From assembly GCF_002574545.1 (NCBI RefSeq), contig NZ_NUGT01000018.1, positions 1 through 64,000 of the forward strand: 64,000 nt of DNA, given 5' to 3'. Below, one piece after another: positions 1-64,000 of the stretch (position 1 is the stretch's first letter; each line of letters begins with the position of its first letter). The DNA comes from Bacillus sp. AFS055030 (GTDB taxonomy: Bacteria > Bacillota > Bacilli > Bacillales > Bacillaceae_G). Position numbers and translations under genes: made by a program. Below the pieces are notes generated by a model. It saw only the letters and a program-made list of their open reading frames with translations. It did no database searches and was not told the origin of the DNA.

Positions 1-17
1 TAATTTTCGCTGGTTTT

Positions 18-129
18 CTTCCTCATGAACCTGTTATGAGGAAGTATCTTTCTATTTTCCACTGGTTCACTTCCTCATGAACCTGTTATGAGGAAGTATC
101 TTCTATTTTTGGCTAGTTTACTTCCTCAT
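18..129. repeat. Tandem 52-bp repeats carrying hairpins (2 full, 1 partial)
   Basis: Left arm CTTCCTCAT occurs at 18-26, 70-78 and 121-129 (period 52 and 51). The matching right arm ATGAGGAAG follows at 36-44 and 88-96, giving two perfect 9-bp hairpins with a 9-nt loop; the third copy has only the left arm and the repeat ends there. Flanking sequence is also repeated (CTGGTT before and AAGTATCTT after the hairpin). The array probably continues beyond the window start. Function unknown. Confidence 0.8.
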
Positions 130-170
130 GAACCGTAGCCCTACTAAATTAAAAGACCGTCAAATTAAAA

Positions 171-216
171 ACGCAAGAATGCTGTTAAATCAACATTCTT
201 GCGTTATGTTTTTTAA
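171..216. terminator. Bidirectional intrinsic terminator downstream of ecsC
   Basis: An 11-bp perfect stem (ACGCAAGAATG at 171-181 with its complement at 194-204) is flanked by a T-rich run on both strands, so it can stop the ecs operon reading on the minus strand and anything entering from the left. Confidence 0.8.
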
Positions 217-259
217 TTTCAAAGCTGAAATGAGACAGCCTCTTTTAGTATGTAACTCA

Positions 260-994
260 TTAGAAAAGATCCTTCTTCTTCATATACCTCATTCGATAGG
301 CATTTTTAGCCGTTTCACCTAATTGTTCAAGAAGTTGATAATTTACATAAGCTCCAACCGGTGCTCCAATGATGGGTACTAATTGTAGTAGTTTTGCTAA
401 ATCAATATGATCTCGATATTCCAGTTGTAATTGCTCCCAATTGACTTGGGGATTTTCATCTACTTTCTCTTCCCACTTTTCAATTACTTGAAATACTTTT
501 TTCCGATGACTATCACTTGAAAAAGCCAACTGAAAAATATACAGCATGAATTGACGTTCTAGTTCATCTTTAGGCGAGTAACCATATATTTTTGCTGCCT
601 CAACTAAAAACCTAATTTTTATTCCTAGTAGTAACGGAAAATCGGCAAGGCCGAGTAATATTCCACCCGCTCCTGTACCAGCACCTTCTACAGCTGAAAT
701 CTTCTTGTACTCGTTTAATTTTTTATCTAAGATTAAATCTCTTTCTCTAAGTGTTAATGTTTCGTACTCTTCACCACTACCGTTAAAAACAGTAGAACCT
801 CCCATAAATAAAACCATCATATTTTTAACGGTTTTTGTAAGCAGTTCTTTAATTTGTTCTGGTAACAACGATTGAAGCTTTAATTGAACTTTTTTTGCAG
901 ATGCTTGAAAAATATTTGAATCGGACATTACTTTTTGTTTCCATCTAGATAGTTCGTACTGAATACGAAGTTCATAAGAATCCATTTTGTCCAC
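260..994 (-). CDS. ecsC: EcsC family protein
   Basis: The 244-aa product belongs to the EcsC family, the third gene of the Ecs locus; its biochemical role is not established. The middle part is rich in glycine and small hydrophobic residues (GAGTGAGGILLGLADFPLLL), typical of the family and suggestive of membrane contact. It lies 3 nt after ecsB, so the two are co-transcribed and probably translationally linked, in the same order as B. subtilis ecsA-ecsB-ecsC. A terminator follows at 171-204. Identification rests on family resemblance and synteny and is firm; function is not. Confidence 0.9.
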   Translation of the reverse strand: MDKMDSYELRIQYELSRWKQKVMSDSNIFQASAKKVQLKLQSLLPEQIKELLTKTVKNMMVLFMGGSTVFNGSGEEYETLTLRERDLILDKKLNEYKKISAVEGAGTGAGGILLGLADFPLLLGIKIRFLVEAAKIYGYSPKDELERQFMLYIFQLAFSSDSHRKKVFQVIEKWEEKVDENPQVNWEQLQLEYRDHIDLAKLLQLVPIIGAPVGAYVNYQLLEQLGETAKNAYRMRYMKKKDLF

Positions 995-997
995 CCT

Positions 998-2218
998 TTA
1001 CAATTTTTGTGGCTTACTTAACCTCTTATGCACATAAAATTTAATTAACCACATTGAAAATAAAGTATACACAACGATTGCAATAATAAAGTTTAAAATT
1101 GATAAGCCCTTTATTAGACAAATAATACTAAAAACTAAACTACACATTATCAGTAGTATATACAAAAGTGTCGAAATAGATTTTTTATTTTCTTCATTTG
1201 TATAAGGATAAATTTTCCACAACAAATGATAATTATACTGTTTTAAAATTGACATATTCTGAAGAGAAATTACGTAAAGAAATAAAATGCCGATCAATAT
1301 TTTCCCGATTGTAGTTGGCACTAAGTAAACTACGAACCCACCTACGAAAAGTTGTCTTAAAAACATACTTAAATAGTTACCATTCCTGATAAATGTACGA
1401 ACTAGTAAATAATTCGCAGCATTTCTCATTTTAAATTGATGTATGATTGGATCTGCCCATTTTCTTCTCTTAACTTGTTGTTGAATAGACGGTACATCAG
1501 TAAACATATTCGCAAATCGATAATAAGTAGCTAATCTTGAAGTATCAAGTTTAACATTTCTTTCCCATTGCACTCTTTTATTTTTACTACCTATTTGAAT
1601 AGATAATGCATAAACAGCTAAAATTACGATCATCATTACAAGGAAAAAACTGCTCCATATACTTAATAAACCATAAATAAATAAGAATGTACCTAAAAAC
1701 CTTAAAGAATAATCAAAAACTCGGTTTAATACACCATTATTTGTAAGATGTAAAAATGAAACAAAGAGATTGTATCCTTTTAATAAGAAAATTATTACCA
1801 TAAAGACAATAAAACTTGTTGTTTGTCCTAGTGTAAATTTCTTATAAATTGGATAAATCACACCTAACATCATTACCATTAAATAAACTTGAACGATGTA
1901 CGTAATGAAAAAGGAGCGGACAAAGTAACTTTTCATCTTTTTTTCTAAAGGTAATAAATAATGTAAATCAGGTTCTTTAAAAAAAGTAGTTACTTGACCT
2001 GTTACAACAAGAAAACTAAAAAGAATAGCGATTAGTAAAATAACAGGAAAATCTGGAGAAATTGTTTTTAGCATTTGTTGATAATAATATGCTCCTCCTC
2101 CAAATCCAAAAACAATCACAAATTTTATATGATCATTAAAAATATAACGACCATATTTACTCATTTCTTTTATAAAACTCCTAAACCGTGCTAACCATAA
2201 TTCTTTTATCGTACTCAT
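998..2218 (-). CDS. ecsB: ABC transporter permease EcsB
   Basis: This 406-aa polytopic membrane protein is the transmembrane partner of the EcsA ATPase. Several long hydrophobic segments are visible (for example FVIVFGFGGGAYYY, VILLIAILFSFLVV, LFIYGLLSIWSSFFLVMMIV), consistent with an ABC export permease. In B. subtilis the Ecs transporter affects protein secretion, competence, sporulation and regulated intramembrane proteolysis. The start codon overlaps the ecsA stop by 4 nt (ATGA), indicating translational coupling. Length matches the family. The transported substrate cannot be inferred from sequence. Confidence 0.93.
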   Translation of the reverse strand: MSTIKELWLARFRSFIKEMSKYGRYIFNDHIKFVIVFGFGGGAYYYQQMLKTISPDFPVILLIAILFSFLVVTGQVTTFFKEPDLHYLLPLEKKMKSYFVRSFFITYIVQVYLMVMMLGVIYPIYKKFTLGQTTSFIVFMVIIFLLKGYNLFVSFLHLTNNGVLNRVFDYSLRFLGTFLFIYGLLSIWSSFFLVMMIVILAVYALSIQIGSKNKRVQWERNVKLDTSRLATYYRFANMFTDVPSIQQQVKRRKWADPIIHQFKMRNAANYLLVRTFIRNGNYLSMFLRQLFVGGFVVYLVPTTIGKILIGILFLYVISLQNMSILKQYNYHLLWKIYPYTNEENKKSISTLLYILLIMCSLVFSIICLIKGLSILNFIIAIVVYTLFSMWLIKFYVHKRLSKPQKL

Positions 2219-2952
2219 ATTTCTTTTTCCTTCGTCGCAAAAATATAAATTTCATCCAATGAAGCATTTGGCATATTATATTGTGTTTGTAATTCGTTTA
2301 ATGTACCTTTTGCAATAATGACTCCTTCATGCAAAATAATAAATGAATCACAATAAATTTGAGCAGTCGATAAAATATGAGTAGACATTAAGATGCCTGC
2401 TCCCTTTTGCTTTTCATTGTTCAAAATCTCAAGTAAATCATTTATCGCAATTGGATCAAGCCCTAAAAAAGGTTCATCTATTATGTATAACTGTGGTTGG
2501 ACGATAAGGGAACAAATGATCATGACTTTTTGTTTCATCCCTTTTGAGAATGTCGAAGGGAAATAGTTCTTTTTATCATATAATCTAAATGTTTTTAATA
2601 GTTCTTCACTACGTTTTTTTAAATCTTTATCAGGAATATTATATGCCAATGCTGTAATTTCAAGATGTTCCTGTAGAGTTAATTCATCATAAATCATCGG
2701 TGTTTCAGGAACATACGATATGCTAGCACGATATGCAGTTGGATCTTTATCAAATGATTCACCATTAATTAATATGTCACCTTTTGATGGCTTCAAAAGT
2801 CCTAAAATATGTTTTATTGTCGTACTCTTACCAGCACCATTTAACCCGATTAACCCAACTAGCTCATTCCTATTTATCGTAAATGAGACATCTTTAATAA
2901 CAGGCTGTCTTGTGTATCCACCTGTGACATCTTTTACATGCAATAAAGTCAT
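2215..2952 (-). CDS. ecsA: ABC transporter ATP-binding protein EcsA
   Basis: The 245-aa ATPase subunit has Walker A GLNGAGKST (about residues 36-44), an ABC signature in the variant form TFSKGMKQKV, Walker B LYIIDEPFLGLDP and a switch histidine in STHIL. It would energise transport through EcsB. It is the first gene of the ecs operon, transcribed away from the tandem RNA genes and from hit, an arrangement that in B. subtilis is a simple ecsA-hit divergence; here more than 1.2 kb separates the two. A weak SD (AAAGGA, about 11 nt upstream) precedes the ATG. Confidence 0.95.
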   Translation of the reverse strand: MTLLHVKDVTGGYTRQPVIKDVSFTINRNELVGLIGLNGAGKSTTIKHILGLLKPSKGDILINGESFDKDPTAYRASISYVPETPMIYDELTLQEHLEITALAYNIPDKDLKKRSEELLKTFRLYDKKNYFPSTFSKGMKQKVMIICSLIVQPQLYIIDEPFLGLDPIAINDLLEILNNEKQKGAGILMSTHILSTAQIYCDSFIILHEGVIIAKGTLNELQTQYNMPNASLDEIYIFATKEKEI

Positions 2953-3066
2953 TCTCTACAAATCCTTTCAAATGTACTTTTCTTTTATATTTTATTGTAT
3001 CAAATAATAATCTTAACTGCCTTATTATCATATTTATCGAATACTAAAAAAAAATCCTTCTTTTTT

Positions 3067-3096
3067 TGAATACTATTTTAGGTTAAGGGTATTATA
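3067..3096 (+). promoter_or_regulatory. Candidate sigma-G-type promoter of RNA copy 1
   Basis: TGAATA at 3067-3072 and TATTATA at 3090-3096 are separated by 17 bp. The first matches the sigma-G -35 consensus exactly; the second matches the CATWMTA -10 in 6 of 7 positions. The same layout occurs before RNA copy 2 and before the SASP gene at 21719. Confidence 0.55.
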
Positions 3097-3102
3097 ATTC
3101 TT

Positions 3103-3492
3103 GAAGGGAAAGCAACACACTTTCTTAATTCAAAATTTGAAATGAGGTGTGTGTTAAAGGAAATTTAATTTGCGTTCAAACCTAAGTCAGATCATTGTTT
3201 AAGTGAAATGAGGTATCTTCAAAGATTAACATCGTTGTCATATACAGCAATGTAAAAATCTTAGGAGATGGTGCGCTTGAACAGGTTCTATAAAAACAAA
3301 GGTCATTAGTATACCAATTTGTAAATGAGGTGTCTCGAGCAGAACATATAATTTATTTATAGGTGTACCAATTTATTGAACAATTAAGCAAATGAGGTGT
3401 CTGTTAAAGACAATTTAACTTATTAACCTAATATCATTTCTAAAATCTTTCCCCTTCATCAAGGAGCAACTACTGGTTGCTCCTTGTTTATG
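3103..3492 (+). ncRNA. Structured RNA, tandem copy 1 (unassigned family)
   Basis: A segment of about 390 nt with no credible protein frame. It is closely similar over its whole length to the segment at 3759-4136. It contains four copies of the motif AAATGAGGTRT (3141, 3207, 3324, 3391) spaced between predicted helices: AACACAC/GTGTGTT around the first motif, ATCT/AGAT after the second, GTATACC (3309-3315) with GGTGTAC (3362-3368) enclosing the third, and TGTCT/AGACA after the fourth. It ends in an intrinsic terminator. The sigma-G-like promoter suggests forespore expression. The SD-like GAGGTG cores could mean pairing with C-rich targets or a protein site; that is inference. It should be compared with the forespore RNA CsfG of B. 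subtilis, whose detailed sequence I cannot recall well enough to assign it. Confidence 0.7.
3461..3492 (+). terminator. Intrinsic terminator of RNA copy 1
   Basis: Perfect 10-bp stem AAGGAGCAAC (3461-3470) / GTTGCTCCTT (3476-3485) with a 5-nt loop and a modest T-rich tail. Compared with copy 2, one G:C pair is replaced by A:T, a compensatory change that supports the stem. Confidence 0.85.
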
Positions 3493-3722
3493 TTGTTGAG
3501 AAGTAATTAAATTACCAAATACGCAGTAAGATGATGTTAATTTCAACTAATTTTTAAGATTATCCTTGATTTGTTTGTTAAGTGACACATGTTTTCCCTC
3601 CCCTTATCTCCTCTGACCATAATATTGAGTTTATTTATTACTTCCTATGGTTAGATCTTAACTCTCTTCCTATTTAATCTCTTGGTCGTTCTCCATTGCT
3701 TTTTAAAATTTCTTATTGTTTT

Positions 3723-3752
3723 TGCATACTTTCTTACATACAGGGCATCATA
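3723..3752 (+). promoter_or_regulatory. Candidate sigma-G-type promoter of RNA copy 2
   Basis: TGCATA at 3723-3728 fits TGHATR; CATCATA at 3746-3752 matches CATWMTA in 6 of 7 positions; spacing is 17 bp, as in copy 1. The 228-nt spacer between the two RNA genes (3493-3720) shows no convincing gene. Confidence 0.55.
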
Positions 3753-3758
3753 ATTCTT

Positions 3759-4136
3759 GAAGGGAAAGCAACACCACTTTTTGAGTTCTAAATTTGAAAT
3801 GAGGTGTCTGTTAAAGGTAATTTAATTTGCGTTCAAACCTATGTAAGGTAATTCGTTGAAGTTAAATATCTCCATAGATAAAACATCGTTGTATAAACAG
3901 CAGTGAAAACATCAAAGGGGATGGTTATCTTGAACATGATTACTTAAAAACAAAGGTTTTAGTATACCAATTTGTAAATGAGGTGTCTCGACCAGAGCAT
4001 ATAAATTTCTTAAAAGGTGTACCAATTCATTGAACATTTAAGCAAATGAGGTGTCTATCAAAGACAATTTATAATTACATTTTTAAATCTTTCTCCTTCA
4101 TCAAGAAGCAACATAGGTTGCTTCTTGTTTATTTTT
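3759..4136 (+). ncRNA. Structured RNA, tandem copy 2 (unassigned family)
   Basis: Second copy of the RNA at 3103-3492, about 378 nt. Three of the four AAATGAGGTGTCT motifs are kept (3798, 3977, 4045); the second is degenerate. Helices persist through base changes: ACACC/GGTGT replaces AACACAC/GTGTGTT, the ATCT/AGAT hairpin has a different loop, GTATACC (3962-3968) still pairs with GGTGTAC (4016-4022), and TGTCT/AGACA has a changed loop. The stretch TTTAATTTGCGTTCAAACCT is identical in both copies. The duplication sits between the divergent ecsA and hit genes and is oriented toward hit. Confidence 0.7.
4103..4136 (+). terminator. Intrinsic terminator of RNA copy 2
   Basis: Stem AAGAAGCAAC (4103-4112) / GTTGCTTCTT (4117-4126), 4-nt loop, followed by GTTTATTTTT. 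It separates the RNA from hit, which starts 72 nt downstream. Confidence 0.88.
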
Positions 4137-4207
4137 CCCGGACCCTATTTCCACTTTAACCTTTGCCTATGTTAAAATAAGGAAAAAAGTGAAAGGAAGT
4201 ATAAAAA

Positions 4208-4645
4208 ATGGCACATGACGCTAATTGTATTTTCTGCAAAATTGTTGAAGGTAGCATTCCAGCTTCAAAAGTATACGAGGATGATGATGTTTTAGCTTTA
4301 TTAGATTTAAGTCAAGTTACAAAAGGTCACACTTTAGTCATTCCAAAGGATCATGTTGAAAACATATTCGAAATGAGTGAAGAGACAGCTAGTACATACT
4401 TCCGAAAAGTACCTCTCATTGCTAATGCAATAAAAGAAACTTTCAATGTTCAAGGTGTAAATATTTTAAATAATAGTGGTGAAGTTTCAGGTCAAACTGT
4501 ATTCCATTATCATATGCATATTTTACCACGATACGGAAATAATGATGGCTTTGATGTAAAATGGCTTTCAAACCAAAATCAATACACAAATGAAATGCTT
4601 CAAGAAATTGCAAAATCTATCGAAAATAACATTATTAAGAAATAA
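4208..4645 (+). CDS. hit: HIT family hydrolase
   Basis: A 145-aa histidine-triad protein of the HinT branch; family members hydrolyse nucleoside phosphoramidates and related adenylates. The catalytic motif is visible as HYHMHILPR near residues 99-107, and the N-terminal CIFCKIVEGSIPASKVYEDD is characteristic (a Cys pair able to bind zinc in some members). SD GAAAGGAAG lies 7 nt before the ATG. It is divergent from ecsA, as in B. subtilis, and is followed by its own terminator. Confidence 0.95.
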   Translation: MAHDANCIFCKIVEGSIPASKVYEDDDVLALLDLSQVTKGHTLVIPKDHVENIFEMSEETASTYFRKVPLIANAIKETFNVQGVNILNNSGEVSGQTVFHYHMHILPRYGNNDGFDVKWLSNQNQYTNEMLQEIAKSIENNIIKK

Positions 4646-4670
4646 TAAAATGATCCCATTTAAAAACAAA

Positions 4671-4705
4671 AACAGGAGAGTTAATATCTCCTGTTTTTGT
4701 TTTTT
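4671..4705 (+). terminator. Intrinsic terminator of hit
   Basis: Stem AACAGGAGA (4671-4679) / TCTCCTGTT (4687-4695) followed by a long T run. Confidence 0.9.
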
Positions 4706-4998
4706 TTATGTGAACCCCATCTAATTCCAGTATTTAATACTATATTTTTATAGAGTTATATTATATATTTACTATATTACCAATAATATTTTATAGACAA
4801 TCACTCTATAGTTTCGCTAAAATTATTATATAAACATAATTTTTATATCCCATAACATTTAATTATAATATAAAAATGTAGAATTTTATCAACTACTTTG
4901 TGAAAATTTTTAAAAATTCTAACTAAAAGTTCTTTATTTCTTCACATATTATTGGCATAATAATAAATAGATAGTTAAATAGAAAAGAAGGTGAATTG

Positions 4999-5559
4999 AT
5001 GAAAACTGAACAAAAATTATATACAATGAAAGAAGCTTTGATTTTTAGTCAAAGAATTGCCCAAATTTCTAAAGCTTTATGGAAGTCAGTTGAAAAGGAC
5101 TGGCAGCAATGGATTAAGCCCTATGATTTAAATATCAATGAACATCATATTTTAATGATCGCCTTCCACTTAAAGGGTGCGTCTATTTCTGAAATTGCTA
5201 AATTTGGTGTAATGCACGTTTCGACTGCTTTTAACTTCTCTAAAAAGCTAGAAGAACGTGGTTTATTAGTGTTTTCTAAAAAAGTAGAAGATAAACGTAA
5301 TACGTATATTGAATTAACAGAAAAAGGTAAAGAAATGCTATTAGAAATCCTAGGTGAATTTGATCCAGAGACAAATTCAGTTTTTCAAGGTACTTTACCA
5401 TTAAAAGAATTTTATGGTAAATTTCCAGAAAATATGGAAATTATGGCTATCTTACGTAATATTTATGGAAAAGATTTTATGGATATATTTGAAACAACGT
5501 TAGGTAACATAGATAAAGAATTTATTGAAGAAGATAATCGTTTAATTAAGAAACCTTAA
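4999..5559 (+). CDS. scoC: MarR-type transition-state regulator ScoC (Hpr)
   Basis: The 186-aa product is very close to B. subtilis ScoC/Hpr, a MarR-family DNA-binding repressor of extracellular protease and sporulation genes during the transition state. Conserved stretches include [31 protein letters not shown] and the recognition-helix region [16 protein letters not shown], followed by the wing [18 protein letters not shown] at 4996 is in frame, but SD AAGGTG (4988-4993) is correctly placed (5 nt) for the ATG at 4999, which I take as the start. The large secreted protease at 39069-44246 is a plausible member of the class of genes it represses; that is inference. Confidence 0.95.
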
Positions 5560-5618
5560 TATCTTCTTTAAAGTTACAATTTCAGCTCAACTGTTATTGA
5601 AATTGTACAATCAAATAG

Positions 5619-5657
5619 AAGCGGGGTAAGATTAATTAAATCCTTCCGCTTTTTATT
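5619..5657 (+). terminator. Probable terminator of scoC
   Basis: Imperfect hairpin with AAGCGG (5619-5624) pairing CCGCTT (5646-5651), further pairs GGTAAGATT/AAATCC inside, and a following TTTTTATTT. Confidence 0.6.
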
Positions 5658-5790
5658 TCGAACACCTTTGTTCACAATTTCACATAAATATCTTTTGTCC
5701 TCTTTGCCCTCCTAACTTAATTTCATTTCAATTTATAAATTTCAAAAAATATGTACCTCATAAGCTATTTTTAATCTGAAATAAAAACTC

Positions 5791-5814
5791 AACCGGAGGT
5801 ACAATACCCCCGGT
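5791..5814 (-). terminator. Terminator of the YjcZ-like gene
   Basis: Hairpin AACCGGAGGT / ACCCCCGGT read on the minus strand, followed by GAGTTTTTATTT. It lies 23 nt past the stop of the small gene at 5838-5927. Confidence 0.7.
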
Positions 5815-5837
5815 CGAATATTTGTCTTATTTACAAA

Positions 5838-5927
5838 TTAGATGCAAGCTGCTCCTACGATAATTAATAAGATGAACAATACAACGATTAACGCAAATCC
5901 TCCACCATGGAATCCTACGCCCATCAT
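5838..5927 (-). CDS. sscA: YjcZ-family sporulation peptide (SscA-like)
   Basis: A 29-aa peptide starting MMGVGFHGGGFALIVVLFIL and ending LIIVGAACI: a glycine-rich N-terminus followed by a single hydrophobic helix, the hallmark of YjcZ-family spore proteins. B. subtilis has a family member, SscA (spore coat assembly), in the same scoC-prsA neighbourhood, so the symbol is assigned mainly by synteny. A strong SD (AAAGGAGGTG, complement of 5931-5940) precedes it. The upstream sequence has a near-ideal sigma-K promoter, pointing to late mother-cell expression. Confidence 0.88.
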   Translation of the reverse strand: MMGVGFHGGGFALIVVLFILLIIVGAACI

Positions 5928-5952
5928 TCACACCTCCTTTTGCTACATATCT

Positions 5953-5979
5953 TATCTTATGCGTGTAGTAAAAAATGGT
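5953..5979 (-). promoter_or_regulatory. Sigma-K-type promoter of the SscA-like gene
   Basis: On the minus strand AC (5979-5978), a 16-bp spacer and CATAAGATA (5961-5953) fit the sigma-K consensus AC-N16/17-CATANNNTA exactly. It is placed 26 nt upstream of the first ATG. Confidence 0.65.
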
Positions 5980-6025
5980 CTGGGCAAATGTATAAATAAC
6001 CTTCATTTTTGAAGATTCATACTAC

Positions 6026-6109
6026 TTATAAAAATGAACACCCAATAATGATTAATAAAATAAACAGAATCACGATTAATACAAATTCATTCGATGCTTT
6101 CCCCTCCAT
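6026..6109 (-). CDS. Second YjcZ-family small peptide
   Basis: A 27-aa ORF beginning MEGKASNEFVLIVILFILLI and ending IIGCSFL. The hydrophobic core VLIVILFILLIIIG closely parallels that of the neighbour at 5838-5927, but the Gly/His-rich N-terminus is replaced by a charged one. SD TTAGGAGGGTG stands upstream of the ATG. It is probably a diverged tandem duplicate. No clear sporulation promoter was seen upstream, so expression is less certain than for the neighbour. Confidence 0.72.
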   Translation of the reverse strand: MEGKASNEFVLIVILFILLIIIGCSFL

Positions 6110-6392
6110 TTATCCACCCTCCTAACAGTAATCCATAATAATATATAGACGAATGCCTTTATTGATTGGGCGAATGTCACGGTTGACAAGTTTTTAATTT
6201 GCAGGATAAGCATGATTTTTAGACAAACCATTAACAAATAAAATTAGATCCAGGTAAAATAGTAATTTGCTTTCATTTATTCCCGTACTCTCATAGTACC
6301 TACATTACATTTAAAACTAGTTCAAGTTTCCTTTAAATTAATCAATTTATAATTTGAAAAACATACCAAATTATTCTTTTTTTGGATAAACT

Positions 6393-6422
6393 TTGTCACA
6401 TTGAATAAAAATATGTTATATT
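6393..6422 (+). promoter_or_regulatory. Candidate sigma-A promoter of prsA
   Basis: TTGTCA (6393-6398), 18-bp spacer, TATATT (6417-6422). This predicts a 5' leader of about 120 nt before prsA. The 440 bp between the second YjcZ-like start and prsA contain no other gene that I can see. Confidence 0.5.
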
Positions 6423-6550
6423 AAGTGAAGTAATTTCCAGTAAAAGGTATGTCTAAATACAGGAGAAATTAAGATTTAAGCTCTATACTTTAATAAGTAA
6501 AATTTTTCTTTTTAAGAAATCAATTTAAATTTTTATTAGGAGATGTTTAA

Positions 6551-7372
6551 ATGAAAAAGTTAATCGTATCTGCAGTTTTAGCTACCTCAGTATTCGGACT
6601 AGCAGCATGTGGATCTGCTGGTGTTAGTAACGATGTTGTTGCTACATCTAATGCGGGAGATATCACATCTAAAGATTTATATAATAAAATGAAGGATACA
6701 GCAGGCTTAGCAATGGTTAAGCAAATGGTTATTGAAGATTATTTAAAGAAAAACTTCAAAGTTAGTGATAAAGAAGTTGACGCTAAGTTCAATGAGTACA
6801 AAACACAAAATGGTGACCAATTTAAAGCTTTCTTAGCTCAGTACGGATTTAAAGATGAAGCAGCATTTAAAGATCGTGTTAAAATTGATTTATTAACTGA
6901 AAAAGCTGCTGAAGCTTCAGTAACAAAAGCTGACCTAGCAAAATACAAACCAGAAATTAAAGCTAGTCATATTCTAGTAAAAGATGAAGCGACAGCTAAA
7001 AAAGTTAAAGCAGAACTAGATAAAGGTGCAGATTTTGCTGCAGAAGCAAAAAAATATTCTACAGACACTGGTTCAAAAGATAAAGGTGGAGATTTAGGCT
7101 ATTTTGGTGAAGGTGCAATGGTACCTGAATTCGAAGCAGCTGCTTATAAATTAAAAGTTGGAGAAATTAGCCAACCAGTTAAATCACAATTCGGTTACCA
7201 TATTATTAAAGTTACTGATAAAAAGACTGCTAATGAAAAAGAAGCTCGCAAAAAACTTGCTGAGTCTAAACTAAGTCAAGAAAACTTCGCAGCATTCACT
7301 GAGGAACTTCTGAAAAAAGCTAAATTTAAAGTAGAAGATAAAGATTTAAAAAGCCAAGAGAAAAAATCATAA
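6551..7372 (+). CDS. prsA: Foldase lipoprotein PrsA (peptidyl-prolyl isomerase)
   Basis: The 273-aa precursor has a lipoprotein signal peptide with lipobox LAAC (Cys20), so the mature protein is anchored on the outer face of the membrane. A parvulin-type PPIC domain spans about residues 136-226 (KASHILVKDEATAKKVKAEL through FGYHIIKV), flanked by N- and C-terminal chaperone regions rich in lysine. PrsA assists folding of secreted proteins after Sec export. It is slightly shorter than B. subtilis PrsA (292 aa). SD TAGGAGATG precedes the ATG. It is monocistronic, with a terminator at 7376-7400. Confidence 0.96.
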   Translation: MKKLIVSAVLATSVFGLAACGSAGVSNDVVATSNAGDITSKDLYNKMKDTAGLAMVKQMVIEDYLKKNFKVSDKEVDAKFNEYKTQNGDQFKAFLAQYGFKDEAAFKDRVKIDLLTEKAAEASVTKADLAKYKPEIKASHILVKDEATAKKVKAELDKGADFAAEAKKYSTDTGSKDKGGDLGYFGEGAMVPEFEAAAYKLKVGEISQPVKSQFGYHIIKVTDKKTANEKEARKKLAESKLSQENFAAFTEELLKKAKFKVEDKDLKSQEKKS

Positions 7373-7375
7373 AAA

Positions 7376-7403
7376 AAAACCTGCCTAATTGGCAGGTTTT
7401 TTA
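7376..7403. terminator. Shared terminator between prsA and yhaL
   Basis: AAAACCTGCC (7376-7385) / GGCAGGTTTT (7391-7400) with loop TAATT; A/T runs on both sides allow use from either strand. The yhaL stop codon begins at its edge. Confidence 0.9.
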
Positions 7404-7604
7404 GTTGGAAGAAATCTCAGAGTTAATCAATAATTGCTCTCTTCGTTCTCTTTCCTCTTTAATTCTTTGTAAGTAAATTTCTCCCTCTTTTTCAATGAAA
7501 GCTTCATCTGCATCTCTTTCTTGTTTAGAGGTGTAAAGCACCATAAATCCACTTACAAAAATTCCTAGGATGACGATATACATCCAGAATGGTAATGTTA
7601 GCAT
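7401..7604 (-). CDS. yhaL: YhaL-like small membrane protein
   Basis: A 67-aa protein with one N-terminal membrane segment (LPFWMYIVILGIFVSGFMVL) followed by a charged, probably coiled cytoplasmic tail (FIEKEGEIYLQRIKEERERR). Composition, length and position next to prsA and yhaM match B. subtilis YhaL, a protein linked to sporulation. SD AAGGAGG lies upstream of the ATG. The molecular role is unknown. Confidence 0.85.
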   Translation of the reverse strand: MLTLPFWMYIVILGIFVSGFMVLYTSKQERDADEAFIEKEGEIYLQRIKEERERREQLLINSEISSN

Positions 7605-7674
7605 TATTTTTTTCCTCCTTAGTAGACAAGCATTTGCTTCATTATATGGCTAATAAGGAGGAAGTATGATTAAA

Positions 7675-8613
7675 TTAAAATTTTGGTTTGTAAAAATTAC
7701 GATTTTCTAACGGGAAAATACGCTCTGTATATTCGCCCGGTTCAACTCTCTCAAGTGCGCGGTCTAACATATTCATTTTTGCATCAATATTATCAATATA
7801 ATGTAAAATTTCCGCTTCTTTAATTAAAGGTAATTTTGGACTACCGTACTCATACTTTCCATGATGGCTTAAAATAAGATGCTGTAAAACAGTAACCTCT
7901 TCCCCTTCAATCCCTAGTTCAATTGAGGCATTTCCAATTTCAATAGCCATAAGCGAGATGTGGCCTAACAAATTACCTTCGACAGTATACTTTGTTGAAA
8001 CTGGACCAGATAATTCTCTTACTTTTCCTAAATCATGTAGTATGATTCCAGCATAAAGTAAATCCTTATTGATCGAAGGATATAAATTCGCAATTGATTC
8101 ACCTAATTTCAACATACAAAAAACATGGTATGCTAAACCAGAAACAAATTCATGATGATTCTTAGTTGCCGCTGGAAAATCAAGAAAATCCTCTTGATTT
8201 TTTAACACAAGATATTCAGTAATCTTTTTAAGTTTTTCATTAGTCATATTATTAATGTAAGAAGTAATTTTCTCATATAATACTTCTTTTGAAACTGGTG
8301 CTTTTGCGAAAAAATCTTCTGGATTTACTTCGTCTGTTTCTTTAGTTGGACGAATTTGGCGTAATTTAAGTTGAAGTTTTCCTCTATAGTCATGTAGCTC
8401 CCCTTCAACTTTTACTACTGTACCCTCTTTATATGCTTCTTCTTGCTCTGATGAAATATCCCAAAGCTTTGCCTCAATATCTCCACTTTGGTCTTGTAAA
8501 GTTAATGATAAAAATGTTTTTTGATTACTTGCTACACCTTTCGTAACAGCTTTGATAAATAAATATGTTACAAAACGTTCGCCAACTTCATGATCGTATA
8601 CTTTTTTATCCAT
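7675..8613 (-). CDS. yhaM: 3'-5' exoribonuclease YhaM
   Basis: A 312-aa product with an N-terminal OB-fold nucleic-acid-binding domain ([18 protein letters not shown]) and a C-terminal HD domain. Metal ligands are visible in [18 protein letters not shown] and [12 protein letters not shown]. YhaM degrades RNA and single-stranded DNA from the 3' end. The open frame extends to 8688, but the ATG at 8613 has an ideal SD (GGAGG, 5 nt spacing) and gives the B. subtilis length (314 aa), so I use it. Confidence 0.94.
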
Positions 8614-8946
8614 AAGTACCTCCATTTTGTATATGCTTCCTCTAGCCCTACTTAAATAGCTTAAAATATTTTGGAAAATCAATTTCACAAAATAAAAAAA
8701 GGAAAATCTAATTATGTATTAGTCGTTTTACTTATCCTATTATACGTTAAAAAAGATACTTAGCCCAACAATGTTCATACAAAAAATCAGACATAATCTA
8801 ACATTTCTTAATATCCGTTAAAATCTCTAAATGTCAAAATTTTAAATTCACACAGAATTTTTTTATAATTCAAATTATTACTTTACACAGCTTTTCAATC
8901 TATGCCAAAATAGTAATATCGCAACTACTTTAGGGAGGTCTAATCC

Positions 8947-9132
8947 ATGGCAACATATCGAATTACTGCTTTTGAAAAAAGTGGCGAATCAATTGTCGAT
9001 GAACAATTTGAAGCAAATTCTGACTTAGAAGCCAAAAAAATTGGTACTGAAAAACTTTCGGCTCTTGGTGCACTTGATAAAACTCACCGTTGCATTAGTC
9101 AAACTGGTAAACTGCTTTTATTTCATCCATAA
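8947..9132 (+). CDS. yhzD: YhzD-like small protein
   Basis: A 61-aa soluble protein (start MATYRITAFEKSGESIVDEQ, end GKLLLFHP). The pattern of a short beta strand, a FEANSDLEAKKIG helix and a C-terminal KLLLFHP matches the small YhzD-like family conserved in Bacillus. SD GGGAGG is 9 nt upstream. Function is unknown. Family recognition is from memory of the motif, so the symbol is tentative. Confidence 0.75.
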   Translation: MATYRITAFEKSGESIVDEQFEANSDLEAKKIGTEKLSALGALDKTHRCISQTGKLLLFHP

Positions 9133-9133
9133 T

Positions 9134-9167
9134 AAAAAAGCTGCGAAAATTTATCGCAGCTTTTTTG
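9134..9167 (+). terminator. Terminator of the yhzD-like gene
   Basis: AAAAAAGCTGCGA (9134-9146) / TCGCAGCTTTTTT (9154-9166), 7-nt loop. Confidence 0.9.
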
Positions 9168-9201
9168 TTATGATTTCACTTAAGTCCATCCCAGTTTCAT
9201 T

Positions 9202-9750
9202 TTATGAAGCAGGTTCAACTTTTGTAGCTTTATAGCCAGACCCATCCCAGATGAGATATACTCGATATTTTTGCGAGCCATTTGTCTTTGCTGATACAGT
9301 TCCGACTGAGCCGCCTGGGTTGCTTTTGTCACTTCCTAAAAACCATACAGTCATATTGCTTGAATCTATTCCAATAGCAGAAGAGATTGTCTGTAACATC
9401 GCCTGCCAGTCTTGAGAATTTCGATCATAGCTTGTTACATGTTTCGAACCGGTTTGTGCACCCGTTTGTTCTGGTGTTTCCGGTGTCGCATCATCTGAAG
9501 GATCATCATCAATTGTTTGAACCGTTGTCGATGTCTCTTTTACACCATTATCATCATTCTTTTTGCCGTTTTTAGCTGATGCATAAGCACTGTTTTTAGA
9601 TCCTGCCTTATTATCATCGTGCGAAAAAATGGAATACGTAACAAATGCTATTAATATTACCACGATTCCAATTGATCCAAATAAAATGAGTTTTGTTTTT
9701 TTTCTTTTCGCTCTTGATGTTCTACGTGAATTACTCTGATTTTGTTTCAA
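9202..9750 (-). CDS. yrrS: YrrS-like protein (DUF1510)
   Basis: About 182 aa: a basic N-terminus, one membrane segment (LILFGSIGIVVILIAFVTYS), a low-complexity Asp/Thr/Ser-rich linker, then a globular C-terminal domain (NSQDWQAMLQTISSAIGI to YRVYLIWDGSGYKATKVEP) typical of DUF1510/YrrS. It is probably a bitopic protein with the C-terminal domain outside the cell. In B. subtilis yrrS is next to the penicillin-binding-protein gene pbpI; here it stands alone. A GTG at 9759 is in frame but only 1 nt from SD GGGAG; the TTG at 9750 (10 nt) is preferred. It is shorter than the B. subtilis protein, mainly in the linker. Confidence 0.75.
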   Translation of the reverse strand: MKQNQSNSRRTSRAKRKKTKLILFGSIGIVVILIAFVTYSIFSHDDNKAGSKNSAYASAKNGKKNDDNGVKETSTTVQTIDDDPSDDATPETPEQTGAQTGSKHVTSYDRNSQDWQAMLQTISSAIGIDSSNMTVWFLGSDKSNPGGSVGTVSAKTNGSQKYRVYLIWDGSGYKATKVEPAS

Positions 9751-10090
9751 TCTAACCACTCTCCCAAAACTGAGAATGTCAACATTCTACCATGAGTGGA
9801 GGAAAACTTATAGTCTTGTATTTTAAAATTAACCTTTTCGTAAAACAACTGTTAAGTTTTTTTCATTGTCAGACATAATTGTTCTAACCAAGACTAGGGC
9901 ATAATAGAATATAGACATTCTAATTTTTAATGATCTTTTCTTATTTATAGTAAAAATATAGGATTACAGGAAGAAAATAATAGTGTTCGGCAATAGCAAT
10001 AAATAGATTATATCAAATCAAATACTATTACAGGTTATTTAATTGTACTTTTGATAATTTTATTTGTACATCATTTCTTTTCTTCTAATC
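9751..10090. other. Gene-free AT-rich interval
   Basis: The 340 bp between the yrrS-like gene and the yhaR terminator contain no ORF with a credible SD, no clear repeat and no structured element that I could identify. It must hold the promoter of the yrrS-like gene at its left end. Confidence 0.5.
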
Positions 10091-10118
10091 AAAAAAATCG
10101 ACCGAATCCAGTCGATTT
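10091..10118 (-). terminator. Terminator of yhaR
   Basis: AAATCGAC (10095-10102) / GTCGATTT (10111-10118); on the minus strand the stem is followed by a 7-nt T run. Confidence 0.85.
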
Positions 10119-10126
10119 CACAATCA

Positions 10127-10915
10127 TTATTTACCAGTAAATACCGGCATTCTCTTTTGTAAGAACGCCTGTACACCTTCATGGTGATCTGTTGTTCTCC
10201 TCATTGCACTTTGTCCTTCTTTTTCAAATAAAAGTACATTTTTTAAAGATGCTAAGTTATTGTTACAGTAGATTTGTTTTGTTTGAATCATAGCACTTAC
10301 AGGTTTTTGAAGTATAGACTTCACACGTTCGTTAATTTTTTGTTCAAAGTCCCCACTAATTACCTCATCAATTAAGCCGATTTCTAGCGCTTGTGTTGCA
10401 TTTAGTTTTTTACCTTCCCAGATTAGTTGTTTAGCCTTTGCTTCACCTAGTCTTTTTTCTAAGAAATAATGTGCACCACCATCAGGAATTAAGCCAATTC
10501 CAATAAAATTCATAGCAAGTACACCTGATTCATGAGCAAGTACGAAATCACTACCAAGCGCAAAACTTAATCCTATACCTGCAGCTGGCCCATGAATGGC
10601 ACTAATAACGATTTTAGGTAAAGTATATAATTTAACTACTACATCTGTAATTAAATCCATTACTGGACCAAAAGCAGACTCATCTGGGTTACTTAACATT
10701 GATTTTAAATCTCCACCTGAAGAGAAACCTTTGCCATTTCCACATAAAACGACTACATCAACATCTGAACTAGCAATTTCATCAAGTACATCTCGAAATT
10801 GTCTGAATGTATCTTCATTCATTGCATTCAATACTTCTGGTCGATTAAAAACAACAGTTGCAACTCGTCCTTCTTTTCTTAATAAAACATGTTCTGCCGT
10901 GTTCGAAATAGACAT
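10127..10915 (-). CDS. yhaR: Enoyl-CoA hydratase/isomerase family protein
   Basis: A 262-aa crotonase-fold protein. The two oxyanion-hole segments are visible as GFSSGGDLKSML and HGPAAGIGLSFALG. The active-site loop reads FIGIGLIPDGGAHYFL: an Asp stands where classical hydratases have a Glu, a pattern seen in the PaaG-type isomerase branch, so isomerisation rather than hydration is possible. Position before hemZ matches B. subtilis yhaR. The acyl-CoA substrate is not predictable. Confidence 0.85.
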   Translation of the reverse strand: MSISNTAEHVLLRKEGRVATVVFNRPEVLNAMNEDTFRQFRDVLDEIASSDVDVVVLCGNGKGFSSGGDLKSMLSNPDESAFGPVMDLITDVVVKLYTLPKIVISAIHGPAAGIGLSFALGSDFVLAHESGVLAMNFIGIGLIPDGGAHYFLEKRLGEAKAKQLIWEGKKLNATQALEIGLIDEVISGDFEQKINERVKSILQKPVSAMIQTKQIYCNNNLASLKNVLLFEKEGQSAMRRTTDHHEGVQAFLQKRMPVFTGK

Positions 10916-11000
10916 AAAAAAATCCCCCTTAATTTCATGGATAATTTAAACATTAAACATAACAAGGGGAATTTCCTTTATTTTTTATGAATTTGATTCA

Positions 11001-12476
11001 TTACTTTTCTGAAAATAATTCATCTAAAATTTTAATTTTGGCATTAGTATAATGCTCATAACCTTCATTATATGATTTAGGATCTTTCGCATTAGCAAAA
11101 CGAGTTATTTGACGCGTTTTTGGATTTACAAACTTACTAGATGCACCACAACCTAAACCAATAATTGTTTGTTCTTCTTCCATAATTAAAATATTATACA
11201 AGCTTTCTTGACCATCAACAGAGTATCCAATGTTTTCAAGATTGCCTAATATATTTTTTTGACGATATAAATAATATGGATGATAATGATGATTTTTTGT
11301 CCAGACTGTAGCTTCATTCATCATTTGCTGCACTTCATCTCGATCTGCAACTTTATATTTTTGTTTGTTTTGAGTCATTTCTGAAGCTCTTTTAAATGAA
11401 AGTGTATGAACAGTCAATGATTCAGGCATTAACTTTTCAGTTTCATCTAATGTATATTTGAATTCTTTTAAACCTTCTCCAGGTAAACCAATAATCAAAT
11501 CCATATTTATATTATTCATTCCCATTTCACGGGCTAAATGGTATTTTGTTATTGTTTCATCTACAGTGTGATGTCTTCCAATCGCTTTTAAAGTTTCTTG
11601 AATATAAGACTGTGGATTAATACTAATTCGATCAATATTCCATTTATTTAAAACATTTAATTTTTCAGGTGTAATCGTATCAGGTCTACCAGCCTCTACC
11701 GTAATTTCACGAACCTGTTTCATATTTGGAAATGATTCGTACATCTTAGCATACAGTAAATCCATTTCTTCTGCTGTAATGCTAGTAGGAGTCCCTCCGC
11801 CATAGTAAATCGTAGTAATGTTAATTCCACGTTCTTTTAGAAATTCGCCGACTTTTTCCATTTCATAATGTAATCCATATAAGAATGAATCGACAGCACC
11901 TTGTTTGCCTTGAATTGCATAAGCTGGGAATGTGCAATATGCACACTTAGTAGGACAATAAGGGATGCCAATATAAAGACTTACTTCATTCTGCAAGTTA
12001 TATAAATCTGGAATTACTTTTAATTGACGATCGACGATTGATTGCATTAATTCAATTTTTTCGTCGTGGATTAAATAGTCATTTCGGAGCTCTTCATGCG
12101 CCATTTCCTTCGACATACCAGCTTTAAGTTTTGAATGTAGGAGCTTCGTTGGTCGAATACCAGTTAAGATTCCCCACTTTTGCTGAATTCCAGTATACTC
12201 TTGTAGCAATGACAAAAACACAAAGTTAACAGCTTTCTTTTTAAATTTAAATGATTCTCGATCATCTTTACCATCTATATAGTTTGTAGATGCTTCAAAC
12301 TTCGTACCTAACTTACCTGATACTTGTTTATTCACTTCATCTAGAACAAAACGAACTTCTATATCTGCATCTATTTTTTCTAACGATACATCACAGTCTT
12401 CAAAAAAGAGTTGAGCTAAAAGCTCCAACGGTCTTTGAAAACGAATATCCTCTAAACCTTTAATATATATTTTCAT
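11001..12476 (-). CDS. hemZ: Oxygen-independent coproporphyrinogen III oxidase-type radical SAM protein HemZ
   Basis: The 491-aa protein has a radical-SAM cluster motif CPTKCAYCTFPAY (about residues 173-185), a following YYGGGTPTS segment and the HemN-like C-terminal region, preceded by a roughly 165-aa N-terminal extension characteristic of HemZ. Family members decarboxylate coproporphyrinogen III to protoporphyrinogen IX anaerobically using S-adenosylmethionine. Gene order (yhaR-hemZ-yhaX) is as in B. subtilis. The C-terminal GLGCGASSKF is also typical. SD AAAGGTGATAAT precedes the ATG. Confidence 0.93.
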   Translation of the reverse strand: MKIYIKGLEDIRFQRPLELLAQLFFEDCDVSLEKIDADIEVRFVLDEVNKQVSGKLGTKFEASTNYIDGKDDRESFKFKKKAVNFVFLSLLQEYTGIQQKWGILTGIRPTKLLHSKLKAGMSKEMAHEELRNDYLIHDEKIELMQSIVDRQLKVIPDLYNLQNEVSLYIGIPYCPTKCAYCTFPAYAIQGKQGAVDSFLYGLHYEMEKVGEFLKERGINITTIYYGGGTPTSITAEEMDLLYAKMYESFPNMKQVREITVEAGRPDTITPEKLNVLNKWNIDRISINPQSYIQETLKAIGRHHTVDETITKYHLAREMGMNNINMDLIIGLPGEGLKEFKYTLDETEKLMPESLTVHTLSFKRASEMTQNKQKYKVADRDEVQQMMNEATVWTKNHHYHPYYLYRQKNILGNLENIGYSVDGQESLYNILIMEEEQTIIGLGCGASSKFVNPKTRQITRFANAKDPKSYNEGYEHYTNAKIKILDELFSEK

Positions 12477-12550
12477 TTTATTATCACCTTTTTAAGTTAT
12501 CACTTTAGTATAAAATTAAAGAGTTACGAGGTCAATTATTAAAATTCACT

Positions 12551-12597
12551 CAAAAAAGCCCGGTTTTCGAAGAGCATTCTCTTGAAAGCCAGGCCTT
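12551..12597 (-). terminator. Terminator between yhaX and hemZ
   Basis: Long imperfect stem (12556-12574 with 12579-12597) rich in G-C at its base, followed on the minus strand by TTTTTTG. It implies that hemZ has its own promoter within about 75 bp. Confidence 0.75.
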
Positions 12598-12600
12598 TAT

Positions 12601-13470
12601 TTATTTTTCAATTTTTAAATGTGTTTTTAAGAATGGCAGTGGGAATTGTTTCCTGAAATGCTCTTTGATCATATATGGCACACCATTTTGATCATTAGAT
12701 CTTGTAATCCAATCTGCAACTTTTTTAATCTCTACTGGAGCATTTGACATAGCAACTCCTAAACCTGCATGTTCGATTAATGGTAAATCACTATAGTTAT
12801 CTCCAATTACAACCATTTCGTGATACGAAATTCCTAGATGTTCACCTAGACGTTTTAAGCCTGAATATTTTGAAATTCCTTTTCGGACGATTTCAATTTT
12901 ACGATCTTCATCACATAAACAATCTAGATGTGGATATTTTGCATTCAATTCTTTTTTCACTTTATTTTTCTCTACTTCATCAGAGAAATAACATTCGATT
13001 TTTAACGGCGATATTGAATTTTCCAAAATGTTATCTGAAAGTGATTCAACAAATTGGATTGGATAAAAGACAGGATCAGCATTTGATAAAACTGCTTTTG
13101 CCACTAGGTTAGATTGTAATTTTTTTCGATTTCCAATTGAAAAATATTCATGTGACAATCGAATATTACAATCATATTTTTCTAGTTTTTTAACGATGTC
13201 ATAGGCTTCTTCCTCTTCAATTCTCTTTTCAAATAATGGCTCATCAAGTTTTGAAGAGATAAAGGCACCTGAGTGAGAGACCAAAAGGTTATTAACCTTA
13301 AGAGCTTTTGCGATTTTTTTTGTTGCTTGGAAATTTCTGCTTGTATATAAGGTTACATAAATCCCTTTATCTTGAACGTATTCAACAGCTTCTTTCGATT
13401 CTTTTGAGAGTTTTCCATTGGATTGCAATAAAGTACCATCTATATTAATTGCAAGTAACTTATAAATCAC
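12601..13470 (-). CDS. yhaX: Cof-type HAD hydrolase YhaX
   Basis: A 289-aa HAD-superfamily phosphatase of the Cof/type IIB class. Motif I is altered: the usual DxDGT reads INIDGTLL (nucleophile position Asn, second acidic Asp kept); motif II/III KYSGLKRLGEHLGI and motif IV VIGDNYSDLPLIEHA are intact. Replacement of the nucleophilic Asp by Asn would abolish the normal phosphoaspartate chemistry, so activity is doubtful. It is placed between yheA and hemZ as in B. subtilis, where YhaX is spore-associated. Confidence 0.85.
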   Translation of the reverse strand: MIYKLLAINIDGTLLQSNGKLSKESKEAVEYVQDKGIYVTLYTSRNFQATKKIAKALKVNNLLVSHSGAFISSKLDEPLFEKRIEEEEAYDIVKKLEKYDCNIRLSHEYFSIGNRKKLQSNLVAKAVLSNADPVFYPIQFVESLSDNILENSISPLKIECYFSDEVEKNKVKKELNAKYPHLDCLCDEDRKIEIVRKGISKYSGLKRLGEHLGISYHEMVVIGDNYSDLPLIEHAGLGVAMSNAPVEIKKVADWITRSNDQNGVPYMIKEHFRKQFPLPFLKTHLKIEK

Positions 13471-13644
13471 TTAATCTCCCCCATTTCGCGAAGAAATACC
13501 TTACTAGACTATATGACATGCTTCGTTTAATTAGAACAATGTAGGCTATTAGTATATCCACTCTTATACTAAAAATGATTGAAAGAAAGGCAGGAAAAAG
13601 TAAAAGAATGAAAAGATCCTCTTCTTAATCCTGCCTCTTAAATA

Positions 13645-14001
13645 TTATAGTTCAAGTAAAGATTTATAAAATTCTTCTAATGGACTCATGACAATTTTAT
13701 TTACATCTTGGATGACTAAATTTAATCTTTGTTCCACTTGCATTAAGTTTGCAATTAAAGGATTTTGAGACACTCTAGCAACAAGTTCTTGTCCTTTTGC
13801 ATTTTCTTCAGGTGTAACTGCTTCACCTTGATAGATTTTTTGTTGCATCGCTTTTTGGAAATTTTGAAATTCCATAAATAACGGTTTCGCATTTGGATCA
13901 GCTAATACTTGTGAGTATAGAGATTGTAAGTCTTTAAATTCTGGTTGCTCCTTAAAAGCGTTTTGTAGTGAGTATGCGATATCATAAATATTTACTGCCA
14001 T
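13645..14001 (-). CDS. yheA: YheA (YlbF/YmcA family)
   Basis: A 118-aa mostly helical protein of the YlbF/YmcA (Com_YlbF) family (MAVNIYDIAYSLQNAFKEQP, central FQNFQKAMQQKIYQGE, C-terminal VNKIVMSPLEEFYKSLL). Related proteins form a complex affecting RNA maturation and competence; the role of YheA itself is unknown. The frame is open to 14046, but the ATG at 14001 has SD GGAGG 7 nt upstream and gives the family length. It is divergent from the ATP-grasp operon. Confidence 0.9.
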   Translation of the reverse strand: MAVNIYDIAYSLQNAFKEQPEFKDLQSLYSQVLADPNAKPLFMEFQNFQKAMQQKIYQGEAVTPEENAKGQELVARVSQNPLIANLMQVEQRLNLVIQDVNKIVMSPLEEFYKSLLEL

Positions 14002-14115
14002 GTTACTACCTCCTATAAACTTTTGTATCTCCACTATAGCAAACATTCTATTATATGTCAGTCTTTCTAAAACAAATCAAACTTTCTTCCCTAAAAATTT
14101 CATTAAGAGACATTC

Positions 14116-14143
14116 ACCAACTAGGCGAATATCACATAGTATA
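14116..14143 (+). promoter_or_regulatory. Sigma-K-type promoter of the ATP-grasp operon
   Basis: AC at 14116-14117, 17-bp spacer, CATAGTATA at 14135-14143: a full match to AC-N17-CATANNNTA. The predicted transcript would start near 14151, just before SD GAAAGGAGG (14161-14169). This points to mother-cell expression late in sporulation. Confidence 0.6.
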
Positions 14144-14176
14144 CAACGACAATTATTTTGGAAAGGAGGAGAATCA

Positions 14177-15271
14177 TTGCAATCTTTTCCTAAAAATCAA
14201 GAACCCCCATCATTTGTTGTAGTAACTGATTCAATCAATGAAGAGTCATTAAATCCGCTCGGTTCAATCACAACACTTTGTGAGGAACTATCACAGTTAT
14301 GCGGAGATTCCAATATTGATTTCTATGTAACTACTTTAAAAAAACTACTAACGAATGAATTAACAGGATATAAGCGTTCAGAAAATGGCTGGACTTTAAT
14401 GAATGTAACTGCTCCTTCAATCATTCATAACCGAATTCATTCGAGAAGACTTGAACGAACGAAAGAGTTTAAATTACTTAATTCTTCGTTATTCAGTCAA
14501 CAAATACCTTTTTTTAATGCTCGATTCTTAAATAAGCTTGAAGTTTTTAAAGCTTTAATTGATTCAGCCTATATAAAGCCATACGTTCCATACACTGAGG
14601 AATGCTGCTCTGTTGAACAATTGGAAAATTTTATTCAAAAATATGAAACGGTTTTTATTAAACCCATTCACGGTAGCCAAGGGAGAAACATTTTTAAGGT
14701 TACAAAAGATCATGATTCGTATCGTTTAAAATATAGTCAAAATTCTGAAGTGGAAGTTGAATATAAATCAATTTCTCAACTATTTCATCCAATTAAACAG
14801 CAATTAAATAAGCGGACTTTTATCATCCAAGAAGGCTTACCTTTAATCAGCAAGGATAATCGACTTGTTGATTTTAGATTTTTATGTCACAAAAACAAAT
14901 TTAATAAATGGGAAGTAACTTCAACTGTCGCAAGGATCGGTCACCCTACGCAGTTTGTAAGCAATTTAGCTCGCGGGGGAGACCTTCTAAAAATTGATGA
15001 ATTTTTAGGGCAATACTTACCAAAGAAAGAGAGAATTCACTTTAAAAAATTATTGGTTGAGTTAGCCATTGAATGCTGTAAATGTATAGATTCCTCCTTT
15101 GATGGATTATTCGCTGAGTTTGGTGTGGATCTCGCTATAGACAATCAAATGAACCCTTGGGTTATCGAAATAAATTCAAAACCATCTAAGGATTTACAAG
15201 TTTTTGACCCGAATCAAAAAATTAGACCTTCAACAAAAGCTATTTTTTCTCTTGTTCAATCATATTTATAA
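14177..15271 (+). CDS. YheC/YheD-type ATP-grasp protein 1
   Basis: A 364-aa member of the YheC/D-like ATP-grasp family of spore coat-associated proteins. Visible signature parts: HNRIHSRRLE, nucleotide-binding KPIHGSQGRNIFKV, RLVDFRFLCHKN, the ARIGHPTQFVSNLARGG loop, and metal-binding VIEINSKPS near the C-terminus. The fold predicts ATP-dependent carboxylate-amine or similar ligation; the substrate is unknown. The frame is open back to 14000 across the yheA start, but AAAGGAGG places a TTG start at 14177. It is the first of four consecutive paralogues. Confidence 0.88.
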   Translation: MQSFPKNQEPPSFVVVTDSINEESLNPLGSITTLCEELSQLCGDSNIDFYVTTLKKLLTNELTGYKRSENGWTLMNVTAPSIIHNRIHSRRLERTKEFKLLNSSLFSQQIPFFNARFLNKLEVFKALIDSAYIKPYVPYTEECCSVEQLENFIQKYETVFIKPIHGSQGRNIFKVTKDHDSYRLKYSQNSEVEVEYKSISQLFHPIKQQLNKRTFIIQEGLPLISKDNRLVDFRFLCHKNKFNKWEVTSTVARIGHPTQFVSNLARGGDLLKIDEFLGQYLPKKERIHFKKLLVELAIECCKCIDSSFDGLFAEFGVDLAIDNQMNPWVIEINSKPSKDLQVFDPNQKIRPSTKAIFSLVQSYL

Positions 15272-15289
15272 GTACAAGGAGTGAAAAGA

Positions 15290-16375
15290 ATGAGAATAGG
15301 TTATTTATCTCTTAAAGAAAGACAAGAAGGTGAATACGTTCAGCATATGGCGAAAGAAGCAAGTAAGCTTGGTTACGAATTCGTTCAATTTACCCCTTTT
15401 AATATCCAACCAGCTACTGAAGAAATAATGGGCTGGAAGTATATAGCAGAAACAGAGCAATGGGAGAAAACAACATTTGAAATACCGAATTATATTTATG
15501 ATCGCTGTTTCTATTCTCCAAGCATTAAAAGTAAGCAGGCAAAACCGATTGTTGACTGGCTAAAAAAACGAAAAGACATCACTTTTTTAGGATATGGACT
15601 ACCAGGAAAATGGGAAACTTATCAAGCCTTAGCAACTGATGAAAATTTAAATCCATATACCCCTAAAACAAAGAAACTATTACACCTAGCTGTATTTTTT
15701 GAAGAACTTAGAAAAACGCGTAAGCTCGTCATTAAACCAATCCATGGTTCAAGAGGAATCAATATTTATTTTATTACGTTAAGTGCATATTCAATTTGTG
15801 TTTCAACACAAAAACAAAAAGAAGTAATTGAAACCATTTTTGAAACAAGGGATGAATTTTTTGAGTGGCTTCAACCGTTAGTTGAATCGAAAGGATATGT
15901 TTATCAAAATTATTTAGACCTTCAAACAAAATCACGTGAAGCATTTGATATACGAATCCTTTTACAAAAAAATGAAAATGGTGAATGGCAAGCAGTAGGA
16001 AAAGGTGTTCGTATTGGTCAGCCTAATTCAATTGTTGCAAATTTAAGTGCAGGAAGTAATGCAGTTCCATTTGAGGAATGGATTACCCAATTTAATCAAA
16101 GAACTGCTTTAATATTGCAGCAAGATATTGAGACAATTTGCAAACAATTACCAATCACCCTTGAAAAGAATTTTCTTCCTTTATTTGAAATTGGTTTAGA
16201 TTTAGGGATCGACTCAAATCATGCCATTTGGATTTTAGATGTTAATTCAAAACCCGGTAGAAAAGTCCTACTTCAAACCGACCCTTCTATCCAACAAAAG
16301 CTTTACTCAGCACCGATTCAGTATTGTTTACATTTACAATCGAAATCTAAAAGTGAAAGAAGTGAAATTAAATAA
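15290..16375 (+). CDS. YheC/YheD-type ATP-grasp protein 2
   Basis: 361 aa, closest in length to B. subtilis YheC (363 aa). Motifs: YIYDRCFY, KPIHGSRGINIYFI, AFDIRILLQKN, RIGQPNSIVANLSAGS and WILDVNSKPGRK, with Asp replacing the Glu of the other paralogues. A GTG at 15281 overlaps the SD (AAGGAG); the ATG at 15290 (8 nt spacing) is used. It starts 18 nt after the previous stop and its own stop overlaps the next start by one base. Confidence 0.88.
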   Translation: MRIGYLSLKERQEGEYVQHMAKEASKLGYEFVQFTPFNIQPATEEIMGWKYIAETEQWEKTTFEIPNYIYDRCFYSPSIKSKQAKPIVDWLKKRKDITFLGYGLPGKWETYQALATDENLNPYTPKTKKLLHLAVFFEELRKTRKLVIKPIHGSRGINIYFITLSAYSICVSTQKQKEVIETIFETRDEFFEWLQPLVESKGYVYQNYLDLQTKSREAFDIRILLQKNENGEWQAVGKGVRIGQPNSIVANLSAGSNAVPFEEWITQFNQRTALILQQDIETICKQLPITLEKNFLPLFEIGLDLGIDSNHAIWILDVNSKPGRKVLLQTDPSIQQKLYSAPIQYCLHLQSKSKSERSEIK

Positions 16376-17730
16376 TGAATGAAGTTTATCAAATCGTTAC
16401 TCATCGACAGAGTAAGAATCTAGTATGTATACCTGAAGAACTTACTACTTCTAGAGATATTGAATATATTGCTTTTGGTCAAAAAAAATACCCTTGTCAA
16501 CTAGTTACGATGAATACACTTCACAATATTATTTCGATATCAGAGCATTTAGTTGAAATGCTCTGTATACCTTTTGAAGGTTCGATCGAGCCAATCATTA
16601 TCGGAGATACTTTACAACTTGGACCACTAGTTGGGATATTCACTGCCGGTTTTACCGAGTCACTACTTCGCCCTATCGGTGATCGTAGCTTTATGTTTGC
16701 AAACTTAATAGCTGAAAATAATCATAAAAATAGCTTTATATTTGTATTTGGTACTCACGGTATCGATTGGGAATCTGAAACAATTCAAGGTTATTTCTTT
16801 ACGGATAAAAGATGGACTAAAGAGGTCGTTCCGTTTCCTACGGTTATTTATAATAGGCTACCAAATCGAAAAGTAGAGGTTCATAAATCAATTAAACGCG
16901 TCCGCCATAAACTAGAAAAAGAATACAAAATCCCATGGTTCAATCCTGGATTTTTCAATAAATGGGACTTATATGTAAAATTAAAAAATGAGAAATCCGT
17001 TACTCATTATCTCCCGAAAACAGTAAAATTCAATAATTTTGACACGATTGAAGAATTATTATCACAATACCAATTTGTATATGTTAAACCTGAAAATGGT
17101 AGCCTCGGTTCAAAAGTCATATTAATTCGGTACAATCGAGAAGAAGGAATTTATTATTGTAGATATCGGGAATTTGAAACAAATAAACTTCAAAAATTCT
17201 CATCACTCCAATCATTAATTAATCATGTTTTTCGTAGTATGAAGTTACACGATTTCATTGTTCAACAAGGTATTTCACTAATTCGTTATGAGCATCAACC
17301 TGTCGACTTTCGAGTTCATACAAACAAGGATGCTTTAGGAAAGTGGCATGTAACAGTAATTGCCGCAAAAATAGCAGGAAAAGGTAGCACAACTACTCAT
17401 ATAAATAACGGTGGTCGAGTGAAAACGCTCGAAGAATTATTTGATAAGGAAAAAGCAAAAAGAATACACGATAAATTATCTACAGCAGCATTAAAAATAA
17501 GTGAATCTCTAGAGCGTCAAGTAGATGGTCATATCGGAGAAATTGGATTTGATTTAGGTGTTGATAAGGATGAAAAAGTTTGGCTATTCGAAGCAAATTC
17601 TAAACCTGGAAGATCTATCTTTTCTAATCCTAGTTTCCAAGAAAACGACAAACAGATTAAAAAGCTATTTTTGGAATACGCTACTCATTTATCCAAAAAG
17701 GGTAATGAACTCGAGGTTTCAATGAAATGA
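16375..17730 (+). CDS. yheD: YheC/YheD-type ATP-grasp protein 3 (YheD-like)
   Basis: 451 aa, the length of B. subtilis YheD (453 aa), with an N-terminal extra domain of roughly 80 residues that the other paralogues lack. ATP-grasp motifs: VIYNRLPNRKVE, KPENGSLGSKVILI, PVDFRVHTNKD, the AAKIAGKGSTTTHINNGG loop and WLFEANSKPGRS. YheD is a sporulation protein located around the forespore in B. subtilis. The start overlaps the previous stop (TAATG) and the stop overlaps the next start (ATGA), so the genes are translationally coupled. Confidence 0.9.
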   Translation: MNEVYQIVTHRQSKNLVCIPEELTTSRDIEYIAFGQKKYPCQLVTMNTLHNIISISEHLVEMLCIPFEGSIEPIIIGDTLQLGPLVGIFTAGFTESLLRPIGDRSFMFANLIAENNHKNSFIFVFGTHGIDWESETIQGYFFTDKRWTKEVVPFPTVIYNRLPNRKVEVHKSIKRVRHKLEKEYKIPWFNPGFFNKWDLYVKLKNEKSVTHYLPKTVKFNNFDTIEELLSQYQFVYVKPENGSLGSKVILIRYNREEGIYYCRYREFETNKLQKFSSLQSLINHVFRSMKLHDFIVQQGISLIRYEHQPVDFRVHTNKDALGKWHVTVIAAKIAGKGSTTTHINNGGRVKTLEELFDKEKAKRIHDKLSTAALKISESLERQVDGHIGEIGFDLGVDKDEKVWLFEANSKPGRSIFSNPSFQENDKQIKKLFLEYATHLSKKGNELEVSMK

Positions 17731-18896
17731 TCTCTGTTTTTTATCATCTTGATAAAAATACTTGGTCACATGATCATAGCGAATCAAAATTTTCCATAGG
17801 TCATAATCGACTACCTATATTACCATCCCAAGAAGACCGTTCAAAATCCATACAATTTCAGGTAAAAAAAAACGGAACACATTTAGGCCCAATTATCGGT
17901 ATATTAACAAACGAAGATCGACTACCATTTAGTGGAAATATTAAGACCTTTAAAAGAATTTGTAAGAAAGTATTAACTGAGGGCGGTATACCAATCATAT
18001 TAACCCCTACCGCCTTCTCTGGTAATTCGGTAAAATGTTATACCTATTGTTTTAAAACAAAAAAATGGCTGAAACTATTCTCCCCTTTACCTGACGTAAT
18101 TTATAATCGGATCCCATCTGTACAGTACGAGTCTAACAATGATTATAAAAATTTCAGAGAAAAAATCTCAGAACTAAACATTCCTTTTTTTAATGAATCA
18201 TATCTCTCAAAAATACAAACAACGACAATTTTATCTTCAAACGACTTTTTAAAAAGCTATATACCGAAGTCAATCGATTTAGCTAGCGAAAAAGAGTTAT
18301 ATTACTATTTAAAAAGATGGAAATTTCTATATGTAAAAAAACATAATTCTTCAAGAGGATTTGGCGTGTTTAAGCTCACCTTGAAAAATGACAAAGAAGT
18401 AATAATCCGTAATGCATTTCATGTAGAATTAGTGAAATCAATCAGTGATTGTTGGAAATTCCTTAGTACATTAAGCGAGGATTTTATTTGTCAACAAGGT
18501 ATAGTTAGCGAATTACCAGATGGTAGAAAGTTTGATTTACGAATTCTAGCTCATAAACATGAAAATAATTATATTCTTTCTGGAATTGGTGTAAGAGTAG
18601 GAACATTTAATGCAATTACAACCCATGTACCTAGAGGCGGTAGCATTATCGCGATTGAAGATCTGCCGATTGAATTAAATTATTCTCTAATACACGAATT
18701 AGTCAAACAAACGGGAATTGCGTTAAATAAGGACGATGCACATTTTTATGAATTCTCAATGGATATCGGAATTCAGAACAATCATTATTATATTTTTGAA
18801 ATCAACTCTAAACCAATGGTCTTTGACGAGATTGCAATTAAAGAACAAGGACTCGAAAACTTAATACGTCTATTTTATGAACTTTCGAATTTTTAA
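17727..18896 (+). CDS. YheC/YheD-type ATP-grasp protein 4
   Basis: 389 aa, the most diverged paralogue. The ATP-binding strand reads KKHNSSRGFGVFKL instead of KPxHGSxG, so the Pro and the His-Gly are lost; RKFDLRILAHKH, GVRVGTFNAITTHVPRGGS and IFEINSKPM remain. The C-terminal metal ligands (E and N) are intact, so it may still bind nucleotide. The ATGA overlap with gene 3 and the terminator right after the stop make it the last gene of the operon. Confidence 0.86.
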   Translation: MISVFYHLDKNTWSHDHSESKFSIGHNRLPILPSQEDRSKSIQFQVKKNGTHLGPIIGILTNEDRLPFSGNIKTFKRICKKVLTEGGIPIILTPTAFSGNSVKCYTYCFKTKKWLKLFSPLPDVIYNRIPSVQYESNNDYKNFREKISELNIPFFNESYLSKIQTTTILSSNDFLKSYIPKSIDLASEKELYYYLKRWKFLYVKKHNSSRGFGVFKLTLKNDKEVIIRNAFHVELVKSISDCWKFLSTLSEDFICQQGIVSELPDGRKFDLRILAHKHENNYILSGIGVRVGTFNAITTHVPRGGSIIAIEDLPIELNYSLIHELVKQTGIALNKDDAHFYEFSMDIGIQNNHYYIFEINSKPMVFDEIAIKEQGLENLIRLFYELSNF

Positions 18897-18930
18897 CAGT
18901 AGTTAATCAGCTACTGTTCTTTTTTATTTT
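18895..18930 (+). terminator. Terminator of the ATP-grasp operon
   Basis: AACAGTAG (18895-18902) / CTACTGTT (18911-18918) followed by CTTTTTTATTTT; it overlaps the stop codon of the last gene. Confidence 0.9.
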
Positions 18931-18959
18931 AAAAAACAGTGATAAACTAAAATGAAATA

Positions 18960-19907
18960 ATGAATCGGATGGTAAGGAATATGATTGATAAAATTAAGAC
19001 ATTATTTGGGAGAGAGTCTGTTTCAGTCTCACCTGATGAAAATACATATATGGATTATTCTTGGTTTTCTACTGAGAATCAAGAAATTTTCGGGATAAAA
19101 AAAAATACAATATCAGAGGAACAGAGTAATCTACTGGAATGTCTTTTTACAAAATTAGAATCAGATGCACTTTTGATGCCATCTGCACAAAGTGAATGGT
19201 TTCACTATTTATTTTCCAGTAAAGGACATAATCCTTTTTCGTTCGAAAGCGAAGATTCCCTCCCTACTTCAGTTCGCTTTATTCATTTTTATAGCAATCA
19301 GTTATTTTCTAATAAAAATGAGTTTGAAGAAGCAATCAATGCATTCTTTCATAAAGAAGTAATAGTGGTCTGGCATTCTGCTAAGGAAGGTGTCATTATT
19401 GAAAAAATAATTGATCATCCATTTAATAAAGAATTTCTTGAGCATATGCAGGAAATCATTGCCGCTGACTTGTACCATGATGTTACCTTTTTTGTAGGAA
19501 AACGCTATAACCCTTTAGCAAATCTAAGCCTTTATTTTGAGATCGAACATCAATGCTTTAAAAAAGCATTATCCGTAAAAAAACAAAAAAATATTCTTTG
19601 GTTTTCAAAAGAAATGCTTTATTATATCCTTTCCTTTTTACCAGATGATCTACAAAAGGTTCTACCTAATTTATTCTTGAATGATATGAATATCGATGAC
19701 CCAATTCTTTCAACGGTAAAAATCTTTCTTCAACATAATTTAAATGTTACCGCTACTTCAAAAAAAGCTTTTTTACATCGAAATACCGTTCAATATCGTC
19801 TTGATAAATTTTCCGAACAAACTGGTATAGATTTGAAGCATTTTGAGGATGGACTAGTAATATTTTTAGCAATTCATCTACTTGAGATCACGAATGAAAC
19901 GAAATAA
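18960..19907 (+). CDS. yxkF: YxkF-like HTH transcriptional regulator (PucR/CdaR C-terminal type)
   Basis: A 315-aa protein whose C-terminus carries an HTH of the PucR/CdaR type (LNVTATSKKAFLHRNTVQYR followed by LDKFSEQTGIDL). The N-terminal 230 residues have no domain that I can name. In B. subtilis yxkF is adjacent to msmX, and that pairing is reproduced here. The start is uncertain: ATG codons at 18960, 18969 and 18981 are in frame and none has an ideal SD (AAGGA sits only 2 nt before 18981). It probably regulates sugar-transport functions; that is inference from position. Confidence 0.78.
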   Translation: MNRMVRNMIDKIKTLFGRESVSVSPDENTYMDYSWFSTENQEIFGIKKNTISEEQSNLLECLFTKLESDALLMPSAQSEWFHYLFSSKGHNPFSFESEDSLPTSVRFIHFYSNQLFSNKNEFEEAINAFFHKEVIVVWHSAKEGVIIEKIIDHPFNKEFLEHMQEIIAADLYHDVTFFVGKRYNPLANLSLYFEIEHQCFKKALSVKKQKNILWFSKEMLYYILSFLPDDLQKVLPNLFLNDMNIDDPILSTVKIFLQHNLNVTATSKKAFLHRNTVQYRLDKFSEQTGIDLKHFEDGLVIFLAIHLLEITNETK

Positions 19908-19908
19908 A

Positions 19909-19949
19909 AGCCTCTTTTGTGCACCTTGTACAAAGTAGGCTATTTTTTT
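19909..19949 (+). terminator. Terminator of the yxkF-like gene
   Basis: AGCCTCTTTTGT (19909-19920) pairs imperfectly with ACAAAGTAGGCT (19930-19941), followed by eight T residues. It separates yxkF from msmX, which has its own promoter. Confidence 0.75.
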
Positions 19950-19964
19950 TGTGAACCTTTGCCA

Positions 19965-19993
19965 TTGTTAATAAAAGTTTAAATGTATACAAT
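19965..19993 (+). promoter_or_regulatory. Sigma-A promoter of msmX
   Basis: TTGTTA (19965-19970), 17-bp spacer, TACAAT (19988-19993). Predicted start of transcription near 20000. Confidence 0.6.
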
Positions 19994-20001
19994 TTAATCA
20001 A

Positions 20002-20015
20002 TGAAACCGATTACA
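20002..20015 (+). promoter_or_regulatory. cre (CcpA) site in the msmX leader
   Basis: TGAAACCGATTACA matches the Bacillus cre consensus TGWAANCGNTNWCA at all 14 positions. It lies at about +2 to +15 relative to the predicted start, where CcpA binding typically represses. Confidence 0.65.
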
Positions 20016-20035
20016 AATAGTTGGAGGGTTTAATA

Positions 20036-21133
20036 ATGGCAGAATTAAAATTAGATCACATTTATAAAATTTATGATAATAACGTAACAGCTGTAAAAGA
20101 TTTTAATCTTCATATTGAAGACAAAGAATTTATCGTATTCGTTGGTCCTTCTGGATGCGGTAAATCAACAACTCTTCGAATGATCGCTGGATTAGAAGAT
20201 ATTTCAAAAGGTGATTTCTTTATTGACGGCAAGCGTGTAAATGATGTTCAGCCAAAAGATCGTGACATCGCAATGGTATTCCAAAACTACGCACTATACC
20301 CACATATGACTGTATATGATAATATGGCTTTTGGGTTAAAATTACGTAAGTTTGACAAAGCAGAAATCGATCGTCGTGTAAAAGATGCTGCACGTATTTT
20401 AGGTCTTGAAGAATATTTAAATCGTAAACCAAAGGCTTTATCTGGTGGACAACGTCAACGTGTAGCACTTGGTCGTGCGATTGTACGTGATGCAAAAGTA
20501 TTCTTAATGGACGAGCCATTATCAAACTTAGATGCTAAATTACGTGTTGCAATGCGTTCTGAGATTTCAAAATTACATCAACGTCTTCAAACAACAACTA
20601 TTTATGTAACTCACGATCAAACTGAAGCAATGACAATGGCTACACGTTTAGTCGTAATGAAAGATGGTATTATTCAACAAGTAGGTACACCTAAGGAAGT
20701 TTATGATCGCCCTGAAAACGTATTCGTTGGTGGATTTATTGGATCACCTGCAATGAACTTTGTTTCTGGTAAAGTTGAAGATGGTCACTTTAACTTAGGC
20801 AGCAAAAAAGTTGCGATCCCTGAAGGAAAAATGAAAACATTACGTGAGAATGGATATGTTGGAAAAGAAGTTATTTTAGGTGTACGTCCTGAAGATTTAC
20901 ATGACGAACCTGTATTTATTGAAGCATCTCAAGGTACAGTACTTGATTTAAAAATTGAAGTAGCTGAGCTTTTAGGAGCAGAATCAATGCTTTACACTAA
21001 CTTTGAAGGTAATACATTAGTAGCTAGATTAGACGCACGTTCAACATTTACACATGGTCAAGTAATTAAATTAGCAGTAGATATGAACAAAGTTCATTTC
21101 TTTGATAAAGAAACTGAATCTCGTATTCGATAA
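20036..21133 (+). CDS. msmX: Multi-sugar ABC transporter ATPase MsmX (UgpC/MalK type)
   Basis: A 365-aa ATPase, same length as B. subtilis MsmX, which energises several different carbohydrate importers. Walker A is GPSGCGKST, signature LSGGQRQRVALGRA, Walker B VFLMDEPLSNLD, H-loop TIYVTHDQTEAMT, and a C-terminal TOBE/MalK regulatory domain from about residue 240. The open frame starts at 20021 (TTG), but SD GGAGGG (20023-20028) serves the ATG at 20036. No sugar permease genes are adjacent, consistent with a shared ATPase. Confidence 0.95.
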   Translation: MAELKLDHIYKIYDNNVTAVKDFNLHIEDKEFIVFVGPSGCGKSTTLRMIAGLEDISKGDFFIDGKRVNDVQPKDRDIAMVFQNYALYPHMTVYDNMAFGLKLRKFDKAEIDRRVKDAARILGLEEYLNRKPKALSGGQRQRVALGRAIVRDAKVFLMDEPLSNLDAKLRVAMRSEISKLHQRLQTTTIYVTHDQTEAMTMATRLVVMKDGIIQQVGTPKEVYDRPENVFVGGFIGSPAMNFVSGKVEDGHFNLGSKKVAIPEGKMKTLRENGYVGKEVILGVRPEDLHDEPVFIEASQGTVLDLKIEVAELLGAESMLYTNFEGNTLVARLDARSTFTHGQVIKLAVDMNKVHFFDKETESRIR

Positions 21134-21154
21134 TTTATAACGAATAAGGCATAA

Positions 21155-21191
21155 AATAACGCGGTACCATTTTAATTGGTACTGCGTTATC
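21155..21191. terminator. Terminator downstream of msmX
   Basis: AATAACGCGGTACC pairs with GGTACTGCGTTAT (one mismatch) around the loop ATTTTAATT; it lies between the convergent msmX and the zinc-ribbon gene and overlaps the latter's stop. Confidence 0.8.
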
Positions 21192-21438
21192 TTATTTTCT
21201 CAATAATTTTTAGAAATCCTTCGTTACAATCTGGACAATTAAACATATGAGTACAATACTGATTTGAATTATGTTCAGTTAATCCATCAGCTTTTGCTGA
21301 AATGTCATAATCTAAATATGGACTATATTTATCTTCGTAATCAACTGCTCTTCCTTTATCTTCACAATGATTTTCACAAATAGGACATTTTAATTTATAA
21401 TGCTCAATCCCATTGCACAATGGACAAATACCATCCAT
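21187..21438 (-). CDS. Small cysteine-rich (zinc-ribbon-like) protein
   Basis: An 83-aa protein with paired cysteine motifs: CPLC and CPICENHC near the N-terminus and HMFNCPDCNEGF near the C-terminus, suggesting two zinc-binding knuckles. No signal peptide or membrane segment. SD GGAGTGA precedes the ATG. I do not recognise the family; it could be a small DNA/RNA-binding or chaperone-like adaptor. It lies just downstream of the SASP gene in the same direction, but a perfect hairpin (21477-21498) separates them. Confidence 0.65.
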   Translation of the reverse strand: MDGICPLCNGIEHYKLKCPICENHCEDKGRAVDYEDKYSPYLDYDISAKADGLTEHNSNQYCTHMFNCPDCNEGFLKIIEKIR

Positions 21439-21476
21439 AAAAATCTCACTCCAATTTCAGTTATTTCATTAAGAAA

Positions 21477-21498
21477 GGATGGAGATTAATCTCCATCC
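21477..21498 (-). terminator. Terminator of the SASP gene
   Basis: A perfect 22-bp palindrome (GGATGGAGATT and its complement with no extra loop) 18 nt after the SASP stop, followed on the minus strand by TTTCTT. Confidence 0.8.
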
Positions 21499-21515
21499 CT
21501 TATTAGCCATAGATA

Positions 21516-21719
21516 TTATTTTGAATAACCACCTAAGCTTTGTTCAGCCATTTGAACTAAACGTTTAGTGATTTCCCCACCTACAGAACCGTTAGCACGA
21601 GCTGTAGTATCAGGACCTAAGTTTACTCCAAACTCAGAAGCGATTTCATACTTCATTGCATCTAATGCTGATTGAGCACCAGCTACTACTAAGTTGTTGC
21701 TGCTATTGTTGTTTGCCAT
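21516..21719 (-). CDS. Alpha/beta-type small acid-soluble spore protein
   Basis: A 67-aa SASP of the alpha/beta type, which coats and protects spore DNA. The germination protease (GPR) cleavage region is recognisable as [13 protein letters not shown], and both conserved blocks ([15 protein letters not shown] and [20 protein letters not shown]) are intact. SD AAGGAGGTG precedes the ATG. A sigma-G promoter lies upstream, as expected for forespore expression. The paralogue letter cannot be assigned from sequence alone. Confidence 0.97.
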
Positions 21720-21749
21720 GTTGTCTCACCTCCTTAAGTAGTGTAATGA

Positions 21750-21779
21750 TAGTATGACTCTAATCGATTAACATATGTA
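21750..21779 (-). promoter_or_regulatory. Sigma-G promoter of the SASP gene
   Basis: On the minus strand TACATA (21779-21774), 17-bp spacer, CATACTA (21756-21750). The -10 is a perfect sigma-G element; the -35 differs by one base from TGHATR. It serves as an internal reference for the RNA promoters at 3067 and 3723. Confidence 0.75.
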
Positions 21780-21840
21780 TGTTTAGCGAATGTAAATTTT
21801 GGAAATAGCAAATTTACTGTTTCCCATCATTTTAGACATA

Positions 21841-21870
21841 AAAAAAAAGCACTAGATCAACATCTAGTAC
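21841..21870 (-). terminator. Terminator of the tcy operon
   Basis: ACTAGAT (21851-21857) / ATCTAGT (21862-21868), followed on the minus strand by GC and a T run of nine. Confidence 0.85.
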
Positions 21871-21910
21871 TAGTTTTCTACACTACTTTGTAAAATATTT
21901 CATCTTAAAG

Positions 21911-22645
21911 TTACTGTATTAATTGTAAAAATTGTTTTGTCCTTGCATGTTTAGGATGCTCTAAAACATCTCTAGGATGACCTTGTTCAACGATATAACC
22001 ACCGTCCATAAAAATGACTTCGTCCGCTACATCACGAGCAAACTTCATTTCATGTGTAACGACAATCATTGTCATTCCCTCTTCTGCTAACTCCTTCATT
22101 ACCTTTAAAACTTCTTGTACAAGCTCTGGATCTAATGCTGAAGTTGGTTCATCAAATAAAATGACTGTTGGTTCTAATGCTAACGCTCTAGCAATCCCTA
22201 CACGCTGTTGCTGACCACCTGAAAGTTGATGTGGTAATAAATTTATTTTATCTTCTAATCCTACTTTAGTAAGTAAGTCAATTGCTTTCTTTTTGGCAAC
22301 ATCTTTTTTTATTTTTTGTACAGTTACTAAACCTTCCATTACATTTTCTAACGCTGTTAAGTGAGGAAATAAATGATGTTGTTGAAAAACCATACCTGTT
22401 TTACTTCTTAACGAAATAATTTCTTTTTTCGTAACTTTATTAGAAAAATCTAATGTCTGATCATCTATTGTGATTTTTCCATCTGTTGGATGCTCCAGTA
22501 CATTAATACATCTTAAAAATGTCGTTTTCCCAGAACCAGAAGGGCCGATAATAGCAGTAACAGTACCTTTTTTTACGTTTAAGCTAACATCTTTTAAAAC
22601 TTCTAATTCACCAAAACTTTTTTTTATATTTTCCAGTTTTATCAT
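21911..22645 (-). CDS. tcyC: Amino-acid ABC transporter ATPase, probably cystine (TcyC-like)
   Basis: A 244-aa polar-amino-acid importer ATPase: Walker [10 protein letters not shown], signature [14 protein letters not shown], Walker [15 protein letters not shown], switch [14 protein letters not shown]. The open frame starts at 22660, but SD GGAGGAAG fits the ATG at 22645 ([12 protein letters not shown]). It lies 14 nt after the permease gene. Cystine specificity is inferred from the strong resemblance of the binding protein to TcyA. Confidence 0.88.
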
Positions 22646-22659
22646 AAGTTCTTCCTCCA

Positions 22660-23355
22660 TTACTTAGCAACATAGCGTTCAACTCGAGCTTCTAATCGAC
22701 CTTGAATGACTGAAAGGAAGAAGCAAATTATCCAATAGATGATTGCAGCCTCTGTATAAACAACTAAAAATTTATAGTTTGTTGCAGCTATTTCCTGAGC
22801 TGTTCTAAACATCTCAGTTACTAAAATTAATGAAGCTAAAGAAGTATCTTTTACTAAACTAATAAAAGTATTTGATAACGGCGGTAATGAAACTCTAGCC
22901 GCTTGAGGAATAATAATTCGTTTTAATGTTTGATTATATGTCATACCAATCGAATAAGCAGCTTCCCATTGGCCTTTATCAATCGACTGAATAGATCCTC
23001 TAATAATTTCAGATGCATATGCACCAACGCTTAATGAAAAACCAATAATAGCAGAAATATAAGGTGATATTGTTACATTTATTGAAGGTAAACCATAAAA
23101 AATAATAAATAATTGTACTAAAAGAGGTGTCCCTCTAATGATTGAAACATAAAATTTTGCTACACCATTTAAGAATTTATTACCTGACAGACGGAAAAGT
23201 GCCGTAATAAATGCTAATACAAGACCTACTACAAATGTAATGATTGTTAATGGAATAGTACCTATTAAAGCAGTTTTAACCATTGGAAGGAAAGAATCCT
23301 TCGCAATGGTTAAATTGTCTGCCCACTCTGGGGAAAGTAAATTATTTAAGTCCAT
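22660..23355 (-). CDS. tcyB: Amino-acid ABC transporter permease (TcyB-like)
   Basis: A 231-aa membrane permease of the His/Glu/Gln/Arg family with about five membrane segments and the EAA loop ([20 protein letters not shown]). Its ATG lies inside the 3' end of the binding-protein gene (14-nt overlap), showing translational coupling. It forms the channel for substrate delivered by the lipoprotein encoded upstream. Confidence 0.88.
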
Positions 23356-24145
23356 CTTTACCGAACCATTTTTGTACTATTTCATCATACTTCCCGTCTT
23401 TTTTCATATCTGCAAGTGCTTTGTCCACTGCTTTTACTAATGAATCATCATCTTTACGGAACATAAATCCACTGTTAGAAGCATCATTTTCTAAAGCTGC
23501 AATTTTAACTTTCTTGTCGCCAGTTTCTTTTAAATAGTTTTGAATTGATAATTTATCGTTGATTGTAACATCTGCACGACCAGATTCAATTAATTGAATT
23601 GCTTGGCTAAACCCTTCTACACCAACTAATTTAGCTCCATATTTTTTAGCTAGATCACCATAATTACTTGTTAATGATTGAGCAGCTTTTAAGCCTTTAA
23701 TTTCATCAAATGAGTTAATTTTCGAATCAGATTTGACAACTAATGCACCAGATGAAGTAATATATGGCTCAGAGAAATAATATTTTTTCTCACGATCAGG
23801 TCTTATACCAACTTCATTTGCAATCATGTCAAAGCGTTTTGCATCTAAACCTGCAAACATTGCATCCCATTGAGTTTCAAAATATTTTGGTTTTACACCT
23901 AAACGTTTTGCAACTTCATTTGATAAATCTACATCGAAACCTGTTAATTTACCAGATTTATCATGGAACGTGAAAGGTGCATATGTACCTTCAGTCCCAA
24001 TTTTTAACTCTCCGCTATCCTTAACTTGAGTTAATAAATCTTTTCCTTTTGCAGTTTCTTCTTTTTTATTTGTATTGCAGCCTGCCATAACACCTGCTGC
24101 TAAAAATAACGAACCTAATGTTAAACCAATTTTCTTAATATTCAT
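23342..24145 (-). CDS. tcyA: Amino-acid (cystine-type) ABC transporter binding lipoprotein
   Basis: 267 aa with lipoprotein signal peptide and lipobox VMAGC (Cys22), then a bacterial extracellular solute-binding domain family 3. Conserved regions GTEGTYAPFTFHDKSGKLTG, ETQWDAMFAGLDAKRFDMIA and AQSLTSNYGDLAKKYGA closely follow B. subtilis TcyA, the L-cystine binding protein. Specificity is inferred from that similarity; other polar amino acids remain possible. It is the first gene of a three-gene operon. Confidence 0.88.
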   Translation of the reverse strand: MNIKKIGLTLGSLFLAAGVMAGCNTNKKEETAKGKDLLTQVKDSGELKIGTEGTYAPFTFHDKSGKLTGFDVDLSNEVAKRLGVKPKYFETQWDAMFAGLDAKRFDMIANEVGIRPDREKKYYFSEPYITSSGALVVKSDSKINSFDEIKGLKAAQSLTSNYGDLAKKYGAKLVGVEGFSQAIQLIESGRADVTINDKLSIQNYLKETGDKKVKIAALENDASNSGFMFRKDDDSLVKAVDKALADMKKDGKYDEIVQKWFGKDGLK

Positions 24146-24199
24146 TCTTTAATCTCCCTTAACCTTATCGGAATTGTTTGTTTTGGATTGTGTGTCTTA

Positions 24200-24228
24200 A
24201 ATATATTGCATGTATTAAAAAATTACAA
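24200..24228 (-). promoter_or_regulatory. Sigma-A promoter of the tcy operon
   Basis: Minus strand TTGTAA (24228-24223), 17-bp spacer, TATATT (24205-24200), predicting a leader of about 48 nt. Confidence 0.55.
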
Positions 24229-24302
24229 CAAAAAAATCTTATATTTTTATTATTTTTCTTTTTGTCATTTTAATTCTATTTTTATGATTGAAAAACAAAT
24301 AT

Positions 24303-24491
24303 CTAAAAACCGAGTATTCCACCTTACTTTAACTCCTTGATCATTTGCTGAAAAAAGTATATATGAATGATTTCCACTACAAGTCCTCGCTTTCCATAGG
24401 GCATGAGCAAAACCTCCTGCATTTTCCAAAGGAGTCAAGAAATATATGTTCCAGAACAAAAACCAAAAAACTCGGCTCCTAAGAACCGAGT
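24303..24491. repeat. Short direct repeats bounding an unexplained 163-bp segment
   Basis: CTAAAAACCGAGT (24303-24315) and CTAAGAACCGAGT (24479-24491) are 13-bp direct repeats differing at one base. The right copy forms one arm of the terminator of the CBS gene. The segment between contains the 26-codon ORF at 24324-24404. No terminal inverted repeats or transposase are visible, so a mobile origin is only a possibility. Confidence 0.4.
24324..24404 (-). CDS. Possible 26-aa small protein with strong ribosome site
   Basis: An ATG at 24404 preceded by GCAGGAGG (8-nt spacing) opens a frame coding MPYGKRGLVVEIIHIYFFQQ then MIKELK. The hydrophobic middle flanked by Lys/Arg would suit a small membrane-associated peptide. 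CTCCT 11 nt upstream of the SD can pair with AGGAG, potentially masking it. I do not recognise the peptide. A longer overlapping frame (24265-24459) lacks a good start. Expression is unproven. Confidence 0.4.
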   Translation of the reverse strand: MPYGKRGLVVEIIHIYFFQQMIKELK

Positions 24492-24492
24492 T
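24469..24492 (-). terminator. Terminator overlapping the end of the CBS-domain gene
   Basis: AACTCGGTTC / GAGCCGAGTT on the minus strand (one G-U pair), 4-nt loop containing the stop codon, followed by TTTTTTGGTTTTTG. The last codons of the gene form the left arm. Confidence 0.85.
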
Positions 24493-25438
24493 TACTTTGC
24501 AAATTTTGGTGGTTTATTTTTACAATTACACTTTGTATTCTTCTATTTTGAACTTCTTTAACGATGAAGGTTAAATTTTTATATTGAAGTAATTCTCCAT
24601 TTTTCGGTATATGTTTAAAACTTTCAAATAACCATCCGCCTAATGTTAAATATCTACTATTCGGTTTTTTTATGTTAAACCGATTAAAAAAACTAGATAA
24701 GTCAATTGAGGCTTGGAATTGGTATTCATTTTCATTTATTTGGAAAAAATCATCCTCTAACTCGTCAAATTCATCTCTAATTTCTCCAACGAGTTCTTCT
24801 ATTATGTCTTCAAGTGTAACAATACCGGATGTTCCTCCAAATTCATCCATTACAATAGCTAAATGTGCATTTTGTTTTTGAAGAATTTTTAGCACGGTAG
24901 AAATCTTCATTGTTTCAATCACAAAAATCGGCTCTCTAATCAGTTCATGAATATTAACAGATTGTTTTTGTATTAATTGCGTTAAAAATTCCCTTTCAGA
25001 AATTACACCTATTATATGATCTATATCCTGCTCATAAACTGGAATTCTAGAATAGCGTTCTTGTAAAAATAAATTACAAATAAAATCAGTGGATTCATTT
25101 ATATCAACTGCTACAACATTTGTTCGTGGTGTCAAAATGTCATTTACCTTTTTTTCTTTAAAAGTGATCGTTCTTAAAAATAATTCATCTTCGTACAATT
25201 TAAATTCTTCTTCAACATCAAATAGATCATTATGAGTTAATAAATGTTTTTCTTTAAAATGAACATTTGTTAATTCCACCTTTGATTTCCTAAAAAAAAG
25301 TCGGTTAATATAGTTTAAAAAATTTTTTATACCATTTCCCGAGGGAGCATCTGACAAGCACTTCACACCCTTATAACAAATTTTTAAAATATTAACTATC
25401 GACAATCCTTTACAAATATTTAATCTATATGTATTCAT
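24479..25438 (-). CDS. CorC/HlyC-type CBS protein lacking the DUF21 membrane domain
   Basis: Up to 319 aa. From about residue 75 it aligns in pattern with the cytosolic part of HlyC/CorC proteins: ILTPRTNVVAVDINES, a CBS pair with RYSRIPVYEQDIDHIIGVIS and MDEFGGTSGIVTLEDIIEEL, then a C-terminal transporter-associated domain (TLGGWLFESF). The membrane DUF21 domain found in the neighbour at 25744-27060 is absent, and the first 60 residues look unlike any domain. No SD precedes the ATG at 25438, and an intrinsic terminator lies just upstream, so the true start may be internal. It may be a soluble regulator of ion transport or a degraded duplicate. Confidence 0.7.
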   Translation of the reverse strand: MNTYRLNICKGLSIVNILKICYKGVKCLSDAPSGNGIKNFLNYINRLFFRKSKVELTNVHFKEKHLLTHNDLFDVEEEFKLYEDELFLRTITFKEKKVNDILTPRTNVVAVDINESTDFICNLFLQERYSRIPVYEQDIDHIIGVISEREFLTQLIQKQSVNIHELIREPIFVIETMKISTVLKILQKQNAHLAIVMDEFGGTSGIVTLEDIIEELVGEIRDEFDELEDDFFQINENEYQFQASIDLSSFFNRFNIKKPNSRYLTLGGWLFESFKHIPKNGELLQYKNLTFIVKEVQNRRIQSVIVKINHQNLQSKLGS

Positions 25439-25455
25439 TACAGGTAAAATTATGC

Positions 25456-25490
25456 AAAAAAAAAGCCTCCAACTTTAGAAAGTAGAGGGG
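25456..25490 (-). terminator. Intrinsic terminator immediately upstream of the CBS gene
   Basis: Minus-strand hairpin (stem from CCTCCAACTTT at 25466-25476 and AAAGTAGAGG at 25479-25488) followed by nine T residues. It ends only 18 nt before the ATG at 25438, so it either ends an upstream transcript or attenuates the gene. The remaining interval up to 25700 shows no gene. Confidence 0.75.
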
Positions 25491-25705
25491 GGAAAAATGA
25501 GGTATTGTACGAAACGATTAAAAAATAAGCTGATTTAAATAGTTATTCATACAACTAATAGAAGATATGGAACCTCTGCTCAAATCAACCTTACAACCTT
25601 ATTTTATAATAAAAGAAATTCAAATGGCGATGGAAGTTGTTAACTTTTTGTGAATTATTGTACAAAGTTTAACATGGTGGTGTAAAAGCGTTAAGTAACC
25701 AAAAA

Positions 25706-25729
25706 AGAAGGTATAATATTATACCTTCT
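25706..25729 (-). terminator. Terminator of the YhdP-like gene
   Basis: Perfect 24-bp palindrome AGAAGGTATAAT and its complement, followed on the minus strand by TTTTTTGG; 14 nt past the stop codon. Confidence 0.88.
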
Positions 25730-25743
25730 CTTTGATCTTATCT

Positions 25744-27060
25744 TTATGATTGAACTGCCTGAATAAACTCATTTTTTTTTATTTCAACTAATTTAACTTG
25801 ATGTGAATCTAATTCAACAACTTTGAATTCAAAGTCCTCAAATACGACAGATTCACCTTGTTGGATGTCGTGATTTTGGGTTAAAATCCACCCACCAATT
25901 GTATCAACATCGTCTTCCTCAACATATAGACCGAATAAATCATTAATTTCAGTAATTAATACTTTACCATCTACAATTTTATGCGATTCTGAAATATGTT
26001 GAACGGCTGGTTTTTCATCATCATCATATTCGTCACGTATTTCCCCAACAATCTCCTCAAGAATATCTTCCATTGTTAATAAACCCGCTGTTCCACCATA
26101 TTCATCATACAGTATTGCAAGTGGAATACGTTTTTTTTGCATTAACAATAATAAATCATGGATTGCGATTGTTTCAATTACTTGGATAACTGGGCGAGTA
26201 TAATTTGCGAAATCGTATGTTTTTTCAACTTTTCCATCAAGATAGCGAATAAAAAAGTCTTTTACATTTACCATACCTAAAATATCATCTTTATCTTCGC
26301 CAAAAACTGGGTAACGTGTATATTTTTCATTTTTAATGATTTCGATTTGTTCTTCGATTGGGTCTTCTGCATATAAACCGATAATTTCAGTACGAGGGAC
26401 CATAATTTCTTTTGCAAGTCGGTTATCGAATTCAAAAATATTATTTAAATATTTATACTCTGCCTGATTAATCTCTCCACTTTCAAAGCTTTCAGATAAA
26501 ATAATTCTCAATTCTTCCTCAGTATGAACCTCTTCTGATTCTGATGCTGGCTTAACTCCAAATAATCCTGTAAAAAATCTTGCAGAACTATTTAATGCCC
26601 AAATAAATGGGTAAGCTATTTTATAAAAGACAATAAGTGGCGTAGAAAGTATTAGTGTGATCGATTCAGCTTTTTGGATAGCAACCGTTTTAGGTGCTAG
26701 CTCACCAATTACAACGTGAATAAATGTCATAAATGAGAAAGCTAAAATAAACGAAATAGTTGTAGCGATTGTTCCGTTTAATCCAAGAAATTCTACGACT
26801 GGGTGTATAAGATGCTCAAATGTTGGTTCACCTAAATAACCTAATCCTAAAGCTGTAACCGTAATACCTAATTGACAAGCTGATAAATATTCATCTAAAC
26901 TCGTCGTAACCTTTTTAGCAGCTACTGCACCTCGCTTTTTTTCGGCTACTAGTTGATCAATTCTACTTGATCTAACTTTCACTATCGCAAATTCTGCTGC
27001 TACGAAAAAGCCTGTAAGTGCGATTAAAACTGCAATCATAAACAAGTTAACTATGTCCAA
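25744..27060 (-). CDS. yhdP: HlyC/CorC family transporter (DUF21 + CBS pair), YhdP-like
   Basis: 438 aa: N-terminal DUF21 membrane domain (FMIAVLIALTGFFVAAEFAI, then ACQLGITVTALGLGYLGEPT) to about residue 190, two CBS motifs (TRYPVFGEDKDDILGMVNVK; YDEYGGTAGLLTMEDILEEI) and a C-terminal CorC/HlyC domain. Relatives are implicated in Mg2+ export or homeostasis. The frame is open to a GTG at 27093, but that lies within the SD; comparison with B. subtilis YhdP (which begins MDIVNL) indicates the TTG at 27060 (LDIVNL). The SD AGGAGGTG is 30 nt upstream with a perfect 9-bp hairpin between; see the separate entry. Confidence 0.88.
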   Translation of the reverse strand: MDIVNLFMIAVLIALTGFFVAAEFAIVKVRSSRIDQLVAEKKRGAVAAKKVTTSLDEYLSACQLGITVTALGLGYLGEPTFEHLIHPVVEFLGLNGTIATTISFILAFSFMTFIHVVIGELAPKTVAIQKAESITLILSTPLIVFYKIAYPFIWALNSSARFFTGLFGVKPASESEEVHTEEELRIILSESFESGEINQAEYKYLNNIFEFDNRLAKEIMVPRTEIIGLYAEDPIEEQIEIIKNEKYTRYPVFGEDKDDILGMVNVKDFFIRYLDGKVEKTYDFANYTRPVIQVIETIAIHDLLLLMQKKRIPLAILYDEYGGTAGLLTMEDILEEIVGEIRDEYDDDEKPAVQHISESHKIVDGKVLITEINDLFGLYVEEDDVDTIGGWILTQNHDIQQGESVVFEDFEFKVVELDSHQVKLVEIKKNEFIQAVQS

Positions 27061-27066
27061 TGACGA

Positions 27067-27098
27067 ACTCGAGTATATTACTCGAGTATTCACCTCCT
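27067..27098 (-). promoter_or_regulatory. SD separated from the start codon by a perfect hairpin
   Basis: Minus strand order: AGGAGGTG (27098-27091), 3 nt, ACTCGAGTA / loop of 3 / TACTCGAGT (27087-27067), 6 nt, TTG start (27060). Folding of the 21-nt hairpin would reduce the SD-to-start distance from 30 to 9 nt. Confidence 0.6.
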
Positions 27099-27209
27099 GA
27101 GAATTTCAATCTACAAAAATATAAAATTATTATTTTACTTACTTAATAGATTACCATAATTTAGTAAAACACACATATTTTATAGCTTTAATAAATTGTT
27201 AAGTTTTCA

Positions 27210-27626
27210 TTATTTTATAAAATGTTTCAATGTTTCAAATAACGGAAATGTATGATGTGACAATGAATCTACTAAAGCATTTTTTTCACAATCATTCATA
27301 CCCGAAATAACTGGTACTAATTGAGCTAATTTAGCTTCAAGCTCAATAATTTGATTTGATATTTGTTGAATTTGCTCAAAAACAGAATTTTTTTGATTAT
27401 AATTAGCATGCAATAAATCTTTTATCTCTTCTAAGGATATTCTCATTTTTTTACAATGTTCAATAAATCTAAGGTTCTCAATTGCCTCTTTGGAATAATA
27501 TCGATAGTTTGATTCAGATCGTTTTGCTTCTAGTAACCCTAATTTTGTATAATAATCAATTGTTCTTTTTGAAACTTGAGCTATTTCAGCTAACTCACCA
27601 ATGCGATACTCGATCCCAAGTGACAA
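27210..27626 (-). CDS. MerR family transcriptional regulator
   Basis: 138 aa with a typical MerR N-terminal HTH and wings (YRIGELAEIAQVSKRTIDYY, TKLGLLEAKRSESNYRYYS) and a coiled-coil dimerisation helix (about 80-115). It occupies the place of B. subtilis yhdQ/cueR next to yhdP, but the C-terminus (GMNDCEKNALVDSL) has a single Cys and lacks the paired cysteines of copper sensors, so it is probably not CueR; a drug- or stress-sensing MerR of the YfmP type is an alternative. The start is probably TTG at 27626, very close to GGGGAGG. Confidence 0.8.
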   Translation of the reverse strand: MSLGIEYRIGELAEIAQVSKRTIDYYTKLGLLEAKRSESNYRYYSKEAIENLRFIEHCKKMRISLEEIKDLLHANYNQKNSVFEQIQQISNQIIELEAKLAQLVPVISGMNDCEKNALVDSLSHHTFPLFETLKHFIK

Positions 27627-27762
27627 CCCTCCCCATTTTAAGTAATATTACTATTATATAATTTAGAAACTATACAGTCAAACGTTACAGTTCTACATAA
27701 TTCTCATTTTAGGTATGTTCGTTTATAAACCACTTAAGTCCCCTAGTTTTTCAAATACAAAA

Positions 27763-27802
27763 AGAGGATCCCGATTAATGGTACACTCATGGGACATCCT
27801 CT
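27763..27802 (-). terminator. Terminator of the HD-GYP gene
   Basis: AGAGGATCCC (27763-27772) pairs with GGGACATCCTCT (27791-27802, 2-nt bulge); on the minus strand it is followed by TTTTTGT. Confidence 0.75.
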
Positions 27803-27817
27803 ATTTATTTTATTCAT

Positions 27818-28696
27818 TCAATCTTCAAATAAGCTAAGGAAAACATCGGTAATTTCAGGATCAAATTGGATTCCTTTGTTATTTTCAATTTCCTTTAAGC
27901 AGTCTTCTAAAGACATCCCCTTACGATATAATCGATTTGAGATCATTGCATCATAGCTATCAGCAATTGCAACGATTCTAGCAGTTAAAGGTATTTGATT
28001 ACCCTTTAGTCCTTCTGGATATCCTTTTCCATCGTATCGTTCATGATGGTATAAAACGATATCAAGGATCCCATTTTCATTAAAAATATCAATATGTTTA
28101 ATGATGTCATATCCAATCACAGGATGTTTTTTTATTGTATTATATTCATCCTCTGTCAATTTATCATCCTTCAGTAAAATATGCTCTGGAATGCCAATTT
28201 TACCAATATCATGTAGTAGCCCTCCCTGATGGATTACTCCACATAAACTATTCGATAATTTCATTTTTTTTGCAATTTTATAAGCCATATTAGCAACACA
28301 CTCTGAGTGATGTGCAGTGTAATTGTCTCTGGAATCCAACGCGTTTGAAAGAGCTAATATTAACTCGATTGAGCCAGTTTTAACTCTTTGGTAGTGTTTC
28401 ATTAAGCCGACTGATATGTACGTGATTAAGTAATATGTAATTAAGTAACTTATAATATACCCTGATTGAGGAACTAAATAATATCTAGAAAGCATTATTA
28501 TTGTAGAAACTAAAATGATAAAACAAATAGGGTAGTTGTAGAAACCTAGACCAAATATGACTGTATCCAACATGTACAAAAAATAAAAACTATCACTTTT
28601 TTCAGAACAAATTAGATTTAATACTATACTAAGTACAAAAGTAATGTAAAAAACATAACGAAAGTAAGCTGGATTGTTAAACCATTTATAAAACAT
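27818..28696 (-). CDS. Membrane HD-GYP domain protein
   Basis: 292 aa: N-terminal membrane region of about four segments (residues 10-115), then an HD-GYP phosphohydrolase domain with HDIGKIGIPEHIL, the signature HHERYDGKGYP and AIADSYDAMISNRLYR. HD-GYP proteins commonly hydrolyse cyclic dinucleotides such as cyclic di-GMP. The membrane part is a potential sensor; the ligand is unknown. It is monocistronic with a terminator at 27763-27802, divergent from serC. Confidence 0.88.
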   Translation of the reverse strand: MFYKWFNNPAYFRYVFYITFVLSIVLNLICSEKSDSFYFLYMLDTVIFGLGFYNYPICFIILVSTIIMLSRYYLVPQSGYIISYLITYYLITYISVGLMKHYQRVKTGSIELILALSNALDSRDNYTAHHSECVANMAYKIAKKMKLSNSLCGVIHQGGLLHDIGKIGIPEHILLKDDKLTEDEYNTIKKHPVIGYDIIKHIDIFNENGILDIVLYHHERYDGKGYPEGLKGNQIPLTARIVAIADSYDAMISNRLYRKGMSLEDCLKEIENNKGIQFDPEITDVFLSLFED

Positions 28697-28787
28697 TTAA
28701 ACTCCCTTAAATACAATATATCCATTAAATTTTCCATTATCTTCTATAACTATGCAAATTATTTGTCAACCGAATAATTAAGCGTTT

Positions 28788-28802
28788 TATTTTTTGAAAA
28801 TT
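28788..28802. promoter_or_regulatory. Candidate CodY box between the HD-GYP gene and serC
   Basis: TATTTTTTGAAAATT matches the CodY consensus AATTTTCWGAAAATT at 13 of 15 positions. It lies about 95 bp upstream of the predicted serC -35 and 92 bp upstream of the HD-GYP start. In an AT-rich genome such matches also arise by chance. Confidence 0.3.
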
Positions 28803-28897
28803 CACTCAACCTAGATACTGCATCTATAACATTCCATGCCATTAGTCCGAAAATAAAAATTTTTTGTGAAATTTTTATTATTTTATTTCATCTTTTA

Positions 28898-28926
28898 TTG
28901 ACCAACGTATATCGGTGGTTTAAAGT
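28898..28926 (+). promoter_or_regulatory. Candidate sigma-A promoter of serC-serA
   Basis: TTGACC (28898-28903), 17-bp spacer, TAAAGT (28921-28926); about 38 bp before the serC start. Confidence 0.5.
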
Positions 28927-28963
28927 TAGAATATTAAAAAAATAACTAGTGAGGATGATTATT

Positions 28964-30058
28964 ATGGAACGCGTCTTTAATTTTTCCGCTGGCCCATCTG
29001 TCTTACCTGTTCCTGTATTGGAAAAAGTACAAAAGGAGCTTGTTTCTTACGGTACTTCTGGTATGTCAGTTATGGAAATGAGTCATCGTTCGGCTGAATT
29101 TGAAGGAATAATTAAGAAATGTGAAAGCTTATTACGTGAACTTTTAGAAATCCCATCAAACTATAAAGTGTTATTTTTACAAGGTGGAGCATCAACTCAA
29201 TTTTCCATGATTCCACTAAATTTATTAAGTAAGTATAAAAAAGCTGCTTATATTAATACAGGAACTTGGTCAAAAAAAGCAATCTCTGAAGCGAAAAAAT
29301 ATGGAGATGTTGATGTTATTGCTTCGTCTGAGGATGAAAATTTTTCCTATATTCCTAATTTAGAAGATTTATCCCTTTTTGATCCTTATGATTATTTACA
29401 TATTACAACGAATAACACAATTGAAGGGACAAAATACTCTGCTTACCCTAAAACAAATTCTCCATTAGTTGCAGACTTTTCTTCAAATATTCTTTCTGAA
29501 CCGATTGATGTTTCACAATTCGGTTTAATTTATGCTGGAGCACAAAAAAACATCGGTCCAGCAGGTTTAACAATTGTCATCGTTAGAGACGATTTGATTG
29601 GAAGTGCTAGTAAAAATTGCCCAACAATGCTCGACTATAAAACACATGTAGAAGCCTCTTCACTTTATAATACACCTCCTACATTTAGCATTTATGTAGC
29701 GATGCTAGTTTTAGAATGGATTAAAGAATCAGGTGGTTTAAATAGTATTTATCAAAAAAATCTTTTAAAAGCTCGATTATTATATGATTTTATCGATCAA
29801 TCTGACTTGTTCTCTTCACCAGTTAGAAAAGAGAACAGATCACTAATGAATATTCCATTTACATCAACTTCTGATGAATTAAATAAACAATTTCTTGCTC
29901 AGGCAAATTCAGCTGGCTTAGTGAATCTTGAGGGTCATCGATCAGTTGGGGGAATGAGAGCTAGTATTTATAATGCGATGCCATTAGAAGGCGTTGAAAA
30001 ATTAGTTGATTTTATGAGTAATTTTGAAAAGAAAATATTAGAGGAGATTGTAAGATGA
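28964..30058 (+). CDS. serC: Phosphoserine aminotransferase
   Basis: 364-aa class V aminotransferase that converts 3-phosphohydroxypyruvate and glutamate to phosphoserine, the second step of serine synthesis (and a step of pyridoxal phosphate synthesis in some bacteria). The N-terminus MERVFNFSAGPSVLPVPVLE and the PLP-lysine region YAGAQKNIGPAGLTIVIVRD are diagnostic. The open frame extends to 28949, but GAGG (28951-28954) serves the ATG at 28964. Its stop overlaps the serA start (ATGA). Confidence 0.95.
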   Translation: MERVFNFSAGPSVLPVPVLEKVQKELVSYGTSGMSVMEMSHRSAEFEGIIKKCESLLRELLEIPSNYKVLFLQGGASTQFSMIPLNLLSKYKKAAYINTGTWSKKAISEAKKYGDVDVIASSEDENFSYIPNLEDLSLFDPYDYLHITTNNTIEGTKYSAYPKTNSPLVADFSSNILSEPIDVSQFGLIYAGAQKNIGPAGLTIVIVRDDLIGSASKNCPTMLDYKTHVEASSLYNTPPTFSIYVAMLVLEWIKESGGLNSIYQKNLLKARLLYDFIDQSDLFSSPVRKENRSLMNIPFTSTSDELNKQFLAQANSAGLVNLEGHRSVGGMRASIYNAMPLEGVEKLVDFMSNFEKKILEEIVR

Positions 30059-31215
30059 TAAAAATTCAAACATTAAATAATATTTCTGAGCATGGAATCA
30101 AAGAATTTTCTTTGGAAAACTATTACGTTAACAATCAATTAAATGAACCAGATGGAATTCTTTTAAGAAGCCATAGCATGCATGAAATGAGCATACCAAG
30201 CAGTGTCAAAGCAATCGCAAGGGCTGGCGCTGGTGTGAATAATATTCCAATTGATGAATGTACTTCAAGAGGAATTGTTGTATTTAATACGCCTGGTGCA
30301 AATGCAAATGCAGTTAAAGAACTAGTTCTCACAAGTTTATTCCTTTCTTCAAGACGAATTATTGAAGGAATTGAGTGGACTCGTTCTTTATTTGGTGAAG
30401 AAAATGTTTCAAAAATTGTAGAAGCTGGTAAAAAAGAGTTTGCAGGAACAGAGATTGCAGGAAAAAAATTAGGTATTATTGGTTTAGGTGCAATTGGTGC
30501 ACTTGTAGCAAATGACGCGCTTGCGTTAGATATGGAAGTATATGGTTATGATCCTTATATTTCAGTTGAAACTGCATGGCGATTATCTAGGAATGTGCAA
30601 AGAATTGATAATTTAGAGCAGATTTTTTCAATATGCGATTATATTACAATCCATGTGCCTTTAACTCCTGAAACAAAAGCATTTGTGAATGAAAAGCTTT
30701 TATCAGTAATGAAAAAAGGTTCAAAATTACTTAATTTTTCACGCTCTGAATTAGTAGATGATACTGCGCTAGAATATGCGCTCAATAACGGAACTGTAGG
30801 AGCTTATGTGACTGATTTTCCAAATGAAAAAGTGATTGGAATGAAGAATGTCATACCAATTCCTCATTTAGGAGCATCAACAACTGAATCAGAGGAAAAC
30901 TGTGCCCGTATGGCTGCAAAACAATTAAAAAACTATTTGGAAACAGGTAATATAAAGAACTCTGTTAATTTTCCAAATGTAGAATTACCATACACAGGGA
31001 AAAAACGAATTACAATTGCACATAAAAACATTCCAAATATGGTCGGTCAAATAACAGGATTACTAGCAAACTATCAAGTAAATATTGCAGATATGCTTAA
31101 CCGAAGTAAAGGTGCTTTTGCTTATACAATGATTGATCTGGATGAAACGATTAACGGACCAGTCGAACAGATGTTAAAAGAAATTGAAGGTGTTATTTCA
31201 GTAAGAATTATTTAA
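30055..31215 (+). CDS. serA: D-3-phosphoglycerate dehydrogenase (short, ACT-containing type)
   Basis: 386 aa; a D-2-hydroxyacid dehydrogenase with NAD-binding GIIGLGAIGALVAND, catalytic Arg in ARAGAGVNNIPID, and the His in HLGASTTESEENCARMA. A C-terminal ACT domain (ITIAHKNIPNMVGQITGLLA) could mediate serine feedback. It lacks the intervening domain of the 525-aa B. subtilis enzyme. It is translationally coupled to serC, giving a two-gene serine pathway operon. Confidence 0.93.
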   Translation: MIKIQTLNNISEHGIKEFSLENYYVNNQLNEPDGILLRSHSMHEMSIPSSVKAIARAGAGVNNIPIDECTSRGIVVFNTPGANANAVKELVLTSLFLSSRRIIEGIEWTRSLFGEENVSKIVEAGKKEFAGTEIAGKKLGIIGLGAIGALVANDALALDMEVYGYDPYISVETAWRLSRNVQRIDNLEQIFSICDYITIHVPLTPETKAFVNEKLLSVMKKGSKLLNFSRSELVDDTALEYALNNGTVGAYVTDFPNEKVIGMKNVIPIPHLGASTTESEENCARMAAKQLKNYLETGNIKNSVNFPNVELPYTGKKRITIAHKNIPNMVGQITGLLANYQVNIADMLNRSKGAFAYTMIDLDETINGPVEQMLKEIEGVISVRII

Positions 31216-31224
31216 TCAAATGAA

Positions 31225-31257
31225 AGCGGTAGGTCTCATTGTAGGAGTCCTACCGCT
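31225..31257 (+). terminator. Terminator of serC-serA
   Basis: AGCGGTAGG (31225-31233) / CCTACCGCT (31249-31257), followed by a T-rich but not continuous tail; it lies between the convergent serA and thiolase genes. Confidence 0.75.
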
Positions 31258-31266
31258 ATTACTTAT

Positions 31267-32457
31267 TTATTCAAAACAATTTTCAATAATTGTTGCAACG
31301 CCTTCTCCTCCGCCAATACATAGTGTTGCAAGACCGTACTGTGTCTCTCTTCTCTTCATTTCATGAATCAATGTAACTAGTATTCTAGTTCCACTCGCAC
31401 CAATTGGATGTCCAATTGCAATCGATCCTCCATTTACATTGACAATATTTTCGTCAAAACCACATTCCTTCATAACAGAAAGCGATTGCACAGCAAATGC
31501 TTCGTTAGCTTCTATTAATCCTATTTCATTTAATTCAATTGATGATTTTTCCAGTGCTTTTTTAGCTGCAAATGCCGCTCCAATTCCCATTATGCTTGGA
31601 TCAACGCCTGCACTACTATTTGCAGTAATTTTAACTAATGGTTTGATCCCCAGTTCTCTTGCTTTACTTTCACTCATTAATACAACTGCTGCTGCACCAT
31701 CATTTATACCCGAGGCATTTGCTGCTGTAACTGTTCCATTTTTTTCGAAGGCAGGTCTTAGTTTGGAAATCTTCTCTACTGTAGCACCGAATTTCGGATA
31801 CTCATCCTCTTTAAAAATGACTGGCTCCTTCTTTCGTTGCGGAATTTCAATCGCAACAATTTCATCTTCAAATTTACCAGCCTTAATTGCACTTTCAGCT
31901 TTTTGTTGGCTATTTACCGCAAACTCATCTTGTTTTTCTCTAGAAACTTCATAACGAACTGCTAAGTTTTCAGCTGTGTTTCCCATATGATAATCATTAA
32001 ACGCACACCATAGTCCGTCTGCAATCATACTATCAACAATCTTTTGATCGCCCATTCTATACCCATCTCTTGCACCTTTAAGTAAATAAGGAGCTTGACT
32101 CATATTTTCCATACCGCCAGCAACGATTATATCTGCATCTCCTGTTAATATTGCTTGAGTGGCCAAATGGATTGATTTTAATCCAGAGCCACAAACTTTA
32201 TTTATTGTCATTGCAGAGATCGTATTTGGAAGGCCTGCCTTTAATGCTGATTGTCTAGCTGGATTTTGACCTAAACCTGCTTGAAGTACATTCCCCATTA
32301 TGACTTCATCAACCTGGCTTTCTTGAATACCGGCTCTATTAATCGCTTCTTTAATAACTTTAGCACCTAATTCAACTGCACTTACATCTTTCAAAGTACC
32401 ACTGAAACTTCCGATCGCAGTTCTAACGGCACTAACAATGACAACGTTCTCACTCAT
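31267..32457 (-). CDS. Acetyl-CoA C-acetyltransferase (thiolase)
   Basis: 396-aa thiolase. The acyl-accepting Cys is in [15 protein letters not shown], the C-terminal catalytic His and Cys are in [15 protein letters not shown] and [12 protein letters not shown]. It would cleave acetoacetyl-CoA to two acetyl-CoA, the final step after the CoA-transferase encoded upstream. SD AGGAGGAAATTAA precedes the ATG. It is 51 nt downstream of the activator gene in the same direction and therefore probably part of the hydroxybutyrate operon. Confidence 0.94.
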
Positions 32458-32508
32458 TTAATTTCCTCCTTTTTTTTCATCCGTATTAACCAAACAACAT
32501 GCAATCTT

Positions 32509-33927
32509 TTAACTTTTTATGTTATAAGCTTTACATTTTTCATAAAAAGTTGACTTGCTTATTTCTAATAATTTTGCAGCTTCAATTTTATTTCCTTTGG
32601 ATTCAATTAAAGCTCTCTTAATTGCTTCCATTTCGGTCTCTTCAATCATTTCTTTTAACGATTTTAATGAGTTTTGATTAGTTAATTGAGATGCATTTTT
32701 TTCGAATTCGACTGTGTTTTTTGGATTGGTTGGATTTTCATATAAATAAAGAGGCAATTGCTTCGGTGTAATCACTTTACCATTTAGGACATTTATGCAT
32801 CTCTCAAGTACGTTTTCTAGTTCTCGAATATTTCCTGGCCAATGATGTGACTTAAGAATTTGAAAAACTTCATTTGAAATTTGAATTCCGTTTCGATGAA
32901 ATTTCCTTTCGAGTTTTTTTATTAACGAATCTGCTATGAGAGGTAAATCATTTATCCTTGATCTAAGTGGAGGAATGTCTATTTTAATTACATTTAAGCG
33001 GTAATACAAATCTTGGCGGAATTCTTTTAATACGACCATCTTTTCAAGATTTCGATGTGTAGCGGCAATGACTCTTACATCAATTGAAATAGGAGAACTT
33101 CCACCAACTCTTTCAATCTCTCTTTCTTGAAGTACACGCAGTAATTTACTTTGCATATGCAAAGACATATCACCAATTTCGTCTAGGAAAATTGTTCCTC
33201 GGTTCGCAATCTCGAATTTTCCTTTTTTCCCGCCTCTTTTTGCACCTGTAAAAGCACCTTCTTCATAACCAAAAAGTTCTGATTCTAGTAAATGTTCTGG
33301 AATCGAAGCACAATTTACTCGTACAAACGGAAAGTTTCTTCTTGGACTAGCATCATGAATGGCATGTGCAAATAATTCCTTACCAGTACCAGATTCCCCA
33401 AATAGTAAGATTGCAGATGAACTTGCAGATACTTGCTCTGCCAAATTTTTTGCAGCATTAAAGACTGGGGTATCACCAATTATTTGATTGAAGTTATATT
33501 TACTACTCAATTCTTTCTCATATTTTCTTTTATAATAGTTTAATTCTTCTACTAAAGGTTCCACTTTTTTAGAATACTCAAGCCACTCTTGGGCATTTCG
33601 GAACATTACGGTCCCGACAGCGCCTACTAATTCATCACCTACATATAGCGGATAACGATTTGCTAGCATTTCAGTATTTTTTATTGGATGGATCTCTGCC
33701 ACCTCAGCCTGACCTGTTTTAGCGACGATATGCATTCTTGAATTTTCAATTACATCTTCTACAGGCATACCAATCACTTCATCAGAAGTACGCCCAACAA
33801 ACTCACAATATGATTCATTCATATACAAAATTTTTCCTTCACGGTTCACAACAACAATCCACTCAGTTGCAAGATTAATAATCTCGGAAATCCAATCAGA
33901 AGGAAGGCTCTCTAACATACTATTCAT
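32509..33927 (-). CDS. Sigma-54-dependent transcriptional activator (PAS-AAA+-Fis HTH)
   Basis: 472-aa bacterial enhancer-binding protein. N-terminal PAS domain about residues 10-110; AAA+ domain with Walker A GESGTGKE (177-184), the sigma-54 contact loop GAFTGA (224-229) and Walker B FLDE; C-terminal Fis-type HTH (NKIEAAKLLEISKSTFYEKC). No receiver domain, so it probably senses a small ligand through PAS. The frame is open to a GTG at 33939 that overlaps the SD (GTGAGG); the ATG at 33927 is used. It lies inside the operon it presumably activates through the 37793-37810 promoter and the sites at 37939-38003. Confidence 0.94.
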   Translation of the reverse strand: MNSMLESLPSDWISEIINLATEWIVVVNREGKILYMNESYCEFVGRTSDEVIGMPVEDVIENSRMHIVAKTGQAEVAEIHPIKNTEMLANRYPLYVGDELVGAVGTVMFRNAQEWLEYSKKVEPLVEELNYYKRKYEKELSSKYNFNQIIGDTPVFNAAKNLAEQVSASSSAILLFGESGTGKELFAHAIHDASPRRNFPFVRVNCASIPEHLLESELFGYEEGAFTGAKRGGKKGKFEIANRGTIFLDEIGDMSLHMQSKLLRVLQEREIERVGGSSPISIDVRVIAATHRNLEKMVVLKEFRQDLYYRLNVIKIDIPPLRSRINDLPLIADSLIKKLERKFHRNGIQISNEVFQILKSHHWPGNIRELENVLERCINVLNGKVITPKQLPLYLYENPTNPKNTVEFEKNASQLTNQNSLKSLKEMIEETEMEAIKRALIESKGNKIEAAKLLEISKSTFYEKCKAYNIKS

Positions 33928-33967
33928 ACTATACCTCACTTAAAGTAGTAAGGAACTAGAAAGGATA

Positions 33968-33990
33968 AGAGCAGGAATATCCCCTGCTCT
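33968..33990 (-). terminator. Intercistronic hairpin between dehydrogenase and activator genes
   Basis: AGAGCAGG / CCTGCTCT stem with an overlapping alternative outer pairing GGATAAGA / TCTTATCC. No T run follows, so it may be a processing or partial attenuation point lowering activator expression relative to the enzymes. Confidence 0.5.
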
Positions 33991-34012
33991 AGCCTTTCAA
34001 TCTTATCCTGCC

Positions 34013-34798
34013 CTACTGGACTGTATATCCTGCATCTATCACATTCGCTTGACCTGTAATCCCGCCAGTATATTCACTAGCAAGAAATACTGTATAATTT
34101 GCAATTTCTTTTACTGTTAGTAATCTTTTTTGAGGTACTAATGGATAAATTACTTCTTCAATTACACTTTCAATTGGTACATTTCTTGTTTTTGCTAAGT
34201 CAGCCAACTGATTTTGAACTAGAGGTGTATCAACATAGCCTGGGCAAATTGCATTGACTGTAATACCGTCACTTGCCCCTTCTAATGCAGCAACCTTTGT
34301 TAAACCAATAACGCCATGCTTCGCAGAATTATAAGCTGCTTTACCAGCGAATCCTATTAATCCATTGATTGAGGCCATATTAATAATGCGACCATATTTT
34401 TGCTTTTTCATAATAGGAAATGCATGTTTAATACTAATAAAAGGTGCAGTTAACATGACCTTAATTAGTAATTCAAATTTTTCAGTAGGAAAATCTTCGA
34501 TTGATGAAACGTATTGTAAACCAGCATTGTTTATTAAAATATGTAATTCACCAAATTGATCGATTACTTTATGAAACGTGTCTACTACTTGTTCTTCATT
34601 TGTTACATCACATGCATAACCGATTGCATTAAACCCTAGCTCTTGTAATGAAGTAGCTGACTTTTGAACATTTTCCTCATTTAAGTCGGTTAAGATAACT
34701 GTTGCTCCTTGCTCTGCAAAGGTTTTGGCTATTTCAAAACCAATTCCACTACCAGCACCAGTGATCAGTGCAACCTTCTCAGAAAGCATTTGCTGCAT
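34013..34798 (-). CDS. 3-hydroxybutyrate dehydrogenase (SDR family)
   Basis: 261-aa short-chain dehydrogenase. Cofactor motif ITGAGSGIGFEIA, NNAGLQYVSSIED, active-site Ser/Tyr/Lys in NMASINGLIGFAGKAAYNSA and KHGVIGLTK, and the ICPGYVDTPLVQNQ loop characteristic of 3-hydroxybutyrate dehydrogenases. It would oxidise D-3-hydroxybutyrate to acetoacetate with NAD+. It lies 21 nt after scoB. This matches the yxjF position in the B. subtilis yxjC-scoA-scoB-yxjF cluster. Confidence 0.92.
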   Translation of the reverse strand: MQQMLSEKVALITGAGSGIGFEIAKTFAEQGATVILTDLNEENVQKSATSLQELGFNAIGYACDVTNEEQVVDTFHKVIDQFGELHILINNAGLQYVSSIEDFPTEKFELLIKVMLTAPFISIKHAFPIMKKQKYGRIINMASINGLIGFAGKAAYNSAKHGVIGLTKVAALEGASDGITVNAICPGYVDTPLVQNQLADLAKTRNVPIESVIEEVIYPLVPQKRLLTVKEIANYTVFLASEYTGGITGQANVIDAGYTVQ

Positions 34799-34819
34799 TT
34801 GTATGCCTCCTTTTAGAGA

Positions 34820-35476
34820 TTAGTTCACATTATTTAATAACTTCGGACTAATTGTAAATGTAGCTTCTGTCTTTTCAGTAATTTCCTGAATTGTTGCTTC
34901 TCCAACGCATTCTACTAGAACCATACCTTTTTCTGTAAAATCAAATACAGCTAATTCAGTAATCAGTCTATGAACTACGCCTTTTCCAGTTAAAGGTAAA
35001 GTACATGCCTTTTTAACTTTACTTTCACCATATTTATTGACATGTTCCATCACAACGACAATTTTCTTAGCTCCATTTACTAAGTCCATCGCACCACCCA
35101 TACCTTTTACCATTTTCCCTGGGATCATCCAGTTAGCAAGATCACCAGTTTCAGAGACTTCCATACCACCTAAAATAGCTAAATCGATATGACCTCCTCT
35201 AATCATTGCAAAAGATTCAGCACTATCAAAATAAGAAGCTCCCTTAGCTGCAGTTACTGTTTCTTTCCCCGCGTTGATTAAGTCAGCGTCTAGTTCAGCT
35301 TCTGTTGGGTATGGCCCGATGCCTAGTAAACCATTTTCAGATTGAAGCATTACTTCAATGCCTTCTGGAAGATAGTTTGCTAATAAAGTAGGTAGTCCAA
35401 TTCCTAGGTTTACATACATACCATCTTGAATTTCTTTAACCGCAGTTTGAATAATTAATTGACGAATATCTTTCAT
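34820..35476 (-). CDS. scoB: Succinyl-CoA:3-ketoacid-CoA transferase subunit B
   Basis: 218-aa beta subunit of the CoA transferase that moves CoA from succinyl-CoA to acetoacetate. The catalytic Glu lies in [36 protein letters not shown] and [15 protein letters not shown] are typical. SD GGAGGCAAATAAC precedes the ATG; 12 nt separate it from scoA. Confidence 0.94.
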
Positions 35477-35488
35477 GTTATTTGCCTC

Positions 35489-36190
35489 CTATACTCCTGT
35501 AGTCATTCTACGTTCAATTCGTTTTTCGTATGTTTCACCGTGGAATACGTGTTGTACATAAATGCTCGGTGTATGAATTGCATCAGCGTCAAGTTCTCCA
35601 ACTTCTACTACTTCTTCAACTTCTGCAATTGTGATTTTTCCAGCCATCGCTGCAAGTGGATTAAAGTTACGAGCAGTTTTTCTAAAAATTAGATTCCCTT
35701 GCTTATCAGCTTTCCACGCTTTAACAAATGCAAAGTCCCCTACGATTCCCTCTTCTAATAAATAAGTTCTTCCATTGAATACTTTATGTTCTTTTCCTTC
35801 TGCAATTGGTGTACCTACACCTGTTGCTGTATAGAATCCTGGGATTCCAGCACCGCCTGCACGAATACGTTCAGCTAGAGTTCCTTGAGGAACAAGCTCT
35901 ACTTCAAGTTCTCCACTTAAGAACTGCTTTTCAAAAATTTTATTTTCTCCAACATATGAAGAAACCATCTTTTTAATTTGTTTATTTGCAAGTAGAAGAC
36001 CAAGACCCCAATCGTCTACTCCACAGTTATTACTTACAATTGTTAAATCCTTTGTCCCTTTATCTCGTAATGCTAAAATCATTTTTTCAGGAATACCGCA
36101 AAGACCAAAGCCACCGACAATAATCGTAGCTCCATCATGAATTTGTGAAACAACCTCTTCAACTGAAGTAATTACCTTATTCTTGCCCAT
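35489..36190 (-). CDS. scoA: Succinyl-CoA:3-ketoacid-CoA transferase subunit A
   Basis: 233-aa alpha subunit with the CoA-transferase family 1 signature [16 protein letters not shown], followed by [20 protein letters not shown] and [18 protein letters not shown]. It pairs with the scoB product. SD AAGGGAGC lies upstream. It starts 42 nt after the permease gene. Confidence 0.94.
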
Positions 36191-36232
36191 TATTTTGCTC
36201 CCTTCAAAAGTAAGATTAGTAGTTTAACATTC

Positions 36233-37663
36233 TTAAACAAGTCCTGTAAGTTTAAATACTGCAATGATTAAGAATACTGCAACTGTTTTAATGATTGTTA
36301 TTGCAAAAATATCTTTATATGACTGGCGATGTGTTAAACCAGTTACAGCTAATAATGTGATGACTGCACCATTATGAGGCAAAGTATCCATACCACCTGA
36401 TGCCATTGAAATGACACGATGCATTACTTCTGGTGGGATATTGTATTTATTAATTGCCTCGATATATTTATCAGACATTGCACTAAGTGCAATCCCCATA
36501 CCACCCGATGCAGATCCCGTAATACCTGCTAATGTTGTCGTTGTCACAGCTCCATTTACTAAAGGATCGGTAAATGTATGAGAGATCCCTTTACTTACCA
36601 TTCCAAAGCCAGGTAAAGCAGCGATTACTCCACCAAAACCATATTCAGCACCAGTATTCATCGAAGCAAGTAGTGCTCCACCAATGCTTGCATTCATACC
36701 TGTCTTTAGATTTGTGCGGATATTCTTATAGCCATAAATCATCGCTGAAAGAATCCCAATAATTAGCGCACATTCAACTGACCAAATACCAACAACTGCA
36801 GGAATTTGAACAACCCCAAAAGCTTCTAGCCCGATTGATTTAAAGTCGAACCCATTTGGATACCATTTTGGGAATGAAACAACAAAAAATTTATTTGAAA
36901 ATCCAACTAATAATAGTGGAACAAATGCTAAAATCTGTTTTAAAACTGGTGTAGGAGTATTGGTCGTTAATGAAGGAACTTCTGTTTGAGTTTCATTTGC
37001 AGCAGCTAGTTCTCCATTAAATCCTAAATAACCTTCACCTGCTTTTTCTGCTTTTTTACGTCTTGATTCTAAGTACCAAAGACCAACAGCAAGTACAAAA
37101 ACAGCAGCTAAAATACCTAAAAATGGTGCCGCATAAATATCTGTTTTGAAAAATGTAGTTGGGATAACATTTTGAATTTGCGGTGTTCCTGGCAATGCAT
37201 CCATCGTAAATGTAAACGCACCAAGTGCAATTGTTCCAGGAATCAAACGTTTTGGAATATTACCTTCACGGAATAAGTTTGCAGCAAATGGATAAATAGC
37301 AAATACGACAACAAACAAGCTTACTCCACTATATGTTAAAACTGCTCCCATTAATACAATCGCTAAAATCGCTCTTTTTGCTCCAACTAATTGAATAATC
37401 GTTTTTGCAATCGATTCAGCAATTCCAGACATTTCGACGACTTTACCAAAAATTGCACCAAGTAAAAATACTGGAAAATATAGCTTGATGAAACCAACCA
37501 TTTTTTCCATAAAAATATTACTAAAGAATGGAAGAATATAACTTGGTTCAGTTAAAAGTACTGCAAATAATGCACAAATGGGTGCAAATAAAATAACAGA
37601 AAACCCTCGATAAGCAACAAACATTAAAAGTCCTAATGCTAATAAAATAATTAAGATTTCCAT
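36233..37663 (-). CDS. GntP-family permease (probable hydroxybutyrate/short-chain acid transporter)
   Basis: 476-aa polytopic membrane protein of the GntP/DctM-like class with about 12 hydrophobic segments, a central hydrophilic loop (residues 200-245) and the conserved AGITGSASGGMGIALSAM and SGGMDTLPHNGAVITLL regions. B. subtilis YxjC, encoded with scoAB, is the counterpart. Substrate (3-hydroxybutyrate or acetoacetate) is inferred from the operon. A GTG at 37696 opens the frame, but GGAGG with 5-nt spacing identifies the ATG at 37663. Confidence 0.88.
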   Translation of the reverse strand: MEILIILLALGLLMFVAYRGFSVILFAPICALFAVLLTEPSYILPFFSNIFMEKMVGFIKLYFPVFLLGAIFGKVVEMSGIAESIAKTIIQLVGAKRAILAIVLMGAVLTYSGVSLFVVVFAIYPFAANLFREGNIPKRLIPGTIALGAFTFTMDALPGTPQIQNVIPTTFFKTDIYAAPFLGILAAVFVLAVGLWYLESRRKKAEKAGEGYLGFNGELAAANETQTEVPSLTTNTPTPVLKQILAFVPLLLVGFSNKFFVVSFPKWYPNGFDFKSIGLEAFGVVQIPAVVGIWSVECALIIGILSAMIYGYKNIRTNLKTGMNASIGGALLASMNTGAEYGFGGVIAALPGFGMVSKGISHTFTDPLVNGAVTTTTLAGITGSASGGMGIALSAMSDKYIEAINKYNIPPEVMHRVISMASGGMDTLPHNGAVITLLAVTGLTHRQSYKDIFAITIIKTVAVFLIIAVFKLTGLV

Positions 37664-37700
37664 AATAACCTCCTTGTTATCTTTACGTATTGGCACTTAT

Positions 37701-37714
37701 TGATAACGCTTTCA
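37701..37714 (-). promoter_or_regulatory. cre (CcpA) site in the operon leader
   Basis: TGATAACGCTTTCA matches the degenerate cre consensus TGWNANCGNTNNCA at every position. It lies downstream of the sigma-54 promoter, between it and the permease start, suited to roadblock repression by CcpA. Confidence 0.55.
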
Positions 37715-37792
37715 AATACTTTTTTTCGATTTGAATTCCACTATTTACTGTTTTTAGCTCCTTTCAACGGATTGTCCTTCTGCTAATTAAAC

Positions 37793-37810
37793 TAGCAAAT
37801 AGTGTGCCAA
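37793..37810 (-). promoter_or_regulatory. Sigma-54 (-24/-12) promoter of the ketone-body operon
   Basis: On the minus strand TTGGCAC (37810-37804), 5 bp, TTGCTA (37798-37793): a full match to the sigma-54 consensus TTGGCACNNNNNTTGCTA, with the invariant GG and GC 10 bp apart. The leader would be about 120 nt. Confidence 0.85.
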
Positions 37811-37938
37811 GTTATTATAGAACGTGCATAGACTGTTGGATAAATTTTTAAGACTGTGCCCTCACACTGTATATTTATTTTATAATTCTAATAATATTAA
37901 GTTAATTTATAATTTTCAATTATTTTTTAACGAGGTTT

Positions 37939-38003
37939 TTCCGAAATTTCGGAATTTCTCTTCAACAAAATTCCGAAAACCTGGAAATTCCAGAAATTCG
38001 GAA
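37939..38003 (-). promoter_or_regulatory. Three 16-bp palindromic upstream activator sites
   Basis: TTCCGAAATTTCGGAA (37939-37954, perfect palindrome), TTCCGAAAACCTGGAA (37971-37986) and TTCCAGAAATTCGGAA (37988-38003). They sit about 130-200 bp upstream of the sigma-54 promoter, where enhancer-binding proteins bind. The activator encoded at 32509-33927 is the obvious candidate ligand. Confidence 0.7.
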
Positions 38004-38032
38004 TTTTATTTTTTGAACATTTTATGAACTTT

Positions 38033-38908
38033 TTATAATGAAGAATAATGATGAATTAATTTTTTCATCCAATCATGTACTTCTAAAAATTGGAACCCTT
38101 CTATTTTAGCTTTCTCATTACTCAATGATTGATCGCTATAAGCATCAAATGGTGATTGATGTTCGACTGCTCCATGAGAGTTAATCATAGCCTTTTTTCC
38201 AGTTTCCTTTTCACAAATGTTTATTATTTCCTGAAAAGTGATCTCACCATTAGAGCACGCATTAAAAGGACCACTTTTAATCGATTCATTTTCACCTAAC
38301 CAAAGTAAAAACTCCGCGGTTTCATCAGAATCGATAAAGGTCATCTCTTTGTTTAAATCAGATATAATGATTTCTTCATTTTTTGAAATTTTATCAACAT
38401 GGAAGAATAATCTCTTCGTATAATCATCCGGTCCTAATACGATTGGAAATCTTGCCGCAAACACTGGAAAGTCTGCTTCTTGATACAAAACAGCCTCACA
38501 AAGACGCTTCCCTTCCGCATAAGAATATTTATGATCATTGTTATACTTAATAGGATAATGGTAAGGATCAAAGTCAGTTTCTACATGATTTAATCCCGTA
38601 TCATAAACCGCTAAAGATGAAGTGAAAATATATCTTCCAACATGATTCGTTATTAGTTTAATAATTTCCTTCGCTTCATTTGGAGTATAACAAATATTAT
38701 CATAGACAATGTCCCAATTATGTTTACTTAACTTTTCCATTGTCTCAGGGTTTCGACGGTCGATTACAAAACGACTAACCCGATCTCCGAAGTGATCTTC
38801 TGTTAATCCTCTTGTTGCAATTGATACATCATAGCCTCTATCGATTAGTTTATGAACAAGTCGTTTTCCAAAAAATCTTGTTCCACCTAATACTAAAACC
38901 TTTTTCAT
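38033..38908 (-). CDS. NAD-dependent epimerase/dehydratase family protein
   Basis: 291-aa extended short-chain dehydrogenase. Rossmann motif VLVLGGTRFFGKRLV at the N-terminus, Ser region FTSSLAVYD, and YxxxK active site in YSYAEGKRLCEA. The GGTRFFG form is common among sugar-nucleotide or mRNA-binding-like epimerase relatives of unknown substrate. It stands alone; no terminator follows it before the upstream activator sites of the next operon, so read-through into that operon is conceivable. Confidence 0.82.
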   Translation of the reverse strand: MKKVLVLGGTRFFGKRLVHKLIDRGYDVSIATRGLTEDHFGDRVSRFVIDRRNPETMEKLSKHNWDIVYDNICYTPNEAKEIIKLITNHVGRYIFTSSLAVYDTGLNHVETDFDPYHYPIKYNNDHKYSYAEGKRLCEAVLYQEADFPVFAARFPIVLGPDDYTKRLFFHVDKISKNEEIIISDLNKEMTFIDSDETAEFLLWLGENESIKSGPFNACSNGEITFQEIINICEKETGKKAMINSHGAVEHQSPFDAYSDQSLSNEKAKIEGFQFLEVHDWMKKLIHHYSSL

Positions 38909-39033
38909 TTTTTAACCTCCAAACAAAAAAATACCCATATTACTAATTCGCCATAAAACTACAAATCACCTTTTTTATATAGGAAACTTCTAAGTTCGTA
39001 TTCTAGATTACTGGTTATGCCCTTAATTAAAAA

Positions 39034-39057
39034 GAGAGCCAAAAGTCAGTGGCTCTC
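39034..39057 (-). terminator. Terminator of the large protease gene
   Basis: GAGAGCCA (39034-39041) / TGGCTCTC (39050-39057), followed on the minus strand by TTTTTAATT. Confidence 0.88.
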
Positions 39058-39068
39058 CATTTTTATTA

Positions 39069-42000
39069 CTATTTGTTTACAATAACAGTTTCAGTTGCAA
39101 CACTCACATTTCCTGCAGCATCCTTGGCAGTTACAGAAATGACCTTTCCAATGTATTCTCCATATGATTTATGAGGTATGTCTAAACTGAAATTCCCATT
39201 TTTGTCTGCTTGTACTTCTGTCACTACATCGTTGAATTTAATAGCAACTGTTGCATTTGCTTCGGTTTTTCCAGTGATCGTTTGATCTTTTTTTGTTACT
39301 TTATTAACGATTGGTGCGTCTGGTGCAGTACGATCTAATACAACAATCGAAGCTGGTTCACTTTGATTTTCAGACGCATCAGTAGCACTAACTGTTAATA
39401 CACTGTCTGCAACTTGGGGTTTAATTTGAATACTATAGTTACCATTTGCATCAGTTTTTCCTGAACCTATTACAGTACTATTATTTTTTACAACAATATT
39501 AACGTTAGAATTTGCTTTACCTGTAATCTTTGTATCATTATCATCTATTACGTCAATTGTTGGTGTTAACAGTAATGTCTTCATCTCAATTACGTTTGAA
39601 TTTCCACCGTTAAGTGTACCGTTTAAACCGCCATTAACAACTAATCTAAAACGATAGAAAGTACTATCACTTAAACCTGTAACTTTCGCACTAGTTGAGC
39701 TAACTGTGATTGGTGTATCAAGGTTTGCATCTGTCCAAGTAGTTGGCCACGTGATACCATCATTGCTTGATTGCTGCTGAATTTTCAATCCTCCCCATAC
39801 TCCAGCTGGATCTACAGCTAACCAATTCAGTGTAACTGAGTTTGCATGTTTCGAATCAACTTTAAACGTATTTACATTACTATAAACTTTCGCCTTATTA
39901 AAGATATCTGTTGCATACACATCTTTACCATCAACTTTTGTGACTACTTTTGGTGTAATGGTAGCATCTGGGTTTGTTTTGCCGAAATTAGTTGCCACAA
40001 ACTGCATATCCTTACTATCAACAATACCGTCTTTATTTAAATCTTCTACTGGATAGTTTACACTATTTTGTTGACCCATTTTATCAGATACTTGCTTTGC
40101 ATCAAGAACGTCAATTACACCGTCGCCTGTTACATCTCCAGCTGAACCGTATGGTTGAGTTCCTGCGATGAATCTGCGCTCTGCAATATCCTCACCCCAT
40201 GGTGATTTATTACCAAGTGTAACAGTTTGTATACTCTTTAAGTGTCCTGGTCCTTCCACAATGAAATTGATTGGATCTTTTGAAAGTGGAATGCCTTTGA
40301 TATTGATGTAGCCTTTACTATCAATTGTACCTGGTATTTTCGTTCCGTCCTTTAGTTGTGCGTACCCTTTAGCACCAATACTATCCATTTGCAGTGAATA
40401 ATTATTTTTTAACCCTTCTAATTTCACGTACGATTGTACTAGTGAATGCTTCGGAACGATTTGGAATTTATTTAATCGGCCAAAAGCTGGAATCTTTTTC
40501 TCTTCATCACTACCGTACTGTGTCATATTAAACGTTGTTGTGTCATCATCTTGTGTCAATTTCGCTGCCATAATATCCCACATGTCATCTGTCACTTTAA
40601 ATGTCACATCTAAGAATGGACTATCACCATTGAATCCTTTAAAGTCTGCTCCACCAGTTAAATGAGCCCCAATCTTTAAGTCTTTCGCGTTTTCTGGGTA
40701 ATCAATACTTGGTGTTGCTACTGGTGTATCCACATTTACTTTGACACCATTTTGGTCTGCCCACTTTTGGAATGCTGGGTTGACCGTTACACCTTGTAGG
40801 TCGAAGTTACCATGGTAATACATCCCAGTATATGTTCCTGACATCATGTCTTTCACATTGTTTAGGTTTAACGTCATCGTGATCGTATCGTTTAATGAAA
40901 CTTTTTCTTTGTTATATGAAGGTACCATATACGATGACCCTTTTTTAATAAACGCGTACTCATGGAAATCATTGATAAGCTCCACGTTACGTGCTGTATC
41001 ACTTGGCATTAAGGTAATCGTTGTTGGACCATTTTCGATATCTGATTTTTCAACACCGAATTTTGTATCACCGTTCGCATCAACTGGGAAATCTCCTTCT
41101 GGGTACCAAATGCTATTGTGATAGTACCAAAGCGTATTATCTGATTGCGTCATGCCAAGGGGAGCCAATTTTGCTGTCCCTTCATCCGATAAATTAGCGT
41201 GAACCCAGAATGCGTTGTACGTGTTGCCGTCTTGTTTTTCATCGGTAAAATCTTTGTCTTCTAACTCGTACACACCTGGTGCATGGTCTTTATACGTTAA
41301 AGTCGGTAACGTGTTGTCCACCACAAACAATTGTGATTGTTCATACGTTTTTGCTTTCATGTCAGTCGTATCAGTTGTTCGAATTTTCAACGTATATTGG
41401 CCTTCTGTTAGTGTTGCCTTCGTGAACATATTTGTTTTTTCGTCTTTTGGATCCCCAATAAAAGGATAGTACGTACTCGGATCAAAGCTCACAGTCAAAT
41501 CGGTATCAGTCGGAACTGTGCTCACAGGTAATGGAGAATCAGTTGCTGCACCAATTGGATTGCCGTCTTTGTCATAAATCACAATCCAGAAATACTTCAT
41601 TGGACTGTTGAAACGGAACCTTAGATAACGCCCTGGATTTCCGTTGAAGTCCGAAAAAATTAACGGTTTTCGAGTCGGAGCAGCTGGAACATCCATTTGT
41701 AAATTCCCAACTCCTTTTTCTACCATACGAACTGCCAGTGGCATACGATACGTTTCACTTGGATCATCATGGTTCACGATATTCACATATCCTTCGTAAC
41801 GACCATATGCAGCCGTGTCTGGTACGTTGATCGTCGCTGTGAAATTCGTTGTTTCGCCAGCTTTTACCGTTACAGATGATAAACTTGCGGAGAACGTCAC
41901 GCCATTTTTACTTGCATCATTCACCGCTGCACTTGGTTTGATGAACTCAGATGAGATATCAAACGTTTTGTCTTTGTTGCCGCGATTTGTTACTTTTACC

Positions 42001-44246
42001 GTACGATTGCTCGTGTTGGTAGCGCCGTCTTTTTTGTACACAGCACCAAATGTTAACGAACCTTTTTCGTAATCTAGTGTCACGCTACTACCTGAAGCAT
42101 TAATCTGTTCAGTTTTATCTTGTGCTTTAAACGAAACATCGTTTTTCACAGCTTTTGCAACGTCAACAAGACCTGCTCCTTGCTCATACACAGAGTAGTT
42201 ACCGTTTAATTTGCCTGCACTATTAGTAATCGCTGCTTTTACATCAGCTGGTGTATAATTCGGGTGCGCTTGAAGAATCAGCGCTGCAACCCCAGTGATA
42301 TGTGGTGATGCCATCGATGTACCTGAAATACGTGCATACGCGTTACTGTAATCGACTTTTCCTGGTGAATGTACAAAGTATGGGTACGTAGAGTACACAG
42401 ACACCCCTGGTGCCACGATATCTGGTTTGATATCATAAGTAGCCGCAACCGGTCCCCTTGAGCTAAAGCTTGCTAAGTGATTTCCTTCTGAAACTGTTGA
42501 ACCCGTACTCGTAAACGTAATAGAGTGACTTCCTGTTGCACGTAAGCGTTCACCGTCTGCTTTTGTCATACGGAACGTTGGAATAAAGCCCACATCACTT
42601 GCTAGGTAATTATCGATATCACCGTCAATATTGTTCGTCATGACCGCTGCCACCGCACCAGCTTTTGCTGCGTTTGTAATCTTTTCCGCTAATCCGTTTG
42701 TCCCACGTGCAATCAGTGCCACTTTACCTGTTAAATCAATCGGATTACCACTTGAATCTTTGAAATCCGCTGCTTGCGCTAAGCCTACGTCAACAAAATC
42801 ATATGTTTTGCCTGCTAAATCAGCAACATGGTCGTTATATCCTTTTCCAAGTAACTTAAAGTTCGTAAATGTTTCGTTTCCTACTTTTGCTGATGCCGTT
42901 GGAATACTCATCGCGAAGTCACTTGCCCCAACCGTTATCGCAAACGCTGATGCACCTGGTGTTCCAAGTGTGCCTTCATTTGGACCTGAATTACCAGCTG
43001 AAATGACGCACGTTACACCTGCAAGCGTTGCATTGTTGATCGCAATCGCTTCTGCTGATAAAGGATCGTTACTTGCTGCGCCAAGTGATAAATTTATGAC
43101 TTTCATGCCATCAGCCACCGCTTTGTCAATCCCACCTATAATTGCATCCGAGTATCCTGAACCATAAGGTCCTAGTACGCGGTAATCATATAAATTCACA
43201 CCAGGTGCAACCCCTTGAGCCGGGAATTCCACGTTCGCTTTACTTTGTGCCGCGATTGTTCCAGAAACATGTGTTCCGTGGTAAGTGATATAATGCTCAT
43301 ACGTTCCATCTGGTTTACCAGCTTTTTCCCAATCGGAAATCGTTGTTTCCATCGGATCAGCATCGTTATCTACAAAGTCCCATCCTTTGACACTCGTTGG
43401 GTCCACTTTGCTTGCATCTTCTCCTTGTGTTGCACGGTAGCCTTTATAGACTGTTGTTAAATCCGGGTGGTTGTAATCAACCCCTGTATCAATAACCCCA
43501 ACGTTCACGCCTTGACCTGTGATACCATCTGTTCGTAACCCGTCGATCCCTGGTAAAGGAATGTAGTTCTCTGGGTAATCATTAGCCGTTGCTTCATTCG
43601 CTGAAATCTTCGCTTCAGCTGGATCGATTTTGACGATATCATCATGTAACACACGGTTTACGACACCCGAGTCAAGTAGTTTTTCGACAATGTTACCTGG
43701 TAACGTCATCGCCACACCGTTTAACGCATGTGTGTATTCGCGCGTAATTGTAATAGTTGCGTCTGATGAAGCTTTTTCGTCTGAAGGAGTCACGCTTAAC
43801 GCTGATACACCATTTGGTTTCGCACCAGTTTTTAACCCGTTTACAAACGTTTTAAACTCTTCATGAGATTCCTTCACGGCGCTCTTTTCAGCGATTAGTG
43901 TTGTTTTTTCGCCTTCCACTGATTTTTGTAGCACACTGATTTTTGCTGGTGCTTGTTTAAATTCAACAATGACACGAACCGGCTTACTTGTTGTTGTGTC
44001 AATTTTTGGCGAAATCTTTACATCACTTTCTTTAGACACTTTCTTTAACGCCTCGATTTGCTCAGCTGTTAAGTCTGGTGTACTTGTGTTTTGTACCAGT
44101 GAACCTATTACCGTGTTTTTTGTGCTCGCATTTGGTGTAGCTGCTAGTACGTTAAAAGGAATCATCGAGCTCACGACCAGAGCACTGATCGTTGTTTTAG
44201 CTAAACTCGCTTTAAAGCTTTTTTTACTCACACTTTTTTCCCCCAT
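39069..44246 (-). CDS. Large secreted subtilisin-like (S8) protease with dockerin-like and Ig-like modules
   Basis: 1725 aa. Signal peptide 1-36; I9 propeptide about 88-207; S8 catalytic domain about 235-700 with Asp253 (VIDTGVDYNHPDL), His323 (YHGTHVSGT) and Ser644 (SGTSMASPH); a PA insert about 470-585 (VALIARGTNGLAEKI); Fn3-like domain about 730-840; a long middle region; a dockerin-type pair of Ca-binding repeats about 1368-1428 (GDVTGDGVIDVLDAKQVSDK and DLNKDGIVDSKDMQF); a fibronectin type III-like domain about 1466-1552; and two Ig-like (Big) repeats to the end. Vpr-like core, but much longer than B. subtilis Vpr (806 aa). No LPXTG anchor. The catalytic half looks more GC-rich than its surroundings. 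PrsA (fold) and ScoC (repression) in this window may act on it; that is inference. Confidence 0.93.
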   Translation of the reverse strand: MGEKSVSKKSFKASLAKTTISALVVSSMIPFNVLAATPNASTKNTVIGSLVQNTSTPDLTAEQIEALKKVSKESDVKISPKIDTTTSKPVRVIVEFKQAPAKISVLQKSVEGEKTTLIAEKSAVKESHEEFKTFVNGLKTGAKPNGVSALSVTPSDEKASSDATITITREYTHALNGVAMTLPGNIVEKLLDSGVVNRVLHDDIVKIDPAEAKISANEATANDYPENYIPLPGIDGLRTDGITGQGVNVGVIDTGVDYNHPDLTTVYKGYRATQGEDASKVDPTSVKGWDFVDNDADPMETTISDWEKAGKPDGTYEHYITYHGTHVSGTIAAQSKANVEFPAQGVAPGVNLYDYRVLGPYGSGYSDAIIGGIDKAVADGMKVINLSLGAASNDPLSAEAIAINNATLAGVTCVISAGNSGPNEGTLGTPGASAFAITVGASDFAMSIPTASAKVGNETFTNFKLLGKGYNDHVADLAGKTYDFVDVGLAQAADFKDSSGNPIDLTGKVALIARGTNGLAEKITNAAKAGAVAAVMTNNIDGDIDNYLASDVGFIPTFRMTKADGERLRATGSHSITFTSTGSTVSEGNHLASFSSRGPVAATYDIKPDIVAPGVSVYSTYPYFVHSPGKVDYSNAYARISGTSMASPHITGVAALILQAHPNYTPADVKAAITNSAGKLNGNYSVYEQGAGLVDVAKAVKNDVSFKAQDKTEQINASGSSVTLDYEKGSLTFGAVYKKDGATNTSNRTVKVTNRGNKDKTFDISSEFIKPSAAVNDASKNGVTFSASLSSVTVKAGETTNFTATINVPDTAAYGRYEGYVNIVNHDDPSETYRMPLAVRMVEKGVGNLQMDVPAAPTRKPLIFSDFNGNPGRYLRFRFNSPMKYFWIVIYDKDGNPIGAATDSPLPVSTVPTDTDLTVSFDPSTYYPFIGDPKDEKTNMFTKATLTEGQYTLKIRTTDTTDMKAKTYEQSQLFVVDNTLPTLTYKDHAPGVYELEDKDFTDEKQDGNTYNAFWVHANLSDEGTAKLAPLGMTQSDNTLWYYHNSIWYPEGDFPVDANGDTKFGVEKSDIENGPTTITLMPSDTARNVELINDFHEYAFIKKGSSYMVPSYNKEKVSLNDTITMTLNLNNVKDMMSGTYTGMYYHGNFDLQGVTVNPAFQKWADQNGVKVNVDTPVATPSIDYPENAKDLKIGAHLTGGADFKGFNGDSPFLDVTFKVTDDMWDIMAAKLTQDDDTTTFNMTQYGSDEEKKIPAFGRLNKFQIVPKHSLVQSYVKLEGLKNNYSLQMDSIGAKGYAQLKDGTKIPGTIDSKGYINIKGIPLSKDPINFIVEGPGHLKSIQTVTLGNKSPWGEDIAERRFIAGTQPYGSAGDVTGDGVIDVLDAKQVSDKMGQQNSVNYPVEDLNKDGIVDSKDMQFVATNFGKTNPDATITPKVVTKVDGKDVYATDIFNKAKVYSNVNTFKVDSKHANSVTLNWLAVDPAGVWGGLKIQQQSSNDGITWPTTWTDANLDTPITVSSTSAKVTGLSDSTFYRFRLVVNGGLNGTLNGGNSNVIEMKTLLLTPTIDVIDDNDTKITGKANSNVNIVVKNNSTVIGSGKTDANGNYSIQIKPQVADSVLTVSATDASENQSEPASIVVLDRTAPDAPIVNKVTKKDQTITGKTEANATVAIKFNDVVTEVQADKNGNFSLDIPHKSYGEYIGKVISVTAKDAAGNVSVATETVIVNK

Positions 44247-44552
44247 TTTTATAATTTTTTGACAATTTTCTTTCTTTTTTTATTTTAACGTTAGTAAATG
44301 ACATCGTAAATTGGGGGAATTTCACCAAATTAATTAAAAAAAAATCAGATAATAGGTCATATTTATAGCACTTTTTACTTTGAAGCTTTATAAAACTTTA
44401 TTTTCAGACAATTTTAATTTGGGGGAATTTTTAATTTTTTATATAAAAATTAGAGAATGACATACTCGTTGATTAATTGTTATAATCTTCTAATTTAACT
44501 AAATTTTCATATATATTTACCAAATAAAAACATTAAAAACCTTTTTGTAATA
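44247..44552. other. Gene-free AT-rich interval upstream of the protease
   Basis: About 300 bp of very AT-rich sequence with no credible ORF. It should contain the protease promoter, which I could not pick with confidence. GGGGGAATTT occurs twice (44313-44322 and 44421-44430), a small direct repeat of unknown meaning. Confidence 0.45.
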
Positions 44553-44554
44553 AA

Positions 44555-44584
44555 AAAAAGAGATACGAATGCATCTCCTTTTTT
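44555..44584 (-). terminator. Terminator of the metallophosphoesterase gene
   Basis: GAGAT (44560-44564) / ATCTC (44573-44577) with an 8-nt loop, flanked by A/T runs; on the minus strand eight T residues follow. Confidence 0.7.
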
Positions 44585-44591
44585 AATGAAC

Positions 44592-45353
44592 TTATATACT
44601 CTTAATCTCAATAAAATGTGTTTCCGGCCTAGCACTCAATCTAAGCGGTAAAGACGTCGTACCATATCCATTACTGATTAATTGAGTAATCCCCTCATAT
44701 ACATGCGTTTTCCCTTTCTCATAAGGACCATATCCGAAAATCCTAATCTGTCCACCATGCGTATGACCGCTTAAAACAAGAGATACCCCATGTTCCATCT
44801 CTAATAACTTCAAAATCCTCGGATTATGACTAACTAACAACTTAAATGCATTCTGTTTTACATCTTGAAAGGCAAGGTCAAGGTCTACCTCTCCAGTTTT
44901 CAAATCATCTACTCCAATTAATGCCCATTCTTTTTGTAAATGATTAACCATTACAGATGAGTTTTTCAATACAACTACATTCCATTTAGTAAAAATAGCC
45001 TCAATATCCTTCTTTTCAATTTCATTATCATTATTTCCCCACACAAAGTAGACCGGGCCAAGAGAACTTAGCTTACGAATATTTTGTTCGATTCTTTCAA
45101 GAGGCACTCCCTTTTCTAATAAATCACCGCCAATGATGACAAGATCAACTTGATTAGTCATTCTACTTATAATAGAAGAATGTATTTTTCTTCTATGAAT
45201 ATCTGAAATAAAAAATAGTCTAATTGGCTTTTCAAGTGGCGTATTTGAAAAAGAAAATTCATGTTTTCTTACTATATTTAAATGAGCCTCTCTAAACATA
45301 TAAACCAACAATAGTAAACCTAGTAATATAAAAATGAAAAAAATAGTAACCAT
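44592..45353 (-). CDS. Membrane-anchored metallophosphoesterase (calcineurin-like)
   Basis: 253 aa: an N-terminal membrane anchor (IFFIFILLGLLLLVYMF), then the dinuclear-metal phosphoesterase motifs DIHRRKIH, GGDLLEKG, WGNNDNE, SHNPR and SGHTHGGQIRIFGYG. The order resembles YkuE-type phosphodiesterases. The substrate is unknown. Note the first motif is D-x-H with RR in place of the usual Gly-rich loop. It ends in a terminator at 44555-44584. Confidence 0.87.
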   Translation of the reverse strand: MVTIFFIFILLGLLLLVYMFREAHLNIVRKHEFSFSNTPLEKPIRLFFISDIHRRKIHSSIISRMTNQVDLVIIGGDLLEKGVPLERIEQNIRKLSSLGPVYFVWGNNDNEIEKKDIEAIFTKWNVVVLKNSSVMVNHLQKEWALIGVDDLKTGEVDLDLAFQDVKQNAFKLLVSHNPRILKLLEMEHGVSLVLSGHTHGGQIRIFGYGPYEKGKTHVYEGITQLISNGYGTTSLPLRLSARPETHFIEIKSI

Positions 45354-45400
45354 ATTGCCCTCCCATTTCCAGCTTTGGAATGCAATGCTGCTTAGCTTTT

Positions 45401-45958
45401 CTATAAAAGAATGTCCTTAATAATTCTCGCAGGATTACCTCCAACGACTACATTGTCAGGAACATCTTTTGTTACAACAGCACCAGAAGCGATCACAACA
45501 TTATGTCCAATCTTTACTCCTGGATTTATAATCGCTCTTCCACCAATCCAGACATTATCTCCAATTGTAACTGGTTTACCGAATTCAGCTCCACTTGCCC
45601 TCTCAATTGGATCAAGTGGATGTGTAGCGGTATAAATATGTACACCGGGCGCCATAAAACAATTTACCCCAATATAAACCGGACAAACATCCAAGATGAC
45701 ACAATCAAAATTAGCATAAAAATTTTCACCAACATGAATATTGTATCCATAATCACAACGAAATGTCGGTTCTATATACAAAACTTCACCCGTCGAACCA
45801 AATAATTGTTTTAATAGACTTACTCTTTTACTATTTTCAGTTTCAAGCGTTAAATTAAATTCACGCGTCAAACGTCGAGCATTCATTCTCTCCTCAACTA
45901 ATTGATCATCCCCTGCCAAATACATCTCACCATTTATCATTTTTTCCTTCTCGCTCAC
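45401..45958 (-). CDS. maa: Maltose O-acetyltransferase-like hexapeptide acyltransferase
   Basis: 185-aa left-handed beta-helix acetyltransferase with an N-terminal Mac domain ([20 protein letters not shown]) and hexapeptide repeats ([36 protein letters not shown]). The catalytic His lies in [10 protein letters not shown]. It transfers acetyl from acetyl-CoA to sugars such as maltose or glucose in characterised members. SD AGGAGAGCTA precedes the start. Confidence 0.88.
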
Positions 45959-46066
45959 ATTAGCTCTCCTTTAAAAATTCATTTACCTAATCTTTTCCGG
46001 CTTTTCCTGCCTTTTTCATGTTAAAGTATTTAAAAAACAAACAAAAAATTGATAGGAGGTATTTCA

Positions 46067-46690
46067 TTGGATTTAACGATTTACTTGTCGTTTATAGGTG
46101 TATCTTTATTACTAATAATAGCACCTGGACCTGATAATATTTTTGTTATGGCACAAAGTATTTCATATGGTAAAAAAGAAGGCATTGCAACCGCATGTGG
46201 CCTTTGTTCAGGTGTTACAATTCATACTCTTGCTGCTTCAATTGGATTATCTGCCATCCTATATAAATCAGATGTTGCTTTTTCAATTTTAAAATACTTA
46301 GGTGCTTTTTATTTATTATACTTAGCTTACCAAGCATTTCGTTCGAGTAATGAAGTAGGTTCATTCACAAGGCCTAAAAAACAAACTTTACCCGCTTTAT
46401 ATCGTCGCGGATTTTTAATGAATGTATTAAATCCAAAGGTGTCTTTATTCTTCCTAGCATTTTTACCTCAATTTATAGACAAAGGCGGTATAGCAGTTCC
46501 CATACAAATGATTGTTTTAGGTTTAACTTTTATGGTATTAACGCTCATTGTATTTTCAATTATAGCGATTTTTGCAGGCAGCTTGGGTGAAAAATTGTTA
46601 CAAAATAAGAAATCTTCTAAAATTATCAATCTAGCACAAGGGGTAATTTTTACAGGTATTGGATTAAAATTATTTTTTATGGATCGATAA
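46067..46690 (+). CDS. LysE/RhtB family amino-acid exporter
   Basis: 207-aa membrane protein with about six segments and the LysE signature near the N-terminus (LLIIAPGPDNIFVMAQSISY, then GKKEGIATACGLCSGV) and LNPKVSLFFLAFLPQF in the middle. Family members export amino acids or derivatives. The frame opens at TTG 46049, but SD ATAGGAGG (46052-46059) fits the TTG at 46067 (6-8 nt). It is divergent from maa. Confidence 0.87.
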   Translation: MDLTIYLSFIGVSLLLIIAPGPDNIFVMAQSISYGKKEGIATACGLCSGVTIHTLAASIGLSAILYKSDVAFSILKYLGAFYLLYLAYQAFRSSNEVGSFTRPKKQTLPALYRRGFLMNVLNPKVSLFFLAFLPQFIDKGGIAVPIQMIVLGLTFMVLTLIVFSIIAIFAGSLGEKLLQNKKSSKIINLAQGVIFTGIGLKLFFMDR

Positions 46691-46715
46691 AGTTTTTTTA
46701 GTGGTCTTGAACAGA

Positions 46716-46757
46716 AAAATGAGTACTGTGACTAGTACTCATTTTAGAATTTTTTTA
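46716..46757. terminator. Terminator downstream of the LysE gene
   Basis: AAAATGAGTACT (46716-46727) / AGTACTCATTTT (46734-46745), 6-nt loop, then TTTTTTT nearby; usable from both convergent genes. Confidence 0.88.
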
Positions 46758-46800
46758 TTTGTACCCCATCAAACTCCTGTTTCTTCAGCACCCAATGTTT

Positions 46801-47808
46801 TTATAAGATTTTCAACTCTCCTGATTTAATCATACCCGCTTGTTTTAAGAATATGTACACGATATATGAAACGATTCCAGGTACTAATACATATGTAACA
46901 ATCATCGGTATAATAACTGCACTTTTGTATGTAGCTAATAAATTCATTGGTGCAACTAATGCGCATAACCCTAAGCCTGCAATTTCTTTTGGTGCTTGAA
47001 TATGAAATAAGAAAGCTGATACCGGCCCTGCCACGGCACTTGCAACTATGGTTGGTATTAGTATTCTAATATTCCTAGTTACATTTGGTAGCTGTAGTTT
47101 TGGTGTGATAATTAATAAACCAAGGATACTTCCTGGATCATTCTCGCGTGCAGAGATTACAGCTAATCCAACAAATTGCGCTGCACATCCCGCTAATGCA
47201 GCTCCTCCCGCTATTCCATCTAAATTCAAAGCAATTGCTAAGGCAGCAGAAGAAGCTGGAGAAACAATTAAAATTCCCCAAACGACTGCTAATACAATAG
47301 AAGCAATAATAGGCGAACCTTCCGTCGAGCCTTTAATAAAATTCCCAACCGCTATTAAGATTGGAGAAATCCATTTTGATAAATACAATCCAACTAAACC
47401 TGAAATTAAAATGGCACATAAAGGCACAAGCATTAAATCTAGTTTCGTTTTACCTTGAACAGCTTTTCCAATCAGGATGGCAACCAGTGCTGCTAATAAT
47501 GCTCCTACTGGTTCCCCCATTTTAATGGTCATTACCGTATCTACCATCAATAATGCACCAGAACCGATTATTGCAGCGGACATTGCAGAAAAAATGATTA
47601 ACGTACTTGAACCTAATAATACAGCTATCCCTGCGCCAATTGCTGGTGTCATTAATAATTTAGTTGAAAATCCGATCGTTATTAAAGATTCAAAATGAAA
47701 TATTTTCCCAATACTCTCAAGTAAAGAACCGATACCGATCATGACGAAAACAGCATGTGCTATACCTTCTGATGCTCTAAATACTTTGCTTTTTTCTTGC
47801 GTGCTCAT
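46801..47808 (-). CDS. PfoR/PTS_EIIC_2-type membrane protein
   Basis: 335 aa with about ten hydrophobic segments, rich in Gly/Ala (TPAIGAGIAVLLGSSTLIIFSA). The pattern matches the PfoR-like family, annotated either as perfringolysin O regulator-like or as a PTS EIIC-type protein. No EIIA or EIIB partner genes are nearby, so a PTS role is doubtful. SD AAAGGTAGG precedes the ATG. Function unknown. Confidence 0.75.
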   Translation of the reverse strand: MSTQEKSKVFRASEGIAHAVFVMIGIGSLLESIGKIFHFESLITIGFSTKLLMTPAIGAGIAVLLGSSTLIIFSAMSAAIIGSGALLMVDTVMTIKMGEPVGALLAALVAILIGKAVQGKTKLDLMLVPLCAILISGLVGLYLSKWISPILIAVGNFIKGSTEGSPIIASIVLAVVWGILIVSPASSAALAIALNLDGIAGGAALAGCAAQFVGLAVISARENDPGSILGLLIITPKLQLPNVTRNIRILIPTIVASAVAGPVSAFLFHIQAPKEIAGLGLCALVAPMNLLATYKSAVIIPMIVTYVLVPGIVSYIVYIFLKQAGMIKSGELKIL

Positions 47809-47886
47809 ATCATACCTACCTTTTTTTAGTAACTACTTCTAGTATTTGCATAATGAATAGAAAATTATTAATAAATAGAAGCACAA

Positions 47887-47913
47887 AAAAACGTCCAAAG
47901 AATTGGACGTTTT
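47887..47913 (-). terminator. Terminator of the arg operon
   Basis: AAAACGTCCAA / TTGGACGTTTT with a short loop; on the minus strand it is followed by a long T run. It lies 12 nt past the argH stop. Confidence 0.9.
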
Positions 47914-47924
47914 CAACTAGAAAA

Positions 47925-49316
47925 TTATACCATATTTATTGAAAAGCTTAAACACTCTTCTGCTTTTGTAATTTGTTTCCAAACCTCATTTGTGGAAGTT
48001 CCACCTTCACTAATTCTTGCTTCCATAACTGTTTTTGGATTTAATGTATGATAAATATCTTCTTCAAACACATCATTAATTCCCTTAAATTCTTCTAGGC
48101 TTAATTCCCCAAGAAATTTATGATTCTCTATAGCATATAGAACCGTTTTTCCAACGATTTCATGTGCTTGTCGGAATGGGATATTTTTTCGAACTAAGTA
48201 ATCTGCAAGGTCAGTAGCGTTTGAATAATCATTTTTAACAGCTTCATACATACGTTTTTCGTTTACTTTCATTGTATCGATTATTCCTGAAAGTAACTGT
48301 AGTGCACCTACAACAGTATAAACAGTATCAAACATACCTTCTTTATCTTCTTGCATGTCCTTGTTATACGCTAAAGGTAGCCCTTTTAAAACTGTTAATA
48401 ACCCGATTAAGCTGCCATAAACTCTCCCTGTTTTACCTCGAAGTAGTTCTGGAACATCTGGATTTTTTTTCTGTGGCATAATACTAGAGCCGGTACAAAA
48501 AGCATCGTCTAATTCAATAAACTGAAATTCTTGACTAGACCAAATGACAAATTCCTCGGATAGTCTAGAAATATGTGTCATCAGTAATGACGAATCAGCA
48601 AGGAACTCTACGATAAAATCACGATCGCTTACTGCATCTAAACTATTATGATAAATATCGCTAAAACCAAGTAATTCAGCGGTACGGTAACGGTTAATTG
48701 GAAAGGTAGTACCAGCTAATGCACCTGCACCTAATGGTGAAATATCCACTCGTTTTAAACTATCTTTGAATCGGCTTTTGTCACGCTCAAGCATCCAAAA
48801 ATACGCAAGTAAATGATGTGCAAAAGAAACAGGCTGCGCTCTTTGTAAATGCGTGTACCCTGGCATAATTGTATCAACATGCTTTTTTGCTTGCGTAACG
48901 ATTTTATTTTGAACTTCTTCAATTAAATCAATAATGGATGACGTATTATTTTTTAAGAAAAGGTGCATATCCGTTGCTACTTGATCATTTCGACTTCGCC
49001 CTGTATGTAGCTTTCCTCCTACAGGACCGATTTCTTCAATTAACAAGCTTTCGATATTCATATGAATATCTTCATTTTCAACACTAAATTGAACCTCATT
49101 TTTCTCGACTTTTTTTAATATTTTATTTAAACCTTCTATTATTAGTTCAGCTTCATTGATTGCAATTATGCCACATTCTCCAAGCATCGTTGCATGTGCA
49201 ATACTACCAGCTATATCTTCCTTAGCCATTATTTGATCAAATTCAATAGATGCTGTAAATTCTTCCACTAATTGGTTAGTCTCCTTCGTAAAACGTCCGC
49301 CCCAAAGTTTTGACAT
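47925..49316 (-). CDS. argH: Argininosuccinate lyase
   Basis: 463 aa; splits argininosuccinate into arginine and fumarate, the last step of arginine synthesis. The N-terminus [20 protein letters not shown] and the fumarase/lyase signature [12 protein letters not shown] (about residues 279-290) with catalytic Ser are conserved; [13 protein letters not shown] and [10 protein letters not shown] are also present. It lies 27 nt after argG and ends the operon. Confidence 0.97.
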
Positions 49317-49343
49317 AGTTGCCTCCTTAATCCACCTTATATT

Positions 49344-50558
49344 TTATTTACTTAAAACTTCATTTTTCTGTGTAACTTCGCTATATACCTTTGTTGGTAA
49401 TCCCCATAGTTTAATAAAACCTACAGCTGCATTATGATCAAATAAATCACCTTTTGAATAAGTTGCAAGCTCTTCATTATATAGACTAGTTTCAGATTTT
49501 CTACCTACTACTGTATGAGTGCCTTTGAATAATTTCACACGAACAATCCCACTTACTGTTTCTTGTGTTGTATTTACAAATGCATCTAAAGCACTCATTA
49601 AAGGTGAATACCACAATCCATCGTAAAGCATTTTTGAAAATTGTTGTTCAATACTTACTTTAAAATTTGTCACCTCACGAGGTAATGTAAGGAACTCTAA
49701 TTCTTTATGCGCATTAATTAAGATTAACGCTGCCGGATTTTCATATACTTCACGTGATTTGATACCTACTAATCTATTTTCAATATGATCAATTCTTCCA
49801 ACTCCGTGCTTTCCACCAAGAACATTTAATTGTTCAATTAGTTGAACTAGATCAATAGGCTGACCGCTTAAGCTAATCGGTACACCTTTTGAAAATTCTA
49901 TTTCAATATACTCAGGAACATCTGGAGTATTTTCAATTGCATTCGTCCAATCAAAAGCTTCTTCAGGTGCTTCATTCCAAGGATTCTCTAATACACCTGC
50001 TTCACAAGCTCTTCCCCAAATATTTGCATCAATTGAAAACGGATTATCTAGATCGACCGGAATTGGAACTCCATTATCATTTGCGTACTGTATTTCCTCA
50101 TCACGAGTCATGCCCCATTCACGAACAGGCGCAACTACTTTAAGATTTGGATTCAAGGCCATGACTGAAACTTCAAAACGAACTTGATCATTTCCTTTTC
50201 CAGTACAACCATGTGCAACTGCAACCGCACCTTCTTGTTTTGCTACATCGACTAATAATTTTGCGATTAAAGGTCTTGATAAAGCAGATGATAGTGGGTA
50301 CTTTCCTTCATATAGTGCATTTGCTTTTAGTGCTGGAACAATATATTCATTTGCAAATAAGTCCTTTACATTAATCATATATGACTTAATTGCTCCTAAA
50401 TTTAACGCCTTTTGACGAACAGCTTCAACATCTTTTCCTTCACCTAGATCAAGACAAAGTGCAATCACATCGTAGTTATATTTCTCCTGTAACCATTTAA
50501 TACAAACGGATGTATCTAAACCACCTGAATATGCTAAAACAATTTTCTCATTTCCCAT
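49344..50558 (-). CDS. argG: Argininosuccinate synthase
   Basis: 404 aa; joins citrulline and aspartate with ATP. The N-terminal PP-loop [16 protein letters not shown], the [15 protein letters not shown] segment and [18 protein letters not shown] are diagnostic. SD is present in the sequence GGGGGTAATGAC ahead of the ATG. It lies 48 nt after argF in the arg operon. Confidence 0.97.
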
Positions 50559-50606
50559 GTCATTACCCCCGATTAAATTATTAAAAAAAATAGTAGATTT
50601 TTAGAA

Positions 50607-51644
50607 TTATAAATTACCCATTAATGCAACTAGAATCGCTTTTTGAGCATGAAGTCGATTTTCTGCTTCATCAAATACTACCGAATGCTTACCATCAATA
50701 ACTGAAGCCGTTACTTCTTCCCCTCTATGTGCAGGTAAACAGTGCAAGAATAAATAATCTTCTTTTGCATTTTCTAATAAGTGATCATTTACTTGATACG
50801 GGCTGAAATCTTTTAAACGAATTTCAGTTTCTTTCTCTTGCCCCATACTGGTCCAAACATCCGTTATTACAACATCAGCTCTACTTACACCATCTACAGG
50901 ATTATTCACTACCTCAATAACACTACCAGTTGTTTTTGCAACATGCTTCATCGATTGAAGTACAACTTTATTTGGCTCATACCCAACGGGACATGCAATC
51001 GTTAAATAAACGCCTAGTTTAGCTGCACCTTCAATTAAAGAATGACAGATGTTATTATTTCCATCTCCTACATAAGCAATCTTTAAACCTTTTAATCTAC
51101 CTTTATGTTCAAGGATTGTTAAGAAATCAGCCATGATTTGTGCAGGATGGTGCAGATCTGTTAGCCCATTAATAACTGGAATTGACGAGTGTTCAGCAAA
51201 CTCGGTCACCATCTCATGAGTATTTGCTCGAATCATCACCCCATCTACATAACGAGAAAATACTTTCGATGTATCATGAACAGTTTCACCTCTACCAAGC
51301 TGTAAATCTTTACTGCTCATAAAGATTGCATGACCACCTAATTGCATCATCGCAATTTCAAATGATAGTCTCGTTCTCGTAGAATTCTTTTCAAAAATCA
51401 TCCCTAATACTTTGTCTTTTAAATAAGGATGTGCCTCATTCGCTTTTTGCATATTTTTCATCTCTAATGATTTTTCAAGTAAAAATAATAATTCACTTGA
51501 TGAAAATTCACTTATAGAAAGAAAATTTTTCCCTTTAAAATCTGACCATTTTACAGAGCTAAAATTTCCTTTTGTAACATTCCCTTTTGTCTTTTGAATA
51601 TAACCATTTTTCTTTACATGGTTTTCTTTCAATACTTTACTCAT
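50607..51644 (-). CDS. argF: Ornithine carbamoyltransferase
   Basis: 345 aa; forms citrulline from ornithine and carbamoyl phosphate. Carbamoyl-phosphate site STRTRLSFEIAM, ornithine-site HCLPAHRGEEV, and HHPAQIMADF, where the usual HPCQ Cys is Ala. An N-terminal extension of about 35 residues rich in Lys/Asn (KENHVKKNGYIQKTKGNVTK) precedes the usual start; no better in-frame start was found. The frame opens at 51701, but GGGGATGG before the ATG at 51644 and the arginine operator upstream fix the start. Confidence 0.93.
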   Translation of the reverse strand: MSKVLKENHVKKNGYIQKTKGNVTKGNFSSVKWSDFKGKNFLSISEFSSSELLFLLEKSLEMKNMQKANEAHPYLKDKVLGMIFEKNSTRTRLSFEIAMMQLGGHAIFMSSKDLQLGRGETVHDTSKVFSRYVDGVMIRANTHEMVTEFAEHSSIPVINGLTDLHHPAQIMADFLTILEHKGRLKGLKIAYVGDGNNNICHSLIEGAAKLGVYLTIACPVGYEPNKVVLQSMKHVAKTTGSVIEVVNNPVDGVSRADVVITDVWTSMGQEKETEIRLKDFSPYQVNDHLLENAKEDYLFLHCLPAHRGEEVTASVIDGKHSVVFDEAENRLHAQKAILVALMGNL

Positions 51645-51686
51645 AAATCCATCCCCTTTTTTTAGAAGCATCAGATTCTTATATAA

Positions 51687-51721
51687 TGAATGATTATACA
51701 CATATATAAATAATTATACAA
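51687..51721 (-). promoter_or_regulatory. Promoter of argF-G-H overlapped by two ARG boxes
   Basis: Minus strand TTGTAT (51721-51716), 17-bp spacer, TATAAT (51698-51693). Two ARG-box-like 14-mers, TGTATAATTATTTA (51720-51707) and TGTATAATCATTCA (51700-51687), resemble the ArgR/AhrC operator core TGAATWWWWATTCA and are spaced 20 bp centre to centre. They cover the -35 and -10, as expected for repression by arginine. Confidence 0.7.
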
Positions 51722-51835
51722 TTGGTTTTTTAGTTTTTTTCGTTAGATTTTTATAAAAAATTTTAACGGGTTATCAAAACCCTTACAAACACTTGATTCA
51801 CGCTAGAAAACAAGACAAAAAAATAAAGTACAATA

Positions 51836-51886
51836 AAAAACAGGTGAACTAACCAATCCTATCCAATGATTGGTTAATACACCTGT
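51836..51886 (-). terminator. Terminator of dps
   Basis: A long two-part hairpin: ACAGGTG/CACCTGT at the base and AACCAATC/GATTGGTT above an interior loop; on the minus strand TTTTTTATT follows. Confidence 0.85.
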
Positions 51887-51898
51887 ATTAATATTTAT

Positions 51899-52342
51899 TC
51901 ATTTACCAAGAAATGACTTTAACATCCAAAGCATCTTTTCGATTTCAGCAATTTTACCTAGAAATAAGTCAGCTGTTTCTTGGTCATCACTTTCTTCTGC
52001 TACCGAGATTACATCACGCGATTCTTGTACAATTTTTTCATAATCTTTAATCAGATCAGATACCATTTCTTCTGCAGAAAACGTATGATTACCTTCTTTG
52101 ATCGTAGCCGTTTCTAAGTATTCACGAATTGTTGCAATTGGTTTTGCACCAATTGTTAAAATACGTTCTCCTAATTCGTCTACCATTACTTTTGCATCAT
52201 CATAATACAATTCAAATTTTTCATGTAAAGTAAAGAAATTAGGTCCTTTTACATACCAGTGATAATTATGTAATTTTACATACAACACATTCCAATTTGC
52301 CAGTTGTTGATTTAATAGACTTTCTAAATTTGCCAACTTCAT
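51899..52342 (-). CDS. dps: Dps-family ferritin-like protein
   Basis: 147-aa four-helix protein that forms dodecamers storing iron and protecting DNA. Ferroxidase ligands are visible in KLHNYHWYVKGPNFFTLHEK and ELYYDDAKVMVDELGERI. Length and sequence resemble the Bacillus Dps/MrgA group. A 28-bp palindrome lies just upstream of the SD (GGAG), which could be an operator; it does not match the PerR consensus. A terminator follows. Confidence 0.92.
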   Translation of the reverse strand: MKLANLESLLNQQLANWNVLYVKLHNYHWYVKGPNFFTLHEKFELYYDDAKVMVDELGERILTIGAKPIATIREYLETATIKEGNHTFSAEEMVSDLIKDYEKIVQESRDVISVAEESDDQETADLFLGKIAEIEKMLWMLKSFLGK

Positions 52343-52351
52343 TCACACTCC

Positions 52352-52379
52352 AATTTCTTTGTTAACATACAAAGAAATT
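52352..52379. repeat. 28-bp perfect inverted repeat upstream of dps
   Basis: AATTTCTTTGT (52352-52362) and ACAAAGAAATT (52369-52379) flank TAACAT. It occupies most of the 62-bp gap between the nucleotidyltransferase stop and the dps start. It may be an operator or an intercistronic hairpin; it is not followed by a T run in the dps direction. Confidence 0.6.
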
Positions 52380-52404
52380 TTTCCCAAAAAGTGTGTGGTC
52401 TATT

Positions 52405-53178
52405 CTATTTTTCCCATGATTGTTCAATAGTAGTTCGAAAAAGTTCGCTTAAGTACTCAATATTCACCTTGTTTGATTCTTTAATCCCCTTCACATACTC
52501 TTCGAAAATCTGAATATTATTTTCAATAAATTGATTTAATGCTTTTTTTCTAGGCTCTAAATCTAATTCTTCACCTTGTTTTTTTCGGATTAATAACTTC
52601 TCTACTTCTTCTAAAAAATCTTGTTCTAACCCTTCCATCTTTAAGAGTTCATCAAACAAAACCGGTGGGATTTCATTATATTTTTGGATCCACATACAAG
52701 CTAAAATTGGCCTTAATACATAAAAATACTTTTTAATCTTAACTTCTTCCCCTTGTAAATAATCACGGTAATTCCCTTTGGCCATATGGAGATAATGGTA
52801 AATACACGCCTTTTTAGAAAGAATTTCATTACCGATTTTTCTTAAAACGACTGAAATCGTTAAATCATCATAATAAACAATTGGAGATCTTAACCATTCT
52901 AATAAGGCCGGGTTTGATTTTGCAAAAAGATTAAGAGCCTTTTTTAAGTCCCACCCACTTAAGTCGAGTAAATCATTGATTGGATATTCAATTACATCAC
53001 GTTTTTGGTCAATGCTTAAATACCAATCTTTGCGATGAACATAGACAAAACGCACATCATAATCGCTGTCTTTAGATGGAAATCCCCATGCTCTACTACC
53101 GGACTCAACTGCAAATAGTATTTTTACGTCATGTTCATTTTCGATTTGCTTTAGTTTTTCTTTAATGACGTCTTGCAT
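52405..53178 (-). CDS. ycgL: Predicted nucleotidyltransferase (YcgL/RlaP-like)
   Basis: 257 aa. The N-terminal polymerase-beta-type nucleotidyltransferase motif is clear: ESGSRAWGFPSKDSDYDVRF (GSR followed by DxD). The rest matches the family of predicted nucleotidyltransferases that includes B. subtilis YcgL; a related phage-associated subgroup acts in RNA repair. No toxin, antitoxin or RNA ligase gene is adjacent. The substrate is unknown; the symbol is by resemblance only. Confidence 0.78.
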   Translation of the reverse strand: MQDVIKEKLKQIENEHDVKILFAVESGSRAWGFPSKDSDYDVRFVYVHRKDWYLSIDQKRDVIEYPINDLLDLSGWDLKKALNLFAKSNPALLEWLRSPIVYYDDLTISVVLRKIGNEILSKKACIYHYLHMAKGNYRDYLQGEEVKIKKYFYVLRPILACMWIQKYNEIPPVLFDELLKMEGLEQDFLEEVEKLLIRKKQGEELDLEPRKKALNQFIENNIQIFEEYVKGIKESNKVNIEYLSELFRTTIEQSWEK

Positions 53179-53248
53179 AATAATCCCCCTTACAATTAGT
53201 GATCACGTGCTATAGTATAATTATATTATTCGATAGGATGTGGCTTAA

Positions 53249-53533
53249 TTGGAAAACTTTATTTATGTTTTAAAACCAGTTCGATCAACCTTTTTACATG
53301 ATTCAACACAAGAAGAAAGAAATATTGTATCGGAGCATTTTCATTATTTACAGAACTTAAATAAAGAAAAGAAAGTATCTTTAGCAGGAAGAACCGAACA
53401 AGCTGAATTTGGTATTGTCATCTTAAAAACAGAGAGCTTACAACATGCAAAGGAAATCATGGAAAATGATCCAGCTGTTAAAAAGAATGTCATGACGGCT
53501 GAATTATATCCATTTTTAATTGCACTAGATTGA
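53249..53533 (+). CDS. YciI-like domain protein
   Basis: 94-aa single-domain protein of the YciI type (dimeric alpha/beta ferredoxin fold). Conserved His/Asp pattern in FLHDSTQEERNIVSEHFHYL and the FGIVILKTES strand. Function unknown; some relatives are hydrolases. The likely start is TTG at 53249, with a weak SD (AGGATG) upstream. A strong terminator follows. Confidence 0.75.
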   Translation: MENFIYVLKPVRSTFLHDSTQEERNIVSEHFHYLQNLNKEKKVSLAGRTEQAEFGIVILKTESLQHAKEIMENDPAVKKNVMTAELYPFLIALD

Positions 53534-53537
53534 ATAC

Positions 53538-53587
53538 AAAAAGTGCATCGAAATTAACTGATTCAATCCATTCTCGATGCACTTTTT
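53538..53587. terminator. Terminator shared by the YciI and phosphotransferase genes
   Basis: AAAAAGTGCATCGA (53538-53551) / TCGATGCACTTTTT (53574-53587), 22-nt loop; symmetrical A/T runs. Confidence 0.88.
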
Positions 53588-53595
53588 ATTATTAT

Positions 53596-54543
53596 TTACT
53601 TGAAATTAAAAAATATCTTTTCTAATTCCTTTAACGAAGTAGCTTTCTTAGCTACTTCAGACTTTTCTTGATAGAAACGAATATTACTAAAACGATGTAG
53701 TAATAAATAGGCCATTAATTCTTTTTGTAAGTCCTGATTTAATTCGTTATTCGTATAGCCATAGCTCTCTAGAAAAATTTTATTTAGTCCTTCAATTGGA
53801 TAAAACATAAACGCTATTGGCCCAAGTAAATCATATTTTGCGTTTCCTACAAAGCAATCAGCAAAATCAATTAAACCAGTAAACCTCCACATGCCATCAA
53901 CTTTATTCATGATTAAATTAAATGGTGTATATTCTCCTGTTAATAACACGATTTGTTCTTTTCGTTGCAATATTTCATCATCTACATAGCTTGTTAATTG
54001 GGTAAATATTTCATCATTCATTCCGTTGTTTTTATGATGATTTTCTACTTGCATGAATTGATTCGTAATAAATTGATTCCATTGATCATAATCAGTTTGT
54101 TTCGTTGAGATCGTTGCGTCATGGATTTCTCTTATTAATTTTCCTAAATCAAACGCAATTTGCTTTTTTTCCTCAAAAGACAGCTCATCAAATAGATCAA
54201 TTAAAAGAGTCCCCTTTAGTTCACTCATTATTAAATAGCTCCAGCCTTCAAATTGACCAGTTGAAATTAATTTAGGGACATCAACGGAATAAGTTCTGCC
54301 ATTTAAAAACTCAAGAACTTGCTTCTCCTTTATAAACTCTTCATTCACATAAGAAGGATATAATTTAATGACAATTTCACCATCTATACTAAAAACAATA
54401 TTTCCACCGTACGAAAATCGAGTAAGCTTCTCATAATCGATCTTTTCTAACTCACAAATTTTACGAATCTTACCTTCCCAAAAACAGTTTTTCTCGCGCA
54501 TTATTTTATATTTTTCTTTTGTTATTTTATAAAGATAAGTCAT
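53596..54543 (-). CDS. Aminoglycoside phosphotransferase-like kinase (APH family)
   Basis: 315 aa with the APH/choline-kinase fold: nucleotide-binding Lys region NIVFSIDGEIVIKLYPSYVN, a hinge WSYLIMSELKG, a catalytic loop altered to LLTGEYTPFNLIMNKVDG (the usual HGDLHxxN reads TGEYTPFNL) and the metal Asp in GLIDFADCFVGNAKYDLLG. Loss of the canonical His-Gly-Asp makes drug phosphorylation uncertain. The next gene upstream is an MFS transporter. A resistance role should not be assumed. Confidence 0.78.
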   Translation of the reverse strand: MTYLYKITKEKYKIMREKNCFWEGKIRKICELEKIDYEKLTRFSYGGNIVFSIDGEIVIKLYPSYVNEEFIKEKQVLEFLNGRTYSVDVPKLISTGQFEGWSYLIMSELKGTLLIDLFDELSFEEKKQIAFDLGKLIREIHDATISTKQTDYDQWNQFITNQFMQVENHHKNNGMNDEIFTQLTSYVDDEILQRKEQIVLLTGEYTPFNLIMNKVDGMWRFTGLIDFADCFVGNAKYDLLGPIAFMFYPIEGLNKIFLESYGYTNNELNQDLQKELMAYLLLHRFSNIRFYQEKSEVAKKATSLKELEKIFFNFK

Positions 54544-54588
54544 CCATTCTACCTCAATTATTACATTTTTTTTGTATTATTTTTCCTT

Positions 54589-55851
54589 CTACGCAGAAAG
54601 ATTTTGATTTAATACCACTCTTCTTTTAATATTTAGTACAAATAAAGTTGCGACTATACAAAAGATACCTGCTGCAATAAATATTGATTGGTAGGCATTT
54701 AACAAAGAATAAACTAAACCGCCACCATATGCTGCTGCGCCAGCACCTAATTGATGGGCAGTATAAATCCATCCATAAATTACGCCTACCTTCTCTTTTC
54801 CAAAATGATCTGTTGCTAGTTTAATAGTTGGAGGAACTGTAGCAATCCAATCCATTCCATAGAAAATGGCAAAAGCACTTAAATAAATTAGTGAATTAGT
54901 CGATAGAGCAAAAGGAAGAATAAGTAATGATAAACCTCTTAAACCATAATACCAAAATAATAACCAACGATTATCAAAGCGATCGGAAATATATCCGGAT
55001 AAAGTCGTTCCAATCATATTAAATATTCCCATGAACGCTAAAATACTAGCAGCCGTCACCTCTTTATATCCATAATCGATACAAAGTGAAATAAAATGGG
55101 TACCGATTAAACCACTAGTTGAAAACCCGCAAACGAAGAAACTCCCAGCTAATAACCAAAAAACTTTCGATTTAGCACCTAATTTTAACCCATCAAAAGC
55201 CGCCTTCACTGGATTAACATTATTCGCGTGCTTCTTATTACTTTTTTCTGCTCCTAATGGTAAAACGCCAACGTCTGCTGGATCATTTTTCATGAAAATC
55301 CATAGTAATACATAAATGAAAACACCAAAAGAAAATATAGTTAAAACGGCATTTCTCCATGAATAATGATCAACGATATATGCCATAAGTGGCAAGAAAA
55401 CAAGTTGACCTGCTGCTGAACTAGAAGTTAAAAGGCCTAGTGCTAAACCACGCTTTTTTTCAAACCATGTTGTTGCTACGTACGCATTTAACACCGTCAA
55501 AAATGCCCCCGCACTAAATCCAATAATAATTCCCCAAATGATAAATAAATGCCAAATTTGCGACATGATTGTTGTTAGTAAGATAGCTGTTAATAAGGTT
55601 CCCATACCTACTAGCAATACTTTTCGAACACTAAACTTTTGATATAGACCTGCAATAAATGGACCAGAGAATCCAACAAGCGTTATACAAATCGCAAACG
55701 CACCAGAGATTGATGCCCTACTCCAACCGAATTCCTTTTCAAAAGGAATCATCATCACTCCAGACATCGTATTTGTTACAGCAGCAATTATGACGGATAA
55801 GAACGTAACAATTAAAATAATCCAAGCATAGTGCATTTTTCCACTTTTCAA
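54589..55851 (-). CDS. MFS transporter (monocarboxylate/oxalate-formate antiporter-like)
   Basis: 420 aa with 12 membrane segments. MFS motifs are seen as WFEKKRGLALGLLTSSSAAG (between TM4 and TM5) and SGYISDRFDNRWLLFWYYG (TM8-9 loop), in the pattern of the MCT/OFA subgroup. The C-terminus is short and cytosolic. It is 19 nt downstream of the HAD gene, so the two may be co-transcribed. Substrate unknown, probably a small carboxylate. Confidence 0.82.
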   Translation of the reverse strand: MKSGKMHYAWIILIVTFLSVIIAAVTNTMSGVMMIPFEKEFGWSRASISGAFAICITLVGFSGPFIAGLYQKFSVRKVLLVGMGTLLTAILLTTIMSQIWHLFIIWGIIIGFSAGAFLTVLNAYVATTWFEKKRGLALGLLTSSSAAGQLVFLPLMAYIVDHYSWRNAVLTIFSFGVFIYVLLWIFMKNDPADVGVLPLGAEKSNKKHANNVNPVKAAFDGLKLGAKSKVFWLLAGSFFVCGFSTSGLIGTHFISLCIDYGYKEVTAASILAFMGIFNMIGTTLSGYISDRFDNRWLLFWYYGLRGLSLLILPFALSTNSLIYLSAFAIFYGMDWIATVPPTIKLATDHFGKEKVGVIYGWIYTAHQLGAGAAAYGGGLVYSLLNAYQSIFIAAGIFCIVATLFVLNIKRRVVLNQNLSA

Positions 55852-55870
55852 TCAATCTCCTCCTTCATTA

Positions 55871-56539
55871 TTAGACCATTATTATTCTCTCATTTATTAA
55901 CATCTTTTTAAGCTGATCTACACTATTTACAATTGCATTCACTCCTGCATCAGTTAATTCCAATTCACTTCCATAACCGTAAGTTACTCCAATCGAGTCA
56001 ATTTTAGCGGCCTTTGCACCAATTACATCATGAAATCGATCCCCAACCATTACCGAATCTTCCTTAGAAAGATCCTTATTCAGTTCAAAAATATACTCGA
56101 TGATCTCGCCTTTATTAATTCTTGTACCGTTTAGTTCACTTCCAACAATTTGAATAAAAAACTCATCCAGTTGGAAGTGACTCAATATTTCCATTGCGAA
56201 TTTCGTTGGTTTAGAAGTTGCTACATATAATCTTTTTTTCCCTTTTTGTAAATCGATTAGAAGTTCACGTATCCCAACATATACATTATTTTCAATCATA
56301 CCACCCTGCGAAAAGTATTCGCGATAAAAACGAACTGCGTTTAATACTTCTTTTTCATTAAGTTGGCAAATTTCAGAAAATGATTGCTGAATCGGTGGCC
56401 CAATAAATTTTAAAAGCTCTGCTTCTAATGGAATAGCTAGATTCATTTTCTGTAATGCATACTTCACCGAATTCAATATCCCTACTTTTGGGTCTGTCAA
56501 TGTACCATCTAAATCGAACAAAATTGTATGATAAGTCAT
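55871..56539 (-). CDS. HAD family hydrolase (phosphoglycolate phosphatase-like)
   Basis: 222-aa HAD phosphatase, subfamily IA: motif I LFDLDGTLTDP, motif II YVATSKPTKFAMEIL, motif III and IV VMVGDRFHDVIGAKAAKID. A helical cap domain lies between motifs I and II. GSRT-free, and closest in pattern to Gph/PpaX-type phosphatases. No specific substrate can be given. Confidence 0.85.
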   Translation of the reverse strand: MTYHTILFDLDGTLTDPKVGILNSVKYALQKMNLAIPLEAELLKFIGPPIQQSFSEICQLNEKEVLNAVRFYREYFSQGGMIENNVYVGIRELLIDLQKGKKRLYVATSKPTKFAMEILSHFQLDEFFIQIVGSELNGTRINKGEIIEYIFELNKDLSKEDSVMVGDRFHDVIGAKAAKIDSIGVTYGYGSELELTDAGVNAIVNSVDQLKKMLINERIIMV

Positions 56540-56571
56540 TATTTTACCCCTCCATCATTCTGACTCCACAA

Positions 56572-56599
56572 AAAAGCGTTAGCATTTTTTTGCTAACGC
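56572..56599 (-). terminator. Terminator of the GNAT gene
   Basis: GCGTTAGCA (56576-56584) / TGCTAACGC (56591-56599) with a T6 loop; on the minus strand TTTTTTG follows. Confidence 0.88.
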
Positions 56600-56611
56600 A
56601 AATTGATTCAT

Positions 56612-57163
56612 TTACTTTTTCCATTCTTTTTTCAACATACTATAAACAGCTATATCATAAAATTTTTCCCTAATTTGCTGTGCCTCTCTTTGGACACCTT
56701 CTTGTTTAAAATGTAAACGTTCTGGAATTGCCCTACTCTTCTGATTTTCAACAGCTGCTCTAATCACAATTCGATTAAGATTAAGTTCATCATAACAATA
56801 TGATACTAACCCTTCTACGGCACGCGTCATTATTCCTTTACCTTGCTGGTGTTCACTCAACCAATAGCCTATTTCAGTTGTTTGATTCGACCAGTCTATA
56901 TAATGTAATCCTAACATACCTACAAGTTCATTTTTATAAAAAATGCCCGTTTCAAAACCATTATTATCTGCAAATTTTTGTAACCACATAGGTATAATTG
57001 ATTTTTGATAATCCTCAATCAATGGAATATTTTCAGCCCAAACCAACCATTCTTTTAATGAGTTTTGATTTTCCTTCAGCACCTCTACTAATGCTTGGGC
57101 ATAGTTCGGTGTTAATAAATTGATTGATAAATCCTCACTTAATTGAACCTTAAACATAGCCAT
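56612..57163 (-). CDS. GNAT family N-acetyltransferase (RimJ/RimL type)
   Basis: 183 aa with the RimJ/RimL-like acetyltransferase pattern: GFETGIFYKNELVGMLGLHY, TTEIGYWLSEHQQGKGIMTR (acetyl-CoA loop QQGKGI), NRIVIRAAVENQKSRAIPER and a C-terminal DIAVYSMLKKEW. Relatives acetylate ribosomal protein N-termini or small amines. SD AAGGAGGATG lies upstream. Confidence 0.88.
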   Translation of the reverse strand: MAMFKVQLSEDLSINLLTPNYAQALVEVLKENQNSLKEWLVWAENIPLIEDYQKSIIPMWLQKFADNNGFETGIFYKNELVGMLGLHYIDWSNQTTEIGYWLSEHQQGKGIMTRAVEGLVSYCYDELNLNRIVIRAAVENQKSRAIPERLHFKQEGVQREAQQIREKFYDIAVYSMLKKEWKK

Positions 57164-57470
57164 CCTCCTTTTTTTACATAGACATTAATCATAAATAGCT
57201 AATTACATTTCTTCAGATTTAGGAGAAGTATTGTAACCAGTACTAATTTCTGCTTTTATATTAATCTACTTTATTTCTCTATCGACTGTACTAAATCCTC
57301 TGACTTTCTAAAAAAAATTTCCTCCTACAATGTTGATCCATTGTTTATTAGTTGTTTTTTATGGGAAGAAGTTTTCCAATTACTTGCCTAATTCACTAGT
57401 TACATAGTATATTTTTTCACAAGGAAACGTAAAAACTTCTTAAAATAAAAAACAAACTTGAGGTAATTTC
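57164..57470. other. Divergent intergenic region, no gene seen
   Basis: 306 bp between the divergently oriented GNAT and DedA genes. No credible ORF. CATAGTATA at 57403-57411 resembles a sigma-K -10 but lacks an AC at 16-17 bp upstream, so it is not claimed as a promoter. Confidence 0.5.
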
Positions 57471-58082
57471 ATGCAAAACTGGATTATTGAAACAATGGAT
57501 ACATATGGTTATTTAGGTATCTTTTTATTAATTGCATTAGAAAACATATTTCCTCCAATTCCTTCCGAAGTAATTTTGACGTTTGGTGGGTTCATGACGA
57601 CAGAAACTTCACTATCTAAAATGGGCGTTATTTTCTTTTCAACTTCAGGATCAGTAATTGGGGCAATCATACTTTTTTGGATAGGTACTTTACTAGATAT
57701 TAAAACGTTAGAAAAAATCGTAGACCGCTGGGGGCATTTTTTACGGTTAACTAAAAAGGATGTCCATAAAGCGGACGAATGGTTTTCAAAATACGGTGTT
57801 TGGACAGTCTTTTTCTGTAGACTAATTCCGTTAATACGTAGTTTAATTTCTATACCAGCTGGAATGGCCCGAATGAATTTTTGGATCTTTTTGTTATTTA
57901 CAACTTTAGGCTCATTAATATGGAATACAATTTTAGTTTTAATAGGTGCATCAGTCGGTTCATCATGGGAAACGATCGTTGAGTATATGGATGTGTATTC
58001 AAGTATTATTTATGGAATTTTAGCGATTGGATTGATCGTTTTTATTTTCCTTTTTATCAAAAAAAGAAAACGCTCTGCTTAA
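57471..58082 (+). CDS. DedA family membrane protein
   Basis: 203 aa with the DedA/SNARE-associated pattern: ALENIFPPIPSEVILTFGGF, FSKYGVWTVFFCRLIPLIRS and LISIPAGMARMNFWIFLLFT, with four or five hydrophobic segments. DedA proteins act in membrane lipid (undecaprenyl-phosphate or phospholipid) translocation and envelope homeostasis. SD TTGAGG lies 7 nt before the ATG. Confidence 0.92.
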   Translation: MQNWIIETMDTYGYLGIFLLIALENIFPPIPSEVILTFGGFMTTETSLSKMGVIFFSTSGSVIGAIILFWIGTLLDIKTLEKIVDRWGHFLRLTKKDVHKADEWFSKYGVWTVFFCRLIPLIRSLISIPAGMARMNFWIFLLFTTLGSLIWNTILVLIGASVGSSWETIVEYMDVYSSIIYGILAIGLIVFIFLFIKKRKRSA

Positions 58083-58088
58083 ACAAAA

Positions 58089-58122
58089 AAAACTCAGACT
58101 AATTACGTTTAGTCTGAGTTTT
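58089..58122. terminator. Terminator between dedA and cadA
   Basis: AAAACTCAGACTAA (58089-58102) / TTAGTCTGAGTTTT (58109-58122); symmetrical, serves both convergent genes. Confidence 0.9.
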
Positions 58123-58127
58123 TAGCT

Positions 58128-60254
58128 TTATTTCAGTCTTAGTACCCTCATCGAATTCAATACTGCTAATACAGTAACACCAACATCTGAAATTACTGCT
58201 TCCCACATTGTAGCGATTCCGATTACACCTAGTAATAGGAAAAATCCTTTCACCGCTAAAGCAAAAAAGATGTTTTGCCATACAATTTGTCTTGTACGTT
58301 TAGCGATTTTAATTGCATCAACAATTTTTGAAGGTTCATCCGACATTAATACAACATCAGCAGCTTCGATCGCTGCATCGGAACCAATTCCTCCCATTGC
58401 AATCCCTATATCAGCTCGTGCTAAAACTGGTGCATCATTCATACCGTCCCCAACAAATGCAATTTTTTCCTTCGATGATTTTATTTTTTCGATCAATTCA
58501 AGCTTTTCTACTTTCTGATGTGGAAGAAGCTCTGAATAAATATTATCTATTCCTAATTCTTTACCAATCGATTTCGCAACTAAGTTCGAATCACCGGTTA
58601 ACATAATCGTCTTTTTAATTCCAACTTTTTTAAGCTCAAGTATAGCTTTTTTTGCATCATCTTTTAGTTGATCTGCAATGACAATTGATCCGATAAATTG
58701 CTTATTTTTTGCTAAATAAACCGTTGTGCCCACTTCTTTCGTTGGTTCATATAAAATAGACTGACTTTCCATTAATCTTGAATTGCCTACTAACAGTACT
58801 TCTCCATTAATCGTAACACTAATACCATGCCCTGCGATTTCCGTATAGTTAGATAGTTTTGCTTCGACAATTTCTTTACCATACTTTTGACGAATTGATA
58901 ATGCGATTGGGTGGTTAGAATAAAACTCTCCGTACGCAGCTAATTCTAGTAGCTCCTCTTTCGAATGACCATTTGTAGGTATAATTGAGCTAACTTGGAA
59001 TTGCCCTTTCGTCAACGTTCCAGTTTTATCAAACACAATATATTTCAAATCATTTAATGCTTCTAAATAGTTACTTCCTTTTACTAATACTCCCGATTTT
59101 GATGCTGCTCCGATTCCTCCAAAAAATCCTAAAGGAATTGAAACAACTAGAGCACATGGACAAGAAATAACTAGGAAAATTAATGCTCGATATACCCAAT
59201 CATATAATGTCTCACCTGGAATAATCATTGGTGGGATGATCGCAATAATCGCTGCTGTAATGACAACAATAGGTGTATAAACCTTTGCAAACTTTGTGAT
59301 AAAATTTTCAGTAGGTGCCTTTTTATTTGTTGCATTTTGAACAAGCTCTAATATTTTTGAGACTGTCGATTCGTTAAATTCTTTTGTGACTTCAATTTCG
59401 AGTAAACCTTGAACATTAATAAATCCACTTAATACTTCGTCACCTTCAACGATTTCTCTTGGTAATGACTCACCCGTTAATGCAGACGTATCAACACTTG
59501 AAAATCCACTTTTTACAATCCCATCCAACGGAACCCTTTCCCCAGGTTTCACGATAATTAGATCACCAATTTGAATCTTTTCAGGAGATACTTGCTTTAT
59601 TTTGTCACCCTTTTTTAAATTAGCAAAATCAGGTCGTATATCCATTAATTTCGAAATCGAATTCCGTGATCGATTTACTGCAATACTTTGGAACAATTCA
59701 CCTAGCTGATAAAAAAGCATGACTGCAACAGCTTCGGGGTACTCTCCAATAATAAACGCACCTATTGTAGCTACTCCCATTAGAAAATTCTCATCAAATA
59801 CTTGCCCTCTAAAAATATTTCGAATCGCTTTTATAACAACATCAGCACCAGCTATTAAATAGGCAGCTATAAAAATAAGCAATTGATAGAACGGCGGTAC
59901 ATTAAGAAATTGAGCTAAAATTAATAAAGCAGTACCGATCCCTAATTTGACAATAAGTTTCTTCGTTTCATTACTCATACCCTGTTTCTCTTGTTCATGT
60001 TTTGTATCCATTTTTGAAACAGGTTTAATATGCGGTTCTAATACACGAATTTTATCTTTAGCGTTCTCGATAACTGATTCTTTTTGTTCCTCACTCGTCG
60101 TAATTGTCATTGTTAAAGTTGCAAAATTTACTGAACATGCATCAACGCCTTCAAGTGTGGAAACTCCTTTTTCAATCTTCATTGCACAATTAGCACAATC
60201 AAGACCTTCTAATTTTAATTCACTATTTACTTGCCTCTGCCCCCTACCCAACAA
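58128..60254 (-). CDS. cadA: Heavy-metal P1B-type ATPase (Cd/Zn/Pb efflux)
   Basis: About 708 aa. N-terminal metal-binding domain with GLDCANCAMKIEKGV; membrane CPC motif in VISCPCALVVSIPLG; phosphorylation motif DKTGTLTKG; TGDSN and VGDGMNDAPVLARADIGIAM hinge region. It pumps divalent soft metals outward using ATP. Several TTG codons are possible starts; the one at 60254 has the best SD spacing (AGGAG, 6 nt). It lies 28 nt after cadC, forming a cadC-cadA operon. Confidence 0.93.
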   Translation of the reverse strand: MLGRGQRQVNSELKLEGLDCANCAMKIEKGVSTLEGVDACSVNFATLTMTITTSEEQKESVIENAKDKIRVLEPHIKPVSKMDTKHEQEKQGMSNETKKLIVKLGIGTALLILAQFLNVPPFYQLLIFIAAYLIAGADVVIKAIRNIFRGQVFDENFLMGVATIGAFIIGEYPEAVAVMLFYQLGELFQSIAVNRSRNSISKLMDIRPDFANLKKGDKIKQVSPEKIQIGDLIIVKPGERVPLDGIVKSGFSSVDTSALTGESLPREIVEGDEVLSGFINVQGLLEIEVTKEFNESTVSKILELVQNATNKKAPTENFITKFAKVYTPIVVITAAIIAIIPPMIIPGETLYDWVYRALIFLVISCPCALVVSIPLGFFGGIGAASKSGVLVKGSNYLEALNDLKYIVFDKTGTLTKGQFQVSSIIPTNGHSKEELLELAAYGEFYSNHPIALSIRQKYGKEIVEAKLSNYTEIAGHGISVTINGEVLLVGNSRLMESQSILYEPTKEVGTTVYLAKNKQFIGSIVIADQLKDDAKKAILELKKVGIKKTIMLTGDSNLVAKSIGKELGIDNIYSELLPHQKVEKLELIEKIKSSKEKIAFVGDGMNDAPVLARADIGIAMGGIGSDAAIEAADVVLMSDEPSKIVDAIKIAKRTRQIVWQNIFFALAVKGFFLLLGVIGIATMWEAVISDVGVTVLAVLNSMRVLRLK

Positions 60255-60282
60255 ACTCAACTCCTCTCAAGAAACACTTAAT

Positions 60283-60666
60283 TTAATCCTCTAAAATATG
60301 TTCTAATGCTTGATTGAAAATTTGCGTAACATGGTCATCTGCTAACGAATAATAAACTACTTTACCTTCTTTACGATTTTTTACTAAATGCGCTTGTTTT
60401 AATACACGTAACTGATGTGATATAGATGATTGAGTCATTTCTAATAAATAAGCTAAATCACATACACACATCTCAGATTGACTGAGTGCATGCAATATTC
60501 TCGTTCTAGTTTTATCTCCAAGAACTTTAAAAAGTTCTGCTACTCCTGTCAGTGTTTCAATATTTAACATACTTTCCTTTACAGAAAGAATTATATCCTC
60601 ATGCATAACTGTTTGTTGACAAGCTTCATCACAAACTTCATCGACCTTCTTTTTTTCTTCGATCAT
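60283..60666 (-). CDS. cadC: ArsR/SmtB family metal-sensing repressor CadC
   Basis: 127-aa winged-helix repressor. The recognition helix region is LEMTQSSISHQLRVLKQAHL; the N-terminal Cys residues (VCDEACQQT) and the CVC pair (SEMCVCDLAYLL) form the Cd/Pb/Zn alpha3N-type site. Metal binding would release it from the operators at 60688-60743. The frame opens at 60699, but SD AGGAGG fits the ATG at 60666. Confidence 0.93.
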   Translation of the reverse strand: MIEEKKKVDEVCDEACQQTVMHEDIILSVKESMLNIETLTGVAELFKVLGDKTRTRILHALSQSEMCVCDLAYLLEMTQSSISHQLRVLKQAHLVKNRKEGKVVYYSLADDHVTQIFNQALEHILED

Positions 60667-60687
60667 TAAATGTCCTCCTATGAATAC

Positions 60688-60750
60688 ATGAACAATCATT
60701 CATACGTTTTCTATACATCTATTATATGAGTGAATGTTCATATGTGTCAA
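60688..60750 (-). promoter_or_regulatory. cad promoter with two ArsR-type operators
   Basis: Minus strand TTGACA (60750-60745), 18-bp spacer, TATAAT (60726-60721). Operator 1 (60724-60743) has arms ATATGA/TCATAT and fills the spacer; operator 2 (60688-60703, ATGAACAATCATTCAT) lies in the leader. Both share TGAACAWTCAYTCA, in opposite orientations. Confidence 0.75.
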
Positions 60751-60820
60751 AATAATATTTGTAAAATTTAATTAAGAAAGAATTAGTAATACATAAATTA
60801 TTTAAGAATGATCGAAGACT

Positions 60821-60870
60821 AAAAAAGTCAGACAGTTACTAGAAATTCTTAAGTAACTGTCTGACTTTTT
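60821..60870 (-). terminator. Terminator of the PCYCGC lipoprotein gene
   Basis: A perfect stem of 18-19 bp (60822-60840 with 60852-60870) with an 11-nt loop and flanking A/T runs. Confidence 0.9.
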
Positions 60871-60891
60871 ATTTGATATCCCCTGATTAAC

Positions 60892-61413
60892 CTATACACC
60901 CTGTCCTTTTGGCAACGGAGTATTTGTTGGCTTGGCATATCCATCTTTATATTTATTATCAATGTATTTTCGAATTTCTAACGGCGTTTTTCCTTCTTGC
61001 TGTAATTTCGCTGATTCAACTGCAATCTCCATACAGTTCACACATGTAGTTGCATGACTATCCCACACGATTGAACCGTCTTCTCTTTCCTCATGAATAA
61101 AGCAGTCTAAATTACTTTTATGACCTACACTTTCACCGCATCCACAATAACATGGAATATTTTTAAGTAGATCAGCATGTCGTGCTGCCACCATATATAT
61201 TTGTTGAATTTGTTGTTCTTTTTCACCTAAAAACTTCGGCAAAGTTTCATTATTAATTGTTTGTTCTCTAATATCACTTGTTTGAATATGTTCAGCATGA
61301 TTTTCGTGGTTATTCGTAGTAGTATTCTTTTCAGCTTGTTGATGACTACATCCTGTAAATAACATGGAAATTGTTAAAGCTGAAAGGACATTATAAATTG
61401 TTTTTCGTTTCAT
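60892..61413 (-). CDS. PCYCGC-motif lipoprotein
   Basis: 173-aa lipoprotein: signal peptide with lipobox LFTGC, a His-rich stretch (NNHENHAEHIQ), then the PCYCGC domain (NIPCYCGCGESVGHKS, with NLDCFIHEERED, TTCVNCMEIA). Cysteine/histidine content suggests extracytoplasmic metal (copper or similar) binding, as proposed for this domain family. It neighbours the cadC-cadA operon on the same strand but is transcribed separately (terminator 60821-60870). The ATG at 61413 has a better SD position than the upstream GTG at 61434. Confidence 0.88.
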   Translation of the reverse strand: MKRKTIYNVLSALTISMLFTGCSHQQAEKNTTTNNHENHAEHIQTSDIREQTINNETLPKFLGEKEQQIQQIYMVAARHADLLKNIPCYCGCGESVGHKSNLDCFIHEEREDGSIVWDSHATTCVNCMEIAVESAKLQQEGKTPLEIRKYIDNKYKDGYAKPTNTPLPKGQGV

Positions 61414-61484
61414 CATTTCCTCCAATATATACACGTTAATCTTATTTTAATCATTATTGGAGTGGAAAACAACGCATAACACCA

Positions 61485-61862
61485 TCAACTAAATACTGAA
61501 TCAATTAACATTTGTAGCAAGCTTGTAAATAAAAAGAAAAATCTAATCAAAAAACCAGCCCACACAAAACGTCTATATTTTCCCCAACGTTCTTGGTTAT
61601 CATTACGTTTGCAAATCCACATTAAAATCCAGGCCCCAAGTGGTAAAATTGGTATTTCAATTCGGTATTGATTAAAGTTTAGATTTATACTAAAAACAAA
61701 TAAACCGATAAGCATTGCAAGAATAGCCTTCCATACTTCTGGTTTCAATTCATTTGTCCGATAGATCCAAAATAGTAAAATTCCAAGAGTAATATAATTT
61801 ACTAGCGTAATAATAATAGCAGAAACATAGTGAAATTCGTTAAATTGGATATTAACGTCCAT
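61485..61862 (-). CDS. Hypothetical integral membrane protein
   Basis: 125 aa with three or four hydrophobic segments (IIITLVNYITLGILLFWIY, AILAMLIGLFVFSINL, PILPLGAWILMWIC, FFLFTSLLQMLIDSVF) and a basic loop KRNDNQERWGKYRR. SD AAAGGAGAATC precedes the ATG. I do not recognise the family. It may be co-transcribed with the PCYCGC lipoprotein (71-nt gap). Confidence 0.7.
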   Translation of the reverse strand: MDVNIQFNEFHYVSAIIITLVNYITLGILLFWIYRTNELKPEVWKAILAMLIGLFVFSINLNFNQYRIEIPILPLGAWILMWICKRNDNQERWGKYRRFVWAGFLIRFFFLFTSLLQMLIDSVFS

Positions 61863-62029
61863 TTGATTCTCCTTTTAGATCATTGAATGGTTTCTAATAT
61901 TTATGCCAGTCTTAACGATAATATTTGGTTAATTTACTATTTTCATCATCAATTGCATCTAAAATTAAATAGAATCCTATATTCTCGAGGATTTTTACTG
62001 AATAGATGTTTTTTTTCTCAATAAAAAAG

Positions 62030-62050
62030 TCACCTATTACAAATAGGTGA
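62030..62050 (-). terminator. Terminator of the AlkD-like gene
   Basis: TCACCTATT (62030-62038) / AATAGGTGA (62042-62050), followed on the minus strand by CTTTTTTATT. Confidence 0.88.
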
Positions 62051-62059
62051 TCTATCAAA

Positions 62060-62770
62060 TTAACAAATACATGTTTTTTTCTTAACGCCAAGTTTACCTT
62101 TTGCTTCAACCTTTTCAATATAATCTGTAGCAAGAGGTACTTTACATGCTGTATTGCCAACGTTTACTTGGACCTTTCCGACTTTTTGAGCGACCATCGT
62201 GGCCTCAACAGTTAGACTTGGGACAAAACTTCCTACAGCAATTACAAACCCATTCATCGTATAGCGAACTCTATTTTTTGAAGTATGTATATTCATTTCA
62301 ATATAATTAAGTAATTTACGAACTTCTTCTTTATCAATCTCTTCATCTGGTGCAATTGATAAATAATGACTATAAGTACTCCATCCACAAGTTTCAATTA
62401 ATTCTTCATCTGAATTCATCCACTCTTTAGCTAACTCGATTGCATACTGGCTCTCTGCGGCAACTGCACTTACAATGCTTTCAGCAATCATAAACCACTG
62501 AGCTTCTTTTGCCCAATTTTGAAGCTGTTCTTTTGTCATTAATTTTGGATTAATTGATAAACCGGCTAAATACATCGCATCTGAATTTCCAGTACTATAA
62601 AGTGCCAAAGCTAAATCTTGATCTTTTTTTACATATTTAACAAGCTTTTTCATATCACCAATTCTGACCCCAAAAAAAGGTTCCTTGGCACCATGACGCA
62701 TAAATGTTTTTTTTGTTTGTTCCGTACCCATTTCCTCTAATGATTTCATAACTTCTTCTAATGTCATCAT
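62060..62770 (-). CDS. DNA alkylation repair protein (AlkD-like HEAT-repeat)
   Basis: 236 aa, all-helical, of the AlkD/AlkC-like DNA alkylation repair family (PF08713). Visible conserved stretches: FFGVRIGDMKKLVKYVKKDQ, SGNSDAMYLAGL-type helix, and KNRVRYTMNGFVIAVGSFVP. Characterised relatives excise alkylated bases without base flipping; this subgroup is untested as far as I know. GGGGGAG precedes the twin ATG at 62770/62767; the upstream frame to 62806 lacks an SD. Confidence 0.85.
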   Translation of the reverse strand: MMTLEEVMKSLEEMGTEQTKKTFMRHGAKEPFFGVRIGDMKKLVKYVKKDQDLALALYSTGNSDAMYLAGLSINPKLMTKEQLQNWAKEAQWFMIAESIVSAVAAESQYAIELAKEWMNSDEELIETCGWSTYSHYLSIAPDEEIDKEEVRKLLNYIEMNIHTSKNRVRYTMNGFVIAVGSFVPSLTVEATMVAQKVGKVQVNVGNTACKVPLATDYIEKVEAKGKLGVKKKTCIC

Positions 62771-62856
62771 CTTCTCCCCCTTTATAAAAGGTTTGTTCCT
62801 TAACATCGTTGTCTAAAATGTATCGTATCATACATATTAAGGAAGGAAAGTATAGA

Positions 62857-63642
62857 ATGAACTATTTTTTTCTGTTCGTTATACTATTTAGTTTTACACT
62901 CTCAGCTTGTTCAAAAAACCAGATTATACATGAGTTTCACCTAAATAAATCAGCGGTTACAGCTGCAAGAAATGAAGACTGGTCTTACACAGGTAAAACT
63001 GGACCTAATTATTGGGGTTCAATCAATAAAGAATATGCACTATGTTCAAATGGTAAGCAACAATCTCCAGTTAATATTGATCAAACAAAGAAAAAATCAC
63101 TACCTTTAGGAATAAACTATCATAATGATCTTTTTAAAATAGAAAAATCACAATACACGCTAAATTTTATTCCAATTAATCACTCCAACTCAATTAATTT
63201 AAATGGAATAAACTATACATTACAACAATTTCATTTCCATACTCCAAGTGAACATACGATAAATGGAAAACGGAGTGATTTAGAGATTCATTTTATAAAT
63301 GAAAGTAAACAAAAATCGATAATTACGATCGGAGTACTTGTTGAAAGTGGTAGATTAAATAAAGAATTTCAAAAAATCCTTCATACAAATCCTATAGATG
63401 ACGATTTCGTGGGGAAAGTTGTTAAACTAAATTTGCAATCCTTTATTCCGTATACTAGTAAAAAATTTTCGTACACTGGCTCTTTTACAACACCTCCATG
63501 TACTGAAGGAATTAAATGGATCATCTATAATAAACCGATACAATTTTCCGAAGAACAAATCCAAACTTATCAAAATTATTTCAATCCAAATAGCCGCCCT
63601 GTTCAGCCATTAAATGGTAGAGATTTGTTTGAATCTTGGTAA
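62857..63642 (+). CDS. Alpha-class carbonic anhydrase, lipoprotein
   Basis: 261 aa. Lipoprotein signal (FLFVILFSFTLSACSKN, lipobox LSAC) and an alpha-carbonic anhydrase domain: WGSINKEYALCSNGKQQSPV, zinc histidines in QFHFHTPSEHTI and LEIHFINE, and the substrate-pocket FTTPPCTEGIKWIIY. It interconverts CO2 and bicarbonate outside the membrane. The open frame starts at 62809, but the ATG at 62857 begins the signal peptide and has GGAAGGAAAG upstream. Confidence 0.92.
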   Translation: MNYFFLFVILFSFTLSACSKNQIIHEFHLNKSAVTAARNEDWSYTGKTGPNYWGSINKEYALCSNGKQQSPVNIDQTKKKSLPLGINYHNDLFKIEKSQYTLNFIPINHSNSINLNGINYTLQQFHFHTPSEHTINGKRSDLEIHFINESKQKSIITIGVLVESGRLNKEFQKILHTNPIDDDFVGKVVKLNLQSFIPYTSKKFSYTGSFTTPPCTEGIKWIIYNKPIQFSEEQIQTYQNYFNPNSRPVQPLNGRDLFESW

Positions 63643-63690
63643 ACGTAACTAGTTGGTCGAGGGACAATAAATGTTCATTTCAACACCATA

Positions 63691-63726
63691 AAAAAAGTTA
63701 TCCTTCATAAACGGATAACTTTTTTT
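63691..63726. terminator. Terminator between the two carbonic anhydrase genes
   Basis: AAAAAAGTTATCC (63691-63703) / GGATAACTTTTTT (63713-63725); serves both convergent genes. Confidence 0.9.
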
Positions 63727-63736
63727 AAAAAAATCG

Positions 63737-64000
63737 TTATTTGACAGTTTTTTCATCTCGATTAACTAATTCTAATTTTCCAGTATGTGGGTCAATTACT
63801 AAACCATGAACTTCAACCTCTTTTGGAACAAGTGGGTGGTTTTTTATAATTGATACACTATGGTTAACACTATCGTATACATTTGTAAATCCAGTTAACC
63901 ATTTATCTAAATCTAAACCTGAAAAACCTAAAATTTCTAAGTTTTCTTCTTTTATTCCTCGTTCAACCATACTTTCTTTCATTCGTGTAGGATTTGTATT
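63737..64000 (-). CDS. Beta-class carbonic anhydrase, 3' end only
   Basis: The last 87 codons of a gene that continues beyond the window. GLDLDKWLTGFTNVYDSVNH, SVSIIKNHPLVPKEVEVHGL and VIDPHTGKLELV match the C-terminus of the small (about 190 aa) beta-class carbonic anhydrases such as B. subtilis YtiB. The zinc-binding Cys/His residues lie in the missing part. The frame is open through the window edge (residues NTNPTR precede the first Met seen). Confidence 0.85.
   Translation of the reverse strand, partial: NTNPTRMKESMVERGIKEENLEILGFSGLDLDKWLTGFTNVYDSVNHSVSIIKNHPLVPKEVEVHGLVIDPHTGKLELVNRDEKTVK

Follow-up and report, generated by a model that had tools for sequence, protein, structure and literature searches.

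A tandem pair of structured RNAs between ecsA and hit in Bacillus sp. AFS055030, very probably of the Bvs196/S357 forespore family, with repeated Shine-Dalgarno-like elements

The window, a stretch of 64,000 nucleotides from Bacillus sp. AFS055030 (contig NZ_NUGT01000018.1), contains two related RNA genes. Both are located on the plus strand, in the region 3068-4136 between the divergent gene ecsA and hit (hinT). The features of the locus are as follows.

2215..2952, minus strand: ecsA, the divergent flank (from the frame list; in relatives by tblastn)
3068..3096, plus strand: sigma-F/G-type promoter of copy 1, GAATA-N17-TATTATA
3101..3492, plus strand: RNA copy 1, about 390 nt, its start estimated from the -10 box
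3101..3112, plus strand: 5' arm of the closing helix P1, copy 1
3140..3150, plus strand: first element A of copy 1, AAATGAGGTGT
3206..3216, plus strand: second element A of copy 1, AAATGAGGTAT, with no counterpart in copy 2
3263..3282, plus strand: element B of copy 1, AGGAGATGGT-N4-TTGAAC, resembling a translation start, with the frame MNRFYKNKGH and a stop
3309..3368, plus strand: hairpin GTATACC...GGTGTAC of copy 1, which encloses the element A at 3323-3333
3390..3416, plus strand: fourth element A of copy 1, including a possible mini-hairpin UGUCU-GUUAA-AGACA
3447..3458, plus strand: 3' arm of P1, copy 1
3460..3486, plus strand: intrinsic terminator of copy 1
3724..3752, plus strand: sigma-F/G-type promoter of copy 2, GCATA-N17-CATCATA
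3757..4136, plus strand: RNA copy 2, about 375 nt
3757..3768, plus strand: 5' arm of P1, copy 2 (3' arm at 4089-4100)
3797..3807, plus strand: first element A of copy 2
3916..3935, plus strand: element B of copy 2, AGGGGATGGT-N4-TTGAAC
3976..3986, plus strand: second element A of copy 2
4044..4054, plus strand: third element A of copy 2
4102..4127, plus strand: intrinsic terminator of copy 2
4208..4645, plus strand: hit/hinT, in the same direction as the RNAs and beyond the terminator of copy 2

The two copies are 81-82% identical over about 400 nt in BLAST-type searches, which agrees with the end-to-end similarity of 3103-3492 and 3759-4136 that was described originally. A search of the organism's own genome returned no third copy. 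Minimum free energies of -106.7 kcal/mol (copy 1) and -95.7 kcal/mol (copy 2) were calculated, corresponding to z values of -6.05 and -5.06, and 0 of 100 shuffles matched either. The terminator noted for each copy is present (3460-3486 and 4102-4127). The earlier statement that no protein frame spans either copy also holds, as the open reading frame list of the window contains no frame above 43 aa that overlaps one of them. An Rfam search had been named as a check; it gave no Rfam 15 match in the window at the gathering score. Seven sub-threshold matches (E ≤ 5) were judged to be chance. No match was found in a search of plasmid DNA with the window RNA.

Element A, AAAUGAGGUGU, occurs one to six times per RNA. 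In the form AAATGAGGT[AG]T it is found four times in copy 1 (3140, 3206, 3323, 3390) and three times in copy 2 (3797, 3976, 4044), which bears out the repeated motifs first noticed in the pair.

All 12 congeners (12/12) carry the RNA, with one to four matched places each, in a search of 100 relatives. Including the window genome, 30 matched places were obtained in the genus, and 26 full copies were aligned. Multiple copies stand in tandem, those of G012 being divided over contig ends. In a tree of the copies with a midpoint root, 13 of the 14 later copies cluster with support (98/98); the second group consists of the 12 first copies plus the second copy of G009. By this topology the duplication probably predates most of the genus, and the copies have mostly been kept apart, with little homogenisation. 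Outside the genus, eight genomes gave short matches, each of them placed between ecsA and hit and oriented like hit.

Within the 26 full copies, only 2 of 95 pairs of the consensus fold are changed on both sides, so the genus by itself yields little covariation. The exchange of G:C for A:T in the terminator stem, previously pointed out between the two window copies, is real and divides the sequences into 10 and 16. The strict conservation claimed for GTATACC/GGTGTAC was likewise found, with invariant pairs in 26/26 copies; being invariant, they are uninformative on covariation and lend the helix no support either way. The compensation proposed for the first helix (AACACAC versus ACACC) had to be withdrawn, as it is a register shift in a single sequence, copy 2 of the window, and not a column-wise change.

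The closing helix P1 covaries between genera, a feature that is new here and supplies the covariation that had been asked of a wider alignment. Among 32 RNAs, the cognate ends average -22.1 kcal/mol, compared with -15.8 kcal/mol for swapped partners (0 of 20,000 permutations). The set comprises 47 RNAs minus 11 near-duplicates and minus 4 with a promoter score below 8. The cognate partner is the best of the 32 in 12 cases and ranks poorly in some, for instance 25th in L093; the 5' end of the window RNA is of the commonest type, and about 20 other 3' ends pair with it better than its own. Pair 5 is GC in 16 and AU in 14 RNAs, pair 6 is GC in 15, AU in 10 and CG in 2, and pair 7 is GC in 19 and AU in 5. 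For these counts the 3' arm was picked for best pairing, and the permutation comparison is the actual test. An alignment of 14 sequences of the family retained P1, the first A hairpin and the terminator, and gave no trustworthy interior fold. Two interior pairings seen by eye are not claimed, namely a hairpin CUUUAUA...UAUAAAG with the loop GUUGUGAAAC in the same alignment and a GUUCAA/UUGAAC pairing that appeared inconsistent across genera.

Loci throughout the order were collected by a scan with a Hit protein alignment, from which the best 80 named loci of a longer list were taken. The gene ecsA lies upstream in 73 of these 80; two loci (L078, L095) were added by hand without ecsA and five were left out. 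Element A was found in 28 of the 75 named ecsA-hit regions examined. Together with 18 further regions, the window included, this gives 46 regions with element A and 47 without. The 28 positives are Bacillaceae, for example Bacillus, Priestia, Neobacillus, Cytobacillus, Peribacillus, Mesobacillus and Sutcliffiella, as well as Rossellomorea, Virgibacillus, Oceanobacillus, Pontibacillus, Terribacillus and Anoxybacillus; one is labelled Roseburia and is probably misnamed. The 47 regions without element A include L046 (Fictibacillus), which was placed there by hand because its sole match directly precedes the start of hit and is the gene's own Shine-Dalgarno sequence. They also hold three that look like members of the family, L111, with AAATGGGGTG variants, a promoter, P1 and element B, and L053 and L092, with element B and a terminator only.

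Element A was not found at ecsA-hit in any of 18 regions from 12 Streptococcus, 2 Listeria, 1 Enterococcus and 3 other lactic acid bacteria, all of which we take to be non-sporulating. It is also missing from the Ureibacillus and Halobacillus regions examined; as these genera are presumably spore formers, the RNA can be missing from the locus in spore formers, which counts against the explanation favoured below. Two further observations were made by eye at this locus. Between the RNA-like element and hit in L092 (Lederbergia, 2768-3488) stand about nine copies of a TTGCTGAACTTCGGGTGGGAA-like repeat of about 20 nt, and the ecsA-hit regions of L023 and L046 contain GC-rich structured insertions (CCGTGGGAC.../CTTTCCGCGGGGC...GGTGAGCCTCC) that resemble dispersed repeats.

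A 27-position model of element A was searched against 299 genomes of the order. At E ≤ 0.05 it had matches in 280 genomes, of which many were weak, and at E ≤ 1e-6 in 137. At the 30 loci retrieved for the best matches, the genus included, ecsA is near in 30/30 and hit in 28/30. Sigma-G (TIGR02850) scores above the cut-off in 276 of the 299 genomes. In 11 genomes the best sigma-G match reaches only about 1e-36 to 1e-38, and none of these (0/11) has element A at E ≤ 1e-6; since the 11 cluster by kinship, the co-absence counts as weak support.

The -35/-10 pairs reported for the two copies are in place at 3068-3096 and 3724-3752. Both have a 17-nt spacer and match the forespore sigma-F/G pattern rather than that of sigma-A. 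The pattern G[ACT]ATA-N17/18-[CT]ATNNTA, at most 200 nt upstream of the first element A, is present in 28 of the 46 ecsA-hit regions with element A, where 0.17 would be expected from dinucleotide shuffles, as against 2 of the 47 regions without element A (0.38 expected). Promoters were no more frequent than expected in a plain sigma-70 scan (13 vs 12.5), in keeping with the use of another sigma factor. Taken together, the promoter type, the terminators, the covariation of P1 between genera and the conservation at the same locus throughout the order argue for a duplicated, structured regulatory RNA, as was proposed in the original prediction.

Small RNAs from this locus have been described in Bacillus. 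The RNA ncr1670 is reported as 256 nt long, encoded between hinT and ecsA and enriched 2.77-fold with Hfq (PMC3574147), and the text of PMC4410918 equates it with S357 in B. subtilis. Bvs196 of B. velezensis is presented in PMC9147052 as a northern-confirmed RNA of 294 nt from a 490-bp hinT-ecsA region. The same text describes it as forespore-specific, under sigma-F and mainly sigma-G, with BLASTn homologues in 253 Bacillus genomes; its deletion lowers resistance to heat and UV and raises that to formaldehyde. On the label of the B. subtilis homologue the papers disagree, the name being S547 in PMC9147052 and, through ncr1670, S357 in PMC4410918.

The window RNAs share the ecsA-hit/hinT locus, a sigma-F/G-type promoter and an intrinsic terminator with Bvs196/ncr1670 (S357), and A elements and pairing ends with relatives of the Bvs196 group. 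They differ in being about 375-390 nt long and arranged in tandem, compared with 294 nt for Bvs196, and in having element B, the consensus of which is unmatched in L058 (B. atrophaeus) and L049 (B. safensis). The comparison with Bvs196 was made via the B. atrophaeus group, by locus and description rather than by the letters of Bvs196. B. atrophaeus and five relatives each have three A elements and are flanked by ecsA and hit, with end pairing and terminator read by eye; the promoter boxes of these six loci match at 10/10 positions in one, 9 in four and 8 in one. Used as a query, the B. atrophaeus RNA found 5 of 397 genomes of the order, all of one genus and with 80-86% identity. It gave no match in genomes picked by hand (one set of 15, another of 14) and no BLAST match in the window genome; kinship is therefore argued from locus, direction, promoter, elements and P1, and not from overall similarity. 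We consider it very probable that the two tandem RNAs of the window belong to the Bvs196/S357 forespore RNA family. The proposal of a new or lineage-specific forespore RNA is thus upheld as to the relationship with the Bvs196/ncr1670 (S357) locus, whereas the family is not wholly new, these RNAs having been described in Bacillus. A search of PMC full texts found none that describes the family beyond Bacillus. New here are the covarying closing helix, elements A and B, the tandem duplication in the genus and a second, dispersed locus; the spread over many genera, the tandem duplication as such and the repeated ribosome-site look-alikes appear to be new.

CsfG, which had been offered as an example of such a forespore RNA, does not apply. 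It is a separate gene in the window genome (RF00516 match at C20, 98 bits), the window itself has no RF00516 match, and the identity was rejected. According to its published description, CsfG (RF00516, ylbG-ylbH) is likewise a conserved forespore RNA of endospore formers, with a different locus and sequence. As both are forespore RNAs and both occur in the window genome, the window RNAs could act as a decoy for the CU-rich loops of CsfG; yet shuffled CsfG equals the true pairing in 351, 342, 472 and 300 of 500 cases for four A/B units. With pairing no better than in shuffles, the decoy was rejected as highly improbable.

The second locus was found in three genomes of one genus, probably Priestia (G205, G252, G293), each of which carries an additional copy of the RNA outside the ecsA-hit region. 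These loci (L163, L164, L167) have three or four A elements and neither ecsA nor hit by tblastn; the RNA of L163 is flanked by a cold-shock-like gene and a transporter-like gene, both named by eye. Being remote from hit, the second locus indicates that the RNA is a free-standing gene and not a leader of hit. Other arrangements were observed at ecsA-hit. L170 (G140, 2087-2673) has four A elements in two pairs, as if a form with two A elements had been duplicated in tandem independently, in another genus. In L081 (Peribacillus huizhouensis, 2486-3500) there are two tandem units, each with its own sigma-G-type promoter and with terminators read by eye, so duplication probably arose more than once.

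Element A is far more frequent than expected. With at most one mismatch, the 12-mer AAATGAGGTGTC occurs 151 times in the 46 ecsA-hit regions, where 0.18 would be expected, and its count on the opposite strand is 0; the total includes kin and tandem copies. The extended consensus of element A is AAAUGAGGUGUYUGUNAAAGAC, with 152 unique instances (151 in an unfiltered repeat). Substitution counts were taken from the unfiltered set; the first filter had fixed the letters at positions 3-9. Element B has the consensus AAGGRGAUGRU-N4-[UA]UGNA[CU], with 59 unique instances; of 72 pattern matches, 68 carry a start codon (66 UUG, 2 AUG) at the same distance.

The way in which element B couples a Shine-Dalgarno-like part to a start codon, at a fixed spacing, could point to a dual-function RNA that encodes micro-peptides, read from the UUG of element B and perhaps from the AUG of element A. 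The frame of the first copy does have 10 codons in 9/10 listed species of the window genus. The peptides are unlike between genera, however, a stop ahead of the next A element is hardly commoner in this frame than in the others (42, 41 and 34 of 42), and UGA breaks the AUG frame in several lineages. Read in the AUG frame, base 8 of element A falls on a third codon position, and it is near-invariant (150/151). Frame controls and codon-position conservation lend peptide coding no support, with no conserved frame or peptide, and we regard this dual function as very unlikely. SR1 of B. subtilis, as described in print, is a dual-function sRNA and also a Bacillus small RNA with a start site; the window family differs in having no peptide conserved between genera.

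Nine of the ten core bases of element A are complementary to the anti-Shine-Dalgarno sequence CACCUCCUUU at the 16S 3' end, U4 being a conserved mismatch. The core differs at one base from AAAGGAGGUG, which we take as the perfect Shine-Dalgarno sequence. The 16S gene of the window genome ends in GGATCACCTCCTTTCT. In 31 RNAs (the P1 set of 32 without L093), the true 16S tail finds 176 sites, compared with a mean of 80 for 300 permuted tails, the best of which reaches 173, a value close to the true one that weighs against mimicry. Pairing energies between the tail and the seven window A units range from -11.3 to -15.3 kcal/mol, and 0, 0, 17, 18, 24, 33 and 99 of 1000 shuffled tails do equally well; six of the seven thus beat at least 96% of shuffled tails and the seventh 90%. 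For the two B units, 92 and 105 shuffled tails do so, and about 90% are beaten. Complementarity to the anti-Shine-Dalgarno sequence is therefore repeated along the RNA and above control. In a permuted-core control, the true core gave 185 matches and 1 of 300 permuted cores also gave 185; this was the true core moved by one base, and the next (150) was a near copy. Where an A of the element faces U, it has been replaced by G in 22 of 25 substitutions, so that a wobble pair is retained, although transitions commonly arise anyway.

In the window genome AAATGAGGTGT has eight sites, six of them inside the RNAs. One lies at the expected Shine-Dalgarno position of a salA/mrp-like gene (named by eye), whose ATG is 5 nt past GAGGTG by manual reading, the frame list beginning at an overlapping GTG. 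The remaining site is antisense within a phosphatase-like gene (named by eye). At the salA/mrp-like site (L130, G000:C9:150995), the presumed Shine-Dalgarno sequence of the gene equals element A across 11 nt.

The explanation we favour combines forespore RNAs of this family with multivalent Shine-Dalgarno mimicry; as a whole it falls just short of an even chance, and mimicry as the conserved mode of action is held tentatively, at somewhat less than that. Each window copy would be transcribed in the developing spore from its own sigma-G (and/or sigma-F) promoter, end at its intrinsic terminator and be shut by the long-range helix joining both ends. The RNA would then present several Shine-Dalgarno-like elements, with A pairing with CACCUCCUUU and B resembling a start site, with tiny frames behind it that differ between genera. 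Through A and B, 30S subunits may be engaged many times over, and translation may be held back, or ribosomes kept occupied, during entry to dormancy. Duplication of the gene would raise the dose of the RNA. We infer expression in this organism, ribosome binding and any effect on translation.

Some observations do not sit well with mimicry. In the predicted fold, the mean unpaired fraction is 0.24-0.30 at the elements and 0.35 overall, so the sites would not be especially open in the folded RNA, which speaks against it. The conserved mismatch at U4 and the pairing of the two B units, equalled by about a tenth of shuffled tails, point the same way. Element A is also conserved past its complementary part (UYUGUNAAAGAC), which is not explained by ribosome pairing. 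This conservation bears on another possibility, that of a protein sponge in which the repeated element A titrates a forespore RNA-binding protein. CsrB/RsmZ-type sponge RNAs carry repeated GGA motifs in hairpin loops and have a like layout, with one short motif many times per RNA, although the window motif is AAAUGAGGUGU. Up to six near-identical 12-nt cores with a conserved downstream part and a possible mini-hairpin would suit such a sponge, as would the fact that bases not opposite the 16S tail are conserved too. On the other hand, there is no candidate protein, the mini-hairpin is weakly supported (across 104 units its five pairs are formed at frequencies of 0.63-0.92 and show little compensation), and the core is nearly a textbook Shine-Dalgarno sequence, which a sponge does not require. 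A sponge of this kind is considered unlikely.

The published partners of Bvs196 also count against mimicry, as those named in PMC9147052 are the mRNAs of spo0A and sspN-tlp and not the ribosome. In vitro, Bvs196 is reported to bind sspN-tlp RNA with a Kd of 73.9 nM and spo0A RNA with a Kd of 3.57 µM. Mutants of the predicted sites, nt 109-124 for sspN-tlp and nt 74-131 for spo0A, lose binding, and sspN-tlp mRNA is up 2.89-fold in the deletion strain, in which the three resistances are altered (PMC9147052). The window RNAs might instead be antisense sRNAs of the Bvs196 type, with single-stranded stretches that repress spore mRNAs such as sspN-tlp, and with A and B as scaffold. Against this, what the genera share is A and B together with the closing helix and the terminator, and the intervening stretches look different by eye. 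In B. atrophaeus, nt 109-124 would, by position, sit between the first and second A elements. An exact complement of AAATGAGGTGT lies in the mRNA of one listed gene of the window genome, in mid-gene. The antisense reading appears somewhat unlikely.

The functional study of this locus covered, in its published text, B. velezensis and homologues in 253 Bacillus genomes (PMC9147052). The present comparison extends the RNA family to many more genera, and it was unseen at the locus in the 18 non-sporulating relatives examined. The family, which gave no Rfam 15 match, has a defined architecture, repeated elements, and tandem and dispersed duplicates. Shine-Dalgarno mimicry may extend to a forespore-only, ribosome-occupying RNA with up to six Shine-Dalgarno look-alikes and mock starts and several 30S subunits docked, a bolder reading that we think rather unlikely. 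If true, ribosomes would be shut down or stored for dormancy by an RNA and not a protein hibernation factor, one built of anti-Shine-Dalgarno baits whose copy number is tuned by tandem duplication. To our knowledge, no other RNA is built in this way. With precise sites that can be mutated in B. subtilis, the long-standing question of how forespore translation is handed over to dormancy becomes testable.
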